Notes under the pieces: model-generated
What the model saw: only the letters and a program-made list of their open reading frames with translations
Told to the model about the DNA's origin: nothing
Database searches by the model: none
Shown: piece after piece, positions 1 through 55,224 of the stretch
Numbering within the stretch: the first letter of the stretch is position 1
How the letters are laid out: each line of letters opens with the position of its first letter
Assembly (NCBI GenBank): GCA_016192945.1
Contig: JACPTE010000029.1
Coordinates: 1-55,224 of the forward strand
Direction of reading: 5' to 3'
Source: Candidatus Woesearchaeota archaeon
GTDB lineage: Archaea > Nanobdellota > Nanobdellia > Woesearchaeales > UBA10216
DNA length: 55,224 nt
Position numbers and translations under genes: made by a program

Positions 1-1
1 A

Positions 2-379
2 ACACAGGATGCAAGAAGGGTTGTCAGGAAACTCGGCGACATATGCAGAAGGGAGGCGCAGGCGCTAAGCACAACCCACAGGTACACGCCAATAGACGCG
101 TGGTGCAAGTCAGAGTTGCCTGCCATGCAAAAAACCATCAAAGGGCTTGTTTCCAACATAGGCCATAATGAGCGATGGAAAATGGCAATAAACAAGCGCC
201 ACTGGGACAAGATGCACAGCACTGAGCTGGTAGTCAAGCTTACAGATGTCATAGACAGACAGAAAGTAGACCTTGAACATCCAGAAAAGATAATCCAGGT
301 TGAAATAATCAGCAAGGAGGCAGGAATATCCCTGCTCAAGCCTGAAGAGTATCTGGATGTAGTGCTGGTGAAAGGATAA
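2..379 (+). CDS. THUMP-domain protein, C-terminal part (cut by window edge)
   Basis: The frame is open from the first bases of the window, so only the last about 125 residues are present and the start lies outside. The visible part has the THUMP pattern seen in archaeal TAN1-like proteins: a segment with TPIDAWCKSELPAM, then a basic stretch (KMAINKRHWDKM), then VDLEHPEKIIQVEIISKEAGISL, where a conserved VDL-xxP is followed by the last strands. THUMP domains bind tRNA; stand-alone TAN1-like members act with acetyltransferases in tRNA N4-acetylcytidine formation. That function is family knowledge; a THUMP domain fused to another modification enzyme is possible because the N-terminus is missing. 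Confidence 0.75.
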   Translation, partial: TQDARRVVRKLGDICRREAQALSTTHRYTPIDAWCKSELPAMQKTIKGLVSNIGHNERWKMAINKRHWDKMHSTELVVKLTDVIDRQKVDLEHPEKIIQVEIISKEAGISLLKPEEYLDVVLVKG

Positions 380-420
380 AAACCTGAAAAAAGCAGGCGA
401 AAAGAAACAGTTTAAGGGAA

Positions 421-1647
421 TTAGAAAAACCTGCTTAGCCTGGCTTGCCTTGACTGGGCAAGAAGCCTGCTGGTGTTGACTATTTTTTGGACATTCTTGT
501 AGCCGAATTTCCTGCTGATAAGAGCATCAGCATACTTTAGCATGAGCTCACTGGATGAAAAAGCAACGGGTTTTGAAGCCAATGCCTTCCTGACAGCCTC
601 CCTGACTACCCAAACGCCCAAAGGCAAGAGATACTCATCAGTTATTATCCTGATAACAAGAACAGAAGACTGCCTTTTCATCTCAGAAAGCCTTTCAAGG
701 ACAGGCAGCCTTGAGGCATAATAACCGCCGACACAGTTCTCAGCATAGCCTTTCCTGCCTGAATAAGGCTCAAAATCAGTGGTAAAATCATCACCATTGG
801 CATAAGCCTCAAAAAGCTCAAAAGACCAGACATCAGGAAAAAACATTACCAGAAAATAATTGCCAAGATAACCTCCGAAAAAAGCAAAATGCTCATCAAT
901 CGGGTTCAATGAGCGCAAATCCTCAACAATCCGCCTGCCAACAATATCGTCAACAGCAGTGATTGAAAACCTTGTGGGAACAAGCCTCCTGTTTGGCTTC
1001 AATCCAACGACTGATGCAGACAGAAGCCTGCTGAGAAAATTAACATCATAACCGCTGTCATAAAGGTACGACAATGCATCAACAGCCTTAAGATCACTTT
1101 CTGAATATACCTTCTCCACCTTAGAATCTATTTTAGGATTTGAAGCCAAGCCAATCTTGCTGACATCAGCAACAGGGCCTGTCGGAGCATTGAAAGAGCT
1201 GAAATTAAGGCTGATAAAAGGCTTTCGCCTGAAAGAAGCCTCAACATCAACAGGCTTTGATGACATAGCAATCTCCTGAACAAGGCCAATAACCTTCTCC
1301 CCCGCCTTAATTGAAGCCTTGGAGCGCATATTCACAAGAGCAGCCCTGTAATCAACAACATCTGAAACAGAAAGCCCCTTTTCAGCCCAAAAAGAAGGAG
1401 CATCATACATCCAGGCATCAGGTGTTACCTCACCAGGGCTAAGGATGCCTACATTAACAACAGGATAGCCAAACCTTCCAATGAAGGGAGCTGGACTGGA
1501 GCCAAAAAAGCTTTCCCTGCCAAGCCTTTCCTTCAGCCTTGAAACAACAGCCTTCCTAGTGCAAACAGGGCATACAAACTCGGCATAATAGCTTGAGGGA
1601 AAGCTGTTCCTGCAAACCATGCACAAAACCACGCGGAAGGGGCTCAT
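421..1647 (-). CDS. nreA: NreA-like DNA repair protein with C-terminal PCNA-binding motif
   Basis: Archaeal Nre family protein of about 408 residues. Near the N-terminus are two Cys pairs (LCMVC, then CPVC after about 16 residues), the expected zinc site. The protein ends in QARLSRFF, a textbook PIP box (Q-x2-L-x2-F-F) for binding the sliding clamp. Nre proteins take part in repair after DNA damage in archaea. The frame stays open to 1779, but that would run through the tRNA-Gln gene on the other strand; ATG at 1647 lies just after an AT-rich TATA-like stretch and is preferred. ATG at 1620 is an alternative. The gene is convergent with the THUMP gene and its promoter backs onto the tRNA. Confidence 0.85.
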   Translation of the reverse strand: MSPFRVVLCMVCRNSFPSSYYAEFVCPVCTRKAVVSRLKERLGRESFFGSSPAPFIGRFGYPVVNVGILSPGEVTPDAWMYDAPSFWAEKGLSVSDVVDYRAALVNMRSKASIKAGEKVIGLVQEIAMSSKPVDVEASFRRKPFISLNFSSFNAPTGPVADVSKIGLASNPKIDSKVEKVYSESDLKAVDALSYLYDSGYDVNFLSRLLSASVVGLKPNRRLVPTRFSITAVDDIVGRRIVEDLRSLNPIDEHFAFFGGYLGNYFLVMFFPDVWSFELFEAYANGDDFTTDFEPYSGRKGYAENCVGGYYASRLPVLERLSEMKRQSSVLVIRIITDEYLLPLGVWVVREAVRKALASKPVAFSSSELMLKYADALISRKFGYKNVQKIVNTSRLLAQSRQARLSRFF

Positions 1648-1757
1648 GCACAATAAATAAGCTGCACGAATTAAAAAAGTTACGGCAGCAAGTCCAGTGG
1701 CCAGTGAGGGCAGGGCACGCAAACATTTAAAAAACTCCATGAGAACCTTCTGGATAC

Positions 1758-1871
1758 AGCCCCGTAGTGTAGCGGCCAATCATCCCGGCCTTTGGCAGTG
1801 CAAACATGGCATGCAGCCATCGCCTGCACAGAAGAAAGCCGGGGACGGCGGTTCGAATCCGCCCGGGGCTA
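1758..1871 (+). tRNA. tRNA-Gln (UUG) with canonical-position intron
   Basis: The acceptor arms are 1758-1764 (AGCCCCG) and 1864-1870 (CGGGGCT), with discriminator A at 1871 and no encoded CCA. The T arm GGCGG/CCGCC has loop TTCGAAT. Anticodon stem 1785-1789 (CCGGC) pairs with 1838-1842 (GCCGG). Anticodon TTG is at 1792-1794 (Gln, CAA codons). A 41-nt intron follows G37, about 1796-1836. Inside it GTGCA/TGCAC and ATGGC/GCCAT form a long hairpin, as expected for BHB processing. The 3' end of this tRNA recurs imperfectly three times downstream, suggesting it is an integration target. Confidence 0.92.
1796..1836 (+). other. tRNA-Gln intron at position 37/38
   Basis: Inferred 41-nt intron between G37 and A38. 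It carries two nested complementary arms (GTGCA with TGCAC, ATGGC with GCCAT) that present the exon junctions. Position 37/38 is the usual archaeal intron site cut by the tRNA splicing endonuclease. The exact boundaries are inferred from tRNA geometry. Confidence 0.75.
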
Positions 1872-1915
1872 CTTTTTAAATAAAGTTTTTATAGCTGTCT
1901 TCTGTTAAAGCTACA

Positions 1916-2176
1916 ATGAATAAAGAAGGGGATATTTTTGATAAGGCTGTCACGCTGTTGAAAGGGCTGATTCAAGCCCACCCGTTTGAAAGCGGCAACC
2001 GAAGAACAGCATATGTTGTTGCAGAAAGTTTTATCAAACTTAATGGGGGAAACTCAAAAAGTGACAATGGCAAAAACGCCCGCACATTGCAGGGAATACG
2101 GGAAGGTTATTATACCGATGCGGAAATAAGGAAATGGTTCATAAAAGGTGAGATTCGTGAATTTAAAAGAGCATAA
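1916..2176 (+). CDS. Short Fic/Doc-domain protein (possible truncated toxin)
   Basis: The protein is 86 residues. HPFESGNRRTA at residues 22-32 matches the Fic active-site motif HPFx[D/E]GN[G/K]R, whose His transfers AMP, or phosphate in Doc. Full Fic/Doc domains have about 60 or more residues before this motif; here only about 20 are present, so the helices that normally precede the active site are missing. A TATA-like stretch (TTTAAATAAAG) lies before the start, directly after tRNA-Gln. It may be a remnant left by integration at the tRNA or an unusually short member. A 36-residue frame overlaps its end. Confidence 0.6.
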   Translation: MNKEGDIFDKAVTLLKGLIQAHPFESGNRRTAYVVAESFIKLNGGNSKSDNGKNARTLQGIREGYYTDAEIRKWFIKGEIREFKRA

Positions 2177-2267
2177 GAAATCAAACCAGCAATCTGTTTT
2201 TTTAGAGCAAGCAGACTATGTAATACAAAAACACAAGGCTTTTTTGGAACAAAAAGGCAAACTGTAG
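2157..2267 (+). CDS. Small 36-residue ORF overlapping the Fic gene
   Basis: Starts with GTG inside the last codons of the Fic-like gene (20-nt overlap) and ends with TAG at 2265-2267. The product is Lys- and Gln-rich and probably helical. The overlap resembles translational coupling in toxin-antitoxin pairs, so it could encode a small partner of the Fic fragment. No family is recognised, and the coding evidence is only the open frame and its position. Confidence 0.3.
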   Translation: MNLKEHKKSNQQSVFLEQADYVIQKHKAFLEQKGKL

Positions 2268-2270
2268 AAC

Positions 2271-2294
2271 AGAATCCCGCTTTTTAACAAAAAC
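2271..2294 (+). repeat. Direct repeat copy A (with 4602-4625)
   Basis: The segment AGAATCCCGCTTTTTAAC plus following A-rich bases recurs almost unchanged at 4602-4625, with C for G. Each copy lies just after a toxin-type gene (Fic module, VapC). It may be a shared terminator (T run) or a duplication boundary. Confidence 0.5.
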
Positions 2295-2301
2295 AATGAG
2301 T

Positions 2302-2320
2302 GCCCGCCCAGGCTACTTTT
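2302..2320 (+). repeat. tRNA-Gln 3'-end-like repeat (att-like copy 1)
   Basis: The core CCGCCCAGGCTACTTTTT closely matches the tRNA-Gln 3' end plus flank (CCGCCCGGGGCTACTTTTT at 1858-1876), differing by one substitution and a one-base gap. No tRNA body precedes it. It is consistent with an attachment-site remnant of an element that integrated at tRNA-Gln. Confidence 0.5.
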
Positions 2321-2346
2321 TCAGTTTAATATGAAACTTTGTTGGA

Positions 2347-2673
2347 TTAATCTCTTAATTCTATCAGAATGTGCCTTTTATCTGGAACTGAAACATAAAT
2401 CTCCTCTCCTTTTTTGATTTCCAGACTCCTAACTACGTTTTTATTAAAATAAATCCCAAGACGCTCTTGAGAAAGTTTCACTACCTTTTGTTTTATTTTC
2501 AGTGGCGTTTCTCTCAGTTCTTCGATAACCTTTTGAGCAGATTTTTGTTCAAATTCAAAATAATCGCATTTAGTGCATTGGTAGCTTACTGCCTTATTCT
2601 CAGCACCATGTACGTTAACTTCAACTTTCCTTAGTTTCGAATTGCAATTTGGGCAGTTCATAAATGTAGTCAC
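2347..2673 (-). CDS. Zinc-ribbon plus AbrB-fold protein, putative antitoxin
   Basis: The product has 108 residues in two parts. Residues 1-40 carry CPNC and, after about 23 residues, CTKC: a four-Cys zinc ribbon of the YgiT/MqsA type. The C-terminal part (about 68-108, from LGIYFNKNVVRSLEIKKGEE) reads like a SpoVT/AbrB DNA-binding domain. It lies directly downstream of the small toxin-like gene (2696-2905) on the same strand. The same order, small toxin then zinc-ribbon/AbrB protein, recurs at 49495-50075, supporting a TA reading. It probably also represses the operon by binding the palindrome at 2923-2940 (inference). Confidence 0.7.
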   Translation of the reverse strand: MTTFMNCPNCNSKLRKVEVNVHGAENKAVSYQCTKCDYFEFEQKSAQKVIEELRETPLKIKQKVVKLSQERLGIYFNKNVVRSLEIKKGEEIYVSVPDKRHILIELRD

Positions 2674-2695
2674 TTGTGTAGCTTTAAATCTCTTA

Positions 2696-2905
2696 TCAAG
2701 TTCTTTTTGCGTTGATTATCCACAATATCCTATCTTTTATTTCAAACAATATGTAGTATCCATCTCTTTCTATTTCAAATTTCGGCCCTTTCTTCCGCGG
2801 ATTTTTTGTAGTTATCACGATTTCCACTGCTTTGTCCCAAGGAACTTCAGACGCATGGTGCTCCAAGTAGTGAACTGTTGGCTTTATATCCGTAAAGTAT
2901 ACCAT
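2696..2905 (-). CDS. Small toxin-like protein (DUF4258/RelE-like)
   Basis: The 69-residue protein has a short helix region (VHYLEHHASEVPWDKAVEIVI) followed by three predicted strands (KFEIERDGYYILFEI, ILWIINAKR). This resembles DUF4258/MqsR-like small ribonuclease toxins. It is the first gene of a two-gene operon with the zinc-ribbon/AbrB protein. A TATA box (CTATATAAATT on the + strand near 2948-2958) and a perfect palindrome precede the ATG at 2905. Toxin activity is inferred from size, fold pattern and context. Confidence 0.6.
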   Translation of the reverse strand: MVYFTDIKPTVHYLEHHASEVPWDKAVEIVITTKNPRKKGPKFEIERDGYYILFEIKDRILWIINAKRT

Positions 2906-2922
2906 ATTTTTCCATCTTATTT

Positions 2923-2940
2923 GACTACATTAATGTAGTC
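2923..2940. promoter_or_regulatory. 18-bp perfect palindrome, probable TA operator
   Basis: GACTACATTAATGTAGTC is identical to its reverse complement. It sits between the TATA-like box (about 2948-2958) and the toxin start at 2905, where a bound repressor would block transcription start. The AbrB-type antitoxin of the same operon is the likely ligand. Confidence 0.75.
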
Positions 2941-2978
2941 TTATTTACTATATAAATTTTGTCATTTTCAGTAAATAG

Positions 2979-3101
2979 TTAGTTGTTTGAAGTTAGTAGT
3001 TTGTGCATTTCTTCTAGTGGGTTTCTTTTTTGTAGTTTGATGGTTTCTATGATGCTGAGTAGTGTTTCTGTTATTTGTGCTCCTAAGAATTTTATTTCAA
3101 A
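2979..3101 (-). pseudogene. Transposase C-terminal remnant (IS66-like)
   Basis: An open stretch of about 40 codons ends in TAA and has no start. It includes FLGAQITETLLSIIETIKLQ followed by KRNPLEEMHKLL. This resembles the tail of IS66-type transposases (a helix containing a SxIET-like motif, then a short N-P/hydrophobic end). Only the last fragment remains, so this is debris of an old insertion. The family assignment is from memory of the motif and is tentative. Confidence 0.35.
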
Positions 3102-3248
3102 TCACCTATAAATGATCTAAATGTTGTTTTTAACTTAGAAAAAGATAAGGATAAAATAATAATTGAAACAAGCAGTAACCCATTCAGCAAAAAAGAATTT
3201 AAAAACACCTGTAGAGATTATGAATTGTATACTGAAAGGATGCAATAA
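3102..3248 (+). pseudogene. Unidentified coding fragment
   Basis: About 48 codons are open up to TAA at 3246-3248, with a protein-like composition (INDLNVVFNLEKDKDKIIIE, then SSNPFSKKEFKNTCRDYELY) but no start or ribosome site. It directly abuts the transposase remnant on the opposite strand. It is probably the tail of a gene whose front was lost when the neighbouring element inserted or decayed. No family recognised. Confidence 0.25.
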
Positions 3249-3253
3249 GGATT

Positions 3254-3448
3254 TTAGCAGATTATCCCATACTTCTTAAGCTCATCCTCAACCTCCTCCC
3301 TGAACTTATCCTTCTCCTCCTGCTTTTGGGCATCTGTGAGCTTCTTTGCCATAGAATTGGCTTGCTTTGGCCTAATGCCAGCCCTTCGTAGCTTGCTCAG
3401 GTTCTTCCAATAACGTCCCCTGTTAAATGGGTTTTTCATTTGTTTCAC
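3254..3448 (-). CDS. Small basic hypothetical protein
   Basis: The 64-residue protein is strongly basic at the N-terminus (NPFNRGRYWKNLSKLRRAGI) and then highly charged and helical (KKLTDAQKQEEKDKFREEVE). No domain recognised. It faces the degenerate repeat tract. Mobile-element debris with a chance open frame is possible, but the charge distribution looks protein-like. An alternative start is the second Met. Confidence 0.4.
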   Translation of the reverse strand: MKQMKNPFNRGRYWKNLSKLRRAGIRPKQANSMAKKLTDAQKQEEKDKFREEVEDELKKYGIIC

Positions 3449-3548
3449 CTCACATTAGTCCTGCGAATGCCCCGCCATATAGCTGTACGGGAATGGGGCG
3501 GTAAAACCGTTGGGGCGTCCATCGGCCAATCCATAAGCATAAACCGCT

Positions 3549-3668
3549 GGCGTGACTTTCGGCGTAGCCATACAAGGCAACCCTACGGCGCAACCATTTG
3601 AGGCAACCGTAAGGTGACCGTCAGGCATGACCTAAAGGCGCAACCATTCAGAGTGACCATTGGCCAAC
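3549..3668. repeat. Degenerate tandem minisatellite, unit about 12-14 bp
   Basis: About nine consecutive units vary around GGCGCAACCATNY on the + strand (examples: GGCGTAGCCATAC, AAGGCAACCCTAC, GGCGCAACCATTT, GAGGCAACCGTA, AGGTGACCGTC, AGAGTGACCATT). Units change in length by one or two bases, so no reading frame is kept. Related sequence continues weakly to about 3700. It fills the 440-bp gene-free stretch between the small basic ORF and the VapBC operon. Confidence 0.6.
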
Positions 3669-3845
3669 ACAAATCAATAACCATATGGGGACACCAATTC
3701 CCTATTCTTCATAGTAATTGAAGCTATCCATTTGGTCAACCTGAACCAACAACTATATCACAACACCAAAAACTTTTTCTACTATTTAAGCTTTGTAGCC
3801 ATATAAGTAAAAATTATACCCAAGAAGTTACAAAAAGAGGGTCTG

Positions 3846-3864
3846 TCCGCCTGGGGCTATTCTT
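3846..3864 (+). repeat. tRNA-Gln 3'-end-like repeat (att-like copy 2)
   Basis: The core TCCGCCTGGGGCTATTCTT matches the tRNA-Gln end TCCGCCCGGGGCTACTTTT with three changes. It lies between the minisatellite and the VapBC promoter. See the island finding. Confidence 0.5.
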
Positions 3865-3926
3865 ACTTTCTTACAAATCGTAAAATTTATATATCTGACA
3901 ATAATCTGCCTATTTGGGTGATAATA

Positions 3927-4190
3927 ATGAGTAATGTTGAATTTGCAAAAGCCTCATCCAAAGGGCAGGTAGTGATTCCGCAATCAATCCGGGAAAAGCT
4001 GGGAATTGAAGAAGGCACTCCTTTTGCAGTTTGGTCTAGTGGGAACCAGATTCTCTTTAAGAAAATGGATCTCCCGCAAAAAAGCTGGGAAGAAGTAGCT
4101 GCTCCTTTCCGAAGGATTGCTAAAGAACGTAAACTAACCTTTGATGATGTTGAAATGGCCATTAGAAAAGTCAGGTCAGCCAAAAAATGA
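3927..4190 (+). CDS. vapB: VapB-type AbrB antitoxin
   Basis: The 87-residue protein begins FAKASSKGQVVIPQSIREKL, the standard AbrB/MazE-fold DNA-binding N-terminus, followed by a swapped-hairpin segment and a helical tail that should clasp the toxin. The ATG at 3927 is chosen because GGGTGA lies 5-7 nt upstream; a GTG at 3918 is in frame but overlaps that site. A TATA box (AATTTATATATC) lies about 3884-3896. The last four bases overlap the vapC start (ATGA), so the pair is translationally coupled. Confidence 0.88.
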   Translation: MSNVEFAKASSKGQVVIPQSIREKLGIEEGTPFAVWSSGNQILFKKMDLPQKSWEEVAAPFRRIAKERKLTFDDVEMAIRKVRSAKK

Positions 4191-4603
4191 TATCAGTAAC
4201 TCTTGATTCTAATGTTTGGCTTTCCGGCCTTTTGTGGCATGGAGAAGCATCAAAGGTAATTGCACTTGCTGAGTCAAAGAAAATATTAGTGTTCACATCA
4301 AAAGATATCCTTATTGAAATCTTCCGGGTTCTTCAGGAAGAGGAAAAGTTCCAGCTGTTGCTTGATGAAGAAGGGATGTATCCTGTAAATGTAATTGAAA
4401 AAATCGGGAATTTGTCCAAAATAGTCAAAATAAAAGAGCGGCTTAATGCGGTAAAAGCAGACCCTGATGACAATAAAATTATTGAATGCGCACTAAGCTC
4501 CAAATCACTCTTCATAGTAACTTATGACAACCATCTGTTGAAAATTGGCAGATATGAGTGCATAAAAATAATGCATCCAACTGACTTCCTGAAGAAATTT
4601 TAG
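4187..4603 (+). CDS. vapC: PIN-domain ribonuclease toxin (VapC-like, COG1569 group)
   Basis: The 138-residue PIN domain has a first acidic residue in VTLDSNVWLSGLL (Asp7), a central Glu in DILIEIFRVL, then ADPDDNKIIECAL and IVTYDNHLL providing the C-terminal acidic cluster. The layout fits the putative-toxin PIN_3 group. These enzymes cleave RNA and are held inactive by the cognate AbrB-type antitoxin, encoded immediately upstream with a 4-nt overlap. Confidence 0.87.
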   Translation: MISVTLDSNVWLSGLLWHGEASKVIALAESKKILVFTSKDILIEIFRVLQEEEKFQLLLDEEGMYPVNVIEKIGNLSKIVKIKERLNAVKADPDDNKIIECALSSKSLFIVTYDNHLLKIGRYECIKIMHPTDFLKKF

Positions 4604-4625
4604 AATCCCCCTTTTTAACAAAAAT
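4602..4625 (+). repeat. Direct repeat copy B (with 2271-2294)
   Basis: Near-identical to 2271-2294 (AGAATCCCCCTTTTTAAC then A-rich). It immediately follows vapC and includes its stop codon region; the T run could terminate transcription. Confidence 0.5.
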
Positions 4626-4717
4626 GTTCATACTTAAAAGTGCAATAGGATATTTCCGGAACTTTTCCTAAAAATCCGGACACAGTTTTATAAGCTCATT
4701 CTTTCAATAACCGTATT

Positions 4718-5347
4718 ATGATTTATGCAGATATTCATGAGCCTTCTGCCATTATAAGCATGCTAAAACAAAAAATAAGCGTGAAAATTATCAAAAATGA
4801 TGCTGGAGACTACACATTCAACAACATAGCAATTGAAAGAAAAAGCCTATCAGACTTCTTTTCATCCATTGCCTCGGGGAGATTGTACACTCAGCTTGAG
4901 AACATCATGAAATTTGACAAGCCGTACCTAATTGTTGAAGGCTTTTTTGATTTTTCTCATGTAAACAACCCTGATTATCTTTACAGTTCATTGCGGGCAA
5001 TCAGCATAGACATGGATATGAGAATCCTATTTACAAAAGACATGGCGGATACAGCCTATGCAATAAAAAAGATTTACTACAGGCAATTTTACCTCCCCGA
5101 ATGCAAAGTTCCGTGGAAAAGCAACTTCAGGCTTATGCACCTTAAGGCATTCTTCGGGACAAGCCCTGACAAGCTTACTAAATTATTCACTGAATTCAAG
5201 AGCATAAGACATCTGGCAAATGCTGACAAGAAAAACATGGCAAAAGTCAAAGGAATAGGCATCAAAACTGCATCGGTTGTTGAAAAGGCCCTTGACGAAG
5301 AGATTTTAAGCAGCAGGGAACAAACTGTTAATCAAAAATCGTTGTAA
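4718..5347 (+). CDS. xpf: XPF/ERCC4-type structure-specific nuclease (short form)
   Basis: The 209-residue protein has an ERCC4 nuclease domain (about 1-130) with the signature IERKSLSDF at 39-47 and an upstream acidic YADIHEP, followed by tandem helix-hairpin-helix (about 155-200, VKGIGIKTASVVEKAL). Archaeal XPF lacking the helicase half cuts branched DNA and often works with PCNA; no PIP box is visible here. A TATA box (GTTTTATAAG) ends about 25 nt before the ATG, suggesting a nearly leaderless message. It lies inside the accessory island between two VapBC pairs, unusual for a repair gene. Confidence 0.85.
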   Translation: MIYADIHEPSAIISMLKQKISVKIIKNDAGDYTFNNIAIERKSLSDFFSSIASGRLYTQLENIMKFDKPYLIVEGFFDFSHVNNPDYLYSSLRAISIDMDMRILFTKDMADTAYAIKKIYYRQFYLPECKVPWKSNFRLMHLKAFFGTSPDKLTKLFTEFKSIRHLANADKKNMAKVKGIGIKTASVVEKALDEEILSSREQTVNQKSL

Positions 5348-5354
5348 TCATATT

Positions 5355-5741
5355 CTAAGGCTCATTTCTGGGTATTTCTAACTTATTAAAGTCAGTGTCA
5401 TAACTCAATATCCCCTGACAGTCATTTAAGATGCATGTTGTGTAATGTATTAGGTCAAAAAGCTTTAAATCATATTTCTGAGCTCGCTTTACTGACTCAA
5501 ACAAAAGATTGCTGTCCAAATCAACAATTTTTACATTTCCATATTTAATAATGGCAATAAACACCTGTCTTGCCTGTTCTTTATCAGCTATTATGCCTAT
5601 TTGAGCAATTGACTCTGCAATCACCAAAGCATTTGTAATCAAATTTCTCTCCCTAAGCACCTTCCTGCACTTTTCCTTTCTTGGATTATTAGTGAAAGCA
5701 TATACAATAACATTGCTGTCTAGAAATTCAATAAAATCCAT
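5355..5741 (-). CDS. vapC: PIN-domain ribonuclease toxin VapC
   Basis: The 128-residue PIN domain has FLDSNVIVYAF (first Asp at 8), NALVIAESIAQIG (Glu), KLFDLIHYT and ILSYDTDFNKL (late acidic residues). It overlaps the vapB gene upstream by 14 bases, so translation is coupled. It is convergent with xpf and only 7 bp from it. Expected to cleave tRNA or rRNA when released from VapB (family knowledge). Confidence 0.88.
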   Translation of the reverse strand: MDFIEFLDSNVIVYAFTNNPRKEKCRKVLRERNLITNALVIAESIAQIGIIADKEQARQVFIAIIKYGNVKIVDLDSNLLFESVKRAQKYDLKLFDLIHYTTCILNDCQGILSYDTDFNKLEIPRNEP

Positions 5742-5958
5742 CTTCCATCTTTTCCAAATCTTCGGGACTTAAATTATGCGGCTTGAACCTGTCGGCCCTG
5801 CGGTAAACAGCATCTATCTTCACATCTTCCAAAGGGGTTATAACTATTTCGTTCTTCTTGACGCTTATGCTCACATCTACTCCGGGCTTCAACCCGAATT
5901 TATTTCTTATTTCAGAGGGTATTGTCAACTGATAGCCTTTGCTTATTTTCACTAGCAT
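5728..5958 (-). CDS. vapB: VapB AbrB-type antitoxin
   Basis: The 76-residue protein has an N-terminal AbrB fold (KISKGYQLTIPSEIRNKFGL) and a toxin-binding tail (AVYRRADRFKPHNLSPEDLE). A strong ribosome site (AGGTGG) lies 6 nt before the ATG. Upstream, an AT-rich partial palindrome (TTAAT...ATTAA around TAGCTAATG, about 5972-5994) lies where autorepression is expected. First gene of the vapBC operon. Confidence 0.87.
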   Translation of the reverse strand: MLVKISKGYQLTIPSEIRNKFGLKPGVDVSISVKKNEIVITPLEDVKIDAVYRRADRFKPHNLSPEDLEKMEDGFY

Positions 5959-6011
5959 TCCAGACCACCTAATTAATCATTAGCTAATTAACTATTTAAA
6001 ACTTTCCTTTT

Positions 6012-6030
6012 TCGCGCGGGGCTATTTTTT
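6012..6030 (+). repeat. tRNA-Gln 3'-end-like repeat (att-like copy 3)
   Basis: CGCGCGGGGCTATTTTTT resembles CGCCCGGGGCTACTTTTT of the tRNA-Gln end. It marks the right edge of the accessory stretch, just before the conserved GTPase gene. Confidence 0.45.
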
Positions 6031-6035
6031 GGCAG

Positions 6036-6782
6036 CTATCTGATGGTCCCCTTCTGCCATTCCTGGAGAATTAACCGTGCCATCCGGCTGGAATCAGGCT
6101 CGCCTCCCTTTGCCAGGACCCTTTTTTTCAGGGCGATTCTTTCAAGCGTCTCTTCCTTGTCATCTGAAGCATCCACGCCATAAAACCGCTCTATGATGCC
6201 TGGGTGGGAGCCCATCAGCTCGAAAAAAACAGACTCAGGATCCCTGACTCTTGAAAAATCAACGCTGCCAATTGAGGCAAGCTTTGCCTCATCCTTCTCA
6301 TCTGATGGAATGACTCCGGGAGTGTCAATTAGCGTTATCCCCCCCTTGCTCCTCACAGCCCTAACAGACCTGGTTGTTCCAGCGACGTTGCTCGCAGGGG
6401 CTGCATTTCTTGTGCTGAGCGCGTTAATCAATGATGACTTTCCAACATTAGGATACCCAAGGACGCCGACAATGACATCCCTGCCCCTGACTTTCTGCTT
6501 GCTTGCCTCAATCAGAATCCTTTCACGAAGCAAACCAATGCCCCTCTTTTCTGAGGCAGAAATGAAGACGCAAGGAGAAAGAAGCCTTGAAATGCCTGCG
6601 AGAGATTTCTTGTCAACAAGGTCGCTCTTGTTAATTACAAAAATCAATCCCTTGCCGTTATCAGAGATTATGTGCTCTACCCTGGAATTGCGGGTTTCAC
6701 CAGGAGCCCTGGCATCAAGAACAAAAAGAAGGATATCTGCCTTGAGAATTACAGAAGTAACCTGCTTCACAAAACCTGCCAT
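6036..6782 (-). CDS. Circularly permuted ribosome-assembly GTPase (RbgA/MTG1/YlqF-like)
   Basis: The 248-residue protein has G motifs in permuted order: NKSD (G4, 51-54), SASEKRG (G5, 75-81), then GYPNVGKSS (G1, 109-117), a GTTR (G2) and DTPG (G3, 153-156). This is the YRG/RbgA class that helps mature the large ribosomal subunit. The start at 6782 is favoured because TATA sequence (CTTATATAG on the minus strand, about 6803-6812) lies about 25 nt upstream, implying a leaderless mRNA; the frame stays open to 6821 across that TATA box. The C-terminal helical tail is short. Confidence 0.9.
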   Translation of the reverse strand: MAGFVKQVTSVILKADILLFVLDARAPGETRNSRVEHIISDNGKGLIFVINKSDLVDKKSLAGISRLLSPCVFISASEKRGIGLLRERILIEASKQKVRGRDVIVGVLGYPNVGKSSLINALSTRNAAPASNVAGTTRSVRAVRSKGGITLIDTPGVIPSDEKDEAKLASIGSVDFSRVRDPESVFFELMGSHPGIIERFYGVDASDDKEETLERIALKKRVLAKGGEPDSSRMARLILQEWQKGTIR

Positions 6783-6830
6783 GGGAAAAATAACCTGTAT
6801 TACTATATAAGCTTTGCACAAATCCTCTGG

Positions 6831-8207
6831 CTAAATGCTTCTATACACATATGAGCAGCTGGACTTTTCGCAGAACTTTCTGTTAAGCGTGTATGATTGC
6901 AAGTCCAATGGGCTGAATGAAACCAGGACAGTCTCATTTGAGGATTTAAGGCGGGAAACATCAAAAAACATGGTCATGTCCTTGCCAGAATAATATGCAA
7001 CAGGAGGGCAGTTTCCAAGGCATGCAAAAGATTGAGTTGGATAATCCTTCAGGTAAAGCCCTGCCTCCTTTGTAGCATTCCTAAGCCCATTTTCAAATTC
7101 TATCTGAGGGGTATATGCCCGGGCGTATTGGGAATAAAGGGAAGCAAAAGAAATAACCAGGATTATGCAAAAAAAGGCAGTTCCAAACCTTTTCAAGGCC
7201 AGGGAGAATGAATGCGATGCGAATGCAACAACAAACGGGACCAGCAGAAGCATGAACCGCTCAGCCTCCCACTCTATTGACTGGGGTTTTGCAACTCCCT
7301 TTCCCATTATGAAAAAGTAGTAGAAAAGTATTATGGCGAAAAAAAAGGATGCTGGAAAAAGTCCTGGCGTAAATAATTTTTTCCTTAGGAGGAACAGGCC
7401 TGCCAGCGCGAAAGCAAGCATAAGCCCGAAGGCATCCAGGAAAGTATATAAAATAAATCCGATGCCAACAGGCAGTGGCTCTGCAACAGCTTCCCAGCCT
7501 TTGAAGAATGGCAAAAGCGGATTCCCGAAGGAGACAAGGCTGAATATCAGGAATGGGCCCAGGGTTATAAGCAAAATCACGAAATGGAAAATGAGCAGCC
7601 TGACATTTTTCCTGAATAGGACGAGGTATAATGGAGCAAAAGCAGCCAGAAGAATCAGGTTTGTGAATTTCATCAGGATTGATAGTCCAATGAGAATTGA
7701 GGAAAATCCTATTAAGGGCTTGTTCAGCCTTTTCATTGCATAAAATAAGCAGACAAACGAGGAAAGCGCAAGCAGGGCTCCAAGGTGGTCTGTAAGCACA
7801 TACCTGCTGTGGAGTATGCTGACTGGCAAAACAGCCATGATGACAGAAGAGATCAGGGCGGTCCTTTCAGAAATAATCCTCCCAAGGAAATAAACCGGAA
7901 TCACTATAAGGGAATTGATAAAAATGACTAAAATCCTTGTCATAACCTCGTGGCTTGAAAGTCCTGATATCAGGAATGGAAGGAGCGGAGGCCTTGAAAA
8001 GAGCTCATTGTATGGGGCATGATGCCCGGAAATTACTTGTCCATGCATCAAGTAGATTGTCTCATCCCATATGAAATAGGATGTGTCAAGGAAAATAAGC
8101 CGGGATGCCAATGCAAGGAAGAGGATTGCCACCAAATAATATGACTGCCTGCCCTTCAGCACATTAAGATAAGTTTCATATTTTACGAAACTCATCTTAA
8201 CTGTCAT
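6831..8207 (-). CDS. GT-C membrane glycosyltransferase (PMT/ArnT-like, GT39)
   Basis: The 458-residue protein has about ten hydrophobic segments and a soluble C-terminal tail. WDE at 47-49 in the first outside loop is the acidic pair typical of GT39/ArnT-like enzymes that take sugar from a lipid-phosphate donor; RPPLLPFLISGL follows in the same domain. It probably glycosylates a lipid or surface protein at the outer membrane face. TATA sequence (TATTATAAG) about 25-30 nt upstream supports ATG at 8207, with an internal ATG at 8195. The start of the downstream GTPase transcript lies inside the gene end. Confidence 0.85.
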   Translation of the reverse strand: MTVKMSFVKYETYLNVLKGRQSYYLVAILFLALASRLIFLDTSYFIWDETIYLMHGQVISGHHAPYNELFSRPPLLPFLISGLSSHEVMTRILVIFINSLIVIPVYFLGRIISERTALISSVIMAVLPVSILHSRYVLTDHLGALLALSSFVCLFYAMKRLNKPLIGFSSILIGLSILMKFTNLILLAAFAPLYLVLFRKNVRLLIFHFVILLITLGPFLIFSLVSFGNPLLPFFKGWEAVAEPLPVGIGFILYTFLDAFGLMLAFALAGLFLLRKKLFTPGLFPASFFFAIILFYYFFIMGKGVAKPQSIEWEAERFMLLLVPFVVAFASHSFSLALKRFGTAFFCIILVISFASLYSQYARAYTPQIEFENGLRNATKEAGLYLKDYPTQSFACLGNCPPVAYYSGKDMTMFFDVSRLKSSNETVLVSFSPLDLQSYTLNRKFCEKSSCSYVYRSI

Positions 8208-8376
8208 TAATGCATTTTATCAGAGGCGGCTTATAATATTTTTCATTTTCATCATAGGCTGCATTTTTTACTGCGACAGATTGGTTCAATCAGCTAAAGG
8301 GTGTGCCATCATTTTCAGAGCACGGAACTTCGCAAAATTTATATAAGGGCTTCATCAAATCCTGCATTGAGAGCAT

Positions 8377-8925
8377 ATGTTTGAATCATTCTCAAGATTC
8401 CATTTGATTCTTGCGTGGGGGCTGATATCAGCCACGATAGGACTTATCCTGCACATACTGGACAATATCGCCGAGAAATCAGGGCTGCTTGGAAAGTTAA
8501 TCCTAAAAATAGTGATTGCGATGCTGGGGGCATCATGGAGTCTCCTGACAGTATTTGTAGTCCCTGGGATGGTTTACGACAACCTGGGCCCTTTTGCGGC
8601 AATCAGGAACTCAGTTGAGACCTTCAGGCGGACATGGGGCGAGAACCTGATAAGGCAATACGGGCTCGGGCTTGTAGAGCTGTTGTTCATAATATTAGGG
8701 GTAATAGCTGGTTTCGGGCTGCTCGCGCTTTCTGCAATGCTTAGCTGGATTGTGTTAGTCTTAATGATATTGGCAATTGGCCTGTACTTCCTTGGCGTAA
8801 TACTGTTCTTCAACCTCGCCAACGGGGTATTCAGCACAGCACTCTATGCGTACGCAAAGACCGGCAAAATACCTGAGGGGTATGACCAGGAGATTCTGGG
8901 AAACGCATTCAGGAAAGCGGCATAA
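8377..8925 (+). CDS. DUF6159-like membrane protein, short form
   Basis: The 182-residue protein has about four membrane segments. The middle (SWSLLTVFVVPGMVYDNLGP then AAIRNSVETFRRTWGENL) matches the conserved core of the DUF6159 family, function unknown. Typical members have an extra N-terminal soluble/membrane region absent here; however a good TATA box (ATTTATATAAGG) about 25 nt upstream indicates that the short form is expressed as such. A stable hairpin follows the stop codon. Confidence 0.7.
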   Translation: MFESFSRFHLILAWGLISATIGLILHILDNIAEKSGLLGKLILKIVIAMLGASWSLLTVFVVPGMVYDNLGPFAAIRNSVETFRRTWGENLIRQYGLGLVELLFIILGVIAGFGLLALSAMLSWIVLVLMILAIGLYFLGVILFFNLANGVFSTALYAYAKTGKIPEGYDQEILGNAFRKAA

Positions 8926-8934
8926 TCATAAATA

Positions 8935-9023
8935 GAGGGTTTTGAAAAACCCTCATTTCAAAAATCATTGCAGCAGGATTTGTGTTTTCCGCTCTCTTTC
9001 TTGCAGCGCAAATGATTTTTGAA
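8935..9023 (+). other. Two-part inverted-repeat structure (hairpin plus long arm pair)
   Basis: First, GAGGGTTT/AAACCCTC forms an 8-bp hairpin at 8935-8954. Directly after it, TTCAAAAATCATTGC (8957-8971) pairs with GCAAATGATTTTTGAA (9008-9023) with one bulge, enclosing a pyrimidine-rich 36-nt loop. It lies in the 207-bp gap between two convergent genes. It could act as a bidirectional terminator or be part of a small RNA; no protein-coding frame is supported here. Confidence 0.55.
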
Positions 9024-9132
9024 CTATAGACGACGAAGAAAGACTAACTGCGGACAGCAAAATAAGCAAGATGAAATGGGAGAAACCCCAGTTGAAAAAC
9101 GACCAAAGGGAGTTTTTCAAAGTTCTCAATAA

Positions 9133-9843
9133 TCATTTAGGCCTCCAGCCACCGCTGACTTCTATGTTGGCCCCGCTGATGTGGGATGAGCTTTCAGAGA
9201 GCAGAAACCTCAGCGCATTTATCATGTCAGACTCCCTTGTCAGCCTGGCTTCAGGCATACCCTTTGGCACTGCAACACTAGTTTCCAGAACGCCTGGCGA
9301 AATCATGTTCACCCTAATCCCATTCTGCCACTCATCATCTGCAAGCTGCCTTGTGAGCATCAAAAGGCCTGACTTTGCGATGTAATAAGGCGTGGTCATA
9401 GGCCTTGGCAGAAGGCTGTCGCACCCTGCACAGCCGATATTGACAATGCTGCCTGCCTTTTGCCTCCTCATATGCTGGACAGCTTCCCTTGAGCAGAGAA
9501 AGGCTGAGATGAGGTTGCTGTCAATTACATTCCTGAACTCCTCCTCAGAGGTGTCTGCAAGGCTCTTGAAAATAAAGTCGCCTGCGTTGTTTACAAGAAG
9601 GCTTATTGAGCCGAATTTTTGAACTATCAGCCCAATTACCCTTTCAACGTCCTTAAACGAGCTCATATCGCCCTGGGCAAGAAAGGACTGCGGCGAATGC
9701 CCCCTGATGAGCCTTAATGTCTCCTCGGCAAATTTTTCGCTTTTCCTGTAATTAACGCAGACAGCGTAGCCTTCCATTGCAAGCTCAACGGCAATTGTCC
9801 TTCCAAGCCCCTTTGCAGAGCCTGTAACCAGCGCTGTTTTCAT
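9133..9843 (-). CDS. Short-chain dehydrogenase/reductase
   Basis: The 236-residue Rossmann protein has the NAD(P) motif TGSAKGLG (8-15), NNAG near 87-90, an active-site YYIAK (Tyr and Lys) and a C-terminal GANIEVSGGW. The Ser of the catalytic triad is not obvious: the expected position reads NIGCAGCDS. The protein is FabG-like overall, but substrate cannot be told. A TATA-like AATATTTTT lies about 25 nt before the ATG and is shared back-to-back with the divergent membrane protein gene. Confidence 0.85.
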   Translation of the reverse strand: MKTALVTGSAKGLGRTIAVELAMEGYAVCVNYRKSEKFAEETLRLIRGHSPQSFLAQGDMSSFKDVERVIGLIVQKFGSISLLVNNAGDFIFKSLADTSEEEFRNVIDSNLISAFLCSREAVQHMRRQKAGSIVNIGCAGCDSLLPRPMTTPYYIAKSGLLMLTRQLADDEWQNGIRVNMISPGVLETSVAVPKGMPEARLTRESDMINALRFLLSESSSHISGANIEVSGGWRPK

Positions 9844-9894
9844 ATCTGCAGGGCAATGGAAAAATATTTAAATTGTTTTCTGTTTGCCCAGGCC

Positions 9895-10599
9895 ATGCCT
9901 GACGCCCAAACAAAAAAGAAGGCAGCTTTTTTCGCTATTTTCACATTGATGGTTCTCCTCCTGGGAAACATTAACTTTTCCCAGCTGGCTGGAGCAAAAA
10001 ACCAGTTTTTCACGCTCTTTCAGTTTTTCGGGCCGATTGCAGGCTCTTTCCTGGGACCTGCCATAGGAGCGGTTTCAGTAATGACAGCACAGCTTTCCAG
10101 CCTCATGCTTACAGGAAAGCAATTGGACCTGATAACAGCATTGAGATTCCTTCCGTTGATTCTTGCAGCTGCCTATTTCGGGCTAGCGCACAAGAACAGG
10201 GTTTATGCAGCATTAATCCCGATTGCGTGCATAGGGCTGTTCCTGATGAACCCTGTTGGACGGGAGGTATGGTTTTATGCGCTTTTCTGGACAATACCCC
10301 TGATTTGCGCCGTTCTCCCTGAAAGGATACTGCTCAAGAGCCTTGGAGCGACTTTCGCTGCGCATGCAGTCGGCGGGGCGATATGGATATGGGCTTTCCC
10401 AACAACACCTGACTTATGGATAAACTTAATTCCAGCGGTTATAAAGGAAAGGCTGCTTTTCGCACTAGGCATAGCAGCATCCTACATAGCAATAAACACC
10501 CTCATTGCAAGAATGCCCCTTAAGCTTTCCTCAATGATTCCCAAGGGGGCTGTTGACAGGAAAGCAGTCATTTCAAAATCAATACTTTCCAGCATCTGA
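9895..10599 (+). CDS. Integral membrane protein, ECF-transporter S-component-like
   Basis: The 234-residue protein has about six hydrophobic segments. FQFFGPIAGSFLGPAIGAVS is reminiscent of the Gly-rich helices of ECF vitamin-uptake S-components, but no specific vitamin family signature is visible. ATG at 9895 is chosen because it sits about 25 nt after the TATA box (AAATATTTAAA); an upstream ATG at 9856 would precede the expected transcription start. It could supply a cofactor or precursor (inference). Confidence 0.6.
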   Translation: MPDAQTKKKAAFFAIFTLMVLLLGNINFSQLAGAKNQFFTLFQFFGPIAGSFLGPAIGAVSVMTAQLSSLMLTGKQLDLITALRFLPLILAAAYFGLAHKNRVYAALIPIACIGLFLMNPVGREVWFYALFWTIPLICAVLPERILLKSLGATFAAHAVGGAIWIWAFPTTPDLWINLIPAVIKERLLFALGIAASYIAINTLIARMPLKLSSMIPKGAVDRKAVISKSILSSI

Positions 10600-10605
10600 G
10601 ACAAT

Positions 10606-11886
10606 CTAATCCTTCTCATTGCTCCAGAGAGTTCTTGCTTCGCCCACTACAAAAAGCGAGCCGCTCACTATTACAGCGCTTTCCTTTTCCTTAGCATCGC
10701 TGATTGCTGCCTTCACTGCCTGGACAACATCTTCTATTATCCGGGCCTTCACACCAGGAAAATGCCTTAAAATCATCCACGGGTCAGCACCCCTGTACCT
10801 TGCCCTGCAAAAGATAATCTCGTCTGCAAAGGCAACCTGCCCAGCCATTGACTCAATATCCTTATTCTCTGAAATTCCCAAAACCAGGATGATTTTGCTG
10901 CTGATGCTTTCCCTTGCAAAACCAGCAAGAGCGCTCATCCCGTCAGGATTATGTGCTCCATCAAGAATAACCAATGGCGCTCTTGAAATGACTTCAATCC
11001 TCCCAGGCCACCTTGCGCTCTCAATGCCATTCCTTATAGCATAGTTTGCCAACCCGAAACCCCTGGACTGAAGGGCATGAGCAATGCACAGGGCAACCAG
11101 AACATTTCTTGCCTGATGCCTTCCCAGGAGCCTGACCTTAAGATGATAATCATAATCACCTGACACCCTCATTTCAAGGCAGTCAATGCCTGAGCTGATA
11201 ATATCAGCCCTGAACATATTGTCAACCGGCAAAAGCTCAGAACTTTTGCTTTTGCATACGCTGCTAAACAGGTTCAATACATCCTGCCTTGTTTCAGCAG
11301 TAACAACAGGAATTCCTTTCTTAATTATGCCTGCCTTCTCGCCAGCTATGCTCAGCAGGTCATTTCCAAGATGCTCTGTGTGCTCCAAGGCAATATGGGT
11401 TATTGCACATACCTCTGGAACTATTACGTTAGTGGCATCAAGCCTTCCGCCAAGCCCAACCTCTACAACTGCGAAATCAACATTCCTGTCCCTGAAATGA
11501 AGGAAAGAAATGGCAGTTACAAACTCAAAGTAAGTCACCATCAACTCGCCCTTGAGCATTTCAGCCTTTTCAAAAACCCTGTTAAAGCAGTTTACAACTT
11601 CCTCCTCGCTTATAAGCTGCCCGTCAACCTGAATCCTCTCCCTGAATGTTGACAAGTGCGGAGAAGTGTACATTCCCACCCTGAATCCAGAGGAGCTGAG
11701 AATTGAGCTTGCAAATGCACATACAGAGCCCTTCCCGTTTGTTCCCCCTATGTGGACAGACCTGAAGCTCTTCTCAGGGCTCCCAAGCTCGGCAAGCAGC
11801 CTTGAAATGCTCCCAAGCCCCAGCTTCATCCCAAAAGACTCAAGATTATACAAATACTCCAGAACTTCCCTGTAGCTGCCTGCCAT
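10606..11886 (-). CDS. folC: Folylpolyglutamate/dihydrofolate synthase-like Mur ligase
   Basis: The protein has about 426 residues. HIGGTNGKGS near residue 46 is the FolC P-loop; TYFEFVTAISFLHF, VEVGLGGRLDATNV and ILDGAHNPDG are the further conserved FolC/Mur-ligase blocks. It joins glutamate to (dihydro)folate or a related pteridine using ATP. In archaea such enzymes may instead glutamylate other cofactors. ATG at 11886 precedes MAGSYREVLEYLYNL, the normal FolC N-terminus; an in-frame start at 11931 would overlap the TATA box of rpsO. Divergent from rpsO. Confidence 0.9.
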   Translation of the reverse strand: MAGSYREVLEYLYNLESFGMKLGLGSISRLLAELGSPEKSFRSVHIGGTNGKGSVCAFASSILSSSGFRVGMYTSPHLSTFRERIQVDGQLISEEEVVNCFNRVFEKAEMLKGELMVTYFEFVTAISFLHFRDRNVDFAVVEVGLGGRLDATNVIVPEVCAITHIALEHTEHLGNDLLSIAGEKAGIIKKGIPVVTAETRQDVLNLFSSVCKSKSSELLPVDNMFRADIISSGIDCLEMRVSGDYDYHLKVRLLGRHQARNVLVALCIAHALQSRGFGLANYAIRNGIESARWPGRIEVISRAPLVILDGAHNPDGMSALAGFARESISSKIILVLGISENKDIESMAGQVAFADEIIFCRARYRGADPWMILRHFPGVKARIIEDVVQAVKAAISDAKEKESAVIVSGSLFVVGEARTLWSNEKD

Positions 11887-11969
11887 GTTGAATGGGAGCG
11901 GCTTTGGCAATAAAAATCTATTCGTGCACAAAAAACTTTATAAACCGCCCTAAAAACCTCCAATACAGA

Positions 11970-12425
11970 ATGGCACGAATGCATTCCAGAAAGAAGGGAA
12001 AGGCAGGCTCCAAAAAGCCTCTGAACAACATAAAGCCCTCATGGATACGGTACAAGGACAGGGAGATAGAGCTCCTCATAGTCAAGCTGGCCAAAGATGG
12101 AAAGACACCAAGTGCCATCGGAATGCACCTGAGGGATACCTACGGGATACCAAGCGTGAAGGTAATTTCTGAAAAAAGCATAACAGGCATAATGAAGGAG
12201 AAGAAGCTCCTGTCAGCAATACCTGAAGACCTGATGTCAATAATCAAGAGAAACATCATTGTCAAGAAGCACCTTGAAGCCAACCACAAGGACATGACAG
12301 CAAAGCGGGGCATGCAGCTTGCAGACTCAAAGATAAGAAGGCTTGTAAAATACTACAAGAGAACCGGAAAGCTGGCAAAAAACTGGGAATACGACCCAGA
12401 AAAAATCAGGATGCTGATAGAGTAA
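11970..12425 (+). CDS. rpsO: Small-subunit ribosomal protein S15 (archaeal S15P/S13e)
   Basis: The 151-residue protein begins MARMHSRKKGKAGSKKP, the standard archaeal/eukaryotic S15 N-terminus, and contains the conserved helical core through LADSKIRRLVKYYKRTGKL. TATA sequence (CTTTATAAAC) about 26 nt before the ATG suggests a leaderless mRNA and excludes the longer in-frame start at 11892. It is followed by the DHH nuclease gene, the usual archaeal neighbourhood. Confidence 0.97.
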   Translation: MARMHSRKKGKAGSKKPLNNIKPSWIRYKDREIELLIVKLAKDGKTPSAIGMHLRDTYGIPSVKVISEKSITGIMKEKKLLSAIPEDLMSIIKRNIIVKKHLEANHKDMTAKRGMQLADSKIRRLVKYYKRTGKLAKNWEYDPEKIRMLIE

Positions 12426-12507
12426 GGCTGCTTTTCCATATCGTTTTTTTCTTTTCACGTTCAGCAACTTTTAAATATGACATCAGCGAACCAGAAAATG
12501 AGCTAAA

Positions 12508-13914
12508 TTGGACAAATACGAAAAATTCTATTCATGTGCGCAGAGGGTTGCAGATGAATTCAGGAAGATTGATGCAGGCCATCCAATCAGGATAATATCC
12601 CATCTTGATGCTGACGGGCTCAGCTCATGCTCAATCCTTACAAAGGCAATGAAGAGGGCTGGCAGGCAATACACAGTGTCAATCGTCCAGAAGCTGGATG
12701 AGGCGCTGGCTGAAAGCCTTGCCAACGAGCCGTTCAGCTACATAGCATTCACAGACCTCGGCTCAGGGCAGTTCAACCTGCTCAAAAAAATCCCGGACAG
12801 CAAAACCATCTACATCTTTGACCACCACAAGCCTGAATCTTTTGAGGAGATTGGCAATATAGTCCACTTAAACCCGCACCTTTTTGAAATAGACGGCTCA
12901 AAAGAGGTTTCAGGGGCGGGGGTTGCCTACCTTTTTTCAAGGGCACTTGATGCAAGAAACAGGGATATGGCGCATATAGCCATAATAGGGGCTATCGGGG
13001 ATGTGCAGGAAAACAACGGCTTTGAAAGGGTCAACACAGACATACTGAAAGACGCTGTTGAGTCCGGAAAGATGAAAGTCATCCAGGGGCTCAAGCTGTT
13101 TGGGGCGCAGACAAAGCCGCTTCACAATGCACTCGCATACAGCACAGAGCACAACATCCCGGGGGTTACAGGCAGCGAAAGCGGGGCAATACAGTTCCTG
13201 CATCAGCTTGGCATAAGCCCAAAAAACGGCGATTCATGGAGAAGCCTTGTTGACCTGGATGACAGGGAGCTCAAAAACCTGGTAACTGGAATACTCATGA
13301 GAAGGCTTAACGAGAAAGAGCCTGAGGCGATAATAGGAAGGGTATACATACTTCTCGGGGAAGAAAAAAAATCCCCGCTGAGGGATGCCAAGGAGTTCTC
13401 AACACTCCTTAATGCCTGCGGAAGGATGGACAAGTCAGAGCTTGGCATAGGCGCCTGCCTGGGCGATGAAAAGCTCAAGGCACAGGCAATAGCCCATCTT
13501 GCCCTTTACAAGAAGGAGATTGTAAAAGGGCTCACATGGTTTGAGAAAAGTTACAGCTCAGGAGAAATAATCAGGGGCAGGAACTACATAATAATAAATG
13601 CAGGCAGGCAGATAATGCACACGATGATTGGAACCCTTGCGTCAATACTATCCAAGTCAAACTACCTTGGCGAGGGCACATTCATACTTTCAATGGCACA
13701 AATAGGGGACGGGAACACAAAGGTGAGCATCAGGCTCAGCGGCAGCTCAGCCACAACAGACCTGAGGGGTGTGATATCAGGAATAGTGGAAAAGGTGGAT
13801 GGCTCATTTGGAGGCCATATGGGGGCTGCAGGCGCAATAATAGCCACTGACAGGGAAGGCCAGTTCATAGAGGAGGCGAAAAGCCTATTTGAAAAAACAG
13901 CCATCACTCCCTAA
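12508..13914 (+). CDS. DHH-family nuclease, archaeal RecJ/GAN-like
   Basis: The 468-residue protein has DHH motifs HLDADG (32-37), DLGSG (83-87) and DHH (105-107), and the DHHA1 motif GGHMGAAGA (435-443). In archaea RecJ-like proteins bind GINS in the replisome and trim single-stranded DNA or RNA; proximity to rpsO is typical. The start is TTG at 12508: the only upstream ATG runs into a stop at once. TATA sequence (CTTTTAAATATG) lies about 30 nt upstream. The end overlaps the convergent regulator gene by 11 nt. Confidence 0.9.
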   Translation: MDKYEKFYSCAQRVADEFRKIDAGHPIRIISHLDADGLSSCSILTKAMKRAGRQYTVSIVQKLDEALAESLANEPFSYIAFTDLGSGQFNLLKKIPDSKTIYIFDHHKPESFEEIGNIVHLNPHLFEIDGSKEVSGAGVAYLFSRALDARNRDMAHIAIIGAIGDVQENNGFERVNTDILKDAVESGKMKVIQGLKLFGAQTKPLHNALAYSTEHNIPGVTGSESGAIQFLHQLGISPKNGDSWRSLVDLDDRELKNLVTGILMRRLNEKEPEAIIGRVYILLGEEKKSPLRDAKEFSTLLNACGRMDKSELGIGACLGDEKLKAQAIAHLALYKKEIVKGLTWFEKSYSSGEIIRGRNYIIINAGRQIMHTMIGTLASILSKSNYLGEGTFILSMAQIGDGNTKVSIRLSGSSATTDLRGVISGIVEKVDGSFGGHMGAAGAIIATDREGQFIEEAKSLFEKTAITP

Positions 13915-14818
13915 ACTCAATATCATCAATAATCCCGTCAGAATCCAGATCTATGCCCTCCACAACCTTTGCATTAACAGCCCGGTCATGCATATTGCCT
14001 GAGCACACCCCGCTGAAATTCTTGATAAATGCTATGATTGCAGCCCTTGTCCCGGCGTGCCTCTTCCCAGCCACCAGAAGAATAAATTTTCCAGGTTCAA
14101 AAGGGCTTTTTGACTTCACAATAAGCCCTGACTCGTCATTCGGATATACATTCCCTGAAACAGATGACTTTATCCCCCAATGCGAATCCCTGTCAAACCT
14201 TACAGGAAGCTTTGAGTTCACCATTGCTGTTACCTTATTAACAACAGGCCCTCCAATCAGAATCAGGTTGTTCCTCAGGTCAGCATCTCTCACTTCAGTG
14301 TCAAGCTTCACATTGAAATTGCTGACATGGTTGAGAAATGAGCCCAAAAACAGGGCAAGGTCCATTCCATAATAGCCGTCCCTTGAGCGGGCCTTCTCAG
14401 GGCCGTGCGGGTCAGGGCTTCCAACTATGATGAGCGCGTCAAGCTTGCCGTCAACTATGAAAGGCTTCAGGAAGCTGACATCGCCCTTGCCAAGAAGCTT
14501 CTGGCTCTCCTCAAGCGGCTTGAACCTGATTATGAAAGCAGGCTTATCAGCTGCATAGAACTTTGCAACAGCGCCCTGCCGCTTGTCCTCCCTTACAACA
14601 CTTATTATGCCTGCCTTCTCAAGGTTCCTGACATGATAGTAAACCTTCTGCTCATGCACTTTTAACTCGCGGGCAATCTCAATAGGGTACATAGGCTTCT
14701 TTACAAGGAGATTGACTATCCTTATTGCAAGCCCAGAGCTGAAATTCCTCGCTTCCCCTGCAGAAATCTCCTTTGCAGGAAGCGAGAAAATCCCCTTCCC
14801 AAGGTCTACTACAAACAT
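13904..14818 (-). CDS. HTH regulator fused to S-layer C-terminal-like domain
   Basis: The 304-residue protein has residues about 30-95 forming an ArsR-type winged helix (YPIEIARELKVHEQKVYYHV then RNLEKAGIISVV). From about 170 onward there are blocks typical of the archaeal S-layer C-terminal domain (NLILIGGPVVNKVTAMVN, then SGLIVKSKSPFEPGKFILLV with AGKRHAGTRAAIIA). No signal peptide or membrane segment is seen, so this is an intracellular protein using an S-layer-type fold, perhaps as ligand sensor. Such fusions occur in DPANN genomes. The target is unknown. Confidence 0.8.
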   Translation of the reverse strand: MFVVDLGKGIFSLPAKEISAGEARNFSSGLAIRIVNLLVKKPMYPIEIARELKVHEQKVYYHVRNLEKAGIISVVREDKRQGAVAKFYAADKPAFIIRFKPLEESQKLLGKGDVSFLKPFIVDGKLDALIIVGSPDPHGPEKARSRDGYYGMDLALFLGSFLNHVSNFNVKLDTEVRDADLRNNLILIGGPVVNKVTAMVNSKLPVRFDRDSHWGIKSSVSGNVYPNDESGLIVKSKSPFEPGKFILLVAGKRHAGTRAAIIAFIKNFSGVCSGNMHDRAVNAKVVEGIDLDSDGIIDDIEFRE

Positions 14819-14868
14819 ATTTTTAACCCCATTAAAACAAGAATTATAAGGTTGTATTTAAATCTTGC

Positions 14869-15147
14869 CTAAAGAAGATTCATAATCCCGTTGATATGCT
14901 CTGCAACCTCATTGCCTGCCTTTGTGAGGGTCAGTATCTTGAGCCTTCCCTTCTTCTCAAAGTTTATCAGGCCTGACTTCTGCATATCCTGAAGGATTTT
15001 CACAACATGGGAGTATGTGCAGTCAACTGACTTTGCAAGGCTTGAGGCGTAAACCTCGCCCTTGGCGTTCTTCAGCCCTATCAGCATCATAGCAGGCTTT
15101 TCCCTGAAAAAAACATTGAAGATTTCCTTATTCTGCAAAAATCCCAC
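14869..15147 (-). CDS. Small winged-helix DNA-binding protein
   Basis: The 92-residue MarR/PadR-like winged helix has EVYASSLAKSVDCTYSHVVK as recognition region, then LQDMQKSGLINFEKKGRLKI as wing. It has no extra domain, so it probably binds DNA as a dimer. It sits 50 bp upstream of the HTH/S-layer regulator on the same strand. AT-rich TATA sequence is seen upstream (near 15176-15200). Confidence 0.8.
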   Translation of the reverse strand: MGFLQNKEIFNVFFREKPAMMLIGLKNAKGEVYASSLAKSVDCTYSHVVKILQDMQKSGLINFEKKGRLKILTLTKAGNEVAEHINGIMNLL

Positions 15148-15234
15148 CCCTTAGCTCAAATATGTAACATAATCTCTATTTTATAAGACATATTTAAATC
15201 TTTTGATAGCGCTGTTTTTACAGTCATAAACAGC

Positions 15235-15990
15235 TTATTTCCAGATGGAGATTGCCTCTTCCTCAACGAAATGGAGCTCACCAGGCACGACAAGGCAATG
15301 GGGAGCTGTTCCGAAATCAAAATTAAGCAGGTCCCTCGCCTTCCCAGCCTTCACAAGAAAGTCATCCCTTCCAATCCTCGCACACCCGATACACAAGCTG
15401 TCCTCGCTGAACAGCTGCTCCTTCCTCTTTTTCTCAATGTCAAGAAGAATCCTGATTGCCTCATTTACGCTCATAAACCTTTTTTTCTCAGGCTTCAGGT
15501 CAAGAATCAGGAGTGTATGCAGCCCCAGTATCCTGTTCTGCTTCAGGACTTCATAAGCGGTTACTGGCTGGAAGTTAGTCTCTGGGAAGGGGACGCTGGA
15601 TGTCTTCCCAAACTTGTAAATCTGGAGCCCTGTTATGCCTATTGATGTCATTATTGAGGCGTTGTTTATTATTGAGAACTTTATGCCCCTTCTGCGCACC
15701 CTCAGCATCAGGTCTATGTGGGTGGTTGCGGCAAAAGGGTCGCCTATTACCAGGAATGCCACATTGGAAAATGCAGCCTTGTCAACAATCTCATTGCTCT
15801 GCTCAACCAGCTCCCTGCTGGCAGGCACTACCTTCCTGCCGTAAAACCTTTCAAGGTCGGCAACAGAGCAGGCAAGGAGGCTGCTGTATGTTTCAAGGTA
15901 GACATAGTCGCAATTCCTCACTATTTCAAGACCCCTCACTGTGATGTCGGTCTCGTAATTCAGCCCGATGCCGATGAAATACAATGCCAT
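15235..15990 (-). CDS. dphB: Diphthine synthase
   Basis: The 251-residue tetrapyrrole-methylase-fold protein starts ALYFIGIGLNYETDITVRGL, with YVYLETYSSLL and FLVIGDPFAATTHIDLMLR, all conserved in DphB/Dph5. It methylates the modified histidine of elongation factor 2 with S-adenosylmethionine during diphthamide synthesis. Length is normal. It is separated by 33 bp from the next same-strand gene upstream. Confidence 0.95.
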   Translation of the reverse strand: MALYFIGIGLNYETDITVRGLEIVRNCDYVYLETYSSLLACSVADLERFYGRKVVPASRELVEQSNEIVDKAAFSNVAFLVIGDPFAATTHIDLMLRVRRRGIKFSIINNASIMTSIGITGLQIYKFGKTSSVPFPETNFQPVTAYEVLKQNRILGLHTLLILDLKPEKKRFMSVNEAIRILLDIEKKRKEQLFSEDSLCIGCARIGRDDFLVKAGKARDLLNFDFGTAPHCLVVPGELHFVEEEAISIWK

Positions 15991-16023
15991 GAAAAAAGAA
16001 ATTATGGCCCTGCTTAAAAAGGT

Positions 16024-16689
16024 TTACGCAATCGTCTCAAGAAACCTGGAAGCCATCTCAGCCACATTCCCCTCGCTTGATATCCCGGTCCAGGGGTCAG
16101 TTGGGCTGACAATGTTAACCACAACTATCTCTGCCCCATTGAAGATAGCGCTCCTCGCCTCCTTCAGGTCAACTCCCCCTGCTGCAGAGATGAGGACGTC
16201 ATACTTGCTCCTTATCTTGTTTATGTGCTTATACCTGATTACCTTGCCCCTGGTGCCTTCCTCATCCCTTCCCTTATGAATCACCACCACTGCCGGCGGA
16301 TGCTTAAGGCGCCTGATAACGCCCAACGGCTCCTCAACCCCAATCATGTCAATCATGGAGTCAATGCCCAGCTCATCACACCGCCTTATAAAAAGGTCAA
16401 TGGTTTCAACGCTTGCAGCGCCAAGCACAGTTGCAGCAGAGGCGCCAGCCCTGTAAGCAAGCTCAACCTCATCAACCGCGCCATCCATGGTCTTAAGGTC
16501 TGCAACCACCCTGCCCCTCCAAATCTGGGCAATCGTGCTTATGGCATTCATGCCCTCCCTCTTGATGAGCGGTGTGCCTGCCTCTACCAGAATCCTGTCG
16601 CTAAGTGGAATCCCTGGCAGAATCCGCTCCACCATTGATGAGTCATCATTGAATGCTATCTGCAGATAGCGCTTGTTGTGCTCCAGCAT
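16024..16689 (-). CDS. 3-hexulose-6-phosphate synthase-like (OMP decarboxylase superfamily)
   Basis: The 221-residue TIM barrel has ILVEAGTPLIKREGM (33-47) and ADLKTMDG (63-70), the phosphate/metal-site motifs that distinguish hexulose-phosphate synthase from OMP decarboxylase (DxKxxD). In archaea without an oxidative pentose phosphate path this enzyme runs backward to give ribulose-5-phosphate for nucleotides. No PHI isomerase (hxlB) is adjacent. The start is 6 bp after the slipin stop, so it is probably co-transcribed with slipin. Confidence 0.82.
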   Translation of the reverse strand: MLEHNKRYLQIAFNDDSSMVERILPGIPLSDRILVEAGTPLIKREGMNAISTIAQIWRGRVVADLKTMDGAVDEVELAYRAGASAATVLGAASVETIDLFIRRCDELGIDSMIDMIGVEEPLGVIRRLKHPPAVVVIHKGRDEEGTRGKVIRYKHINKIRSKYDVLISAAGGVDLKEARSAIFNGAEIVVVNIVSPTDPWTGISSEGNVAEMASRFLETIA

Positions 16690-16695
16690 AAGGCA

Positions 16696-17448
16696 TTACT
16701 TCTTCCTGACAAAGTGGCTTATGATATCCCCTGTATCTGATGGCAGGAAAAGGACAATCTTCTCAGATGGGTCTGCAGCAATGTCCCTTATCGTCTGGAG
16801 AGTCCTCAAATGAAGCGCGCCTGAACTCTTGGAAAGGTTCTCAGCAGCCTTTCTCAGGTTCTCTGATGCCTTCAGTTCGCCGTCTGAAGCGATAATTACA
16901 GCCCTCCTCTCCCTCTCAGCCTCTGCCTGCTTTGCCATCGCCCTCTTCATCTCAGCAGGAAGCTCCATCTCCTGAATCTTGATTGATTCAATGTCAACAC
17001 CCCACCCGCTGGTCTCAGCATCAACTATCTTCTTTATGTCAGTTGCAACCTTTTCCCTTTCAGTGAGAACAAAATCCATCTCAGAGTTACCAACAACATC
17101 CCTCAGGGCTGTCTGGGTGTACTGCTTGACTGCATACTCAAAATCCTCAATCTTAATAATTGCATTCTGAGGATTCTCAACCCTGAAATAAACAACAGTA
17201 TTGGCCAGGATGGGAATGTTATCCTTAGTCATTACCTCCTGCCTCGGAATGTCTGCAGTCTTAATCCTCATGTCAACAACCTTCATTCCCTCTATTAACG
17301 GGATAATAAATGCAACGCCCGGGCCAATCGTCCTTGAATACCTGCCCAGCCTGAACACTATTGCACGCTCATACTCCATCAGAATCCTGAATCCCATCAA
17401 AAAGAAAATCACAACCAGCACTGCCAGAGTTATAGCCAGCCAAAGCAT
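16696..17448 (-). CDS. Slipin/stomatin-family SPFH protein
   Basis: The protein has about 250 residues. One N-terminal membrane segment is followed by an SPFH domain (EYERAIVFRLGRYSRTIGPG then IIPLIEGMKVVDMR) and a coiled C-terminal region (AKQAEAERERRAVIIASDGE). It forms ring or raft-like membrane scaffolds; archaeal slipins usually pair with an NfeD protease, absent here. ATG at 17448 follows GAGGTGG with 6-nt spacing, so it is preferred to the ATG at 17463 that lies before this ribosome site. Confidence 0.92.
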   Translation of the reverse strand: MLWLAITLAVLVVIFFLMGFRILMEYERAIVFRLGRYSRTIGPGVAFIIPLIEGMKVVDMRIKTADIPRQEVMTKDNIPILANTVVYFRVENPQNAIIKIEDFEYAVKQYTQTALRDVVGNSEMDFVLTEREKVATDIKKIVDAETSGWGVDIESIKIQEMELPAEMKRAMAKQAEAERERRAVIIASDGELKASENLRKAAENLSKSSGALHLRTLQTIRDIAADPSEKIVLFLPSDTGDIISHFVRKK

Positions 17449-17497
17449 ATCAAACCACCTCAAATGAACCTAAACTTTCCCTGCTTTTTAAAGCTTG

Positions 17498-17848
17498 TTA
17501 CTGTTCGCCTTCAATAAGCAGGTCAATAGTCCTGTAAACCCTGCCCTGCGTGTCAGATACAGAATCCTCGTTCACAAGAACAGAGGCGCCATGGAACTGG
17601 CTGATGTAAAAAACCGAGACAACATCTCTCCCATAATGCTTTCCTGCAGCGTGCAGCCTTAGCACATCTCCGGCATTATGGGGCTTTGGCTCAATTGTGC
17701 CAAGGAGGCGGGCTATTTCAGGAGTGCCTATCCTCGGAACATCGCCTGGCAAAAAGCCCCTGGAAAACGTGCAGTGAATGAAATCATAGCTGTTTCTCAA
17801 ACTGCCTTTGACAACATCAACAAGGACTGAAATAGAATATTCACTCAT
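17498..17848 (-). CDS. Hypothetical protein, 116 residues
   Basis: Soluble, mixed alpha/beta composition, not recognised. It contains an N-terminal strand-helix (EYSISVLVDVVKGSL), a RIGTPEIARLLG helix and a C-terminal beta-rich part (VSVFYISQFHGASVLVNEDS). It is separated from slipin by about 50 bp on the same strand and divergent from the GH15 gene. An upstream TATA-like AATAGC-rich stretch is weak. Confidence 0.65.
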   Translation of the reverse strand: MSEYSISVLVDVVKGSLRNSYDFIHCTFSRGFLPGDVPRIGTPEIARLLGTIEPKPHNAGDVLRLHAAGKHYGRDVVSVFYISQFHGASVLVNEDSVSDTQGRVYRTIDLLIEGEQ

Positions 17849-17923
17849 GGGCAGGGTGTTTACAGGCTGCTATTTAAATATTGCTATTTTAATAACTTAA
17901 TAGTAGTGATTTTAGAAAGGTTT

Positions 17924-17946
17924 ATATACTGCCGAATTCAGTATAT
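17924..17946. promoter_or_regulatory. Inverted repeat over the GH15 promoter, probable operator
   Basis: ATATACTG at 17924-17931 and CAGTATAT at 17939-17946 are perfect complements separated by 7 nt. They overlap the TATA box (GTTTATATACTG) and expected transcription start of the GH15 gene. A repressor binding here would block the alpha-glucan hydrolase. Confidence 0.6.
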
Positions 17947-17968
17947 GCATATATCCGAGGGGGTGTAA

Positions 17969-18967
17969 ATGATACAAAAAAGCATTCAGATACTGGAAAA
18001 GCTGCAGCACAAGACAGGGCTGTTCCCTGCTGCTGCAAGGGATGTGAAGACAGGCTACAACAGGGCATGGCTGAGGGATAATGTATATGCAGCCATAGGG
18101 CTGGAGGCTGCAAAGAACAAAAGGGCGCTAATCAGGACATACAGGGCGCTGCTTGACATATTCCTGAAGCACGAATACAAGATAGACTGGATGATAAGGC
18201 AGCCGTTCCCAAAGGAGGCATACAGGTATATCCACGCAAGATATGACCCCATAACAATGGCAGAAATCTATGAGGAATGGGGAAACAAGCAGAATGATGC
18301 AATAGGTGCAGTGCTTTTCAAAATAGGTGAACTTGAAAAAAAGGGCAACAGGATAATCCGCAACAGCAATGACCTGCGGATACTGCAAAAGCTTGTAGAT
18401 TACCTTGGGGCCATAGAATACTGGCATGACAGGGACAACGGAATATGGGAGGAGAACGAGGAAATCCACGCATCGTCAATAGGGGCGTGCGTTGCAGGGT
18501 TAAAGGCAATAAGCCACATTATAGAAGTGCCAGGGCAACTAATCCTGAAAGGGCAGGATGCGCTGAATGAGCTGCTGCCTCGCGAATCAGGAACAAAGGA
18601 AACAGACTTAGCGCTGCTTTCTCTTATATACCCTTATAATGCTGCCAATGAGCAGCAGAAATTCCAGATACTGAAAAATGTTGAATCAAGGCTGCTGAAA
18701 AGGCGCGGCGTAATCAGGTATGCAGGGGACAAATACTACAACAACGGAATTGGCGAGGCAGAATGGACATTCGGGCTGCCATGGCTTGCAATCATTTACA
18801 GGCAGATGAACAATCCTGAAAAGTATGCTTATTACATGAAGAAGACCTATGATGCCATGAACAAAAAGGGCGAGCTTCCTGAGCTGTATTACTCAGGCAC
18901 AAGCAGGCACAATGAGAACACTCCGCTTGCCTGGAGCCAGGCAATGTTCCTCGCAGCAAGGCTTTAA
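17969..18967 (+). CDS. GH15-like glucoamylase family protein
   Basis: The 332-residue (alpha/alpha)6-barrel type sequence has NRAWLRDNVYAAIGLEAAKN near the start, IEYWHDRDNGIWEENEEIHA in the middle and NGIGEAEWTFGLPWLAIIYR later, placing acidic residues as in GH15/phosphorylase-kinase-alpha-like hydrolases. It is shorter than typical archaeal glucoamylases, lacking their N-terminal beta domain. It likely releases glucose from glycogen inside the cell, as there is no signal peptide. A strong ribosome site (GAGGGGGTG) lies before the ATG. Leader gene of the alpha-glucan cluster. Confidence 0.82.
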   Translation: MIQKSIQILEKLQHKTGLFPAAARDVKTGYNRAWLRDNVYAAIGLEAAKNKRALIRTYRALLDIFLKHEYKIDWMIRQPFPKEAYRYIHARYDPITMAEIYEEWGNKQNDAIGAVLFKIGELEKKGNRIIRNSNDLRILQKLVDYLGAIEYWHDRDNGIWEENEEIHASSIGACVAGLKAISHIIEVPGQLILKGQDALNELLPRESGTKETDLALLSLIYPYNAANEQQKFQILKNVESRLLKRRGVIRYAGDKYYNNGIGEAEWTFGLPWLAIIYRQMNNPEKYAYYMKKTYDAMNKKGELPELYYSGTSRHNENTPLAWSQAMFLAARL

Positions 18968-19104
18968 TAAGGATTCAGCCAGAACTCGTCTGCTCCTGTT
19001 TAAACTTAACTGGCAGCAAGGGCTATTATTATGCGAATTTCCACTCTCAAAGTGTAACAAATGTTTATATACATCAAGAAAGAACATGGTTCTGGGGTGG
19101 TAAG

Positions 19105-19224
19105 ATGAAGATAAACTTCAACAAGCCAGTTTTAGTTATAAATCCTAATGAGTTCAAGGTATACTGCAAGAAAAGGTACATCAAGCAGGTATTCAGTGCC
19201 TTGAAGGGGGATGTTGACTATTAG
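19105..19224 (+). CDS. Small 39-residue protein with strong ribosome site
   Basis: A short frame from ATG 19105 to TAG 19222-19224. Evidence that it is real: GGGGTGG ends 5 nt before the ATG, and a TATA box (GTTTATATAC, about 19060) sits the right distance further up. The product is basic, with NKPVLVINPNEFKVYCKKRY then IKQVFSALKG. No family is recognised. It lies between the GH15 gene and the convergent debranching enzyme gene, inside the alpha-glucan cluster. Confidence 0.55.
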   Translation: MKINFNKPVLVINPNEFKVYCKKRYIKQVFSALKGDVDY

Positions 19225-19236
19225 CTTTATTTCCAA

Positions 19237-21033
19237 TCATTTCTTTTTCAGCTCATTGGCAAGCTCAATAAACATAGCGCTGCTCCATGCCTGGTTTGGG
19301 CAGCCCTCTGCGCTCTGCTCCCTGGCAGAGCTGAGCTCTGAATGGCAGCCAATAGCACCCTTCCACAGGATATCATGCGTGCTTGCATCGTAAATCCTCT
19401 TGACATAGCTGCCAAACAGCCTCTTGTCAGCCCTGTGCATCACAATGGCTGAAAGGTTGTTTATCCAGAACCACGAATCGCCGCGGTGATAGCTGTTCGG
19501 GGGCTCCCCTGAATGCCTATCCATGAAGAGGGGGCTGTTCTTGTCAATGCTTGAAAGCCCTCCCCAGTCAAGCCACAGGGAATCAAGCAGGCTCCCAAAG
19601 CAGGCAGCCCATTCATCCCTGCCCAGCAATCCGGGGTAAACATAGGCTGCAATAAACGCATTCGGCCTTGGCGTGAAATCCCTTAATCCGTCAGCAAGGA
19701 TTTTCCCATTCCAGAATTCAGCCCTCACATTTCCAAGAAGCTCCTTTTCCAGCCTAGCATAATCCCTTTTTCCTGTCAGCCTGTGCAAAAGGCTGTACAT
19801 TGAAAGCTGCAGAGCCTGTATCTCAATCCTGAAGCCCTCCCGGGTATCGCCTGCAACAGCAGTATCCATCCATGTTTCAAGCGCTCGGTTGAAGATAAAG
19901 CCATCCTGCTCATAATTCCTCCTGATATTCTCAGCTGATTTCCCAAGCAAGTCTGTAGCGTGCCTTTTTTCCACGGCTGAAAGCTTATTCATAAGAAGCA
20001 AGTCCCTAATCCTGACAGATGCCCAGCCTATGCCGTCGGCAGAGCCGGAAGGGGCGGGGCCTGTCCCGCTGGAATAATTCCTCCCAAAGACATTCTTTGT
20101 CCTTCCATCATCAAGAGCGCCTTCAAGCTGCCTGAACAGAATCTTTTTTGAAAAATCAGACTTTCCAAGAAGCATCAATGCCTTGCTGCTGACTGCCTCA
20201 TCCCTGCTCCACAACTGGAAAAACCAGGGGAGCCCGGCGAGCAATCCCTCTCCAGTGCACAGCCCAAGCAGTGAGCCTGCAGCACAATTGTATGCAGTGT
20301 TTTTTCCTGCAGGCACTTTTGCCCGCTTCACAGACCTGACAAGCTTATCAAAATTCGCAAATGCGGCGTTGGCATCCCTCAGGGCAGCATCCTTGTCAGC
20401 TGAAACAGAAATGGCAATCCTGCCTGCAAGAATATTCAGGGCGTCAAAGACAAACCTTGTGCACGGAAAGCTGCTTCTCAGCCGGTCATAGCTGTAATCC
20501 CTGTAAACCCACTTTTTTACGAGGCTGCTCCTGCCATCGTGCCGTATGGCAACGAAAAAATGGTATTCCTCGTTGTCATGCCTGATGTCCTCAAGCAGGT
20601 GGGTTTTCTTGATGAACTCAACAATTATAGCCCCCCTTTCGTAATAAACCTGGTAGTTCCTTCCCCACTGCCTTGAATCGTAAGCCTCCCTGATGTCAAA
20701 TGCCAGCGAGACCAGGTATGGCTCGCTCAGCTCATACAAAAGCAAGCTTTTGTTTTCAGGAACAAAAAAGCCCTCTGCAAGGCTTCCCCTTTCCCTTTCA
20801 AAATAGCTGGAATAATCCTTAATTGAGGTTATGCTGCGGCAGTTAACAGGGCTAATGTCATCAAGAATCCTGTACATCCTGCCCTCATGGCTGTAAAACC
20901 AGCCATTATACCTGCTAACAGGCTCTTTTGACAGGTGCAGGAAGCTCCCGTTCCTGTTCGTCAGGAAAAAGCCCACATTGTCAGATACATCCATGAAACT
21001 GGCGTGCTTTCCAGAAAAGTGGAATGCCTTCAT
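19237..21033 (-). CDS. Archaeal glycogen debranching enzyme (amylo-alpha-1,6-glucosidase)
   Basis: The protein has about 598 residues. The N-terminal beta-rich domain (about 1-230) has DNVGFFLTNRNGSFLHL; the C-terminal (alpha/alpha)6 barrel contains LPWFFQLWSRDEAVSSKALM, FRIEIQALQLSMYSLLHRL and PPNSYHRGDSWFWINNLSA, the GH133 debranching blocks with acidic catalytic residues. It hydrolyses alpha-1,6 branches of glycogen. ATG at 21033 is preferred: it starts 10 bp after the GalT-like stop, whereas ATG 21075 would overlap that gene by 32 nt. Third gene of a minus-strand operon with GT3 and GalT-like. Confidence 0.9.
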   Translation of the reverse strand: MKAFHFSGKHASFMDVSDNVGFFLTNRNGSFLHLSKEPVSRYNGWFYSHEGRMYRILDDISPVNCRSITSIKDYSSYFERERGSLAEGFFVPENKSLLLYELSEPYLVSLAFDIREAYDSRQWGRNYQVYYERGAIIVEFIKKTHLLEDIRHDNEEYHFFVAIRHDGRSSLVKKWVYRDYSYDRLRSSFPCTRFVFDALNILAGRIAISVSADKDAALRDANAAFANFDKLVRSVKRAKVPAGKNTAYNCAAGSLLGLCTGEGLLAGLPWFFQLWSRDEAVSSKALMLLGKSDFSKKILFRQLEGALDDGRTKNVFGRNYSSGTGPAPSGSADGIGWASVRIRDLLLMNKLSAVEKRHATDLLGKSAENIRRNYEQDGFIFNRALETWMDTAVAGDTREGFRIEIQALQLSMYSLLHRLTGKRDYARLEKELLGNVRAEFWNGKILADGLRDFTPRPNAFIAAYVYPGLLGRDEWAACFGSLLDSLWLDWGGLSSIDKNSPLFMDRHSGEPPNSYHRGDSWFWINNLSAIVMHRADKRLFGSYVKRIYDASTHDILWKGAIGCHSELSSAREQSAEGCPNQAWSSAMFIELANELKKK

Positions 21034-21043
21034 CCAGCCAGCC

Positions 21044-21982
21044 TCACAATTCTCCCCTGTAAAACGCAGCAGCATCCTCTGGCGTCACTGAATTTATTAT
21101 TGCGTCTGTTGAAATCTCAAAGCCAGCCCATGTAGCCATCCGGGGTGTAACTTCAATGTGGGGATGCAGGCTCTCCCTGGAAGAATAATGCAGGAAAAAG
21201 TTGTAAGGGGCGTTTACAGACCTTAACCTTGCAAGGACATGCCTGAGAATATCTGAAAGTTCGCCTGTCTCAGCTTCAGAAAGCTCCTGAAAACCGCTTA
21301 TGTGCCTCTTTGGGAAAATCCATATCTCATAATTAAACCTTGAGGCGTAAGGAGTGAAGGCTACGATTGAGCCGTTCTCAAAGCATCTCCTGAAGCTTCT
21401 CTTTTCTGAATCAATTATGCTGCAGTAAGGGCATGAGCTGAAATTCCTGGATGCTGATACCTCCTCCCTTATCAGCCTTGGCGCTATGCTTATTGCCGCA
21501 ACCTGGGAGTGGGAATGGACCAGTGAAGTGCCTGCCTCCCTGCCATGGTTCTTGAAAACGCTGACATGGCTGACATCCGGAACCTTCTCCAGCTCTGCAA
21601 TCCTGCCGAAATACACCTTAAGTAGCTCAGCAACATGCTCCTTTGGCAAGTCCCACAACTGCTTGCCGTGATCCGGGGTGTCAACAATTATCTCATGCCT
21701 CCCATAAGCTGATGAGAACGTGTAAAATGTGTTATCAGTCCTTACATGGGGATTTCCTTCCTGAATCACAGCAGGGAACTTATTGGGAAACCACCGTATC
21801 TGCCACTTGTCCCTTGAGCCAACCCTTCCAATCTCCCCTGGGGTCAGGGCCTCGTTTCCAGGGCAGAAAAAGCATTCATGCCCCTCAGCAGTCTCTTCAT
21901 GCCTGAACTCCCTTGGCCTTGCCTTCCTTTCAGAGGCAAAAAAGACCCACCTGTCCAGGATATAGTCCTTCCTCAGCTCCAT
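21044..21982 (-). CDS. galT: Galactose-1-phosphate uridylyltransferase-like HIT nucleotidyltransferase
   Basis: The 312-residue protein has the GalT N-terminal pattern RKDYILDRWVFFASERKARP, zinc Cys pair ECFFCPG (37, 40) with CPYC later, and active-site HSHSQ at 156-160 in place of the usual HPHxQ. The second domain has FNYEIWIFPKRHISGF. It transfers a nucleotidyl group between sugar-1-phosphates. In this glycogen operon it may make or recycle UDP-/ADP-glucose (inference), not necessarily galactose. It lies 4 bp after the GT3 stop. Confidence 0.87.
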   Translation of the reverse strand: MELRKDYILDRWVFFASERKARPREFRHEETAEGHECFFCPGNEALTPGEIGRVGSRDKWQIRWFPNKFPAVIQEGNPHVRTDNTFYTFSSAYGRHEIIVDTPDHGKQLWDLPKEHVAELLKVYFGRIAELEKVPDVSHVSVFKNHGREAGTSLVHSHSQVAAISIAPRLIREEVSASRNFSSCPYCSIIDSEKRSFRRCFENGSIVAFTPYASRFNYEIWIFPKRHISGFQELSEAETGELSDILRHVLARLRSVNAPYNFFLHYSSRESLHPHIEVTPRMATWAGFEISTDAIINSVTPEDAAAFYRGEL

Positions 21983-21986
21983 AGTA

Positions 21987-23771
21987 TCACTCTTTTCCCC
22001 ATTTCTTCCTGGCGGCAAGCTTGTGCGCCTCAACATAATTCTTTATGAAATATTTCCAGTCAGCATTGCTGACAATGCGCTTGGCCTCAATCTTGTTCCT
22101 TATCCTTTCCTCCTTGCCCATCCTCGCGAACCTGTGCATCACTTCAAGAAGCTCGTCTGAAACCTGCTCATCCGAGCGGTCCAGCCTCTTTATCACGAAG
22201 ATGCCGGGCTCCTTTTTATTGTTAGTCTCTCCTGATATGTACTTTCCGAAGCCGGCGAGGTCTGTTGTAACTGAAGACACGCCAAGTGCCCCGGCTTCCA
22301 TGGGCGTATATCCCCATGGCTCGTAGAAGCTTGGGAAAACACCAAGATGGGAGCCTGCCATGGCCTCATAATAATTCAGGTCAAGAAGCCGGTCAGCCCC
22401 GGTAAGGTATATAGGGTAAAAAACAACCTTAACCCTGTCTTCCTTTGCGTTTGACAGCCCAAGATTCCTGAACATGCCCATTATTTCATCAGACTCCTCG
22501 TTAGAGAGGTCGTGTGTTGACAGGCCAGGCGAGCCCTTCCTGAAGAGCCTCATTACCTTCCTCTTGATTTCCAGCATGAGGTCCTTTCCCAGCAGCTCAT
22601 CGTCAACTATCTTTTTCTGGGCAATGCTAAGATAAAGCAGCCTCTCCTTGATTTCAAGGGTTGAGTCCTCTATGGACTCCTTTATGTCCTCGTAAAAAGT
22701 CCTGTTCTCCAGAAGGTCTGGCTTGATTCCCTTTATGTTTCCAGGAATCCAGAAAAACGCGACAATAGCCGCATCAGACTTTTCCTGCTTCAGCCTTGAG
22801 TTCAGCTTAGCCAGGGACCTTATAAAGATGTCAACGCCCTTGTCGTGAAACTCGTACCTCCCGCTCAGGAAATAGATTAGCGTGTTATCCAAGTCAAAGG
22901 TGTAGTATGGGAAAAAATAATAGGTGATGAACTCCTTTATTTTCGCCTTGAAGTGGTTGTGCCTTACAGAGGCCTCGTCAAATGTCGGGAACTTATCAAG
23001 GTTCAGCCCATTTGGAAGAATCACGTCAGGCTTCCTTCCCAGAAGCCTCTCAGCCTCAATGGCTGTAACCTCACTGACTGTGGTGAACACATCAGCATTG
23101 GATGCAGCACACTTTTCAACCTGGTGCTTTGCATTTATCCCGAGCCTATAAGCATCCTCCTCAGGATTTACCTTTAAGGATGCGCCATAAATGTTTATCC
23201 TTGAAGATGCCATTGAGCGGCCAAGAACCGTGGCATGAGTGGTAAAAACTGTCGCGGCACCTGCCTTCCTGCCCTTAAGGTAAAGAATGCCAGCCCCTGA
23301 AAGCCACTCGTGGAAATGAGCAACAATCCTGTTCTCCCTTGAAAACTGCTCAATAAGCCTTCCAACAGAGTAAGCCCACACCACAGGCTCATCAAAATCA
23401 AAATAAGCTGTGTGAAGCGAGTCAATCTTGAAATTGTTCCAAAGCTCAGCCTTGACCTCATTTGTCCTGGCAGTGAAGCCGGTAAAATCTATAAGGATGG
23501 CGTTCGCTTCAGCCTCTATAAGCCATGAGCCGTAATGGCACACTATCCCCTCTTTTTTCAACGATTCAAAAATCCCCTTCAGGAAATCAGGAGCAGGCTT
23601 TTCCTCAAACTCTCCCAGCGCCTTCTTGATGAAATAAGGGCCTATGGCAAAATACCGCTCCCCATAAGTCTCTATCATCCTGCCAGCCTTGGACTTGACA
23701 ACAGTGTAAATCCCACCAACCTTGTTGCAAACCTCCCAGGACACCTCAAAACAAAACAAGGATTCAGCCAT
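21987..23771 (-). CDS. GT3-type glycogen synthase
   Basis: The 594-residue protein starts LFCFEVSWEVCNKVGGIYTV, the eukaryotic-type (GT3) glycogen synthase signature with KVGG sugar-nucleotide loop at 17-20. It also has NRIVAHFHEWLSGAGILYL and, near the end, FYEPWGYTPMEAGALGVSS with the E-x7-E pair. It extends alpha-1,4 glucan chains from a nucleotide-glucose. TATA sequence (GTTTATAAAG) lies about 25 nt before ATG 23771, so a nearly leaderless promoter drives the GT3-galT-debranching operon. Divergent from the HTH gene at 23968. Confidence 0.93.
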   Translation of the reverse strand: MAESLFCFEVSWEVCNKVGGIYTVVKSKAGRMIETYGERYFAIGPYFIKKALGEFEEKPAPDFLKGIFESLKKEGIVCHYGSWLIEAEANAILIDFTGFTARTNEVKAELWNNFKIDSLHTAYFDFDEPVVWAYSVGRLIEQFSRENRIVAHFHEWLSGAGILYLKGRKAGAATVFTTHATVLGRSMASSRINIYGASLKVNPEEDAYRLGINAKHQVEKCAASNADVFTTVSEVTAIEAERLLGRKPDVILPNGLNLDKFPTFDEASVRHNHFKAKIKEFITYYFFPYYTFDLDNTLIYFLSGRYEFHDKGVDIFIRSLAKLNSRLKQEKSDAAIVAFFWIPGNIKGIKPDLLENRTFYEDIKESIEDSTLEIKERLLYLSIAQKKIVDDELLGKDLMLEIKRKVMRLFRKGSPGLSTHDLSNEESDEIMGMFRNLGLSNAKEDRVKVVFYPIYLTGADRLLDLNYYEAMAGSHLGVFPSFYEPWGYTPMEAGALGVSSVTTDLAGFGKYISGETNNKKEPGIFVIKRLDRSDEQVSDELLEVMHRFARMGKEERIRNKIEAKRIVSNADWKYFIKNYVEAHKLAARKKWGKE

Positions 23772-23967
23772 GCACACTGCTTTCCAAAACAACTTTATAA
23801 ACCTTTTATACTACTTTTAAGTAGATTAAGAGTTCAGGCACTTATGGTCATAACTTGATACCATTATAGTATGAAGCTCTTGATAAAAACAAGATTTAAA
23901 TAGTGAGGTTTCAAAAGGATAATGCACTACAGCCATTGGGAATAAAAAAAGCAGGTGCATCTTTTTG

Positions 23968-24297
23968 GTGAATGCTGACAGCTCTAAATTAAAAAGGACT
24001 TTCAGAGTAATAAGAATAGCAATTCTCAGGACACTCCTGGCTGGCCAGCAGACAATAAACCAGATAGCCACAAAGACAGGCATAAACTGGAGAACTGTTG
24101 AGCTTCATCTTACTTATCTTTCTGGAAAGGGCTTTTGCAGGGAAATATTCAGCTCCCAATACGTAAGGATTTTTGAAATAACAGGGAATGGGAGGGCAAC
24201 CATTGAGAACGAGCTGAAGCTGATAAGGGAGCGCACAGTCATAGAGACTGAACAATCAGAAAACGATGAAGAGGGCATTATAAGGATGGAGCAATAG
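23968..24297 (+). CDS. Winged-helix regulator of the alpha-glucan cluster
   Basis: About 109 residues. The N-terminal winged helix contains RIAILRTLLAGQQTINQIAT then TGINWRTVELHLTYLSGKGF; an acidic C-terminal tail follows. It starts at GTG 23968 (a TTG sits one codon upstream), with AGGTG about 10 nt before. It lies between divergent glycogen-synthesis genes and 1 bp before the next glycosyltransferase, so control of both operons is likely (inference). The 175-bp region between it and GT3 contains the divergent promoters and small inverted repeats. Confidence 0.82.
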   Translation: MNADSSKLKRTFRVIRIAILRTLLAGQQTINQIATKTGINWRTVELHLTYLSGKGFCREIFSSQYVRIFEITGNGRATIENELKLIRERTVIETEQSENDEEGIIRMEQ

Positions 24298-24298
24298 A

Positions 24299-25486
24299 AT
24301 GAAAGTATTGATGTTTGGCTGGGAATTCCCGCCGCAAAGCACAGGCGGGCTCGGGACAGCATGCTACGGGCTTACAAAAGCCATGAGCAGGCTTGGAGTG
24401 AACATAACACTGGTCCTGCCAACAACAGAAAACATCACCCACGACTTTGTAAGGATAATAGGCGCAAACGTGAGGCTCAAGGGAATAAAATCACCCATCA
24501 GGCCATACATGACAGAGACTCAATACTCCAGGCAATACAGGAAAAGCTCATTATACGGCCAAAGCCTGTTTGATGAGGTATACAGGTATTCCATGGCTGC
24601 CGAGCAGATAGCCCGCGAGGAGGACTTTGACGTGATACACTGCCATGACTGGCTGACCTTTGAGGCAGGCATAAGGGCTAAAAGCATTGCCAACAAGCCA
24701 TTAATAGTCCATGTGCACGCAACAGAATTTGACAGGACAGGAGGGCTCAGCCTGAACAGGCACGTGTACGATGCTGAAAAAAGGGGAATGCAGGCAGCAG
24801 ACAGGGTAATTGCAGTAAGCAACTACACAAAAAACAAGATAATCTCGCATTACGGCATAATGCCTGAAAAAGTAAGCGTAGTCCACAATGCTGTTGACCA
24901 TGACAGGAGCCAGCCATCTGAGGATTCAGGACTGAAAAAGCACAGCAAGATAGTCCTGTTCCTTGGAAGGATAACCCTCCAGAAGGGGCCTGACTATTTC
25001 CTCTATGCTGCAAGCAAAATACTCCAGATAGAGCCGAACGTGAGGTTCATAATAGCCGGTTCAGGGGACATGGAGCAGTCCATAATCCAGAAGTCAGCAG
25101 AACTGGGTATATCAGACAAGGTGCTTTTCACAGGCTTTGTGAGCGGGAATGATGTCAACAGGGCATACAGCATGGCAGACGTATATGTGATGCCCTCAGT
25201 AAGCGAGCCATTCGGGATAACAGCGCTTGAAGCAATGAAAAACAACACGCCTGTAATAATATCAAGGAACTCAGGAGTCTCTGAAGTGATATCCCACTGC
25301 CTTAAAGTTGACTTCTGGGACATAAACCAGCTGGCAAACAAGATAATAGGAGTCCTGAGATACAGGGAGCTGTCAGAAACCATGAAAAACCACGCTGCCG
25401 GAGAGGTCTCAAGAATAAGCTGGTCAAACTCTGCTGAGAAATGCATAACAGAATATAACAGGGCTTTGAGAGGCGAAAATGGTTAA
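24299..25486 (+). CDS. GT4/GT5-type glycosyltransferase (alpha-glucan synthase-like)
   Basis: The 395-residue GT-B fold has N-terminal KVLMFGWEFPPQSTGGLGTA (the donor loop STGGLG), VIHCHDWLTFEAGI, then VLFLGRITLQKGPDYFLYA and the E-x7-E motif in SEPFGITALEAMKNNTPV. Neighbours are a GH57 enzyme overlapping its stop by 8 nt and the HTH gene. It is probably a second glucan synthase or glucan-modifying transferase for the same polymer. Whether it uses UDP- or ADP-glucose, or maltose-1-phosphate, cannot be read from sequence. Confidence 0.87.
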   Translation: MKVLMFGWEFPPQSTGGLGTACYGLTKAMSRLGVNITLVLPTTENITHDFVRIIGANVRLKGIKSPIRPYMTETQYSRQYRKSSLYGQSLFDEVYRYSMAAEQIAREEDFDVIHCHDWLTFEAGIRAKSIANKPLIVHVHATEFDRTGGLSLNRHVYDAEKRGMQAADRVIAVSNYTKNKIISHYGIMPEKVSVVHNAVDHDRSQPSEDSGLKKHSKIVLFLGRITLQKGPDYFLYAASKILQIEPNVRFIIAGSGDMEQSIIQKSAELGISDKVLFTGFVSGNDVNRAYSMADVYVMPSVSEPFGITALEAMKNNTPVIISRNSGVSEVISHCLKVDFWDINQLANKIIGVLRYRELSETMKNHAAGEVSRISWSNSAEKCITEYNRALRGENG

Positions 25487-26690
25487 GGTATGCCTATACT
25501 TCCAGGTCCACCAGCCATACAGGCTCAGGAACTACACTGTATTTGACATAGGCAACACAAGCAACTATTTTGATGACGAGAAAAACGCGAATGTGCTGAA
25601 AAGGGTTGCCAGAAAATGCTACCTTCCAGCCAACCAGGTCATCATGGAGCTCCTTGAAAAGCACCCTGAATTCAGGGCGAGCTTCTCAATGTCAGGAACA
25701 GTCCTTGAGCAGATGGAAAGGCACTCGCCAGAGGCACTGGAGTCATTCAAGAGCCTTGTAAGGACAAAACGAGTAGAGCTTCTTGATGAGACCTATTTCC
25801 ACTCGCTTGCATTCATATACTCAAAAAACGAGTTTAAGGAGCAAGTAAGGCTGCACAACCAGAAAATGCAGAAGCTATTCGGATACAAGCCAAGAGTCTT
25901 CAGGAACACTGAGCTGATATACAACAATGAGATGGCAGGCTTCATTGAAAAAATGGGGTATGATGGCGTGCTGGCAGAGGGTGCAGACCACATACTCGGA
26001 TGGAGAAGCCCCAACTTCGTGTACAAGCCCAAGTCAGCCAACAGGCTAAAGCTGCTGCTCAAGAACTACAAGCTTTCTGATGACATAGCATTCAGGTTCT
26101 CTGAAAGAAGCTGGCAGGAATGGCCCCTCACAGCAGACAAGTTCAGCTCGTGGATAAGCGCGGTGAATGGCAACGGGGTTTGCGTGAACCTGTTCATGGA
26201 CTATGAGACCTTCGGAGAGCACCAGTGGGATGAGACCGGGATATTTGAATTCCTCAGGCACATGCCCGGCGAAATCCTTAAGCACAAGGACAACTCATTC
26301 AGGACGCCCTCAGAGCTGGTGAAAGAGCACGAGCCAGCAGGGGAACTGGACATACACAACATGATTTCATGGGCTGATGTGGAGCGGGACATAAGCGCAT
26401 GGACAGGGAACAGCATGCAGCAGGCAGCCATAAGTGAGCTATACAGGCTGGAAAGCGAGATAAAAGCCAGCAAGGACAATTCTCTGCTGGAAGACTGGCG
26501 AAGGCTCCAGACAAGCGACAACTTCTACTACATGTGCACAAAATGGTTCTCTGACGGCGACGTGCACAAGTACTTCAACCCCTATGAAAGCCCTTATGAC
26601 GCTTTCATCTCCTTCATGAACATAATAAACGACATCAAGATAAGGGTGAAGAGGTGCCAAACCACAAAAAATAAAAACAAGGATGATTAA
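25479..26690 (+). CDS. GH57 alpha-amylase family enzyme
   Basis: The 403-residue protein has motif 1 VCLYFQVHQPYRL (HQPYR at 11-15); catalytic nucleophile Glu145 in FRNTELIYNNEMA; acid/base Asp241 in MDYETFGEHQW. It lacks a signal peptide, so acts in the cytoplasm on stored glucan. Length fits the short archaeal/bacterial GH57 amylases, not the about 530-residue branching enzymes, although transferase activity is possible. It overlaps the upstream glycosyltransferase by 8 nt, so coupled translation is likely. Confidence 0.92.
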   Translation: MVKVCLYFQVHQPYRLRNYTVFDIGNTSNYFDDEKNANVLKRVARKCYLPANQVIMELLEKHPEFRASFSMSGTVLEQMERHSPEALESFKSLVRTKRVELLDETYFHSLAFIYSKNEFKEQVRLHNQKMQKLFGYKPRVFRNTELIYNNEMAGFIEKMGYDGVLAEGADHILGWRSPNFVYKPKSANRLKLLLKNYKLSDDIAFRFSERSWQEWPLTADKFSSWISAVNGNGVCVNLFMDYETFGEHQWDETGIFEFLRHMPGEILKHKDNSFRTPSELVKEHEPAGELDIHNMISWADVERDISAWTGNSMQQAAISELYRLESEIKASKDNSLLEDWRRLQTSDNFYYMCTKWFSDGDVHKYFNPYESPYDAFISFMNIINDIKIRVKRCQTTKNKNKDD

Positions 26691-26710
26691 GACAAAAAAA
26701 GGTGATAGAA

Positions 26711-27019
26711 ATGCCAAAAAGAATCAATACTGAGGATGCAAAGCGAATACTTTCAGACTGCACACCAGACAAGTGCTTCTGGGTGAATCAGGGCCCAATA
26801 CTGAGAAACCTGAACGAGCTTTCTGATGCTCTTAAGGGAATAAACGACGAGCAGTTCACCCACCATCTCAACAAGGACAAAAACGACTTTTCAAAATGGG
26901 TAAATGACGTTTTCGGCGATGAGGAACTGGCAAAAGCCCTCTCAAGGGTGAGCACAAAGACAGCTGCAATCAAGAAAATCAACGAAAGGATAGAATCATT
27001 AAAAAAAGTAGCTGCATAA
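26711..27019 (+). CDS. DUF5752-like small protein
   Basis: The 102-residue protein has TPDKCFWVNQGPILRNLNEL followed by FTHHLNKDKNDFSKWVNDVF, the pattern of the DUF5752 family, often seen beside glycan genes in archaea. Function unknown; probably all helical. AGGTGATAG precedes ATG 26711; the frame also contains an earlier start at 26702. It follows the GH57 gene by 20 bp. The last codons are part of a sequence partly duplicated just downstream. Confidence 0.75.
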   Translation: MPKRINTEDAKRILSDCTPDKCFWVNQGPILRNLNELSDALKGINDEQFTHHLNKDKNDFSKWVNDVFGDEELAKALSRVSTKTAAIKKINERIESLKKVAA

Positions 27020-27061
27020 TGAGTCCTGAAGACAGCTGCAATCAAGAAAATCAACGACAGG
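26957..27061 (+). repeat. 72-bp-spaced direct duplication of a gene tail
   Basis: The 29 bases from 26957 (starting AAGACAGCTGCAATC) occur again identically at 27029-27057, followed in both by one mismatch and AGGA. The first copy encodes the C-terminus of the DUF5752-like protein; the second is noncoding and supplies AGGAG, the ribosome site of the next gene at 27071. Confidence 0.85.
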
Positions 27062-27070
27062 AGACTAAAA

Positions 27071-27304
27071 ATGGATAAAATAAGCTTTAGGGATTTTTTA
27101 TTTAGATTTGCAAGTGAAGGGCAAAGAAGATATGAACTCACAACAGCCGCCATGAAATTTGGCTTGGTGAGGGCGCTTGAAGTAAGGGAAGCCTGCGAAA
27201 TTTCCAGCTCACAGCAGGTAGCAGAACTGATGGACAGAGGGGATTGGAAAACAATCAAGGAATGGTCCAACGCCCAGCGAAAAAAAGTCAGCGGCCTCAA
27301 ATAA
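27071..27304 (+). CDS. Hypothetical 77-residue protein
   Basis: Mostly helical, with ISFRDFLFRFASEGQRRYEL and RALEVREACEISSSQQVAEL. Not recognised. AGGAGACT precedes the ATG, and this ribosome site derives from the duplicated gene tail. It might be a regulatory small protein of the cluster, but the evidence is only position and codon openness. Confidence 0.5.
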   Translation: MDKISFRDFLFRFASEGQRRYELTTAAMKFGLVRALEVREACEISSSQQVAELMDRGDWKTIKEWSNAQRKKVSGLK

Positions 27305-27387
27305 ATATTGATATGATATTAGAAAGTTGCTGCTTAAAACAAAAATAAAAAAAGAAAAAGCTAAAAACCTAGAATAATGAAGCTCAA

Positions 27388-27552
27388 CTAGTAGTTTGAC
27401 TTCTTCTTCTGGTAGCAATCCCTGCAGTAAACCGGTCTGCCTTCTGAAGGCTTGAACGGAACCTGGGTGTCTGCACCGCAGTCAGAACACTTTGCTGGAT
27501 GCATTTCTCTCTGCTGGAAGCCTCCGCCTCCGCCTCTTCCACCGAATCCCAT
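27388..27552 (-). CDS. Small Gly-rich zinc-ribbon protein
   Basis: A 54-residue protein. A Gly-rich N-terminus (GFGGRGGGGGF) is followed by KCSDCGADTQVPFKPSEGRP and YCRDCYQKK, two CxxC pairs about 20 apart. This small CxxCG-CxxC ribbon family is common in DPANN archaea and candidate bacterial phyla; function unknown, probably nucleic-acid binding. AGGAGGAAAG lies 5 nt before the ATG, and a TATA box (CTTATAAAG) is upstream. Confidence 0.8.
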   Translation of the reverse strand: MGFGGRGGGGGFQQREMHPAKCSDCGADTQVPFKPSEGRPVYCRDCYQKKKSNY

Positions 27553-27776
27553 CTTACTTTCCTCCTAAATCTTTTATCACAGCACAACACAGTTAAACTG
27601 CGCTGCGCAATTGCTTTATAAGAACAAGCACTAAACTTCTGCTTATAAAACAACTATTTTTCAGGAGTTTTGCCCAATATATAAATTTTGTGAAATCAGG
27701 CTACATTTGCCGTAAATTCAGAAAAGCTTTATTAACCATCCAGACAAACAACAAAGAACCATCCCGGATTACTAAA

Positions 27777-28064
27777 ATGATTGAGAAGAAACAAGTAATA
27801 GAAGCCCTGAAGGCGTGCTTTGACCCCGAACTTCAGGTAGATGTATGGACACTGGGCCTGATTTATGATATAAGCCTGTCTGGTGGCAAGGTAAGCATCA
27901 AAATGACGCTTACAACACCATTCTGCCCCTATGGGCCCCAGCTGATTGAGGAGATTGAGCAAAAAGTGAAGGGAATAGATGGCGTAATAGAAGTCTCCAT
28001 AGAGCTTGTTTTTGAGCCTTCATGGCAGCCATCTGACGAGTTAAGGGCTATGCTCGGAGTATGA
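27777..28064 (+). CDS. MIP18/DUF59-family iron-sulfur assembly factor
   Basis: The 95-residue protein has CFDPELQVDVWTLGLIYDIS and MTLTTPFCPYGPQLIEEI, the two conserved DUF59 blocks; the Cys in TPFCP is the likely metal/cluster ligand. It probably helps insert Fe-S clusters together with ATPase carriers. An in-frame extension upstream to 27690 lacks family similarity and crosses promoter-like sequence, so ATG 27777 is chosen. Confidence 0.9.
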   Translation: MIEKKQVIEALKACFDPELQVDVWTLGLIYDISLSGGKVSIKMTLTTPFCPYGPQLIEEIEQKVKGIDGVIEVSIELVFEPSWQPSDELRAMLGV

Positions 28065-28203
28065 TTCTATTCCACAGTAATTCATCTTTTATCAGACTAG
28101 TGTGGTAAAAAGTATATTTTCTAGTTTAGAAATGTTTAAATAGTTCATGCTTGATTATAAATGCAAATTTTAAAAAAATAGAAGTTGTTAGCACTAAAAT
28201 TGG

Positions 28204-28281
28204 TTAAAACCTGTTTTGTTGGCGCAAAACGGTTTTAGTTGTTTAGTTCATTGGAAACATATACACTTGTTGGCGCAAGTG
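28204..28281 (+). ncRNA. Twin hairpins with identical 8-nt loops upstream of ftsZ
   Basis: Hairpin 1 (28206-28236): AAAACC/GGTTTT and GTTTT/AAAAC with one bulged T, loop GTTGGCGC at 28218-28225. Hairpin 2 (28264-28281): CACTT/AAGTG, loop GTTGGCGC at 28269-28276. The stems differ while the loops are identical, which is the mark of an RNA recognised at its loop. A TATA-like GTTTAAATAG lies at about 28131-28142, so the element could be transcribed. It may be the ftsZ leader or a separate small RNA. Confidence 0.65.
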
Positions 28282-28315
28282 ACTTGTTCTGAAGGAAGTA
28301 TATGCAGTAGCACCT

Positions 28316-28339
28316 ATTTAAACATTTCTATGTTTAAAT
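28316..28339. promoter_or_regulatory. Perfect 10-bp inverted repeat before ftsZ
   Basis: ATTTAAACAT and ATGTTTAAAT are perfect complements around a 4-nt spacer. The left arm reads as a TATA box (CTATTTAAAC), so the repeat may be both ftsZ promoter and operator, or an RNA hairpin if transcription starts upstream. It lies about 65 nt before the ftsZ ATG. Confidence 0.6.
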
Positions 28340-28404
28340 GGTTGTTTGCTAAAATATACTTTAAAGAATATAAAAAACCTTTTCAAAAAAGGGGGTTGGG
28401 CAAA

Positions 28405-29469
28405 ATGGACTTTATCGTGGAAGATGCATTGAAGGCCGCTGAAGAGCACAAGTTTGGCGGTGGCGTGATAGGACAGGCAAACATAAAGGTGATGGGCGTT
28501 GGAGGAGGAGGCAACAACATGGTTTCCTGGCTCCACAGGAAGTCAGTCAAGGGAGCGGAAATACTCGCCTGCAACACAGACAAGCAGCACCTTGAAATTT
28601 CTTCTGCTGACAAAAAATTCCTTATAGGAAAAGACCTGACAAGAGGCTTGGGATGCGGCGGATTCCCTGAAAGAGGAGCTGAAGCTGCAAAAGAAGCGCT
28701 GCAGGACATAAAAGAGGCTCTCAGAGAGTCAGACATGGTATTCGTATGCGCAGGGCTGGGAGGCGGAACAGGAACAGGAGCTGCACCAGTCGTTGCAAAG
28801 GTAGCAAAAGAGACTGGCGCAATAGTAATAGGCACAGTCACAATGCCATTCAAGATTGAAAGGGCCAGGATTGACAAGGCAGAATTCGGACTAAGCCAGC
28901 TAAGGCAGGTATCTGACACTGTCATAGTCATAGACAACAACAGGCTGGTACAGATTGCAGGAAACCTGCAGGCATTTGCAGTTGCAAACGAGCTGGTCTC
29001 AACCATGATAAAGGGAATTGTGGAAACAATAGCTGTACCCTCCCTTGTCAACCTTGACTACGCAGACGTAAAGGCAATAATGACAAACGGAGGCGTAGCG
29101 GCAATAGGCGTCGGAAGCTCTGACACAAACAACAGAGTGGAAGAGGCAGTACAGGGAGCATTGAGCAACCCCCTGCTGGACATCAGCTACAAGGGAGCAA
29201 CAGGAGCCCTGATACACGTTTCCGGCGGGCCAGATATGACGCTTGACGAAATCAACAGGATAGGCGAACTCGTCACAGAAAGCCTTGACGACGATGCGAA
29301 CGTCATCTGGGGAGCGAGGGTATCCGAGAACATGAAGGGCAAGATAACAGTGATGACAATAATAACAGGCGTAAAGAGCCCGTGGATACTTGGAAAGCTT
29401 GACAGGAGGCAGCAGACAGTCAAGAACCGCGAATACGAGGACGAGCTCGGCATAGAGGTGATTAACTAA
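28405..29469 (+). CDS. ftsZ: Cell-division GTPase FtsZ
   Basis: The 354-residue protein has the tubulin signature GGGTGTG at 119-125, an N-terminal nucleotide site IKVMGVGGGGNNMVSWL, T5/T7-loop region FAVANELVSTMIKGI and a conserved C-terminal domain (ISYKGATGALIHVSGGPDMT). It polymerises into the division ring. The frame is open upstream to 28216, but ATG 28405 gives the family N-terminus and follows GGGGGTTGGG. A short Lys/Arg-rich tail is at the end. The upstream 340 bp carry structured elements that may control expression. Confidence 0.97.
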   Translation: MDFIVEDALKAAEEHKFGGGVIGQANIKVMGVGGGGNNMVSWLHRKSVKGAEILACNTDKQHLEISSADKKFLIGKDLTRGLGCGGFPERGAEAAKEALQDIKEALRESDMVFVCAGLGGGTGTGAAPVVAKVAKETGAIVIGTVTMPFKIERARIDKAEFGLSQLRQVSDTVIVIDNNRLVQIAGNLQAFAVANELVSTMIKGIVETIAVPSLVNLDYADVKAIMTNGGVAAIGVGSSDTNNRVEEAVQGALSNPLLDISYKGATGALIHVSGGPDMTLDEINRIGELVTESLDDDANVIWGARVSENMKGKITVMTIITGVKSPWILGKLDRRQQTVKNREYEDELGIEVIN

Positions 29470-29515
29470 TCACCCTTTTTTTTGTTTTTCATAATCACCG
29501 TTAGGTGTGTTTTCT

Positions 29516-29610
29516 TGCCTTCATTTTACCACCCCCAACACAATTTAATGAAGGCATGACAAACTGGTCTCCAATTGCATCTTAAAACGATGCAATTTGG
29601 AGATTTTTTT
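29516..29610 (+). terminator. Two hairpins after ftsZ, second terminator-like
   Basis: Hairpin A: TGCCTTCATT (29516-29525) with AATGAAGGCA (29547-29556), 10 perfect pairs, 21-nt loop. Hairpin B: TCTCCAATTGCATC (29568-29581) with GATGCAATTTGGAGA (29589-29603), 14 pairs with one bulge, directly followed by seven Ts. B looks like a factor-independent terminator or the end of a small RNA. Together with the repeat at 29600-29657 and a GTCAAAAAC/GTTTTTGAC inverted repeat further on, they fill the 313-bp gap. Confidence 0.6.
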
Positions 29611-29657
29611 CTTCTCATAAGAGAACAAGAGATTTTTTTCTTCTCATAAGAGAACAA
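29600..29657 (+). repeat. Exact 29-bp tandem duplication (two copies)
   Basis: GAGATTTTTTTCTTCTCATA plus AGAGAACAA occurs twice head to tail at 29600-29628 and 29629-29657 without mismatch. Each unit has a T7 run and a small hairpin TTCTC-ATAA-GAGAA. The identity points to a recent duplication of a terminator-like unit. Confidence 0.9.
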
Positions 29658-29782
29658 GACTGAGCGTCAAAAACTACATTACAATCAAAACACTAACAGT
29701 AGTATGCTACCAGTCTCTTACCTGTTGTTTTTGACATTCCCTGTCGCCGGTAACAAACTTCAGCTTCTTGCTCATGGAAGGT

Positions 29783-30493
29783 CTATTTTGTAATCTTCCT
29801 GAGCGTCTTTTCAGTATCCTGCTCAATTCCAAACTTAGAGAAAAAGTCAAGGACATTCTTCACATCCCTTCTCAATAAAGCTTCAGAATTGGGGTCTTTC
29901 AGGGGGGTTGCCTGGGAGAAGTCAATGAATACAGGGCTTTCCCTGTAATTCAGGATGTTGAACTTTGACAGGTCTCCATGGACAAAGCCAGCCTGGTAAT
30001 ACCTGCGCATAAGCTCAACAACAGAACCAAAGAACCTGTCAGGCTGCCTTGGCAATGCATCCTTGACCTTCTGTGCCGCATCATTGTTTCCAATGAACTC
30101 CATTATTATTATGTTCTTCAGGAATGCTATTGGGGAAGGAGCCCTGACACTGCATTCCCTCGCCACCATCAAATTCCTGAACTCACGCTGGGCCCAGGCG
30201 AAAATAACCTCACGCCTCCTCTTTTTAAGCCCGCTGAACCTGGGGTCAGCCCGGATATAGGAGTACATAGTGTTAAAGTCAGATGTCTCAAGCCTGTGAA
30301 TCTTAATCGCAACCTTCTCAGCATTGCCAACCCTGGCAACTGCAGAAAACACATTGCTCTCCTTTCCGATGCTTATTGGCGACAGGCTCTCAAAATCAAA
30401 ATACCTCTCCAGCTTAAAAAGGTTGGCAAAGGTAAACCTGTCAAAAACATCCTGAAATGTCTTGAACTTCTCCCTTGACATGGTGCGAGGCAT
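29783..30493 (-). CDS. rio1: RIO1-family atypical protein kinase
   Basis: The 236-residue RIO1 kinase has nucleotide loop SIGKESNVFSA (41-51), Lys64 in VAIKIHR, RIO1-specific YSYIRADPRF (78-86), catalytic HGDLSKFN (172-179) and metal Asp191 in FIDFSQ. It acts in small ribosomal-subunit maturation. TATA (CTTATATATC) about 25 nt before the ATG; the promoter region is shared back-to-back with the H/ACA-like RNA. Confidence 0.95.
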   Translation of the reverse strand: MPRTMSREKFKTFQDVFDRFTFANLFKLERYFDFESLSPISIGKESNVFSAVARVGNAEKVAIKIHRLETSDFNTMYSYIRADPRFSGLKKRRREVIFAWAQREFRNLMVARECSVRAPSPIAFLKNIIIMEFIGNNDAAQKVKDALPRQPDRFFGSVVELMRRYYQAGFVHGDLSKFNILNYRESPVFIDFSQATPLKDPNSEALLRRDVKNVLDFFSKFGIEQDTEKTLRKITK

Positions 30494-30573
30494 AGGAAGG
30501 GCTAATCACGCCGGATATATAAGCGTTTATAAACCAACCCAAAAATTTTTATAGTTGCACAGTTTACTAAGCC

Positions 30574-30742
30574 TGTTACGTCAGATAGCCAAATGGGTCC
30601 TTTCAGAGCATGCCTAAAAGGCTTGTGCAATGACAGGAAGACACTCTTGGCTATAACAGCCCGTCACGAGAGTACCCAATGGAGCATACGGGAATAATCA
30701 ACCCAAGCTATGAGCCTGGGGGTTAGTGTTACGGGCGACAAA
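30574..30742 (+). ncRNA. Double-hairpin box H/ACA-like guide RNA
   Basis: Hairpin 1: ATAGCCAA (30585-30592) pairs with TTGGCTAT (30647-30654), then ACA at 30656-30658. Hairpin 2: GCCCGT (30659-30664) pairs with ACGGGC (30731-30736), then ACA at 30738-30740. Each hairpin is about 70-78 nt, with an inner stem (GCATGCC/GGCTTGTGC) next to AATGA and GA elements suggesting a K-turn in hairpin 1. Unpaired flanks between outer and inner stems would be the pseudouridylation pockets. TATA (TTTTTATAG, about 30546-30554) sits about 25 nt before the start; a T-rich hairpin follows. The target is unknown. Confidence 0.65.
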
Positions 30743-30766
30743 CCTTTTATTATTATCATAAAAAAG

Positions 30767-30899
30767 GCAATAGAACAAGTCAATAATCATTTACATTCAC
30801 CAGATATATCGCATAAGACTGGATATATCCTGCAAGGGGAGTAACCCCCTTTAAGATAGGCGGACAGATTAGCGAAGTCTGAATGCTTGTTCTAATTGC
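30767..30899 (+). ncRNA. Structured leader of dnaG (closing helix plus internal hairpins)
   Basis: GCAATAGAACAAG (30767-30779) pairs with CTTGTTCTAATTGC (30886-30899), 13 pairs with one bulge. Enclosed are CCAG/CTGG, AAGGGG (834-839 of 30 kb) with CCCCTT, and CAGATT with AGTCTG around AGCGA. This multi-branched fold ends about 20 nt before the dnaG ATG and its GGTGG ribosome site. It could be a regulatory leader or a stand-alone RNA. It matches no riboswitch class known to me. Confidence 0.5.
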
Positions 30900-30921
30900 T
30901 AAATCTACGAAGGTGGTTTGA

Positions 30922-32283
30922 ATGGGAAAAATAAGTCCGGTATCCGCGAAATATATAGTGCATTCTACAATAACGATAGAAGGCGTTGTTGACAGGCCCG
31001 ATGTAATAGGGGCTATCTTCGGGCAGACAGAGGGGCTTCTCGGGGCTGATTTGGAGCTCAGGGAGCTGCAAAGGTCAGGCAGGATAGGGAGAATAGAGGT
31101 CAATACAGAGACAAGAAACGGCAAGACAGGAGGCACGATAATAGTGCCCTCATCCCTTGACAAGGCTGAAACTTCAATAATAGCAGCTGCGCTGGAAATA
31201 ATCCAGAGAATAGGGCCCTGCAACGCAAAAATAAAGGTTGACAGGGTAGAGGATGTAAGAATCACAAAAAGAGGATTTGTAATAGAAAGGGCAAAAGAGC
31301 TTCTTAAGCAGCTGATGGACGATGTACTGCCTGATTCGCAGGAGCTCGCGGATGAAGTAATGTTCTCTGTCAGGGTGATGGAAGTCAGGGAATACGGCAA
31401 TGACAGGCTTCCGGCAGGCCCGATGATAGATGAGTCTGATGAAGTTGTTGTTGTGGAGGGAAGGGCAGATGTCCTCAACCTGCTCAAGCACGGTATAAAA
31501 AATTCCATAGCACTGAACGGGACTTCAGTGCCCCAGACCATAATAGACCTCTCAAAGAAAAAGGTAATCACTGCATTTGTTGACGGAGACAGGGGAGGTG
31601 ACCTGATAATAAAGGAGCTGCTGGAAGTGGCTGACATTGATTATGTCACAAAGGCCCCTGACGGCAAGGAGGTTGAGGAAATAACCAAAAAAGAGATACA
31701 CAAGGCCTTAAGAAGCAGAATCTCCGCAGAGCAGGCAAGGTTTGAAATAAGCCCCCGGGGAGACCAATCCAATGGAAGGCGGGGCGAGCAAAGGCAAGGC
31801 CAGTATCAAGAGAGAAGGCCCGAGCCGAGGCAAGAGGCAGGCCAGGAGAGAAATGAGCCGCTTGCCGCAAAGAGGCCTGACTTCAACCAGGAGAAAAAGC
31901 GGGAATTCCCCCCAGAAAGAAGGCCTGAGCCATTCCAAGACAAAAGGCCCACGCCACTGCCCATTCCCATGAGGAAAGACCAGAAACCAGCCATCTCCCC
32001 GAATGAAAGAAAAACATTTAAGGATATGTCAGAAGACCTTATCGGGACAAGGGGGGCATACATCCTTGATGAGAAGCTAAACATACTGGGAAAGGTCCCC
32101 ATGACAGAGCTCAATGTGACCATAACAGAGCTCAACTCTGCCTATGCAATAGTTTTTGACGGCTCAATAGACAAGGACCTGGTAAAAGTTGCAGAAAAGG
32201 CAAATGTGCAGTATCTTGTTGCAATGGATGCCAAGCAGAAGCCAGAAACGAGAATAAACCTTCTCACCATAGGCGAACTTTAG
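30922..32283 (+). CDS. dnaG: Archaeal DnaG-like primase (Toprim, exosome-associated)
   Basis: The 453-residue protein has an N-terminal archaeal DnaG domain ([20 protein letters not shown]), Toprim domain with VEGRAD (178-183) and DGDRGGD (221-227), and a C-terminal domain. Residues about 279-350 are a charged low-complexity linker rich in Arg, Glu, Pro and Gln, with repeated ERRPEP, longer than usual. In archaea this protein associates with the RNA exosome and can prime DNA. GGTGG 7 nt before the ATG. Follows the structured leader. Confidence 0.95.
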
Positions 32284-32352
32284 TTTTTTCCTTTTTCTTC
32301 GGTTTTTTTCCTCTTCGCAACCTTTAAATAAGCAGCAGACAGAGGGGACTGC

Positions 32353-33624
32353 ATGAAAAAAGGGGCGAGGGCAATGTCGCAGGTTGACTGGATAGTCAGC
32401 CTCGGGATATTCCTGATATACCTCGCATGGTTCTTCCTCTATGTCAGGCCTCTCGTAAGCCCGCCGGTACAGATGGACTCGCTGGTAAGGCTGATGCAAG
32501 ACAAGTTCATTGCCAACACTACTTGGACAATAGACACAGTCCCGCTAATCATATACTCAAACATATCACAGGAATCCTACCCAATCATCGCAGACATGCC
32601 ATTCGGCTGGAACGACACGAGCTTTTCATTTACAGACAACACAACATTCCTTTTTGACAGCAACAAGATTCTGCTATTAAGGAATATGTCAAAGGGAAAG
32701 AATGTCATGATTGCAGCGCACTCAACAGAGAATTACGGCAGGCCCACACCACCCCAGCAGGAGATTTCAGCAGCACAGGACTCTGTGTCAACAGCCGGAA
32801 TAAGGGCTGACTTCAAGGATTCTGTGCTGAGCAGGATATCCTACAAGGACAGCTACATAATCCAGGATTTCAACCTCACAATTAACTCAATGCCAATACC
32901 TCCTGAAAATATCACGACCACCAGAACATCAGCAATCGCTGCATACGGGATTCAGGCGCAGCTCTTCAACCACTCATCATATGTGTTTGCAGGGAATCCT
33001 GCAGTCTACAGCATAATCCGGCTGAACAAGCCGCTTGAAACGCAGCAGAATCTCAGCATTAATGCAATAGCAGCAAACCTAACAAGCTACTACACAGACA
33101 TTTCAGGCGGACAGATTAATTTCAGCGGCGGATGCAGGGATTTTTCCACAAATTACCTGGACATATACGACCAGTCAAAGGGAATATCCCTCATATTCAG
33201 GGAAGAGGCAAACATCAGCCTCTGCCCGCAAAACTACACCCTTAGCGTAAAGGCGTCATTCACGCTGAAAGACGACATCCAATACCAGCTCATAATGCAC
33301 ACAGGAGACTACAACAGCACCCTGAAATACAGGGCAGCATACACATCCAGGTTCGGAATGATAGACAAGCAGGCAGGACTTTCAGCAAGGCTGATAAACA
33401 GGCTGAACTCAACAAACTATTCAGCCATAAAAACAAGCTGGGGATACCCCCCCACAAGGGAATTCAGCTATGCAGTCCTGAACTCAACAGACTCAACACT
33501 ATACAGCTATGAGCCTCTAAAGGCAGACCCAAACTCCAACGTGTTCGCCAGGCAGCAGGATGCAAACCTGCTTGACCAGTATGGAAACCTGCAAAGAGTG
33601 AGGATAAGGGTAAAGGGATGGTAG
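32353..33624 (+). CDS. Membrane-anchored extracellular protein (secreted, sequon-rich)
   Basis: The 423-residue protein has one N-terminal membrane segment (VDWIVSLGIFLIYLAWFFLY) preceded by KKGARAMSQ, a pilin-like processing/anchor arrangement, then a long outer domain with many N-x-S/T sequons (NTT, NIS, NDTS, NMS, NLT, NSTD). It is of unknown function, a type seen in Woesearchaeota-like genomes. TATA (CTTTAAATAAG) and GAGGGG precede ATG 32353. It overlaps the next pilin-like gene by 7 nt. Confidence 0.72.
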   Translation: MKKGARAMSQVDWIVSLGIFLIYLAWFFLYVRPLVSPPVQMDSLVRLMQDKFIANTTWTIDTVPLIIYSNISQESYPIIADMPFGWNDTSFSFTDNTTFLFDSNKILLLRNMSKGKNVMIAAHSTENYGRPTPPQQEISAAQDSVSTAGIRADFKDSVLSRISYKDSYIIQDFNLTINSMPIPPENITTTRTSAIAAYGIQAQLFNHSSYVFAGNPAVYSIIRLNKPLETQQNLSINAIAANLTSYYTDISGGQINFSGGCRDFSTNYLDIYDQSKGISLIFREEANISLCPQNYTLSVKASFTLKDDIQYQLIMHTGDYNSTLKYRAAYTSRFGMIDKQAGLSARLINRLNSTNYSAIKTSWGYPPTREFSYAVLNSTDSTLYSYEPLKADPNSNVFARQQDANLLDQYGNLQRVRIRVKGW

Positions 33625-33995
33625 GAAAAAAAGGGTTTTTGCGCACAGTAGAAGTCGTGATAGCAATAGCCATGACATTCATATTCCTGATAGTTTTCAT
33701 ACCTGAATATGCATCAACAAAGCCAGCCCTGAAAAACGAAAACGCTCTTGAAACCTTATACAAAAACCCTGATTTCAGGGCGTGCATCACATCAGAAAAC
33801 TCCACATGCATAAACCAGAGCCTCTCAAAAAGGCTTGAAAATTACGACTACGCATTCAACATCTCAAAAAGCCCGGATGAACGCTCAACAAACCTGCCCC
33901 AGAAAAGAATCTTCTCAGAATCAGCATTCATATCAGGAAACAATTCCGCATACGAGCCGAGGATAATGAGAATATACTACTGGGGCAGGGGATAA
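33618..33995 (+). CDS. Type IV pilin-like membrane protein
   Basis: The 125-residue protein has N-terminal KKGFLRTVEVVIAIAMTFIF, fitting a class III signal (basic stretch, Gly, then Phe and a Glu five residues into the hydrophobic helix) as in archaeal pilins. The outer domain is short with two Cys (ACIT, TCIN) that may form a disulfide and NST/NQS sequons. It overlaps the upstream envelope gene, so the two are probably a surface complex. Confidence 0.7.
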   Translation: MVGKKGFLRTVEVVIAIAMTFIFLIVFIPEYASTKPALKNENALETLYKNPDFRACITSENSTCINQSLSKRLENYDYAFNISKSPDERSTNLPQKRIFSESAFISGNNSAYEPRIMRIYYWGRG

Positions 33996-34029
33996 AAATA
34001 TATATTCTGAAGGACAATTAGTGCTAAAA

Positions 34030-34356
34030 ATGAAAATAACCATAGACACTGAAAAAGACTCTGAGGAAGACATAAAAAGCGCTATACAGCTGCTTGAGAA
34101 GATAATAGGCGAAACTCCAATGCCCCCTGCTCCAGAGCCAGCCGAACCCCGGGAAACTGAGGAAGCCAAGCCAGCCACAATACAGGAACAGCCATCCGGC
34201 AAAGAGCAGGAAGAGGCAGAGCAGCTGCTGAACCAGATAATGAGAGGCAAAATAAAAAAGGGCGACAATGGCAAAAACAGGGAAGACAGCCTGCCAGGAA
34301 TCCCGAAATCAGTGAAGGAAGCCTACGAGCTGGCAGAAAATCTGGAAACATACTGA
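34030..34356 (+). CDS. Acidic hypothetical protein
   Basis: The 108-residue protein has an N-terminal MKITIDTEKDSEEDIKSAIQ helix pattern common in DPANN hypotheticals, a Pro/Glu-rich middle, and a C-terminal helix. Function unknown. ATG 34030 chosen because TATA-like ATATATATTC lies about 25 nt before; a GTG is in frame at 34021. It ends 1 bp before archease, so likely an operon. Confidence 0.6.
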   Translation: MKITIDTEKDSEEDIKSAIQLLEKIIGETPMPPAPEPAEPRETEEAKPATIQEQPSGKEQEEAEQLLNQIMRGKIKKGDNGKNREDSLPGIPKSVKEAYELAENLETY

Positions 34357-34357
34357 A

Positions 34358-34789
34358 ATGGAAAAGAAATACGAATTCCTTGAGCACACAGCAGACGCCA
34401 AGTTCAGGGCATACGGAAAAAACCTCCAAGAGGCATTTGCCAATGCAGCCATAGCAATGACAAACATAATGTTTGATACGGAAAAAATAAAGCCGCTACT
34501 GAACAGGGCAGTGGATATAAAGGGAGATGACCTTAAGTCGCTGCTAGTGAATTTCCTCAGCGAATTCGTCTATCTGCTGGACGCAGAGGGATTCATACTG
34601 GGCAGGATAGCGAGCCTCACAATAAACAAGACAAGCCAGGGATACAGGCTGGCGGCAATAGCAAAGGGAGACAAATACTCAGACAAGTACGAAACAATGG
34701 GCGACGTCAAGGCAGTCACCTACGCAGAGATGGAGATAAGGGAGGAGGATAAGGGAAAGTGCTGGGTGCAGGTGGTTGTGGACATCTGA
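34358..34789 (+). CDS. Archease, RtcB activator
   Basis: The 143-residue protein has YEFLEHTADAKFRAYGKNLQ at the start with the metal-binding His-Thr-Ala-Asp, and KAVTYAEMEIREEDKGKCWV with C-terminal conserved VVVDI. Archease speeds RtcB guanylylation and multiple-turnover RNA ligation. It lies 51 bp upstream of rtcB, and a separate TATA-like ACTTTTTAAAG lies between them, so the two may be partly independent. Confidence 0.95.
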   Translation: MEKKYEFLEHTADAKFRAYGKNLQEAFANAAIAMTNIMFDTEKIKPLLNRAVDIKGDDLKSLLVNFLSEFVYLLDAEGFILGRIASLTINKTSQGYRLAAIAKGDKYSDKYETMGDVKAVTYAEMEIREEDKGKCWVQVVVDI

Positions 34790-34840
34790 TTCTTCCTGGT
34801 TTGAATAACTTTTTAAAGAGAATTAGAAAACAACAATAAC

Positions 34841-36288
34841 ATGGAACTTAAGAAAATTTCAGACTATGAATGGGAGCTGCCTAAAAAAGAGGGCATGATT
34901 GTTCCTGCAAGGATTTTTGCAACAGAAAAGCTGATTGAGAAAATAAAGCTTGACAGGACATTGCTGCAATCTTCAAATGTAGCTCACCTAAAGGGAATCC
35001 AGAAATATTCTTATGTGATGCCTGACGCGCACGAGGGCTATGGTTTCCCGATTGGAGGCGTTGCGGCATTTGATGTGGAGCAAGGCATAATAAGCCCGGG
35101 TGGCATAGGATTGAACTGAAGGGCTCTTCAGTTCCCTAAGATGATGTCAACTGCGGGGTTCGCCTTGTTCACACAGACTTCACAATAGACCAAGTCATGC
35201 CAAAAAGAACAGAACTTCTCAAGGAGCTTTTTGAGGAAGTGCCTTCAGGGGTTGGAAAAGGAGGCATAACAAAGCTGACAAAAGAAGAGCTGCTTGACCT
35301 GCTTGAAAAAGGCTCTGAGTGGAGCCTTGAAAACGGATACGGGACAAAGGCAGACCTTGAAGCAACAGAAGAAAGCGGGAGAATGAAACAGGCAGACTCA
35401 AGGCAGGTTTCAGAAAGGGCGCTGGCAAGGGGAAAGCCGCAGCTCGGAACCTTGGGGGCTGGAAACCACTTCCTTGAAATACAAAGAATAGACGAGATAT
35501 ACGACGAGGAAGCGGCAGGCGTCCTGGGACTGGAAAAAGGAAAAATAACTGTCATGATTCACTGCGGCTCAAGGGGATTGGGCCACCAGATAGCTTCTGA
35601 TTACATTGAAAAAATGGAAAAGAAATACGGATACTCACACCTGCCTGACAGGGAGCTTGTGAATGCACCCTTGGACTCGGAGCTTGGCCAGCAATATTTC
35701 AAGGCAATGTGCGCAGGAATGAACTATGCGTTCGCAAACAGGCAGATGATAGTGCACTGGGTCAGGGAATCATTCAGGAAAGTCATGGGAACGAGCGAAG
35801 GCATGAGCCAGGTGTATGATGTCTGCCACAACATTGCAAAGATTGAGAATCACAAGGTAGATGGAGAGCCAAAGAAGCTATGCGTGCACAGGAAGGGCGC
35901 AACAAGGGCATTCGGCCCAGGGCACGAGGAGATGCCTGAGAAATACAGGAAAATAGGACAGCCAGTCCTGATACCCGGAAGCATGGGAACTGCAAGCTAC
36001 GTCCTGCTGGGAACAAGGAAAGCAGAGGAGCTGAGCTTCTCAAGCAGCGCACACGGCGCAGGAAGGGCATTAAGCAGGGCAGCTGCAATAAGGCAATTCA
36101 GGGGAGAGCAGGTTGCCAGGGAGCTGATGGCCCAGGGAATAGAGGTAAAGGCGGCAAGCTGGAAGGGAATAGCAGAAGAGGCAGTCCCAAGCTACAAGGA
36201 CATAGACGAGGTTATAAATACCACAGTAAAGTCAGGCATAGGAAAGGCAGTGGCAAGGCTCAAGCCGATCGGTGTTGTGAAGGGGTAA
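34841..36288 (+). CDS. rtcB: RtcB RNA ligase, interrupted by a BHB intron at 35112-35140
   Basis: The unspliced frame stops at 35117-35119 just after GGIG; a second open stretch covers the rest. Removing 35112-35140 joins 34841-35111 to 35141-36288 into 472 residues, the usual RtcB length. The junction reads [17 protein letters not shown]; Asp92 and Cys95 correspond to the metal and catalytic-site residues of the family. Further conserved: [41 protein letters not shown] and [12 protein letters not shown]. RtcB ligates tRNA exon halves with GTP. The gene follows archease. Unspliced, it would give only 92 residues; ATG at 35197 would skip the active-site motif. Confidence 0.92.
35112..35140 (+). 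other. Bulge-helix-bulge intron in rtcB mRNA (29 nt)
   Basis: Central helix TAGG (35106-35109) with CCTA (35135-35138); 3-nt bulges ATT (35110-35112) and AGA (35139-35141) on opposite strands; inner helix GAACTGAAG (35113-35121) with CTTCAGTTC (35126-35134) and GGCT loop. Outer helix is weak (CA/TG plus G-U pairs). Cutting each bulge after its second base, the BHB rule, gives a 29-nt intron and the Tyr codon T|AT at the junction. Confidence 0.88.
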
Positions 36289-36305
36289 AATTATACGCTT
36301 CCATT

Positions 36306-37292
36306 TTATTTGCAATTAACCTGTGCATACAGCTGCCTGGCAACTTCTGATGTTGCAGCAGGCAAATAAATGTAGAATGATGTGCCCTTTCCCAATTCTG
36401 ATTCTACTTCCATCCATCCCTTGTGCCCAATCACAGTCATCAGCACGCTCTCCACGCCAATCCCGTGGCCCTTAGAGCCCTTTGATGTGAAGTTCCTTTC
36501 CCCGAACACCTTCTCAAGGGTATCCTGGCTCATCCCAATGCCAGAATCTGAAACCCTGACTAAGACATATGATTCTCCGGAAATAGTAATTATATCCCTG
36601 GCTTCCATAGTTATCTCTCCACCACCGGGCATTGCGTCTATCGCGTTACCTATAAGATTCTTTAGTGCAGCCTTCAGCTTAAGCTCATCACCATACACGC
36701 TGAGAGCAGAATTATACAAGCCATTAACACGAACAGGAGCAGAATCTGGTGAATACCCTGCCAATTCATCAACAGCTTCCATGATTATCCTTTTCATAAA
36801 AAGCTCCTCAAATTTGTAATCCTCTGAAGGATTTTGGCCTGCCTGATCACCTGAATCGTCTTCAAGAGTCCTCAGAGATAACTCCAGAATCTCGTTGACT
36901 CGCCCATCAATAGTTTCCAGATAACCCAGGGCCTTTGCCTCGTCAAACCTGCCGCCCTTTATGTTCCTGATGAGCAGCTGTGCAAAGCCTTTTATTGGAG
37001 CAAGATAATTCTTGGCATCATGGGAGAAACGCCTCATCCTTTCCAATGCAGCTTCTGCCTTCCTTGCCCGCTTTTCTGACTCCCCTGCTGATATCCTCAG
37101 GCCTTCATAAGCTGCGTAAAGCCTCTGGTACTCACCCAGAAGCTGCCTGTAATCCTTATTATCCCGCACCAGGCCCTCATTTCCATTGAGCCCTGGCATT
37201 CGTGCAACTACTACATGCGCTGCACCCTGCGCATTAAGATGGGATGCCCTGCTGTACATTTCCTCTCTTACGACAATTCTTGCCAAACTCAT
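36306..37292 (-). CDS. Soluble sensor histidine kinase
   Basis: The 328-residue protein has no membrane segment. A coiled N-terminal region (about 44-88) leads into an H-box RRFSHDAKNYLAPIKGFAQL (His91), an N-box LKNLIGNAIDAMPGGGE, DSGIGM, a F-box (VFGERNFTSKG) and GHGIGVESVL. It should autophosphorylate and pass phosphate to a response regulator, but none is encoded in the window. TATA (CTTTATAAATT) is upstream. Two-component genes are patchy in archaea and are often acquired by transfer. Confidence 0.88.
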   Translation of the reverse strand: MSLARIVVREEMYSRASHLNAQGAAHVVVARMPGLNGNEGLVRDNKDYRQLLGEYQRLYAAYEGLRISAGESEKRARKAEAALERMRRFSHDAKNYLAPIKGFAQLLIRNIKGGRFDEAKALGYLETIDGRVNEILELSLRTLEDDSGDQAGQNPSEDYKFEELFMKRIIMEAVDELAGYSPDSAPVRVNGLYNSALSVYGDELKLKAALKNLIGNAIDAMPGGGEITMEARDIITISGESYVLVRVSDSGIGMSQDTLEKVFGERNFTSKGSKGHGIGVESVLMTVIGHKGWMEVESELGKGTSFYIYLPAATSEVARQLYAQVNCK

Positions 37293-37414
37293 AAATATCC
37301 CTCTTCATTCGGCGAATTCAGGGCAATTTATAAAGTTTATATGCCGCGTTCACCATAGAGAATAGGCTGGAATAAAGAGATTAAAACTCATCATATAGAG
37401 AATTGAGCAGATTT

Positions 37415-38023
37415 TTAAGATATCTCAAAGATTTTTTCCTTTGTTGCTACATTAAACACCCTTGACCTGCCTATTAGCTCCTCAATCCCGCGAGCCTCAT
37501 GGATATGCCCGCACAGGACTATGTCAGGCCCCAGCTCATCAATCGCCCTCCTGACCCCGTCGCTTCCGCTTACGAAATCAGAAAGCCTCTCCATCATGCT
37601 TCCGCTTGGATGCACGTGGGTTACCATGACCCTCTTGCCGGAGTCCTTGACACCCTCATGTGCCTTGCTGAGCCTGTAGAAAATCTCACTCTCCTGAAGC
37701 ATATGAACAGGGCCGACATTAGCCCCGCCGCAGCCGAAAAAGCCCACATTCATGTGCTTCATGGAAGCGCCATGCAGGTTAATCACGCCATACTTCTGGG
37801 CCCAAAAGTCAGCAGTGGCAGCACTCTCATGATTTCCCGGTACAAACGCAACCTTTAGCTTGCGGTTGACAAAAGGGCCAAGGATGTAATCAAGCTTGGT
37901 CTCAGCATAAGTGAGGTCCCCGCACAATATGACAAGGTCTACCTTCTCCTCAAATGCCTTCTCAGCCATCCTCTTGGCCAGCCTTGAATCACCATGAATA
38001 TCTCCAACAGCAAGTATTTTCAT
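37415..38023 (-). CDS. Calcineurin-like metallophosphoesterase
   Basis: The 202-residue protein has all metal motifs: GDIHGD (7-12), CGDLT, GNHES, VTHVHPSG and CGHIHE. Small single-domain members act on phosphodiesters or nucleotides; the substrate is unknown. ATG 38023 (MKILAVGDIH) is the natural start; the longer frame to 38047 adds residues not matching the fold. Confidence 0.9.
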   Translation of the reverse strand: MKILAVGDIHGDSRLAKRMAEKAFEEKVDLVILCGDLTYAETKLDYILGPFVNRKLKVAFVPGNHESAATADFWAQKYGVINLHGASMKHMNVGFFGCGGANVGPVHMLQESEIFYRLSKAHEGVKDSGKRVMVTHVHPSGSMMERLSDFVSGSDGVRRAIDELGPDIVLCGHIHEARGIEELIGRSRVFNVATKEKIFEIS

Positions 38024-38079
38024 AGCAGTAAAGCAGTGAAAAAGCATTTAAAAAGCTTTGCTTTTCAAAGAATGTAAAG

Positions 38080-38652
38080 CTACCTTTCTATAATCTCAAT
38101 CTTCTCTTCAGCAAGCTTCACTATTGCTGATGGCTTTCCCTTCTTCTCACCCTCGTAAATCGCAAAGTCCAGCCTGGAGGCAATCCTGCTGTCAACATTC
38201 TCTATGGATGTCATGAAATCCTGGCCTGAAACATTCGCGCTGGTAGTGACAACCGGAATGCCAATCTCCTCAACAACCTTGCTGAACCAATGCCTTGGAA
38301 TCCTGATGCCCAAAGTATCGCTTCCAAGGTTAACCTCCTTTGAAACTGCATTAAAGTTTGACAGCTTCAATATCAGCGTATAAGGGCCTGGAAGCCTCTC
38401 AACCCACTTCACAGCATCTGCTGAAACAATGCAGTTGTCATAAATCCACTTCTTTGAAGGCGCAATCACAGAAAAGGGCATGCTGGACCTCTGCTTTACA
38501 ACCCTAAGCTTCTCAACAGCAGCAGAATTGGTGGCATCGCAACCCAGGCCATAAATGGTATCAGTGGGATGAATAAAAATCCCGCCATTCAGAACCATGC
38601 CAAAATACTTATCCTTGCCCAGGGCAAGCTCCTGCCTGTTAATTACATCCAT
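38080..38652 (-). CDS. sua5: L-threonylcarbamoyladenylate synthase (Sua5/YrdC)
   Basis: The 190-residue YrdC domain has FIHPTDTIYGLGCDATNSAA, then KQRSSMPFSVIAPS and GIPVVTTSANVSGQD, the nucleotide and threonine sites. It makes TC-AMP for the universal t6A modification of tRNAs reading ANN codons. It lacks the extra Sua5 C-terminal domain, so it is YrdC-like in length. Starts ATG 38652. Confidence 0.93.
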   Translation of the reverse strand: MDVINRQELALGKDKYFGMVLNGGIFIHPTDTIYGLGCDATNSAAVEKLRVVKQRSSMPFSVIAPSKKWIYDNCIVSADAVKWVERLPGPYTLILKLSNFNAVSKEVNLGSDTLGIRIPRHWFSKVVEEIGIPVVTTSANVSGQDFMTSIENVDSRIASRLDFAIYEGEKKGKPSAIVKLAEEKIEIIER

Positions 38653-38730
38653 GAGCAATGGCTAACCACGACTTTTTAAAAACTTTACTTTAAACAATAT
38701 TAAAAGTATATGCTTTGCAATAAAAATCAA

Positions 38731-39141
38731 TCAAAACTTTATAATCCTTATCTTGTCCTGCCTTGCAGGCAAAATAAAATGCTCATCAGATGTTAATATA
38801 TTGATATGCCCTGTAGAAATTGCTGTTGCCAAAATCACCGAATCTTCAGTAGGCATATTATAAGTGTGGCCTAACCTGCCAGCTAAAAAGGCAATCTTTG
38901 GCGTCAGGTCAACGGTAATTATTTTTTCAGATTTTTCCAAATCCTCCACGAAATTCTCAAATTCCCTGCTTAAATTTTTTCTTAAAAACCTCTTGCATAA
39001 TTCAGCAACTACGATTGTAGGAATAACTAATTTGCTTTTTCCTTCAGAAAACTCCCTCCAAATTTTCCCTGCTTTTTCTTCTTTCTCTTCCACCAACTGA
39101 ATAAAAAACCAGCTATCTGCCGTATAATCCATTTTTGTCAA
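38731..39141 (-). CDS. vapC: PIN-domain ribonuclease toxin VapC (third pair)
   Basis: The 136-residue PIN domain has DYTADSWFFIQLV (first Asp), IVVAELCKRFL (Glu), PTEDSVILATA and ILTSDEHFIL (late acidic residues). Its start overlaps vapB by 4 nt. This pair sits between housekeeping genes outside the tRNA-Gln island, so it is a separate acquisition. Confidence 0.88.
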   Translation of the reverse strand: MTKMDYTADSWFFIQLVEEKEEKAGKIWREFSEGKSKLVIPTIVVAELCKRFLRKNLSREFENFVEDLEKSEKIITVDLTPKIAFLAGRLGHTYNMPTEDSVILATAISTGHINILTSDEHFILPARQDKIRIIKF

Positions 39142-39395
39142 TCTTCCCGATTCTTATCATGCCTGTCTTTTTGAATCTCTTCCCAATCTTTTTCAGTAAA
39201 TTTTGCCTTTCGCAATGCATTCAGAATGCGGTCTTCCGGAGTTCCATTCATAGTTGGCATTCTTATTATCATTTCCCCTTCAGTGTGAATAATCCTCAAG
39301 GTTTGGTTTGGAACAAGGCCTTCCTTCTCCCTTATTTCCTTAGGTATCACTATCTGCCCTCTCTCTCCTATTTTTACATATTTGCTGATAATCAT
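39138..39395 (-). CDS. vapB: VapB AbrB-type antitoxin (third pair)
   Basis: The 85-residue protein has the AbrB fold KYVKIGERGQIVIPKEIREK and a basic C-terminal helix (LNALRKAKFTEKDWEEIQKD) for toxin binding. First gene of the pair. The short upstream region is very AT-rich with a TATA-like TTTATATTTAT. Confidence 0.87.
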   Translation of the reverse strand: MIISKYVKIGERGQIVIPKEIREKEGLVPNQTLRIIHTEGEMIIRMPTMNGTPEDRILNALRKAKFTEKDWEEIQKDRHDKNRED

Positions 39396-39430
39396 ACTAT
39401 ATGGAAATATGAATAAATATAAAAAGTTTT

Positions 39431-39613
39431 CTATCTGTAAACTGCGAATTTCTGCCTGTAAAGCCTGGATGATTCCGGGGCGTAAACCTCAAGTATCCTG
39501 CCAAGCTCATTCCTGTATGCGGAGTTTTTCTTTACAGTAGCCAATGTCACGTTCTTGAACTGGCTGAAAAACAGCCTGCCAACAGTTGCCGCGCTGGTAT
39601 CAGCGATTGTCAT
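39431..39613 (-). CDS. Hypothetical 60-residue protein
   Basis: Starts MTIADTSAATVGRLFFSQFK; Arg- and Tyr-rich C-terminus (APESSRLYRQKFAVYR). No family recognised. GAGGTGG 5 nt before ATG 39613 is an excellent ribosome site and the main evidence that the gene is real. Upstream, TTTAAA-type TATA sequence is near 39655-39662. Confidence 0.6.
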   Translation of the reverse strand: MTIADTSAATVGRLFFSQFKNVTLATVKKNSAYRNELGRILEVYAPESSRLYRQKFAVYR

Positions 39614-39719
39614 ATTTACCACCTCATCTTATTCACAGAAAAAGAAGTGCCAGAGCTGTTTTAAATACCCTGCGTGCGTGGCTGTCCAGTGTCCAGTGGT
39701 TTGAAGCTTTATTCCCTGC

Positions 39720-40367
39720 TTAAGCCCAAAACTTCCTGTCAACACCCCTTTTCTTGCAAAGCCTGAACAGGAAGCACTTCCTGCACAATGGCTTCTTCGC
39801 CTGGCAAACAGCCCTGCCGTGAGAAATAATAAGATTGGTGATGTGAGGCCAGTCTTTTCTTGGATATAGATTCATCAGGTCCTGCTCAATCCTGTTCGGG
39901 TCTGTGTTGGATGTAAGCCCGAGCCTGTAAGCAACCCTCTTGACGTGCGTGTCAACAGCAATGCCGCTTATTATTCCATAGGAATTCCATAGAATGATGT
40001 TTGCGGTTTTCCTGCCGACTCCCGGGATGGTGACCAGCTCTTCCATCCTGTTTGGCACTTTGCCGTGAAATTTTTCACGAATCATTTTTGCAGCAGCGAT
40101 AATGTTTTTTGCCTTGTTGTGATAAAAGCCGGTTGAGCGGATGCCGTTTTCAAGCTCCTTGATGTCAGCATCAGCGTAATCACTGACAGACTGGTATTTG
40201 CTGAAAAGGCTTTTTGTAACGAGGTTTACACGGGCATCAGTGCACTGGGCAGAGAGGATTGTTGAGACAAGCATCTCAACAGGAGTGCGGAATTGAAGCG
40301 CAGTGGATGCAGAGGGATAGTTCTTTTTCAGGAGGGATAATGCCTGCCCAGATGATTTTTTTTCCAT
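39720..40367 (-). CDS. nth: Endonuclease III DNA glycosylase/AP lyase
   Basis: The 215-residue protein has helix-hairpin-helix IPGVGRKTANIILWN with catalytic Lys120, catalytic Asp139 in IAVDTHVKRVAYRLG, and the C-terminal Fe-S Cys cluster CQAKKPLCRKCFLFRLC (spacing 6-2-5). Removes oxidised pyrimidines from DNA. Confidence 0.96.
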   Translation of the reverse strand: MEKKSSGQALSLLKKNYPSASTALQFRTPVEMLVSTILSAQCTDARVNLVTKSLFSKYQSVSDYADADIKELENGIRSTGFYHNKAKNIIAAAKMIREKFHGKVPNRMEELVTIPGVGRKTANIILWNSYGIISGIAVDTHVKRVAYRLGLTSNTDPNRIEQDLMNLYPRKDWPHITNLIISHGRAVCQAKKPLCRKCFLFRLCKKRGVDRKFWA

Positions 40368-40432
40368 GAGGATTAGCCAGGCAATCTGCTATTTAAAGCT
40401 TGCCAAACAGAATACTAATCCATATACCCCGC

Positions 40433-40585
40433 TTATGCCCTCAGCTTCTTCGGGCTGTCCAGGTATGAATAGGTGTCGCTGAAGTCAGTCTCAAGCTGGC
40501 ACCACCTGCAGAGATATGGGTTAATAAAGCTGCTCTTTACAATCAGATTCCCGCACCTTGTGCACTTAAGCCTGGTTCCCTTCAT
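40433..40585 (-). CDS. Small zinc-ribbon protein
   Basis: The 50-residue protein has CTRC and CRWC pairs (LKCTRCGNLIVKSSFINPYL then CRWCQ). Function unknown. ATG 40585 is preferred because GAGGGG ends 6 nt before it; in-frame ATGs at 40591 and 40618 lie on or before the ribosome site. A TATA box (TTATAAATAG) about 40622-40632 is shared back-to-back with the acylphosphatase promoter. Confidence 0.7.
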   Translation of the reverse strand: MKGTRLKCTRCGNLIVKSSFINPYLCRWCQLETDFSDTYSYLDSPKKLRA

Positions 40586-40679
40586 TTCCATCCCCTCATG
40601 CCAACATGGGATGCTCACTATTTATAATCTGCCTATATAGAACATATAATTTAAATAATTGCAGGGAAGGCACACCTGC

Positions 40680-40952
40680 ATGAAAAGGGTCAGCATCATC
40701 CTGTCAGGGAAAGTGCAGGGAGTGTTCTTCAGGGACTTTGTCAGAAAAGAGGCTGAGAAGCTTGGGATTGCAGGGTTCGTAAGAAACCTCCAGGACGGCA
40801 CTGTCCAGGTTGTCGGGGAGGGTGACGAGGACAAGCTGAACATTTTCATAAGGGAATGCAAAAGAGGCCCGCTTCTTGCCTTCATAAAAGGCGCTGAAGT
40901 CAAGCTTGAAAAGGCAACAGGCGAGTTTGAGGACTTTAGCATAAGATACTGA
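40680..40952 (+). CDS. acyP: Acylphosphatase
   Basis: The 90-residue protein has signature GKVQGVFFRDFVRKEA with catalytic Arg18, and GFVRNLQDGTVQVVGEG with catalytic Asn36. Hydrolyses acyl-phosphates such as 1,3-bisphosphoglycerate or carbamoyl phosphate. Start at ATG 40680 gives the family N-terminus; TATA-like TTTAAATAATT is about 25 nt upstream. Confidence 0.95.
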   Translation: MKRVSIILSGKVQGVFFRDFVRKEAEKLGIAGFVRNLQDGTVQVVGEGDEDKLNIFIRECKRGPLLAFIKGAEVKLEKATGEFEDFSIRY

Positions 40953-40960
40953 ATCTGTTG

Positions 40961-42034
40961 CTAAAATTCTGTGAGCTTCCTGTCATTGGCAAGATTCACA
41001 ATAGTCGTCTTGCCCTCTGTACCGCCGGCAATCCTCTTAAGCACAACAAACCTGTCCCCCTCAAACCTGTCAATCCTCCTCTGGAAAGTCCTGTAAACAG
41101 CCTTTCCCCCAGCGTCCTGGTATGCCTTGTAAACATCCCCTATCTTCCTGCCAGAGTTCTTCTTTATGATTTCCAGGATAAGCCTGCCCTCATCGTCAAG
41201 CTCAGACTCGTCTTTTATGCTGAAATCATCAAGAGCCTCAATTGAACTGAGAACATGCTCAGTGGTTATCCTCTTGGATGCCTTGCCCTCAGCAGCCAGG
41301 CCAGCCTGCCTCATAAGGAACAGCCCTCTCCTTATGTCATGCATCTCAAAAGCCTTGCCAGCCACCAAACCAAGTGCATCATCAGCCCATACCCCCTGGG
41401 AGAAGGCATGCTCCATCCTCTGCATGATAATCCCTTTTGTCTCTTCAAGACTGTAAGGCCTGAATTCCAATGGCTCTGGCATCAGCCTGCTCCTTATCCT
41501 TGAGTCAAGCGATGAAAGCCATCCCTTGTCGTTGGCTATAGCTATTACAGCCTTCCTGTAAACCTCCTCAAGGATGCTGTACAGGAAATCATAATCCTGG
41601 AGCTTGTCAATCTCGTCAAAAACGAAAACAGCAGATTTCTTGTTTATTATCTGCCTTGCAACCAGGAAAAGCTCATCAGAGCGCTTGTTCTGGGTGAACT
41701 TGTAGCCAACAGCATCGCACAGCTCAAGGAAAACCTTGAAGCTGGTGTTATGCTGCCAGCAGTTTATGTAGATTGGCAGGATATCATCAGTCTGCTCCTC
41801 AAGCTCATTAAGCACGTGCCTAACCGCAACAGTCTTCCCAATGCCCGGCTGGCCGAAAATAAACATGTTCCTGCCATTCCTCTGCTGGAACAAGGGCCTT
41901 ATGCAGCTGGCTACATTATGCTGCTCTGACTCGCGGTAAGGCACAAGCTTTGGCACAAATGAGTAGTCAAGCGCAATCTCATTCCTGAAAAGGCTCTCAT
42001 CAGCCCCCAAAACATCCCGAAAAAGAGACATCAT
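40961..42034 (-). CDS. cdc6: Orc1/Cdc6 replication initiator
   Basis: The 357-residue AAA+ protein has Walker A GQPGIGKT (61-68), Walker B VFVFDEIDKL (DEID 140-143), sensor IAIANDKGWLSSLDSRIRSR, then a C-terminal winged helix (ILEIIKKNSGRKIGDVYKAY). Binds and opens origins. TATA (CTATATAAAAT) about 25 nt before the ATG pair. The intergenic spaces on both sides are short (8 and 52 bp) and show no clear ORB repeats, so the origin itself is not identified here. Confidence 0.93.
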   Translation of the reverse strand: MMSLFRDVLGADESLFRNEIALDYSFVPKLVPYRESEQHNVASCIRPLFQQRNGRNMFIFGQPGIGKTVAVRHVLNELEEQTDDILPIYINCWQHNTSFKVFLELCDAVGYKFTQNKRSDELFLVARQIINKKSAVFVFDEIDKLQDYDFLYSILEEVYRKAVIAIANDKGWLSSLDSRIRSRLMPEPLEFRPYSLEETKGIIMQRMEHAFSQGVWADDALGLVAGKAFEMHDIRRGLFLMRQAGLAAEGKASKRITTEHVLSSIEALDDFSIKDESELDDEGRLILEIIKKNSGRKIGDVYKAYQDAGGKAVYRTFQRRIDRFEGDRFVVLKRIAGGTEGKTTIVNLANDRKLTEF

Positions 42035-42086
42035 GGAAATTAAGCAGAGTTATTTTATATAGTTTTCCACAAAAAGAACCAGAAAA

Positions 42087-43379
42087 CTAAGGATTTTTTG
42101 CCTTTCCAATGACCTTCACTCCCTTCATGTAAGGCACCAGAGCAGCCGGGACTTTTATTGAGCCATCCTTGTTCTGGCAGTTTTCAACAATAGCCCTTAA
42201 TGTCCTTGAAGTGGCAACAGCAGTGCTGTTAAGCGTGTGAACGTATTCCTTTTCATCGCTGCCTTTCTTCCTGTACCTTATGTTCATTGAAACTGACTGG
42301 TAACTGGTGCAGTTGCTGCAGCTTACCACTTCCCGGTACGCCTGCTCCCTCGGGAACCACGCCTCAATGTCATACTTCTTTGCAGCAACGCTCCCAATGT
42401 CGCCAGCGCATATGCTTACAACCCTGTATGGAATCTTCAGCTTTTGGAATATTGACTCCGCGTTCTTCAGGAGATCCTCAAAAATCCTCCACGAGTCAGA
42501 GGGCCTGCAGAAAACAAACTGCTCAACCTTGTTGAACTGGTGCACCCTGAATAATCCCCTTGTATCAACACCATGGCTTCCAATCTCGCGCCTGAAGCAG
42601 CTGCTGAACCCTGCCAGCCTGACAGGAAGCTCAAACTCGTCCAGGACCTCACCAGAATACATAGCGGCAATGGGATGCTCTGAAGTTGCTATCAGGTAAG
42701 AATCCTCTCCATCAATCTTATACATCACGTTTTCAAAATCCTGCAATGCAGTTACGCCCTCATAAACAGACCTGCCCATGATAAGCGGGGGCTCTACTGG
42801 CGTGAAGCCCTTGCCTGAAAGGAAATCAATAGCATAATTAACAAGGGCAAGCTCAAGCTTAAGCAGGTCGCCCTTCAGGAAGTAAAACCCTGAGCCGCTA
42901 ATCTTTGCAGCCCTCTTGAAGTCAGCCAAACCGAGCTCCTCCAGAAGCTCCCCATGAGGCTTCAGCTCAAACCCGGGCTTCCTTACTGCGCCCCACCTCT
43001 TAACCTCAACATTGCCCCTTTCGTCAGCACCTTCCGGAACAGACTCGTGCAGGACATTAGGAAGCCGCATAAGGATGTAGGAAACCCTTTCCTGAAGCTC
43101 CACAAGCCTTTTCTCAGAATCCCTTATCTTCCCAGGAAGCTCCTTTGCCTCACCTACCTTCCCAGAAATGTCCAAGCCCTCCTTTTTGAGCTCGTTTATT
43201 TCCCTGGTTATTATGTTCCTCCTGTTGCGGAGCCTGTCAACCTCTGCCTTAAGCTCCCAATACTGCCTGCTCTTCTCCACCACCTCGCCAACCAGCGGAA
43301 CCTTGCCCTCGTCGTTGCGCTTCTTCAAGTCCCCCCTTACAGCCTCCTGGTTTTCCCTGATGAACCTGATGTCAAGCAT
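42087..43379 (-). CDS. serS: Seryl-tRNA synthetase
   Basis: The 430-residue class II synthetase has an N-terminal coiled-coil tRNA-binding arm (about 30-105, LRNRRNIITREINELKKEGL), motif 2 FRREIGSHGVDTRGLFRVHQ and motif 3 NSTAVATSRTLRAIVENCQN. It is of the common (bacterial-type) SerRS form, not the rare methanogen form. An AT-rich TATA region (ATATTTATATG) is upstream. Confidence 0.97.
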   Translation of the reverse strand: MLDIRFIRENQEAVRGDLKKRNDEGKVPLVGEVVEKSRQYWELKAEVDRLRNRRNIITREINELKKEGLDISGKVGEAKELPGKIRDSEKRLVELQERVSYILMRLPNVLHESVPEGADERGNVEVKRWGAVRKPGFELKPHGELLEELGLADFKRAAKISGSGFYFLKGDLLKLELALVNYAIDFLSGKGFTPVEPPLIMGRSVYEGVTALQDFENVMYKIDGEDSYLIATSEHPIAAMYSGEVLDEFELPVRLAGFSSCFRREIGSHGVDTRGLFRVHQFNKVEQFVFCRPSDSWRIFEDLLKNAESIFQKLKIPYRVVSICAGDIGSVAAKKYDIEAWFPREQAYREVVSCSNCTSYQSVSMNIRYRKKGSDEKEYVHTLNSTAVATSRTLRAIVENCQNKDGSIKVPAALVPYMKGVKVIGKAKNP

Positions 43380-43538
43380 AAGCAGCAGTGCTGAATTTTG
43401 GTTTAAAAATGTTTCTTCAATTTTTCATATAAATATATTCGTATCCAGAACTACTTTCATCCTCTATCCCTCTTAATGGCACTTTTAATTTTACAGTAGT
43501 CGTATGCCTATGAATTCCAGAAATTTGAGAGACAGCTT

Positions 43539-43724
43539 TTGGCAATAACAGACAGCGTAGAAATGATGAAAGGCATAAGGCTTCATGTAAACTCGCTGAC
43601 AAATGCGATAAAGGCGCTTCAGGGAAATGACAGGAACGAGGCAATTAACAGCCTGGAAAAGGCAAAGCTATCACTCCAGGCAATAATTGAGACGCTAAAG
43701 ACCATTGAGGAAAAGGCAGCCTAA
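43539..43724 (+). CDS. Small helical hypothetical protein
   Basis: The 61-residue helical product has HVNSLTNAIKALQGNDRNEA then INSLEKAKLSLQAIIETLKT. The annotated start is TTG; the frame stays protein-like upstream (YEFQKFERQLL) back to a TAG near 43498, but has no ATG or GTG there, so the true start is unclear. Its end overlaps the convergent PINA gene by 4 nt. No family recognised. Confidence 0.5.
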   Translation: MAITDSVEMMKGIRLHVNSLTNAIKALQGNDRNEAINSLEKAKLSLQAIIETLKTIEEKAA

Positions 43725-45550
43725 GCAAGAACAATCTTAAGTTGCTCCCCACCATTCACTGCATCAGCAATCAGCTTGCCAATCTTGTTCTTCATGCTGA
43801 TTTTTACAATGCCGTCCTTCCCTACATTTGCAGTCATAAGGTAATCGCCGTCAACAAAAATGTTGACGTTCTTGTTGGCGAAAATCCTGTCAGCCTTGAG
43901 GATTACGTGCTTCTTGCTGAACTGGGAGTCAAATGAAATTTGCCTTTCCTCCCCTGACTCCCGCTTCTTTTCAAGGGGCTGGATGTCAATGGAAATGCCA
44001 AGCTTCTTCTCTATCTGCTCAATAGTCTTGCCCTGCTTTCCAATAACCCTCCCGATTTCCTCCTCAGGAATGTAAACAACAGCCTTGTGCTCGGACACCA
44101 AGTCAACCTTTGAATTGCCCACGTAATTCCTGAACTCAGCCTGCACAGACTTCTCAGCAAGGGCCTTTCCAGGAGTCTTTTCTGCACCCCTGACAGGAAT
44201 GACAACAGTCTCCTCTCCATAGCTGTAAAGCTCATACTCAAGCCTTTTAGTCTCAAAATCATACACCACAACAACAGGCCTTGCAAGGTCTGCCTCAGCC
44301 ATTCCCTCAGGAACCTTCACAGTCATGTTCAGGCTCAGGACCTTCCCCACGAATCCGTCCTTGATGAAAATGACCGTGTCAATAACCTGCGGGATGACGC
44401 CCAGCTCAATCCTGCCAACAAACCGCTGGATGGCGTCAATAGGATTGGTGGCGTGAACAACACCCGCCAGCCCGATGCCTGAAAGCCTCAGGTCAGCGAA
44501 CAGCTTGAAATCATCAGTGTTGCGCATCTCGTCAAAAACAGTGTAATCAGGCCTTGAAAGAAGCAGGATGTCATGGATTTCCTGCGAATCGCCATGGCTT
44601 ATCGCATACTGGGTTATGTTCTCAGGCAGAATCAGGTCACGGGGGGCCTCTATGGTCTTTACAATCTTGCTCTTTGAGGCGTAATACTCTGCAAGGGCCT
44701 GTGCAAAAGTGCTTTTCCCATGCCCAGGGGCGCCTGCAATAAGGATGCCCTCTGCCTGGACTGATATGCGCTCCATGAGCTTTTCAGAAAGCCTGTAGTC
44801 CTCAATAGACATCTTCTTAACAGGCCTTACAGCAGTGATTTCCCAGCCATCGCTGAAAGGAGGCTTGGTAATCACAATCCTGAAACTGCCTAATTGCACA
44901 ATAGTGCTTCCAGGCCTTTCAATCTCAATAAAGCCGTCCCTGCTGTAACCGGCGGTCTCTATAATTTCGCGGCTGATATCCTGAATCTCATCCCTTGACA
45001 GGGGCTTCTCGCCCACCTGGACAAACTTCCAATTCCCGGGCGCGCCCTTCTTGGCAAACGGGAGAACATTCTCGCGAAGGTGCACGCTCATTGTTGCGCT
45101 GTCAAAATAAGGCTCAAGCTTAAGCCTCCTCACAACCTTCTCAATGTGGAAAAAAATAGTCCTGATGCCCTTGGCTGTTGCAACCCTGTTCTGCACCTTG
45201 TCAGCTGTGAAAAGAACCCCGTCAACCTCATATGCCAGCTCCCTTATCATGGAATCAATCTCGCCAAGGCTCGCATACCTTATCTCAGCAGGCTTCGGCT
45301 TTGCCCCGGAAAACTCAAGCTTGAAGCCGTTCTTCTGTGAAAGCTCCCGAATCCTCACAAGCTCATCCAGCCCCAGAAAGCCAACGGCCTTGTTAAGGTT
45401 GGTCTGGTGCTCAAGCTCAGAAACAACAGCCTCATGGATGATGACAGCCTCAGGGGCAAACTCCCCCTCACGAATCTTCCTGCTGACCAGCCCCTCAATA
45501 ATAACAGAAGTGTCAGGCACAAGCTTCTCAATTTTTTCTGCAGTTTTCAT
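43721..45550 (-). CDS. PINA-type PIN-KH ATPase
   Basis: The 609-residue protein has a PIN domain (1-140; Asp13, Glu45, Asp117 region FTADK), a PilT/VirB11-like ATPase with Walker A GAPGHGKS (273-280), acidic VFDEMRNTDD and GVVHATNPIDAIQRFVGR, and C-terminal KH domain IPEEEIGRVIGKQGKTIEQI. In Sulfolobus the homologous PINA drives Holliday-junction branch migration with Hjc. It is not a pilus motor despite the PilT-like core. Confidence 0.92.
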   Translation of the reverse strand: MKTAEKIEKLVPDTSVIIEGLVSRKIREGEFAPEAVIIHEAVVSELEHQTNLNKAVGFLGLDELVRIRELSQKNGFKLEFSGAKPKPAEIRYASLGEIDSMIRELAYEVDGVLFTADKVQNRVATAKGIRTIFFHIEKVVRRLKLEPYFDSATMSVHLRENVLPFAKKGAPGNWKFVQVGEKPLSRDEIQDISREIIETAGYSRDGFIEIERPGSTIVQLGSFRIVITKPPFSDGWEITAVRPVKKMSIEDYRLSEKLMERISVQAEGILIAGAPGHGKSTFAQALAEYYASKSKIVKTIEAPRDLILPENITQYAISHGDSQEIHDILLLSRPDYTVFDEMRNTDDFKLFADLRLSGIGLAGVVHATNPIDAIQRFVGRIELGVIPQVIDTVIFIKDGFVGKVLSLNMTVKVPEGMAEADLARPVVVVYDFETKRLEYELYSYGEETVVIPVRGAEKTPGKALAEKSVQAEFRNYVGNSKVDLVSEHKAVVYIPEEEIGRVIGKQGKTIEQIEKKLGISIDIQPLEKKRESGEERQISFDSQFSKKHVILKADRIFANKNVNIFVDGDYLMTANVGKDGIVKISMKNKIGKLIADAVNGGEQLKIVLA

Positions 45551-45698
45551 TGAACAAGTAAAATCTGGAGATGTATTTAAAAGGTTTTCTTTAAACCCAA
45601 TTCCACAAGTTCTCTTACCAGTGGTTTTTTACAAGAAAATTTTATAAATGGATTGAATGTCCAGTTGTCTCAACTCTACAAGAGTTTGAGTCTTTAAT

Positions 45699-45794
45699 GC
45701 CCCAGTAGCTTAGACATGCCATTAAGCATGGAGCAACAGGTAGAGCGTGCGGCTGTTAACCGCAAGGTCGGCAGTTCGAGTCTGCCCTGGGGCG
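45699..45794 (+). tRNA. tRNA-Asn (GUU) with a D-loop intron
   Basis: Acceptor GCCCCAG (45699-45705) with CTGGGGC (45787-45793), discriminator G. Anticodon stem TGCGG/CCGCA with loop CTGTTAA (GTT). The T arm is GGCAG/CTGCC. D stem GCTT (45708-45711) and GAGC, but the D-loop holds a 23-nt insertion at 45714-45736. Removal gives D-loop AGCAGGTA, a normal length. The anticodon loop has no intron. Confidence 0.93.
45714..45736 (+). other. Noncanonical tRNA-Asn D-loop intron
   Basis: BHB-like: central helix GCTT (45708-45711, D stem) with GAGC (45731-45734, intron), bulges AGA (45712-45714) and AAC (45735-45737), inner helix CATGC/GCATG with CATTAA loop. The outer helix is weak. Intron GAGC mimics the D-stem 3' strand. 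Confidence 0.7.
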
Positions 45795-45846
45795 TGTTTT
45801 CTTTTCAAAAAGCTTTTTAAACAAAAACCTTGACACCAGGCCTATT

Positions 45847-45949
45847 GGGCCCGTAGCATAGCCTGGTTGGTGCGCCCGACTGATAATCGGGTGGTCCTGT
45901 GTTCAAAGAGGCTAGGCTTTAGCCTGCCCTGAAAGTCACAGCGGGCCCA
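45847..45949 (+). tRNA. tRNA-Ile (GAU) with a T-loop intron
   Basis: Acceptor GGGCCCG (45847-45853) with CGGGCCC (45942-45948), discriminator A. Anticodon stem CCCGA/TCGGG, loop CTGATAA (GAT). T stem CTGTG/CACAG encloses a 28-nt insertion; after excision the T-loop is TTCAAAT, the exact 7-nt consensus form. Lies 53 bp after tRNA-Asn. Confidence 0.94.
45908..45935 (+). other. Noncanonical tRNA-Ile T-loop intron
   Basis: Strong BHB: outer helix CTGTG/CACAG (the T stem), central TTCA (45902-45905) with TGAA (45930-45933), bulges AAG and AGT, inner imperfect helix AGGCTAGGC/GCCTGCCCT. Cuts after the second bulge bases give a 28-nt intron (position about 59/60). Confidence 0.82.
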
Positions 45950-46011
45950 TTATATAATGTCAGACATAAATAACCCACAGATTTTTTAATGCATCAAATA
46001 AACCTGCATGC

Positions 46012-46545
46012 ATGAGCCTTGTTGAGCTTGTCAATCTTTATGCCGCCCCATTAATCCACCCGGAGCTGTGGAAGCCAAATGATACTTACCACAGCGTAGC
46101 TGGCATATACCTTGAGAACCTGTGGTCAATGGGAATAAGAGCGCTGATTTTTGATGTTGATGGGACACTGATGCCATATCACTCATATGTTGTCCCGAAG
46201 GAGATAACGAAAAAGCTTCGCCAAGCCGATGAGCTGGGTTTCCGCATGTGCGCTGTTACAAATACTTCAAGCACTGAAAGAGTAAATTCACTTGAGGCCA
46301 TCTTTTCAATGAATGTCTTCATGGCAAATCCCGGAAAACCACACACCAATTCCTTCACACCAGCCCTTGATTTTCTTCATCCACTGGAGCCATTCCAGAT
46401 TGCAGTGGTTGGCGACAGGAAGTGGACTGACATTTATGGAGGGAAGCTGATAGGAGCATACACAATCCTTATATCTCCCGGAGAATACACCCAAGACCCA
46501 ATCCATATAAGGGCAATAAAACTTGTTGAGGGCATCATAAGCTAG
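46012..46545 (+). CDS. HAD-family phosphatase (YqeG-like)
   Basis: The 177-residue protein has motif I LIFDVDGTLMPY (Asp48, Asp50), motif II VTNTSS, Lys in NPGKPHT and motif III VVGDRKWTDIYGG. It resembles the YqeG/HAD-IIIA group (phosphatidylglycerophosphate phosphatase-like). Immediately upstream of the helicase fragment, 1 bp apart, so co-transcribed. TATA-like TTTTTTAATG about 25 nt before. Confidence 0.87.
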   Translation: MSLVELVNLYAAPLIHPELWKPNDTYHSVAGIYLENLWSMGIRALIFDVDGTLMPYHSYVVPKEITKKLRQADELGFRMCAVTNTSSTERVNSLEAIFSMNVFMANPGKPHTNSFTPALDFLHPLEPFQIAVVGDRKWTDIYGGKLIGAYTILISPGEYTQDPIHIRAIKLVEGIIS

Positions 46546-46546
46546 A

Positions 46547-48100
46547 ATGGAACGAATAAAAATCCAGCAGCCAACATCCAACGAGACAACAAACATAGCG
46601 CTGGACACCATAAGCTCAGGAAAGCAGGCGCTAATCTTCCTCGGGACAAAGCCAAGCGCTGAAAAGGCTGCAGAGGAGATATCAAAAAAAGCCAGGGCAG
46701 GCAGCCCGGAGCTGGAAAAGCTGTCGCTTGAACTCCTGCACTCACTAAGCAGGCCCACGAAGCAGTGCGAACGGCTTGCTTATTGCATAAAGAAAGGCAT
46801 AGCATTCCACCACAGCGGGCTTACACATGAGCAAAGAACTGCCATAGAGAACTCATTCAGGAGCGGGCTTATAAGGATAATCTGCTGCACCCCGACTCTT
46901 GCCTCAGGGTTAGATCTTCCAGCTTACAGGGCAATAATCAGGGATTTGAAAAGATACGGCAGGACAGGAATGAACTGGATACCGGTGCTTGAGTACCTTC
47001 AGATGTCAGGGCGCGCAGGAAGGCCTAAGTTTGACACTGAAGGCCAGGCAATCGCCGTAGCATCCACAGAGCCTGAAAAAAAGCAGATATACGAGAGATA
47101 CGTGCTCGGGCAGCCAGAGGATATATACTCAAAGCTTGCAGTAGAGCCTGCATTGAGGACTTATATCCTGTCCTTGATATCAACAAGGTTCGTTACAACA
47201 ATGACAGAAATCAACGAATTTTTCTCAAGGACATTCTGGGCGCACCAATACAAGGACACTGCCAAGCTGAAACAAATATTATTGAAGATGCTTGGGCTGC
47301 TGGCAGAATGGGGATTCATAAACGAGAAAGAGGAATTCACATCAGCCAGCGAGCTTGATAATGAAAACAGGATAGTGCCTACAATTACCGGAAGGAGAGT
47401 CGCAGAGCTTTACCTTGACCCGCTCACAGCACACCACATCATAACCTGCATGCAAAAGGCAGGGAAAGCGACAGAGGCATTCCCCTACCTTATCATGATA
47501 TCATCATGCCTTGAAATGAGGCCCCTGCTAAGGGTTGCTGCGAGGGATTATGAAGCAGTGCAGGAAACCCTCCTCCATGCAGAGGGCAAATTATTGCAGG
47601 AAGAGCCATCAATGTACGAGGAGGAGCATGAGGAATTCATCAATGCCGTGAAGACAGCAATGTTCCTGAATGAATGGATGGATGAAAAGGACGAGGAATA
47701 CCTGCTTCAAAAATACAATGTAAGGCCTGGCGAGATACACGCAAAGCTGAACATAGCAGACTGGCTGGTTTACTCATCCATGGAGCTTGGAAGGCTGCTT
47801 CAACTAACAAGCCAGTCCAGGGAGCTTGGCAGGATAAGGGTAAGAATAAAGCACGGAGTGAAGGAAGAGCTTCTTCCCCTGCTGAAACTAAAGGGAATAG
47901 GGCGGGTGAGGGCAAGAAAACTTTTCAATAGTGGGATAACAGACATAGGGGCTGTGAAAAAGGCAGACACTGCTGCATTAGCCATTATAATCGGGCCGGC
48001 AATTGCAGCAGACATAAAAGGGCAGGTCGGTCAGGAGGATAAAACAGAACAGCTGAAGCTTGATAATGGAACTATAATATCAGACAAAAATAAACAATAA
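46547..48100 (+). CDS. Hel308-like helicase lacking the first RecA domain
   Basis: The 517-residue protein starts exactly at the second RecA domain: QALIFLGTKPSAEKAAEEIS (motif IV), FHHSGLTHEQRTAIENSFRS then TLASGLDLPAYRAIIRDLKR (motif V), YLQMSGRAGRPKFDTEGQAI (motif VI), winged helix, ratchet domain, and HhH tail LKGIGRVRARKLFNSGITDI. Motifs I (Walker A) and II (DExH) are missing and not encoded nearby; the HAD gene sits in their place. It may be a split gene whose N-half is elsewhere, or a decayed helicase kept as a DNA-binding protein. The frame is intact with no stops. Confidence 0.85.
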   Translation: MERIKIQQPTSNETTNIALDTISSGKQALIFLGTKPSAEKAAEEISKKARAGSPELEKLSLELLHSLSRPTKQCERLAYCIKKGIAFHHSGLTHEQRTAIENSFRSGLIRIICCTPTLASGLDLPAYRAIIRDLKRYGRTGMNWIPVLEYLQMSGRAGRPKFDTEGQAIAVASTEPEKKQIYERYVLGQPEDIYSKLAVEPALRTYILSLISTRFVTTMTEINEFFSRTFWAHQYKDTAKLKQILLKMLGLLAEWGFINEKEEFTSASELDNENRIVPTITGRRVAELYLDPLTAHHIITCMQKAGKATEAFPYLIMISSCLEMRPLLRVAARDYEAVQETLLHAEGKLLQEEPSMYEEEHEEFINAVKTAMFLNEWMDEKDEEYLLQKYNVRPGEIHAKLNIADWLVYSSMELGRLLQLTSQSRELGRIRVRIKHGVKEELLPLLKLKGIGRVRARKLFNSGITDIGAVKKADTAALAIIIGPAIAADIKGQVGQEDKTEQLKLDNGTIISDKNKQ

Positions 48101-48126
48101 TATTTGTGCCTTCTTCCAGCCACTTG

Positions 48127-48696
48127 TCAAAGCGCAACAATAAGCGCACTTTCTATTAGCCCGGCAGCAACAAGCAAGGGCACAACTATGAAGAAGTATG
48201 CCCTCACAGAATCCGTGAAGCTTCTCCTTATGAAAGCCCACTTCCTCTTTTCCTTAAACCAAAACCCGAACTTCAAGCCCAACCCAAACGCAACCGTGAA
48301 AGCAGGAATCTCAAAAATCCCGTGCGGAATGATAAACAGGAAGGCCTTGGAGCCGATGCTCTTCCATACACTGCCCATGACAGAGCCAAGAAAATAGCCG
48401 TTCATGGCAGCCACCAGCACTGGAATGACGCCAAAGCCAATGCCCAGGACCAGCCCAATCATGGAAGCGCGGAGGTTGTTGAGGATTATCACCAGGGCAA
48501 GCTCAATAAACCCCTTGCCTGCCGTGAGCTGCATTATGTCGCTTATAAGCTTCTGCTGCTGCTCAGCCAGGAAGCCCGGGAAATAAAACCCAACTATCCC
48601 GAAGACAATCTCAATAGCCAGGGCTGCAAGTATATAGGGCCTTGCCTTCCAGATAACCCTCCATGACTTATCCAGATTTTTCCCAACCCAGCTCAT
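48127..48696 (-). CDS. Stage II sporulation protein M-like (SpoIIM/DUF95) membrane protein
   Basis: The 189-residue protein has about five membrane segments with the SpoIIM core: VIILNNLRASMIGLVLGIGF, LVAAMNGYFLGSVMG and FIIPHGIFEIPAFTVAFGLG. Archaeal members are of unknown role, suggested in membrane remodelling or transport. Its start overlaps the pseudouridine synthase stop by 4 nt. Confidence 0.88.
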   Translation of the reverse strand: MSWVGKNLDKSWRVIWKARPYILAALAIEIVFGIVGFYFPGFLAEQQQKLISDIMQLTAGKGFIELALVIILNNLRASMIGLVLGIGFGVIPVLVAAMNGYFLGSVMGSVWKSIGSKAFLFIIPHGIFEIPAFTVAFGLGLKFGFWFKEKRKWAFIRRSFTDSVRAYFFIVVPLLVAAGLIESALIVAL

Positions 48697-49391
48697 TCAG
48701 CCCTCAAACCGTTCACTTCCCTCTCTGTCAAATGCCTAAAGCTGCCTGGCTTCAGGCTTCCAAGGGAGACATTGCCAATCCTGACCCTGACCAGGGAAAC
48801 GACATAATTCCCAACCTCCCTGAACATCCTCTTCACAATCTTATGCCTTCCCTCATGAATCGTGATTTCCACCAGCCTCATGTCAGGGCTTAAATACCTT
48901 GCCTTTGCAGGCCAGGTCTTAATGCCATCAATAACAACGCCAGATTCAAGCTGCTTTAAGCACGACCTGCTTAGCACCCTTTCAAGCCTTATAACATAAA
49001 CCTTGTCAACATTATAGCTGGGATGCATCACCCTGTTTGCAAAGTCGCCATCATTAGTCATCAGAAGCAGGCCCTCAGCATCAGCATCAAGCCTGCCAAC
49101 AGGATAAACACGCTGTTTGATGTGAACAAGGTCTGTGACTATCCTCTTCGCGAACTTGTCAGCAGAGGTTGTCACATAGCCTTTAGGCTTGTAAAGGGCA
49201 ATGTAAACCTTCATTTCGCTGCCAATCAGCTTACCATCAACCTTGACATGGTCCTTATCCGGGTCAGCACTCTGCCCTATCCTGGCAACAGAGCCGTTAA
49301 CTGTGACACGCCCTGCGGCAATTATTTCCTCGCACTTCCTCCTGGAGGCAATGCCTGCTGAGGCCATTATCTTCTGGAGACGCTGGAGCAT
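48693..49391 (-). CDS. RsuA/RluB-type pseudouridine synthase
   Basis: The 232-residue protein has an N-terminal S4 RNA-binding domain (LQKIMASAGIASRRKCEEII) and catalytic VGRLDADAEGLLLMTNDGDF with Asp102, then HEGRHKIVKRMFREVGNYVV. This is the bacterial RsuA family, which modifies rRNA; it is uncommon in archaea, which use guide RNAs or TruB/TruD/Pus10. Probable transfer from bacteria. First gene of an operon with SpoIIM. Confidence 0.93.
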   Translation of the reverse strand: MLQRLQKIMASAGIASRRKCEEIIAAGRVTVNGSVARIGQSADPDKDHVKVDGKLIGSEMKVYIALYKPKGYVTTSADKFAKRIVTDLVHIKQRVYPVGRLDADAEGLLLMTNDGDFANRVMHPSYNVDKVYVIRLERVLSRSCLKQLESGVVIDGIKTWPAKARYLSPDMRLVEITIHEGRHKIVKRMFREVGNYVVSLVRVRIGNVSLGSLKPGSFRHLTEREVNGLRAE

Positions 49392-49494
49392 GGCAGTTGG
49401 AACAGATAAGCACTATTAAAAATATCTGATTGATATGGCTGATTATAGCAATATTTATATATAACAAAAATATTACAAATTGTAGTGATAATGT

Positions 49495-49737
49495 ATGGAC
49501 ATTTCGGATTACAGGGTGAGGCCCACAAAACACTTTACTCTGGATTATATGCGCAAGTGGGACTACGACATAGAACAGCTCAGGAAGGCCATAGAAACAG
49601 CATATAGAACAGAAAAAACCGGCAAAAACGAATATGAGGCATACGTTAGAGCAAAAACAGGAAGCAGGAAAATAATATACGCAAAGGATGAAGAATATAA
49701 GGAAATAATCGTGATATCCGGAGCTGAAGGAAAATGA
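49495..49737 (+). CDS. Small toxin-like protein (DUF4258-like), second zinc/AbrB module
   Basis: The 80-residue protein has an N-terminal helical part (KHFTLDYMRKWDYDIEQLRK) and C-terminal strands (KTGSRKIIYAKDEEYKEIIV), resembling DUF4258/RelE-like toxins and the 2696-2905 protein in layout. TATA (AATATTTATATATAAC) sits about 30 nt before the ATG. Its stop overlaps the next gene by 4 nt. Confidence 0.65.
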   Translation: MDISDYRVRPTKHFTLDYMRKWDYDIEQLRKAIETAYRTEKTGKNEYEAYVRAKTGSRKIIYAKDEEYKEIIVISGAEGK

Positions 49738-50075
49738 GAAAATGCCCAATATGCGAGAGAGGGGAGCTTGTAAAAGCAGAAGACATAATACTTGAACTGG
49801 ACGGATATGTTTTCGTTGTGAAGGGGGAACGGTGCAATAGCTGCAATGAAGAAATACCCATGGAGGAAGAAACAAAACGCATAGTTATCGCATCAAAAAG
49901 ACTCGGAATCTGGCCAGAGCCACTGAAACTTTACAGGCAGCTGTCCAAAAGCGGAAACGGGCTGGTATTCAGGATACCTGCTGATATTGAAAAGCAATTA
50001 AAACTGGATGATGAAACAGAGATTTCTATAACCAAGATAGGGAATAAGATAGTCATATCACCTGAAAAAGCGTGA
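49734..50075 (+). CDS. YgiT/MqsA-type zinc-finger plus AbrB-fold antitoxin
   Basis: The 113-residue protein has CPIC and CNSC pairs (3-6 and about 38-41) forming the zinc ribbon, then an AbrB-like C-terminus (VFRIPADIEKQLKLDDETEI). Architecture is the same as the 2347-2673 protein, but sequence identity looks low. Overlaps the toxin gene by ATGA. Confidence 0.78.
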   Translation: MRKCPICERGELVKAEDIILELDGYVFVVKGERCNSCNEEIPMEEETKRIVIASKRLGIWPEPLKLYRQLSKSGNGLVFRIPADIEKQLKLDDETEISITKIGNKIVISPEKA

Positions 50076-50081
50076 TTGCAG

Positions 50082-50660
50082 TCACCTTCCCTGCTTCCTT
50101 AGCCTGGAAACCAGCCTTTCAAGGCTGTCAATCTGCCTCATCAGCCTCAGTTTTTCAGCATCATCAGCAGCAAGGCGCCTGGCATAGTCCGCCAATTCAA
50201 AATCAGCAGACTTTATAGAGCTGCTAATCCTGTTCAGCCTTTCAACCTCAGCTTTCAGCCTTGAGGCCTCAGAGGCAAAGCCAGCCATCTCAGCCTTCAT
50301 GCGCCCAATGGATTCAACATCTTTCTCAAATCTTGAAAGCAGCACCCTGAACTCTGACTCAATCTTCTCCGCAACCCTTGACTGGAGCTGGGACTTCAAT
50401 AGCTTTAGGTCAGTGACAGAATCCTCAAGCTCAGCATTAAGCTGGCGGACAGAATCAGCAGCTGCCTTAACACCATCAGAAAGCTCGTGATTGCTTTTCT
50501 TTAAAGACCCGATTTCAGAGCTTAGCCCTGAAACCTCCCTCCCAAGCGCCTCAATAGAGCTTTTTTGCTCATCAACCAGGCTGGCATTCTTCCTGATAAT
50601 CTCAAGAAGTTCAGTAATCTCCTTGGACTGCAAAGCCTCAACCAGGCGGCCAATTGGCAT
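50082..50660 (-). CDS. Coiled-coil protein, 192 residues
   Basis: Nearly the whole sequence shows heptad repeats (EVSGLSSEIGSLKKSNHELS, SRLKAEVERLNRISSSIKSA). No membrane segment or enzymatic motif. It could be a structural or SMC/kleisin-like accessory, but no family is recognised. Convergent with the antitoxin gene, 6 bp apart. Confidence 0.65.
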   Translation of the reverse strand: MPIGRLVEALQSKEITELLEIIRKNASLVDEQKSSIEALGREVSGLSSEIGSLKKSNHELSDGVKAAADSVRQLNAELEDSVTDLKLLKSQLQSRVAEKIESEFRVLLSRFEKDVESIGRMKAEMAGFASEASRLKAEVERLNRISSSIKSADFELADYARRLAADDAEKLRLMRQIDSLERLVSRLRKQGR

Positions 50661-50778
50661 ATCAAGGGAGATAAAATGAAGATATAAAAGATTTTTGACA
50701 ACCGATGCATAGAATCGTTACTATTCTGTAATGGTAAAAATAATAAGTTTTTTAAACTTTTCAAGCTTATCTTAGCTT

Positions 50779-51669
50779 ATGGGACTGGCAGAACTGTTAA
50801 GGGATGAATACGAAAAAAAGCAAATCCCAAGAAAACAGGAATTCATAACGACCTTGGGAGAGGTAGTTGAAAAACTAAAGGCGAGTCTTCCTCCCCATCA
50901 AGCCTACGCCTATAGCCTGCTCCTATGGAGTGGAATCATCCAGGCAGCCAAAAATATTCAGGAAACAGCATCAAGCATGCTCTGCCTGCCGATTGAAACA
51001 GAGCTCAGAATACTGCATACAAACCCTGAAATATACTCCCTGCAAAAGGATGCGCTGCATTACCTGATGGGCATTTACTCACAGCAGGATGCACCGCTTC
51101 CAGAATCGTTAAAAAACCTTCCACATGAAATCATGGCAACTCCGATAGCCTACCCTATAAAATTCTACAAGATGATATATTCAAGGCCAACAGATGCAGG
51201 AGCCATGGCGCAAAAGATGCATCAAGCACTGGGAGGCTCAGACATACTGCTAATCCCAATAGGAAACAGCGGTCTTCACCCAGGCATAAGCGTATTCCAT
51301 CAATACATATCAGCAGGCTCCAGAAATAGCAGGCTGCATCCGGTAAGGATGTCCAGAAAAATGGGAGATGTATTCCCTGTGTTAAGCCAGACAGAGCTGG
51401 AAGAACTGAGGTCAGAGGCAGAGGGAAGGAAAGTCGTGATTCTGGATGACCTGTCACAGCTGAATACCACCCTGTCAAAATTCGGGACATTCATTACCCG
51501 CCTGCTGGAAACTGACATCTACCAGGCGATAATGGCGAGGAAAACATACGCCAACGAAGCATATGTGTTTGAGCCGTTCACACCACTGATGCCCGGAATC
51601 CTTGACAGGATAAGCAGCGACTCAGCCAGGAGAGGGCTCAAGCAACTCTTATTGAAATACCGCAGTTAA
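50779..51669 (+). CDS. Phosphoribosyltransferase-like hypothetical protein
   Basis: The 296-residue protein has RKVVILDDLSQLNTTLSKFG (about 216-235), resembling the PRPP-binding loop of type I phosphoribosyltransferases (acidic pair then T), and an upstream DILLIPIGNSGLHPGISVFH that could be the fold's second strand. The N-terminal 120 residues are helical and unfamiliar. Function unknown. A TATA-like TTTTTTAAAC lies about 25-30 nt before the ATG. Confidence 0.55.
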   Translation: MGLAELLRDEYEKKQIPRKQEFITTLGEVVEKLKASLPPHQAYAYSLLLWSGIIQAAKNIQETASSMLCLPIETELRILHTNPEIYSLQKDALHYLMGIYSQQDAPLPESLKNLPHEIMATPIAYPIKFYKMIYSRPTDAGAMAQKMHQALGGSDILLIPIGNSGLHPGISVFHQYISAGSRNSRLHPVRMSRKMGDVFPVLSQTELEELRSEAEGRKVVILDDLSQLNTTLSKFGTFITRLLETDIYQAIMARKTYANEAYVFEPFTPLMPGILDRISSDSARRGLKQLLLKYRS

Positions 51670-51758
51670 TGGAGCGTCTTGCATGCAATCTCGGGAATTT
51701 TCAATGCCAAACCCACTTCGCTAAACCTTTAAAAAGCAACCATAACCATCAGTGTTGT

Positions 51759-51831
51759 GCCCCTATGGTCTAGCTGGACATGATAGGACCCTGCGGAGGT
51801 CCTGACCCGGGTTCAAATCCCGGTAGGGGCA
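51759..51831 (+). tRNA. tRNA-Arg (GCG)
   Basis: Acceptor GCCCCTA (51759-51765) with TAGGGGC (51824-51830), discriminator A. Anticodon stem GGACC/GGTCC around CTGCGGA (GCG). T arm CCGGG/CCCGG with TTCAAAT loop. No intron. It is followed by an integrase gene, so it is the probable attachment site of the element to the right. Confidence 0.96.
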
Positions 51832-51847
51832 TCCTTTCTTTGTATGA

Positions 51848-51907
51848 GTTAGCCGGACTTTCTCGAATCTTTATATACTGATTCGGACACCAAAAGAAGA
51901 GGCTAAC
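51848..51907. promoter_or_regulatory. Nested inverted repeats over the integrase promoter
   Basis: CGAATC (51864-51869) and GATTCG (51880-51885) flank the TATA box TTTATATAC. An outer pair, GTTAGCC (51848-51854) and GGCTAAC (51901-51907), encloses the whole promoter up to the start codon. This suits an operator or integrase arm-type binding sites. Confidence 0.6.
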
Positions 51908-51910
51908 GAG

Positions 51911-53128
51911 ATGGGAAAAGACCTGAAACCAGAGATATACGACTTGGACAACGTTTTGGATAAAGCCTTGAGCATCCTTGAAAAGGATGAAGGGATTATT
52001 GAAGCTAACAAAAAGAACATCCTTAATTGCTTGGAAGAGGCCAAGGCCAGGGGCGTCTCAAAGCAGAGGCTATCGATATGCATATACCATCTAAGGAGGC
52101 TTGGAAAGCTGACCAAGAAGGATTTCAGGAAGCTCACCAAGGCAGACACAATAGAGCTTATGAAAGGGCTTGAAAGCTCGAAATATGCTGACTGGACAAA
52201 AATAATGTGCAAGAAGCTTTTCAAAGCCCTAATGAGAAGCTACAAGAAATCTTCTGAAATCTACAGTTGGATTAAGACACCGGAGCCACCTAATAAGCTG
52301 AAAAAAGAAAACTTGCTTACTCCTGATGAGGTTAGGCAGTTGATAGTTTGTGCCCCGAACAATATGTGGCGAGCACTCATTGGTATTTTATCTGAAAGCG
52401 GCTGCCGACCTGGAGAAGCTCTTAATCTTACAATAAGCAGCGTAAAACCTAATGGGGATCATGTTAAAATCTATACAGCTGGAAAGTTGGCAAGAAGTGC
52501 TGGCGAAAGACCAATATTTATACTCAAAAACAAGGATTTGGTCATGGCATGGTTAGCGGAGCATCCTTCTAAGGATTCTAAAGATGACCTTAATTCCCCT
52601 CTTTGGATTACCAAAAGGACATGCAAGCCCATTACATTGTCTATGCTTGGCACTATTCTAAAGCGGATAGCAAGGAACGCTGGCATAACTAAGCGAGTTT
52701 ATCCCTATATCCTTAGGCACACAGTAGCCACGGCAGCTTACTGCAAATTTGCTTGGCCATTGGCCCAGAAAATGATGGGTCATGCCAATCCAGATATGGC
52801 GAATACATATGTGCATTTGGCTGAAGATGACGTTCTTGAAGCACTACAACAAGAACAAGGAATAAAACCCAAAAAAGAAAAAACAGAAAATCCAGAATTA
52901 TGCCAACATTGCGGCTATGATAATCCGTATGGAAACATTCAATGCAATAAATGCAAGCAGGGGCTGGGAACTGCCGGAGCCATAGTCTTTGAGACCAATA
53001 AAGAAAAAGAAATGGCCGAGTTTAAAGAACTGAAGGGATTGCTTGCTGACCCAGAAATTGTCTCAATACTACACTCATTAAAGAATCCGAATATCATAGA
53101 GGCTATCAAGAAAGAAGTAAGGAAATGA
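51911..53128 (+). CDS. Tyrosine site-specific integrase with zinc ribbon
   Basis: The 405-residue protein has an N-terminal SAM-like core-binding domain (about 20-125), then the catalytic domain with Arg166 (CRPGEAL), Arg269 in the HxxR box (YILR: His replaced by Tyr), GHANP His291 and nucleophile Tyr300 (NTYVHL). C-terminal zinc ribbon CQHC...CNKC (331-348) and a helical tail. It lies 80 bp after tRNA-Arg, the classic position of an integrated element's integrase. Confidence 0.93.
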   Translation: MGKDLKPEIYDLDNVLDKALSILEKDEGIIEANKKNILNCLEEAKARGVSKQRLSICIYHLRRLGKLTKKDFRKLTKADTIELMKGLESSKYADWTKIMCKKLFKALMRSYKKSSEIYSWIKTPEPPNKLKKENLLTPDEVRQLIVCAPNNMWRALIGILSESGCRPGEALNLTISSVKPNGDHVKIYTAGKLARSAGERPIFILKNKDLVMAWLAEHPSKDSKDDLNSPLWITKRTCKPITLSMLGTILKRIARNAGITKRVYPYILRHTVATAAYCKFAWPLAQKMMGHANPDMANTYVHLAEDDVLEALQQEQGIKPKKEKTENPELCQHCGYDNPYGNIQCNKCKQGLGTAGAIVFETNKEKEMAEFKELKGLLADPEIVSILHSLKNPNIIEAIKKEVRK

Positions 53129-53136
53129 GCCGAAAT

Positions 53137-53676
53137 TTAATTTTCATCAGCATTATCTTCATCTTTTTTCTTGCTGATCTTTGCTGATGCAGAGATTTGA
53201 AATAAACCGATTTTAGGATTTTCTAATACTATCTGTTCCACTTCTCTTTTAATATTGCTCACATGTTGATTTAGCCGATCTTTCGCTTCCGCCGTATCAG
53301 GCATATACTTTACGGAAACGCTCCCAGGCATATCTAAAACCATATTGTTGGGAATTTCTCTATCTGAAGAAAGTAAGGAAGACAAAGTCATCGTCTGTGA
53401 AGTATTGACATGTGGGTTTAAAACTTTATTAATGTCCTTTTTAAGTTTTTCAATTTCGTCAAGACCAAGTTTAGTAGTTCGATAGCAACCTTTGGCATCT
53501 TTTTCCAAAAGTTTATCACTAATCAATTCTTTGCAATGTTTGATAATTATTGTCCTGGACAATTTTAATTTTTTTTCTATGTCAACGAGTCTGACGAGTT
53601 TGTTCAATTCAGCTGCGCACTCAAGAATTGCCAACCTGTTTTTTATATACGCTTGCTCATTCTGATTTGTGCTCAT
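53137..53676 (-). CDS. HTH DNA-binding protein of the integrated element
   Basis: The 179-residue protein has an N-terminal winged helix (LVRLVDIEKKLKLSRTIIIK then HCKELISDKLL); the C-terminal part is charged and probably coiled (RLNQHVSNIKREVEQIVLEN). Likely element regulator, divergent from the RHH gene with a hairpin-like operator between. AT-rich relative to host genes. Confidence 0.65.
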   Translation of the reverse strand: MSTNQNEQAYIKNRLAILECAAELNKLVRLVDIEKKLKLSRTIIIKHCKELISDKLLEKDAKGCYRTTKLGLDEIEKLKKDINKVLNPHVNTSQTMTLSSLLSSDREIPNNMVLDMPGSVSVKYMPDTAEAKDRLNQHVSNIKREVEQIVLENPKIGLFQISASAKISKKKDEDNADEN

Positions 53677-53705
53677 AAGTATTGCCTCTAAACTGTATCA
53701 TGCAA

Positions 53706-53731
53706 AGGGGTGGACAACTTAGTTCACCCCT
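53706..53731. promoter_or_regulatory. Inverted repeat in the divergent regulator region
   Basis: AGGGGTGGAC and GTTCACCCCT are complementary except one pair, with 6-nt spacing. It is followed by TATA (GAATATATATAC) for the RHH gene. Likely binding site of one of the two flanking regulators. Confidence 0.6.
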
Positions 53732-53771
53732 GAAGAATATATATACATCGAATATAAAATACTTTCTCGGT

Positions 53772-53906
53772 ATGACCCCCATTATTTTCAGAATTGATGA
53801 AATAACAAAATCAAATCTCATGAAGTATTGTCAAAGACATGGGAGAAGTATGTCCGGTGCTATTCGATATTCAATTATAAGATTACTGGAGCAAGAGTCA
53901 AAATGA
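53772..53906 (+). CDS. Small ribbon-helix-helix (CopG-like) regulator
   Basis: The 44-residue protein has IIFRIDEITKSNLMKYCQRH then GRSMSGAIRYSIIRLLEQ, the RHH strand-helix-helix pattern. ATG 53772 chosen; the longer open frame to 53682 crosses the inverted repeat and TATA box. Ends in ATGA overlap with the next gene. Confidence 0.75.
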   Translation: MTPIIFRIDEITKSNLMKYCQRHGRSMSGAIRYSIIRLLEQESK

Positions 53907-54082
53907 ACGCTAAAATGAAGAAATTAGAATCCGGGACGGGAAAGGCCCCGGAAATGCGGGGTGAAAAGCTTCATTTTTCACCGGCGCAACTGGCTGATGA
54001 GAAGACGAGTTTAAAAGGATTCGACTTAAAGGAGCTGGTTGATACGCTGCGTGAGATAAAAGCACGCATAAATGAGCACTGA
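53903..54082 (+). CDS. Hypothetical 59-residue element protein
   Basis: Charged, with a C-terminal helix (LKELVDTLREIKARINEH). It starts by 4-nt overlap with the RHH gene and overlaps the next gene by 11 nt, so it is the middle of a coupled three-gene operon. No family recognised. Confidence 0.55.
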   Translation: MNAKMKKLESGTGKAPEMRGEKLHFSPAQLADEKTSLKGFDLKELVDTLREIKARINEH

Positions 54083-55088
54083 TTTCTTTCTTGATATACT
54101 TTGGCCGGGGATTATTAAAAAATTTGGCAAGAAACCCCAAGCAGATTTTCAGAAAGTATTTATTAATTCTAAAACTTGGACACAATTTCTTGGGCTTCAT
54201 TACGGCCTGAAAAAAGAAGAAAGTGAACGGGCTGCAATTCGATTGGTTCAAAATGGTTATCCTATTGAGATTGTTAGTCGTGGCTATTTAATTAGAGCGT
54301 ATTCTATTGCTCCAAAAGTAAAAAATTTAGTAAAAAAGCGAAATCTTTACTTTACCATATTTGACACGATAAGAGCCGGCAAAGGCCCCATAAACATATG
54401 CAATAGGCTTGAAATCACGAAACAAACTCTAAACCCCTATATGAAAAATATCAAAAGATTGGGTATAGTTAAAAAAATAGGCCGTTCTGTATGGTGTCTT
54501 GAAGAATCATTTTCTAATAAGTCTAATGAAGAAATTTATCAGTATTTACAGGAGAAAATCCAAGAAAATAGCCTTAGTAAAAAAATTTTATCGGTAGGTG
54601 CGAGACGTGGTTTGAATAAAGCAAATTTGCATGCATTGCACATTAAGGCCCCTATTCTGGAGGGAGCTTCAAATTTTAAGGCAGGCTACGAATCAAAACT
54701 CAAAGGATGGAATAGGGGGTTCTTAAAATTCCCAGAGCTTGGCATAACACTAGCAAATAACAATGGTAAATCCATATCGATATACCTTTGGTCAAGAGAA
54801 ATCTACGACCCGCTAGAAGTCCCTGCTCTATGTAACAGGTGGGTTCATGCCGTTTGTTCATTACTTAAGAAAGAGGGAATAATCATTGATTATTTTGGAT
54901 GGCAGGTTAAAACACTTCATATTATGATTAGGCAAGAAGAGCTAGATAAAATACTAAGTAAAGGGCTGAAAATAGAAGTAGCCTTGGAAAGAACCACTCA
55001 AAAAATCTCTGAGAACGATGTTCCAAAAGAAGCAAAAGTTTGGGTAGATAGTTCGCCATACAAAGGAGTAGAAACAAATGATCTATAG
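54072..55088 (+). CDS. Large hypothetical element protein with HTH-like region
   Basis: The 338-residue protein has a middle section (about 95-150, INICNRLEITKQTLNPYMKN, IKRLGIVKKIGRSVW) reading as a winged helix; the rest is unfamiliar. Position as last gene of the element's regulator operon suggests a replication or partition function, but nothing in the sequence proves it. Confidence 0.6.
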   Translation: MSTDFFLDILWPGIIKKFGKKPQADFQKVFINSKTWTQFLGLHYGLKKEESERAAIRLVQNGYPIEIVSRGYLIRAYSIAPKVKNLVKKRNLYFTIFDTIRAGKGPINICNRLEITKQTLNPYMKNIKRLGIVKKIGRSVWCLEESFSNKSNEEIYQYLQEKIQENSLSKKILSVGARRGLNKANLHALHIKAPILEGASNFKAGYESKLKGWNRGFLKFPELGITLANNNGKSISIYLWSREIYDPLEVPALCNRWVHAVCSLLKKEGIIIDYFGWQVKTLHIMIRQEELDKILSKGLKIEVALERTTQKISENDVPKEAKVWVDSSPYKGVETNDL

Positions 55089-55224
55089 CATATAACATTA
55101 ATAATCGTATCTTTTGGGTATTAAAAAATTTCTTCTTAATGCCAAACATAGCTGTCTTTTCAGTTCATACAAGTTAAAAAAGATTCTTGTCGCCAACCAG
55201 ATCTTGATGTTTTTCCAATACTGC
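55089..55224. other. Right edge, no gene seen
   Basis: 136 AT-rich bases with no supported gene. No copy of the tRNA-Arg 3' end occurs here, so the right end of the integrated element lies outside the window. Confidence 0.5.

Follow-up and report, generated by a model that had tools for sequence, protein, structure and literature searches.

A conserved array of hairpins sharing one loop upstream of ftsZ in Woesearchaeota and related archaea

Woesearchaeota and related DPANN archaea share a conserved, hitherto uncatalogued element in front of ftsZ: an array of two to five hairpins, all presenting one loop. The first-pass annotation of our window, a 55,224-nucleotide stretch of DNA from a Candidatus Woesearchaeota archaeon, had described two hairpins with identical loops upstream of ftsZ; this observation is real and larger than first described. 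The reading we place first, because promoters converge on the array and wobble pairs are polarised between its strands, is a cis-antisense RNA system for ftsZ, in which two RNAs would meet through repeated complementary loops of YUNR type (Y-U-N-R in the loop of one partner), and we give it about an even chance of being correct.

Results

Twin hairpins in the window

The hairpins of the window and the gene that they precede are:

28206-28236, minus strand: hairpin I, loop at 28219-28224, CGCCAA on the minus strand and UUGGCG on the ftsZ strand
28264-28281, minus strand: hairpin II, loop at 28270-28275
28391-28395, plus strand: ribosome-binding site of ftsZ, GGGGG, with GGGG kept in 126 loci
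28405-29469, plus strand: ftsZ, 354 aa, ATG at 28405; Pfam Tubulin 2.8e-46, FtsZ_C 9.9e-34

Hairpin I has the core GTTTTG-TTGGCG-CAAAAC (28213-28230), which AAAACC/GGTTTT and one bulged T extend to 28206-28236, and hairpin II reads CACTTG-TTGGCG-CAAGTG (28264-28281); the stems are unrelated and the hexaloop TTGGCG is common to both. The shared loop reported earlier thus stands, whereas its size of 8 nt (GTTGGCGC) does not, as it comprises the 6-nt TTGGCG and a G-C closing pair. The 55-kb window contains 29 perfect 6-bp stems with hexaloops, among which no loop but TTGGCG is repeated, and a covariance model of the hairpin finds two convincing matches in the host's own genome, both in the window array (26.1 and 25.5 bits). 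A third match (19.4 bits) does not have the TTGGCG loop and was rejected as a second site. The FtsZ records nearest to the host's are from Candidatus Woesearchaeota.

Conservation of the array and its linkage to ftsZ

A DNA search found the hairpin pair before ftsZ every time in genomes of the same family. Across 80 Woesearchaeota ftsZ loci, counting stems of at least 5 bp, 43 loci contain 76 hairpins with the TTGGCG hexaloop, compared with none in 100 dinucleotide shuffles; no other loop exceeds 6 in the real data, and the maximum for any loop in the shuffles was 5. Each stem pair varies on both sides among 67 distinct hairpins, with a covariation score of 0.93 versus 0.18 when shuffled; inner pairs were chosen as paired, which inflates the percentage of pairing and leaves the variety of pair types unaffected. 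The stems covary and the loops do not, in agreement with the original description of a constant loop on divergent stems, and conservation of the loops in relatives, fixed beforehand as the point on which the observation could fail, was found.

The proposed association with ftsZ also holds across the class, with covariance-model matches almost only 100-300 nt upstream of the gene, other orders included. A single-hairpin covariance model (R1) was run on 145 genomes of the order; of 84 matching places retrieved, 68 are TTGGCG hairpins 97-298 nt before ftsZ, 4 are arrays at contig ends with ftsZ not on the contig and 12 are mostly single hairpins, several of them within coding sequence. Of 24 places in other orders of the class, 18 lie upstream of an ftsZ gene encoding a protein with 59-72% identity to FtsZ of the window, 2 are inverted beside ftsZ and 4 are single and chance-like; a phylum-wide draw gave no match outside the class among the matches listed. 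No family in Rfam 15 reaches its curated threshold over the array in the window and 18 relatives, and our literature search found neither a paper on such a motif, in keeping with the earlier statement that none was described, nor a structured regulatory RNA linked to ftsZ in archaea. Elsewhere in the window, 1758-1871 and 45729-45786 have Rfam tRNA matches without an ARAGORN call, the former long enough to hold an intron.

Two hairpins away from ftsZ deserve separate record. On the minus strand at L103:1509 (G100:C4), a strong lone UUGGCG hairpin (30.6 bits) lies directly 5' of a ribosome-binding site before a small unknown gene, by chance or as a second target. At L131:1740-1915 (G029:C2), a candidate small RNA unlinked to ftsZ combines a separate BRE/TATA with a perfectly paired closing stem of 10 bp, a T5 run and one UUGGCG hairpin that matches the ftsZ-array hairpin of this genome over 24 identical bases; it lies before a 73-aa ORF, perhaps a ribbon-helix-helix protein (no Pfam match), and was looked for and not found in relatives.

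Loop variants switch as a unit

Loci without TTGGCG often repeat a variant with the same core: YTGGACA (L021, L022), TTGGTC (L071, L087), TTGGTT and CTGGTAA (L079, L090, L091, L093) or TTGGCTT (L019). All loops of one array switched together in about four lineages. L019 and the L021/L022 group branch in the same part of the FtsZ tree as the window, and on this tree loop classes change a minimum of 13-16 times, losses included. YUGG is kept on the ftsZ strand in every variant found, UUGGUY, YUGGACA and UUGGCUU among them, so that a YUNR sequence, UUGG or CUGG, is present throughout, and some lineages keep many unpaired UUGGU copies. A likeness of CUGGUAA to tRNA anticodon loops was set aside, since UUGGCG, a loop of six bases, has no such likeness.

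The closing pair is TA in 105, GC in 42, AT in 21 and TG in 12 of 186 cases. The kissing contact suggested at first through a self-complementary GCGC must be abandoned in that form: the last C is a base of the closing pair, which in relatives is U-A, G-C, A-U or U-G, and the GCGC kiss is not conserved because its flanking G-C is this variable pair.

The strand read away from ftsZ appears to carry the selected fold

Single imperfect pairs inside the stems, written on the ftsZ strand, are CA (23), AC (10), TG (3) and GT (2), a ratio of 33 to 5 that counts distinct hairpins and not independent events; looser rules for interior imperfect pairs give 48 to 5 in the same direction. Where selection maintains an RNA fold, intermediate pairs are expected to be G-U on the strand that folds. 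Since CA and AC on the ftsZ strand are U-G and G-U on the other, selection appears to act on the fold of the minus strand, an RNA read away from ftsZ with CGCCAA loops. The minus strand also has the lower fold z-score (-2.75 versus -1.28; lower in 92 of 104 loci), a difference to which composition contributes in part, and in the window the values are -2.72 for minus and -0.77 for plus. Raw minimum free energy favours the plus strand (79 of 104 loci), depends on composition and was replaced by these shuffle z-scores, in which that effect is smaller. A structured antisense strand, as a cis-antisense system would have, is therefore seen in the wobble ratio and in the minus z-score, the latter partly confounded by composition. 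The bias of the closing pair is opposite to that of the stem interior (UG 12, CA 1, on the ftsZ strand).

Convergent promoter motifs flank the array

The promoter motifs and predicted transcripts of the window are:

28109-28120, plus strand: upstream element of P1, AAAGTATATTTT, conserved in the P1 logo (AAaaTATATttT)
28128-28143, plus strand: P1, BRE/TATA AGAAATGTTTAAATAG, facing the array and ftsZ; predicted start about 28165
28165-28404, plus strand: predicted ftsZ mRNA leader from P1, carrying UUGGCG loops
28165-28293, minus strand: predicted antisense small RNA of about 130 nt with CGCCAA hairpin loops, ends predicted
28172-28178, minus strand: candidate terminator, a U7 run at the predicted 3' end of the minus-strand RNA
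28287-28293, minus strand: TTCTGAA (minus TTCAGAA), in the conserved TTCTAAA/TTTAGAA block at the expected P2 transcript start
28314-28329, minus strand: P2, identical to P1 but inverted; it faces the array and points away from ftsZ
28351-28362, minus strand: P1 upstream element in inverted orientation (AAAATATACTTT)

Each strand of the 55 kb contains the 16-mer AGAAATGTTTAAATAG a single time. The two copies are placed head to head around the array, and the 12-mer AAAGTATATTTT stands upstream of both at unequal spacing. Elements resembling AAAGTATATTTT also seem to precede ftsZ promoters in relatives that have no array, and may be a transcription-factor site. In nearly every locus, P1 (archaeal BRE/TATA AGAAATATTTAAATA) faces the array from the left and P2 from the right: on a motif scale reaching 11.2, mean scores are 10.45 for left plus and 10.0 for right minus, whereas the opposite orientations give 9.1 and 9.0, the level of background. 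At the level of motifs, the array thus has the opposed promoters, one on each strand and both directed across it, that are expected of a cis-antisense pair. In 86 loci a P1-like site precedes hairpin I by 24-59 nt, and the end of the TATA is mostly 30-45 nt (P1) or 35-45 nt (P2) from the nearest hairpin; as transcription starts about 23 nt from the end of the TATA, both starts would fall just outside the array. TTTAGAA is conserved at the expected P2 start, the block reading TTCTAAA downstream of the array, and U-runs of at least 5 occur in the minus-strand 3' flank of 23 of 49 loci, compared with 6 of 49 in the opposite flank.

Between the array and ftsZ we found no P1-like plus promoter above background, and ftsZ is therefore probably transcribed from P1 across the array, though an unrecognised site to the right of P2 could be its promoter. 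P2 itself was rejected for that role, since its BRE lies on the ftsZ side and P2 hence faces the array. Six loci upstream of ftsZ (L036, L039, L050, L059, L142, L171) have a near-perfect dyad, ATATAAATATT...AATATTTATAT, around P2; such a dyad, or an RNA hairpin across the TATA of P2, was rejected as a general feature: it is confined to a subset, and the mean is 7.3 versus 6.3 in swaps. RNAalifold gave no pairs in the downstream part, and an AGAA/TTCT closing stem around the array did no better than in swapped loci.

An inverted array in two genomes

In L191 and L208, whose genomes belong to a single family within the class, the array is reversed between ftsZ and a divergent gene that, from its sequence, we take to be gatD-like. 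There UUGGCG falls on the RNA transcribed away from ftsZ, the array is faced by a P2-like site (CGAAAGCTTTATATT), and we found no good promoter facing ftsZ beyond the array. Both wobble changes (n=2) are G-U on the strand read away from ftsZ, and the CGCCAA strand is again lower or equal in z-score, so that the strand difference in z-scores reflects loop composition in part. If both senses of the loop can be used, pairing of complementary loops would explain the inversion better than a protein that reads a single sequence, a point drawn from two genomes and two changes.

Discussion

A predicted cis-antisense RNA pair at ftsZ

Under the cis-antisense reading, transcription from P1 would give ftsZ mRNA a leader of about 240 nt whose hairpins present UUGGCG. 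From P2, the opposite strand would yield a small RNA that presents CGCCAA and stops at a U-run close to P1; its length would be about 130 nt, and more where hairpins are more numerous. Contact between the two would begin loop to loop, the YUGG start of the ftsZ-strand loop fitting a YUNR U-turn, and pairing would lower FtsZ by blocking refolding of the leader, by double-strand cleavage or by stopping transcription. Both transcripts, their ends, their pairing and the effect on FtsZ are predictions from features of the DNA: covarying hairpins, conserved loops, linkage to ftsZ, convergent promoter motifs and wobble polarity. Several points weigh against this reading. RNAs encoded in cis are complementary whatever their loop, so that the identity of loops within an array and their joint change are left unexplained; the closing-pair bias is reversed; the tests of a closing stem and of a P2 dyad were negative or weak; loop composition accounts for part of the z-score difference; ftsZ could have an unrecognised promoter to the right of P2; and the two genomes with an inverted array gave no good promoter that faces ftsZ beyond the array.

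Because cis-antisense pairing fails to explain it, the concerted change of loops favours a shared partner acting in trans, and a loop-binding partner, as supposed at the outset, is possible. We tentatively suggest, as a proposal with appreciably less than an even chance, that the array is a class-wide regulatory RNA whose hairpins all offer their loop to the same trans-acting protein or RNA, which co-evolves with it and couples division to a signal, loop specificity switching as a unit between lineages; to our knowledge, no regulatory principle of this kind is described in archaea. A related account, which we consider rather unlikely and yet the strongest rival, takes the array RNA from either strand as a multivalent binder of a loop-reading protein or RNA, resembling a Csr/Rsm decoy and controlling FtsZ through its place in the leader or by titrating an FtsZ regulator. 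It accommodates the repetition of one loop, two to five times, on stems unrelated to each other, the joint change of the loops between lineages, the numerous unpaired UUGGU copies of some lineages and the extra unlinked hairpin of G029 with its own promoter and U-run; it sits poorly with the lack of a second array in the host's genome and of almost any elsewhere, with the inversion in two genomes and with a linkage to ftsZ that persists at 59-72% FtsZ identity, where the gene of a trans-acting RNA would be expected to move.

That the array is solely a 5' leader element in cis, with a regulator on the UUGGCG strand from P1 altering translation or transcription of ftsZ and P2 of minor importance, seems to us improbable: P1 is the strongest promoter motif and has no plus-strand counterpart nearer ftsZ, and the position before the gene is constant, but the wobble pairs point to the minus strand, the orientation and spacing of P2 and its initiator have been conserved, and the array is inverted in L191 and L208. 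We regard as more doubtful still an element acting as DNA, in which palindromes close to the ftsZ promoters are bound or form cruciforms; mostly Watson-Crick stems and the occurrence of both orientations, if the inverted cases are real, would suit it, whereas the stems share no sequence and so offer no ordinary binding site, the 33:5 polarity implies single-stranded RNA of one strand, and promoter spacing fits transcription starts just outside the array. Chance or low complexity, for which the ordinary fold of the ftsZ strand taken by itself (z -0.77) might speak, has a negligible claim, being refuted by conservation: 76 hairpins versus 0, covariation of 0.93 versus 0.18 and recurrence throughout the class.

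We know of no mechanism that sets FtsZ levels in DPANN archaea with genomes near 1 Mb. A class-wide element whose loops switch in concert would permit a direct test of RNA-based division control, as the array predicts ends, strand and loop pairs, and its natural loop variants are ready-made specificity swaps.

Comparison with known systems

The bacterial decoy RNAs CsrB and RsmZ resemble the array in carrying several hairpins with one short loop motif that contains GG. Their repeated GGA loops bind CsrA or RsmA through ANGGA, and their genes lie away from a fixed target; no ANGGA was found in the loop here, which reads UUGGCG or CGCCAA, and we know of no archaeal counterpart of these decoys.

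The RepZ loop of plasmid ColIb-P9 contains UUGGCG. In plasmids of the I-complex (IncI, IncK, IncB/O), complementary loops of RNAI and stem-loop I start sense-antisense pairing, comparable to the role we propose for CGCCAA, and in IncB/O plasmids the antisense-loop bases GCC are decisive and start the kiss (PMC10724649). These bacterial systems differ in having a single kissing loop and a pseudoknot switch and in controlling plasmid replication.

We know of no YUNR-loop sense-antisense pair with an array of repeated identical loops. YUNR loops speed contact and mark sense-antisense pairs such as hok/Sok, in which the motif lies in the loop of the sense RNA, as UUGG or CUGG does here (PMC6562991). 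Pairs of the hok/Sok type differ in being bacterial and in controlling toxins.

StfZ of Escherichia coli is a cis-antisense RNA of ftsZ whose overexpression lowers FtsZ and blocks division (PMC9628754). Compared by description, it differs from the array in being bacterial, 366-552 nt long and located in the ftsA-ftsZ region, and the excerpted account mentions neither an array of identical loops nor twin promoters (PMC9628754). As far as that account goes, StfZ is an antisense RNA that arises just upstream of ftsZ, as we propose for the RNA read from P2 (PMC9628754).
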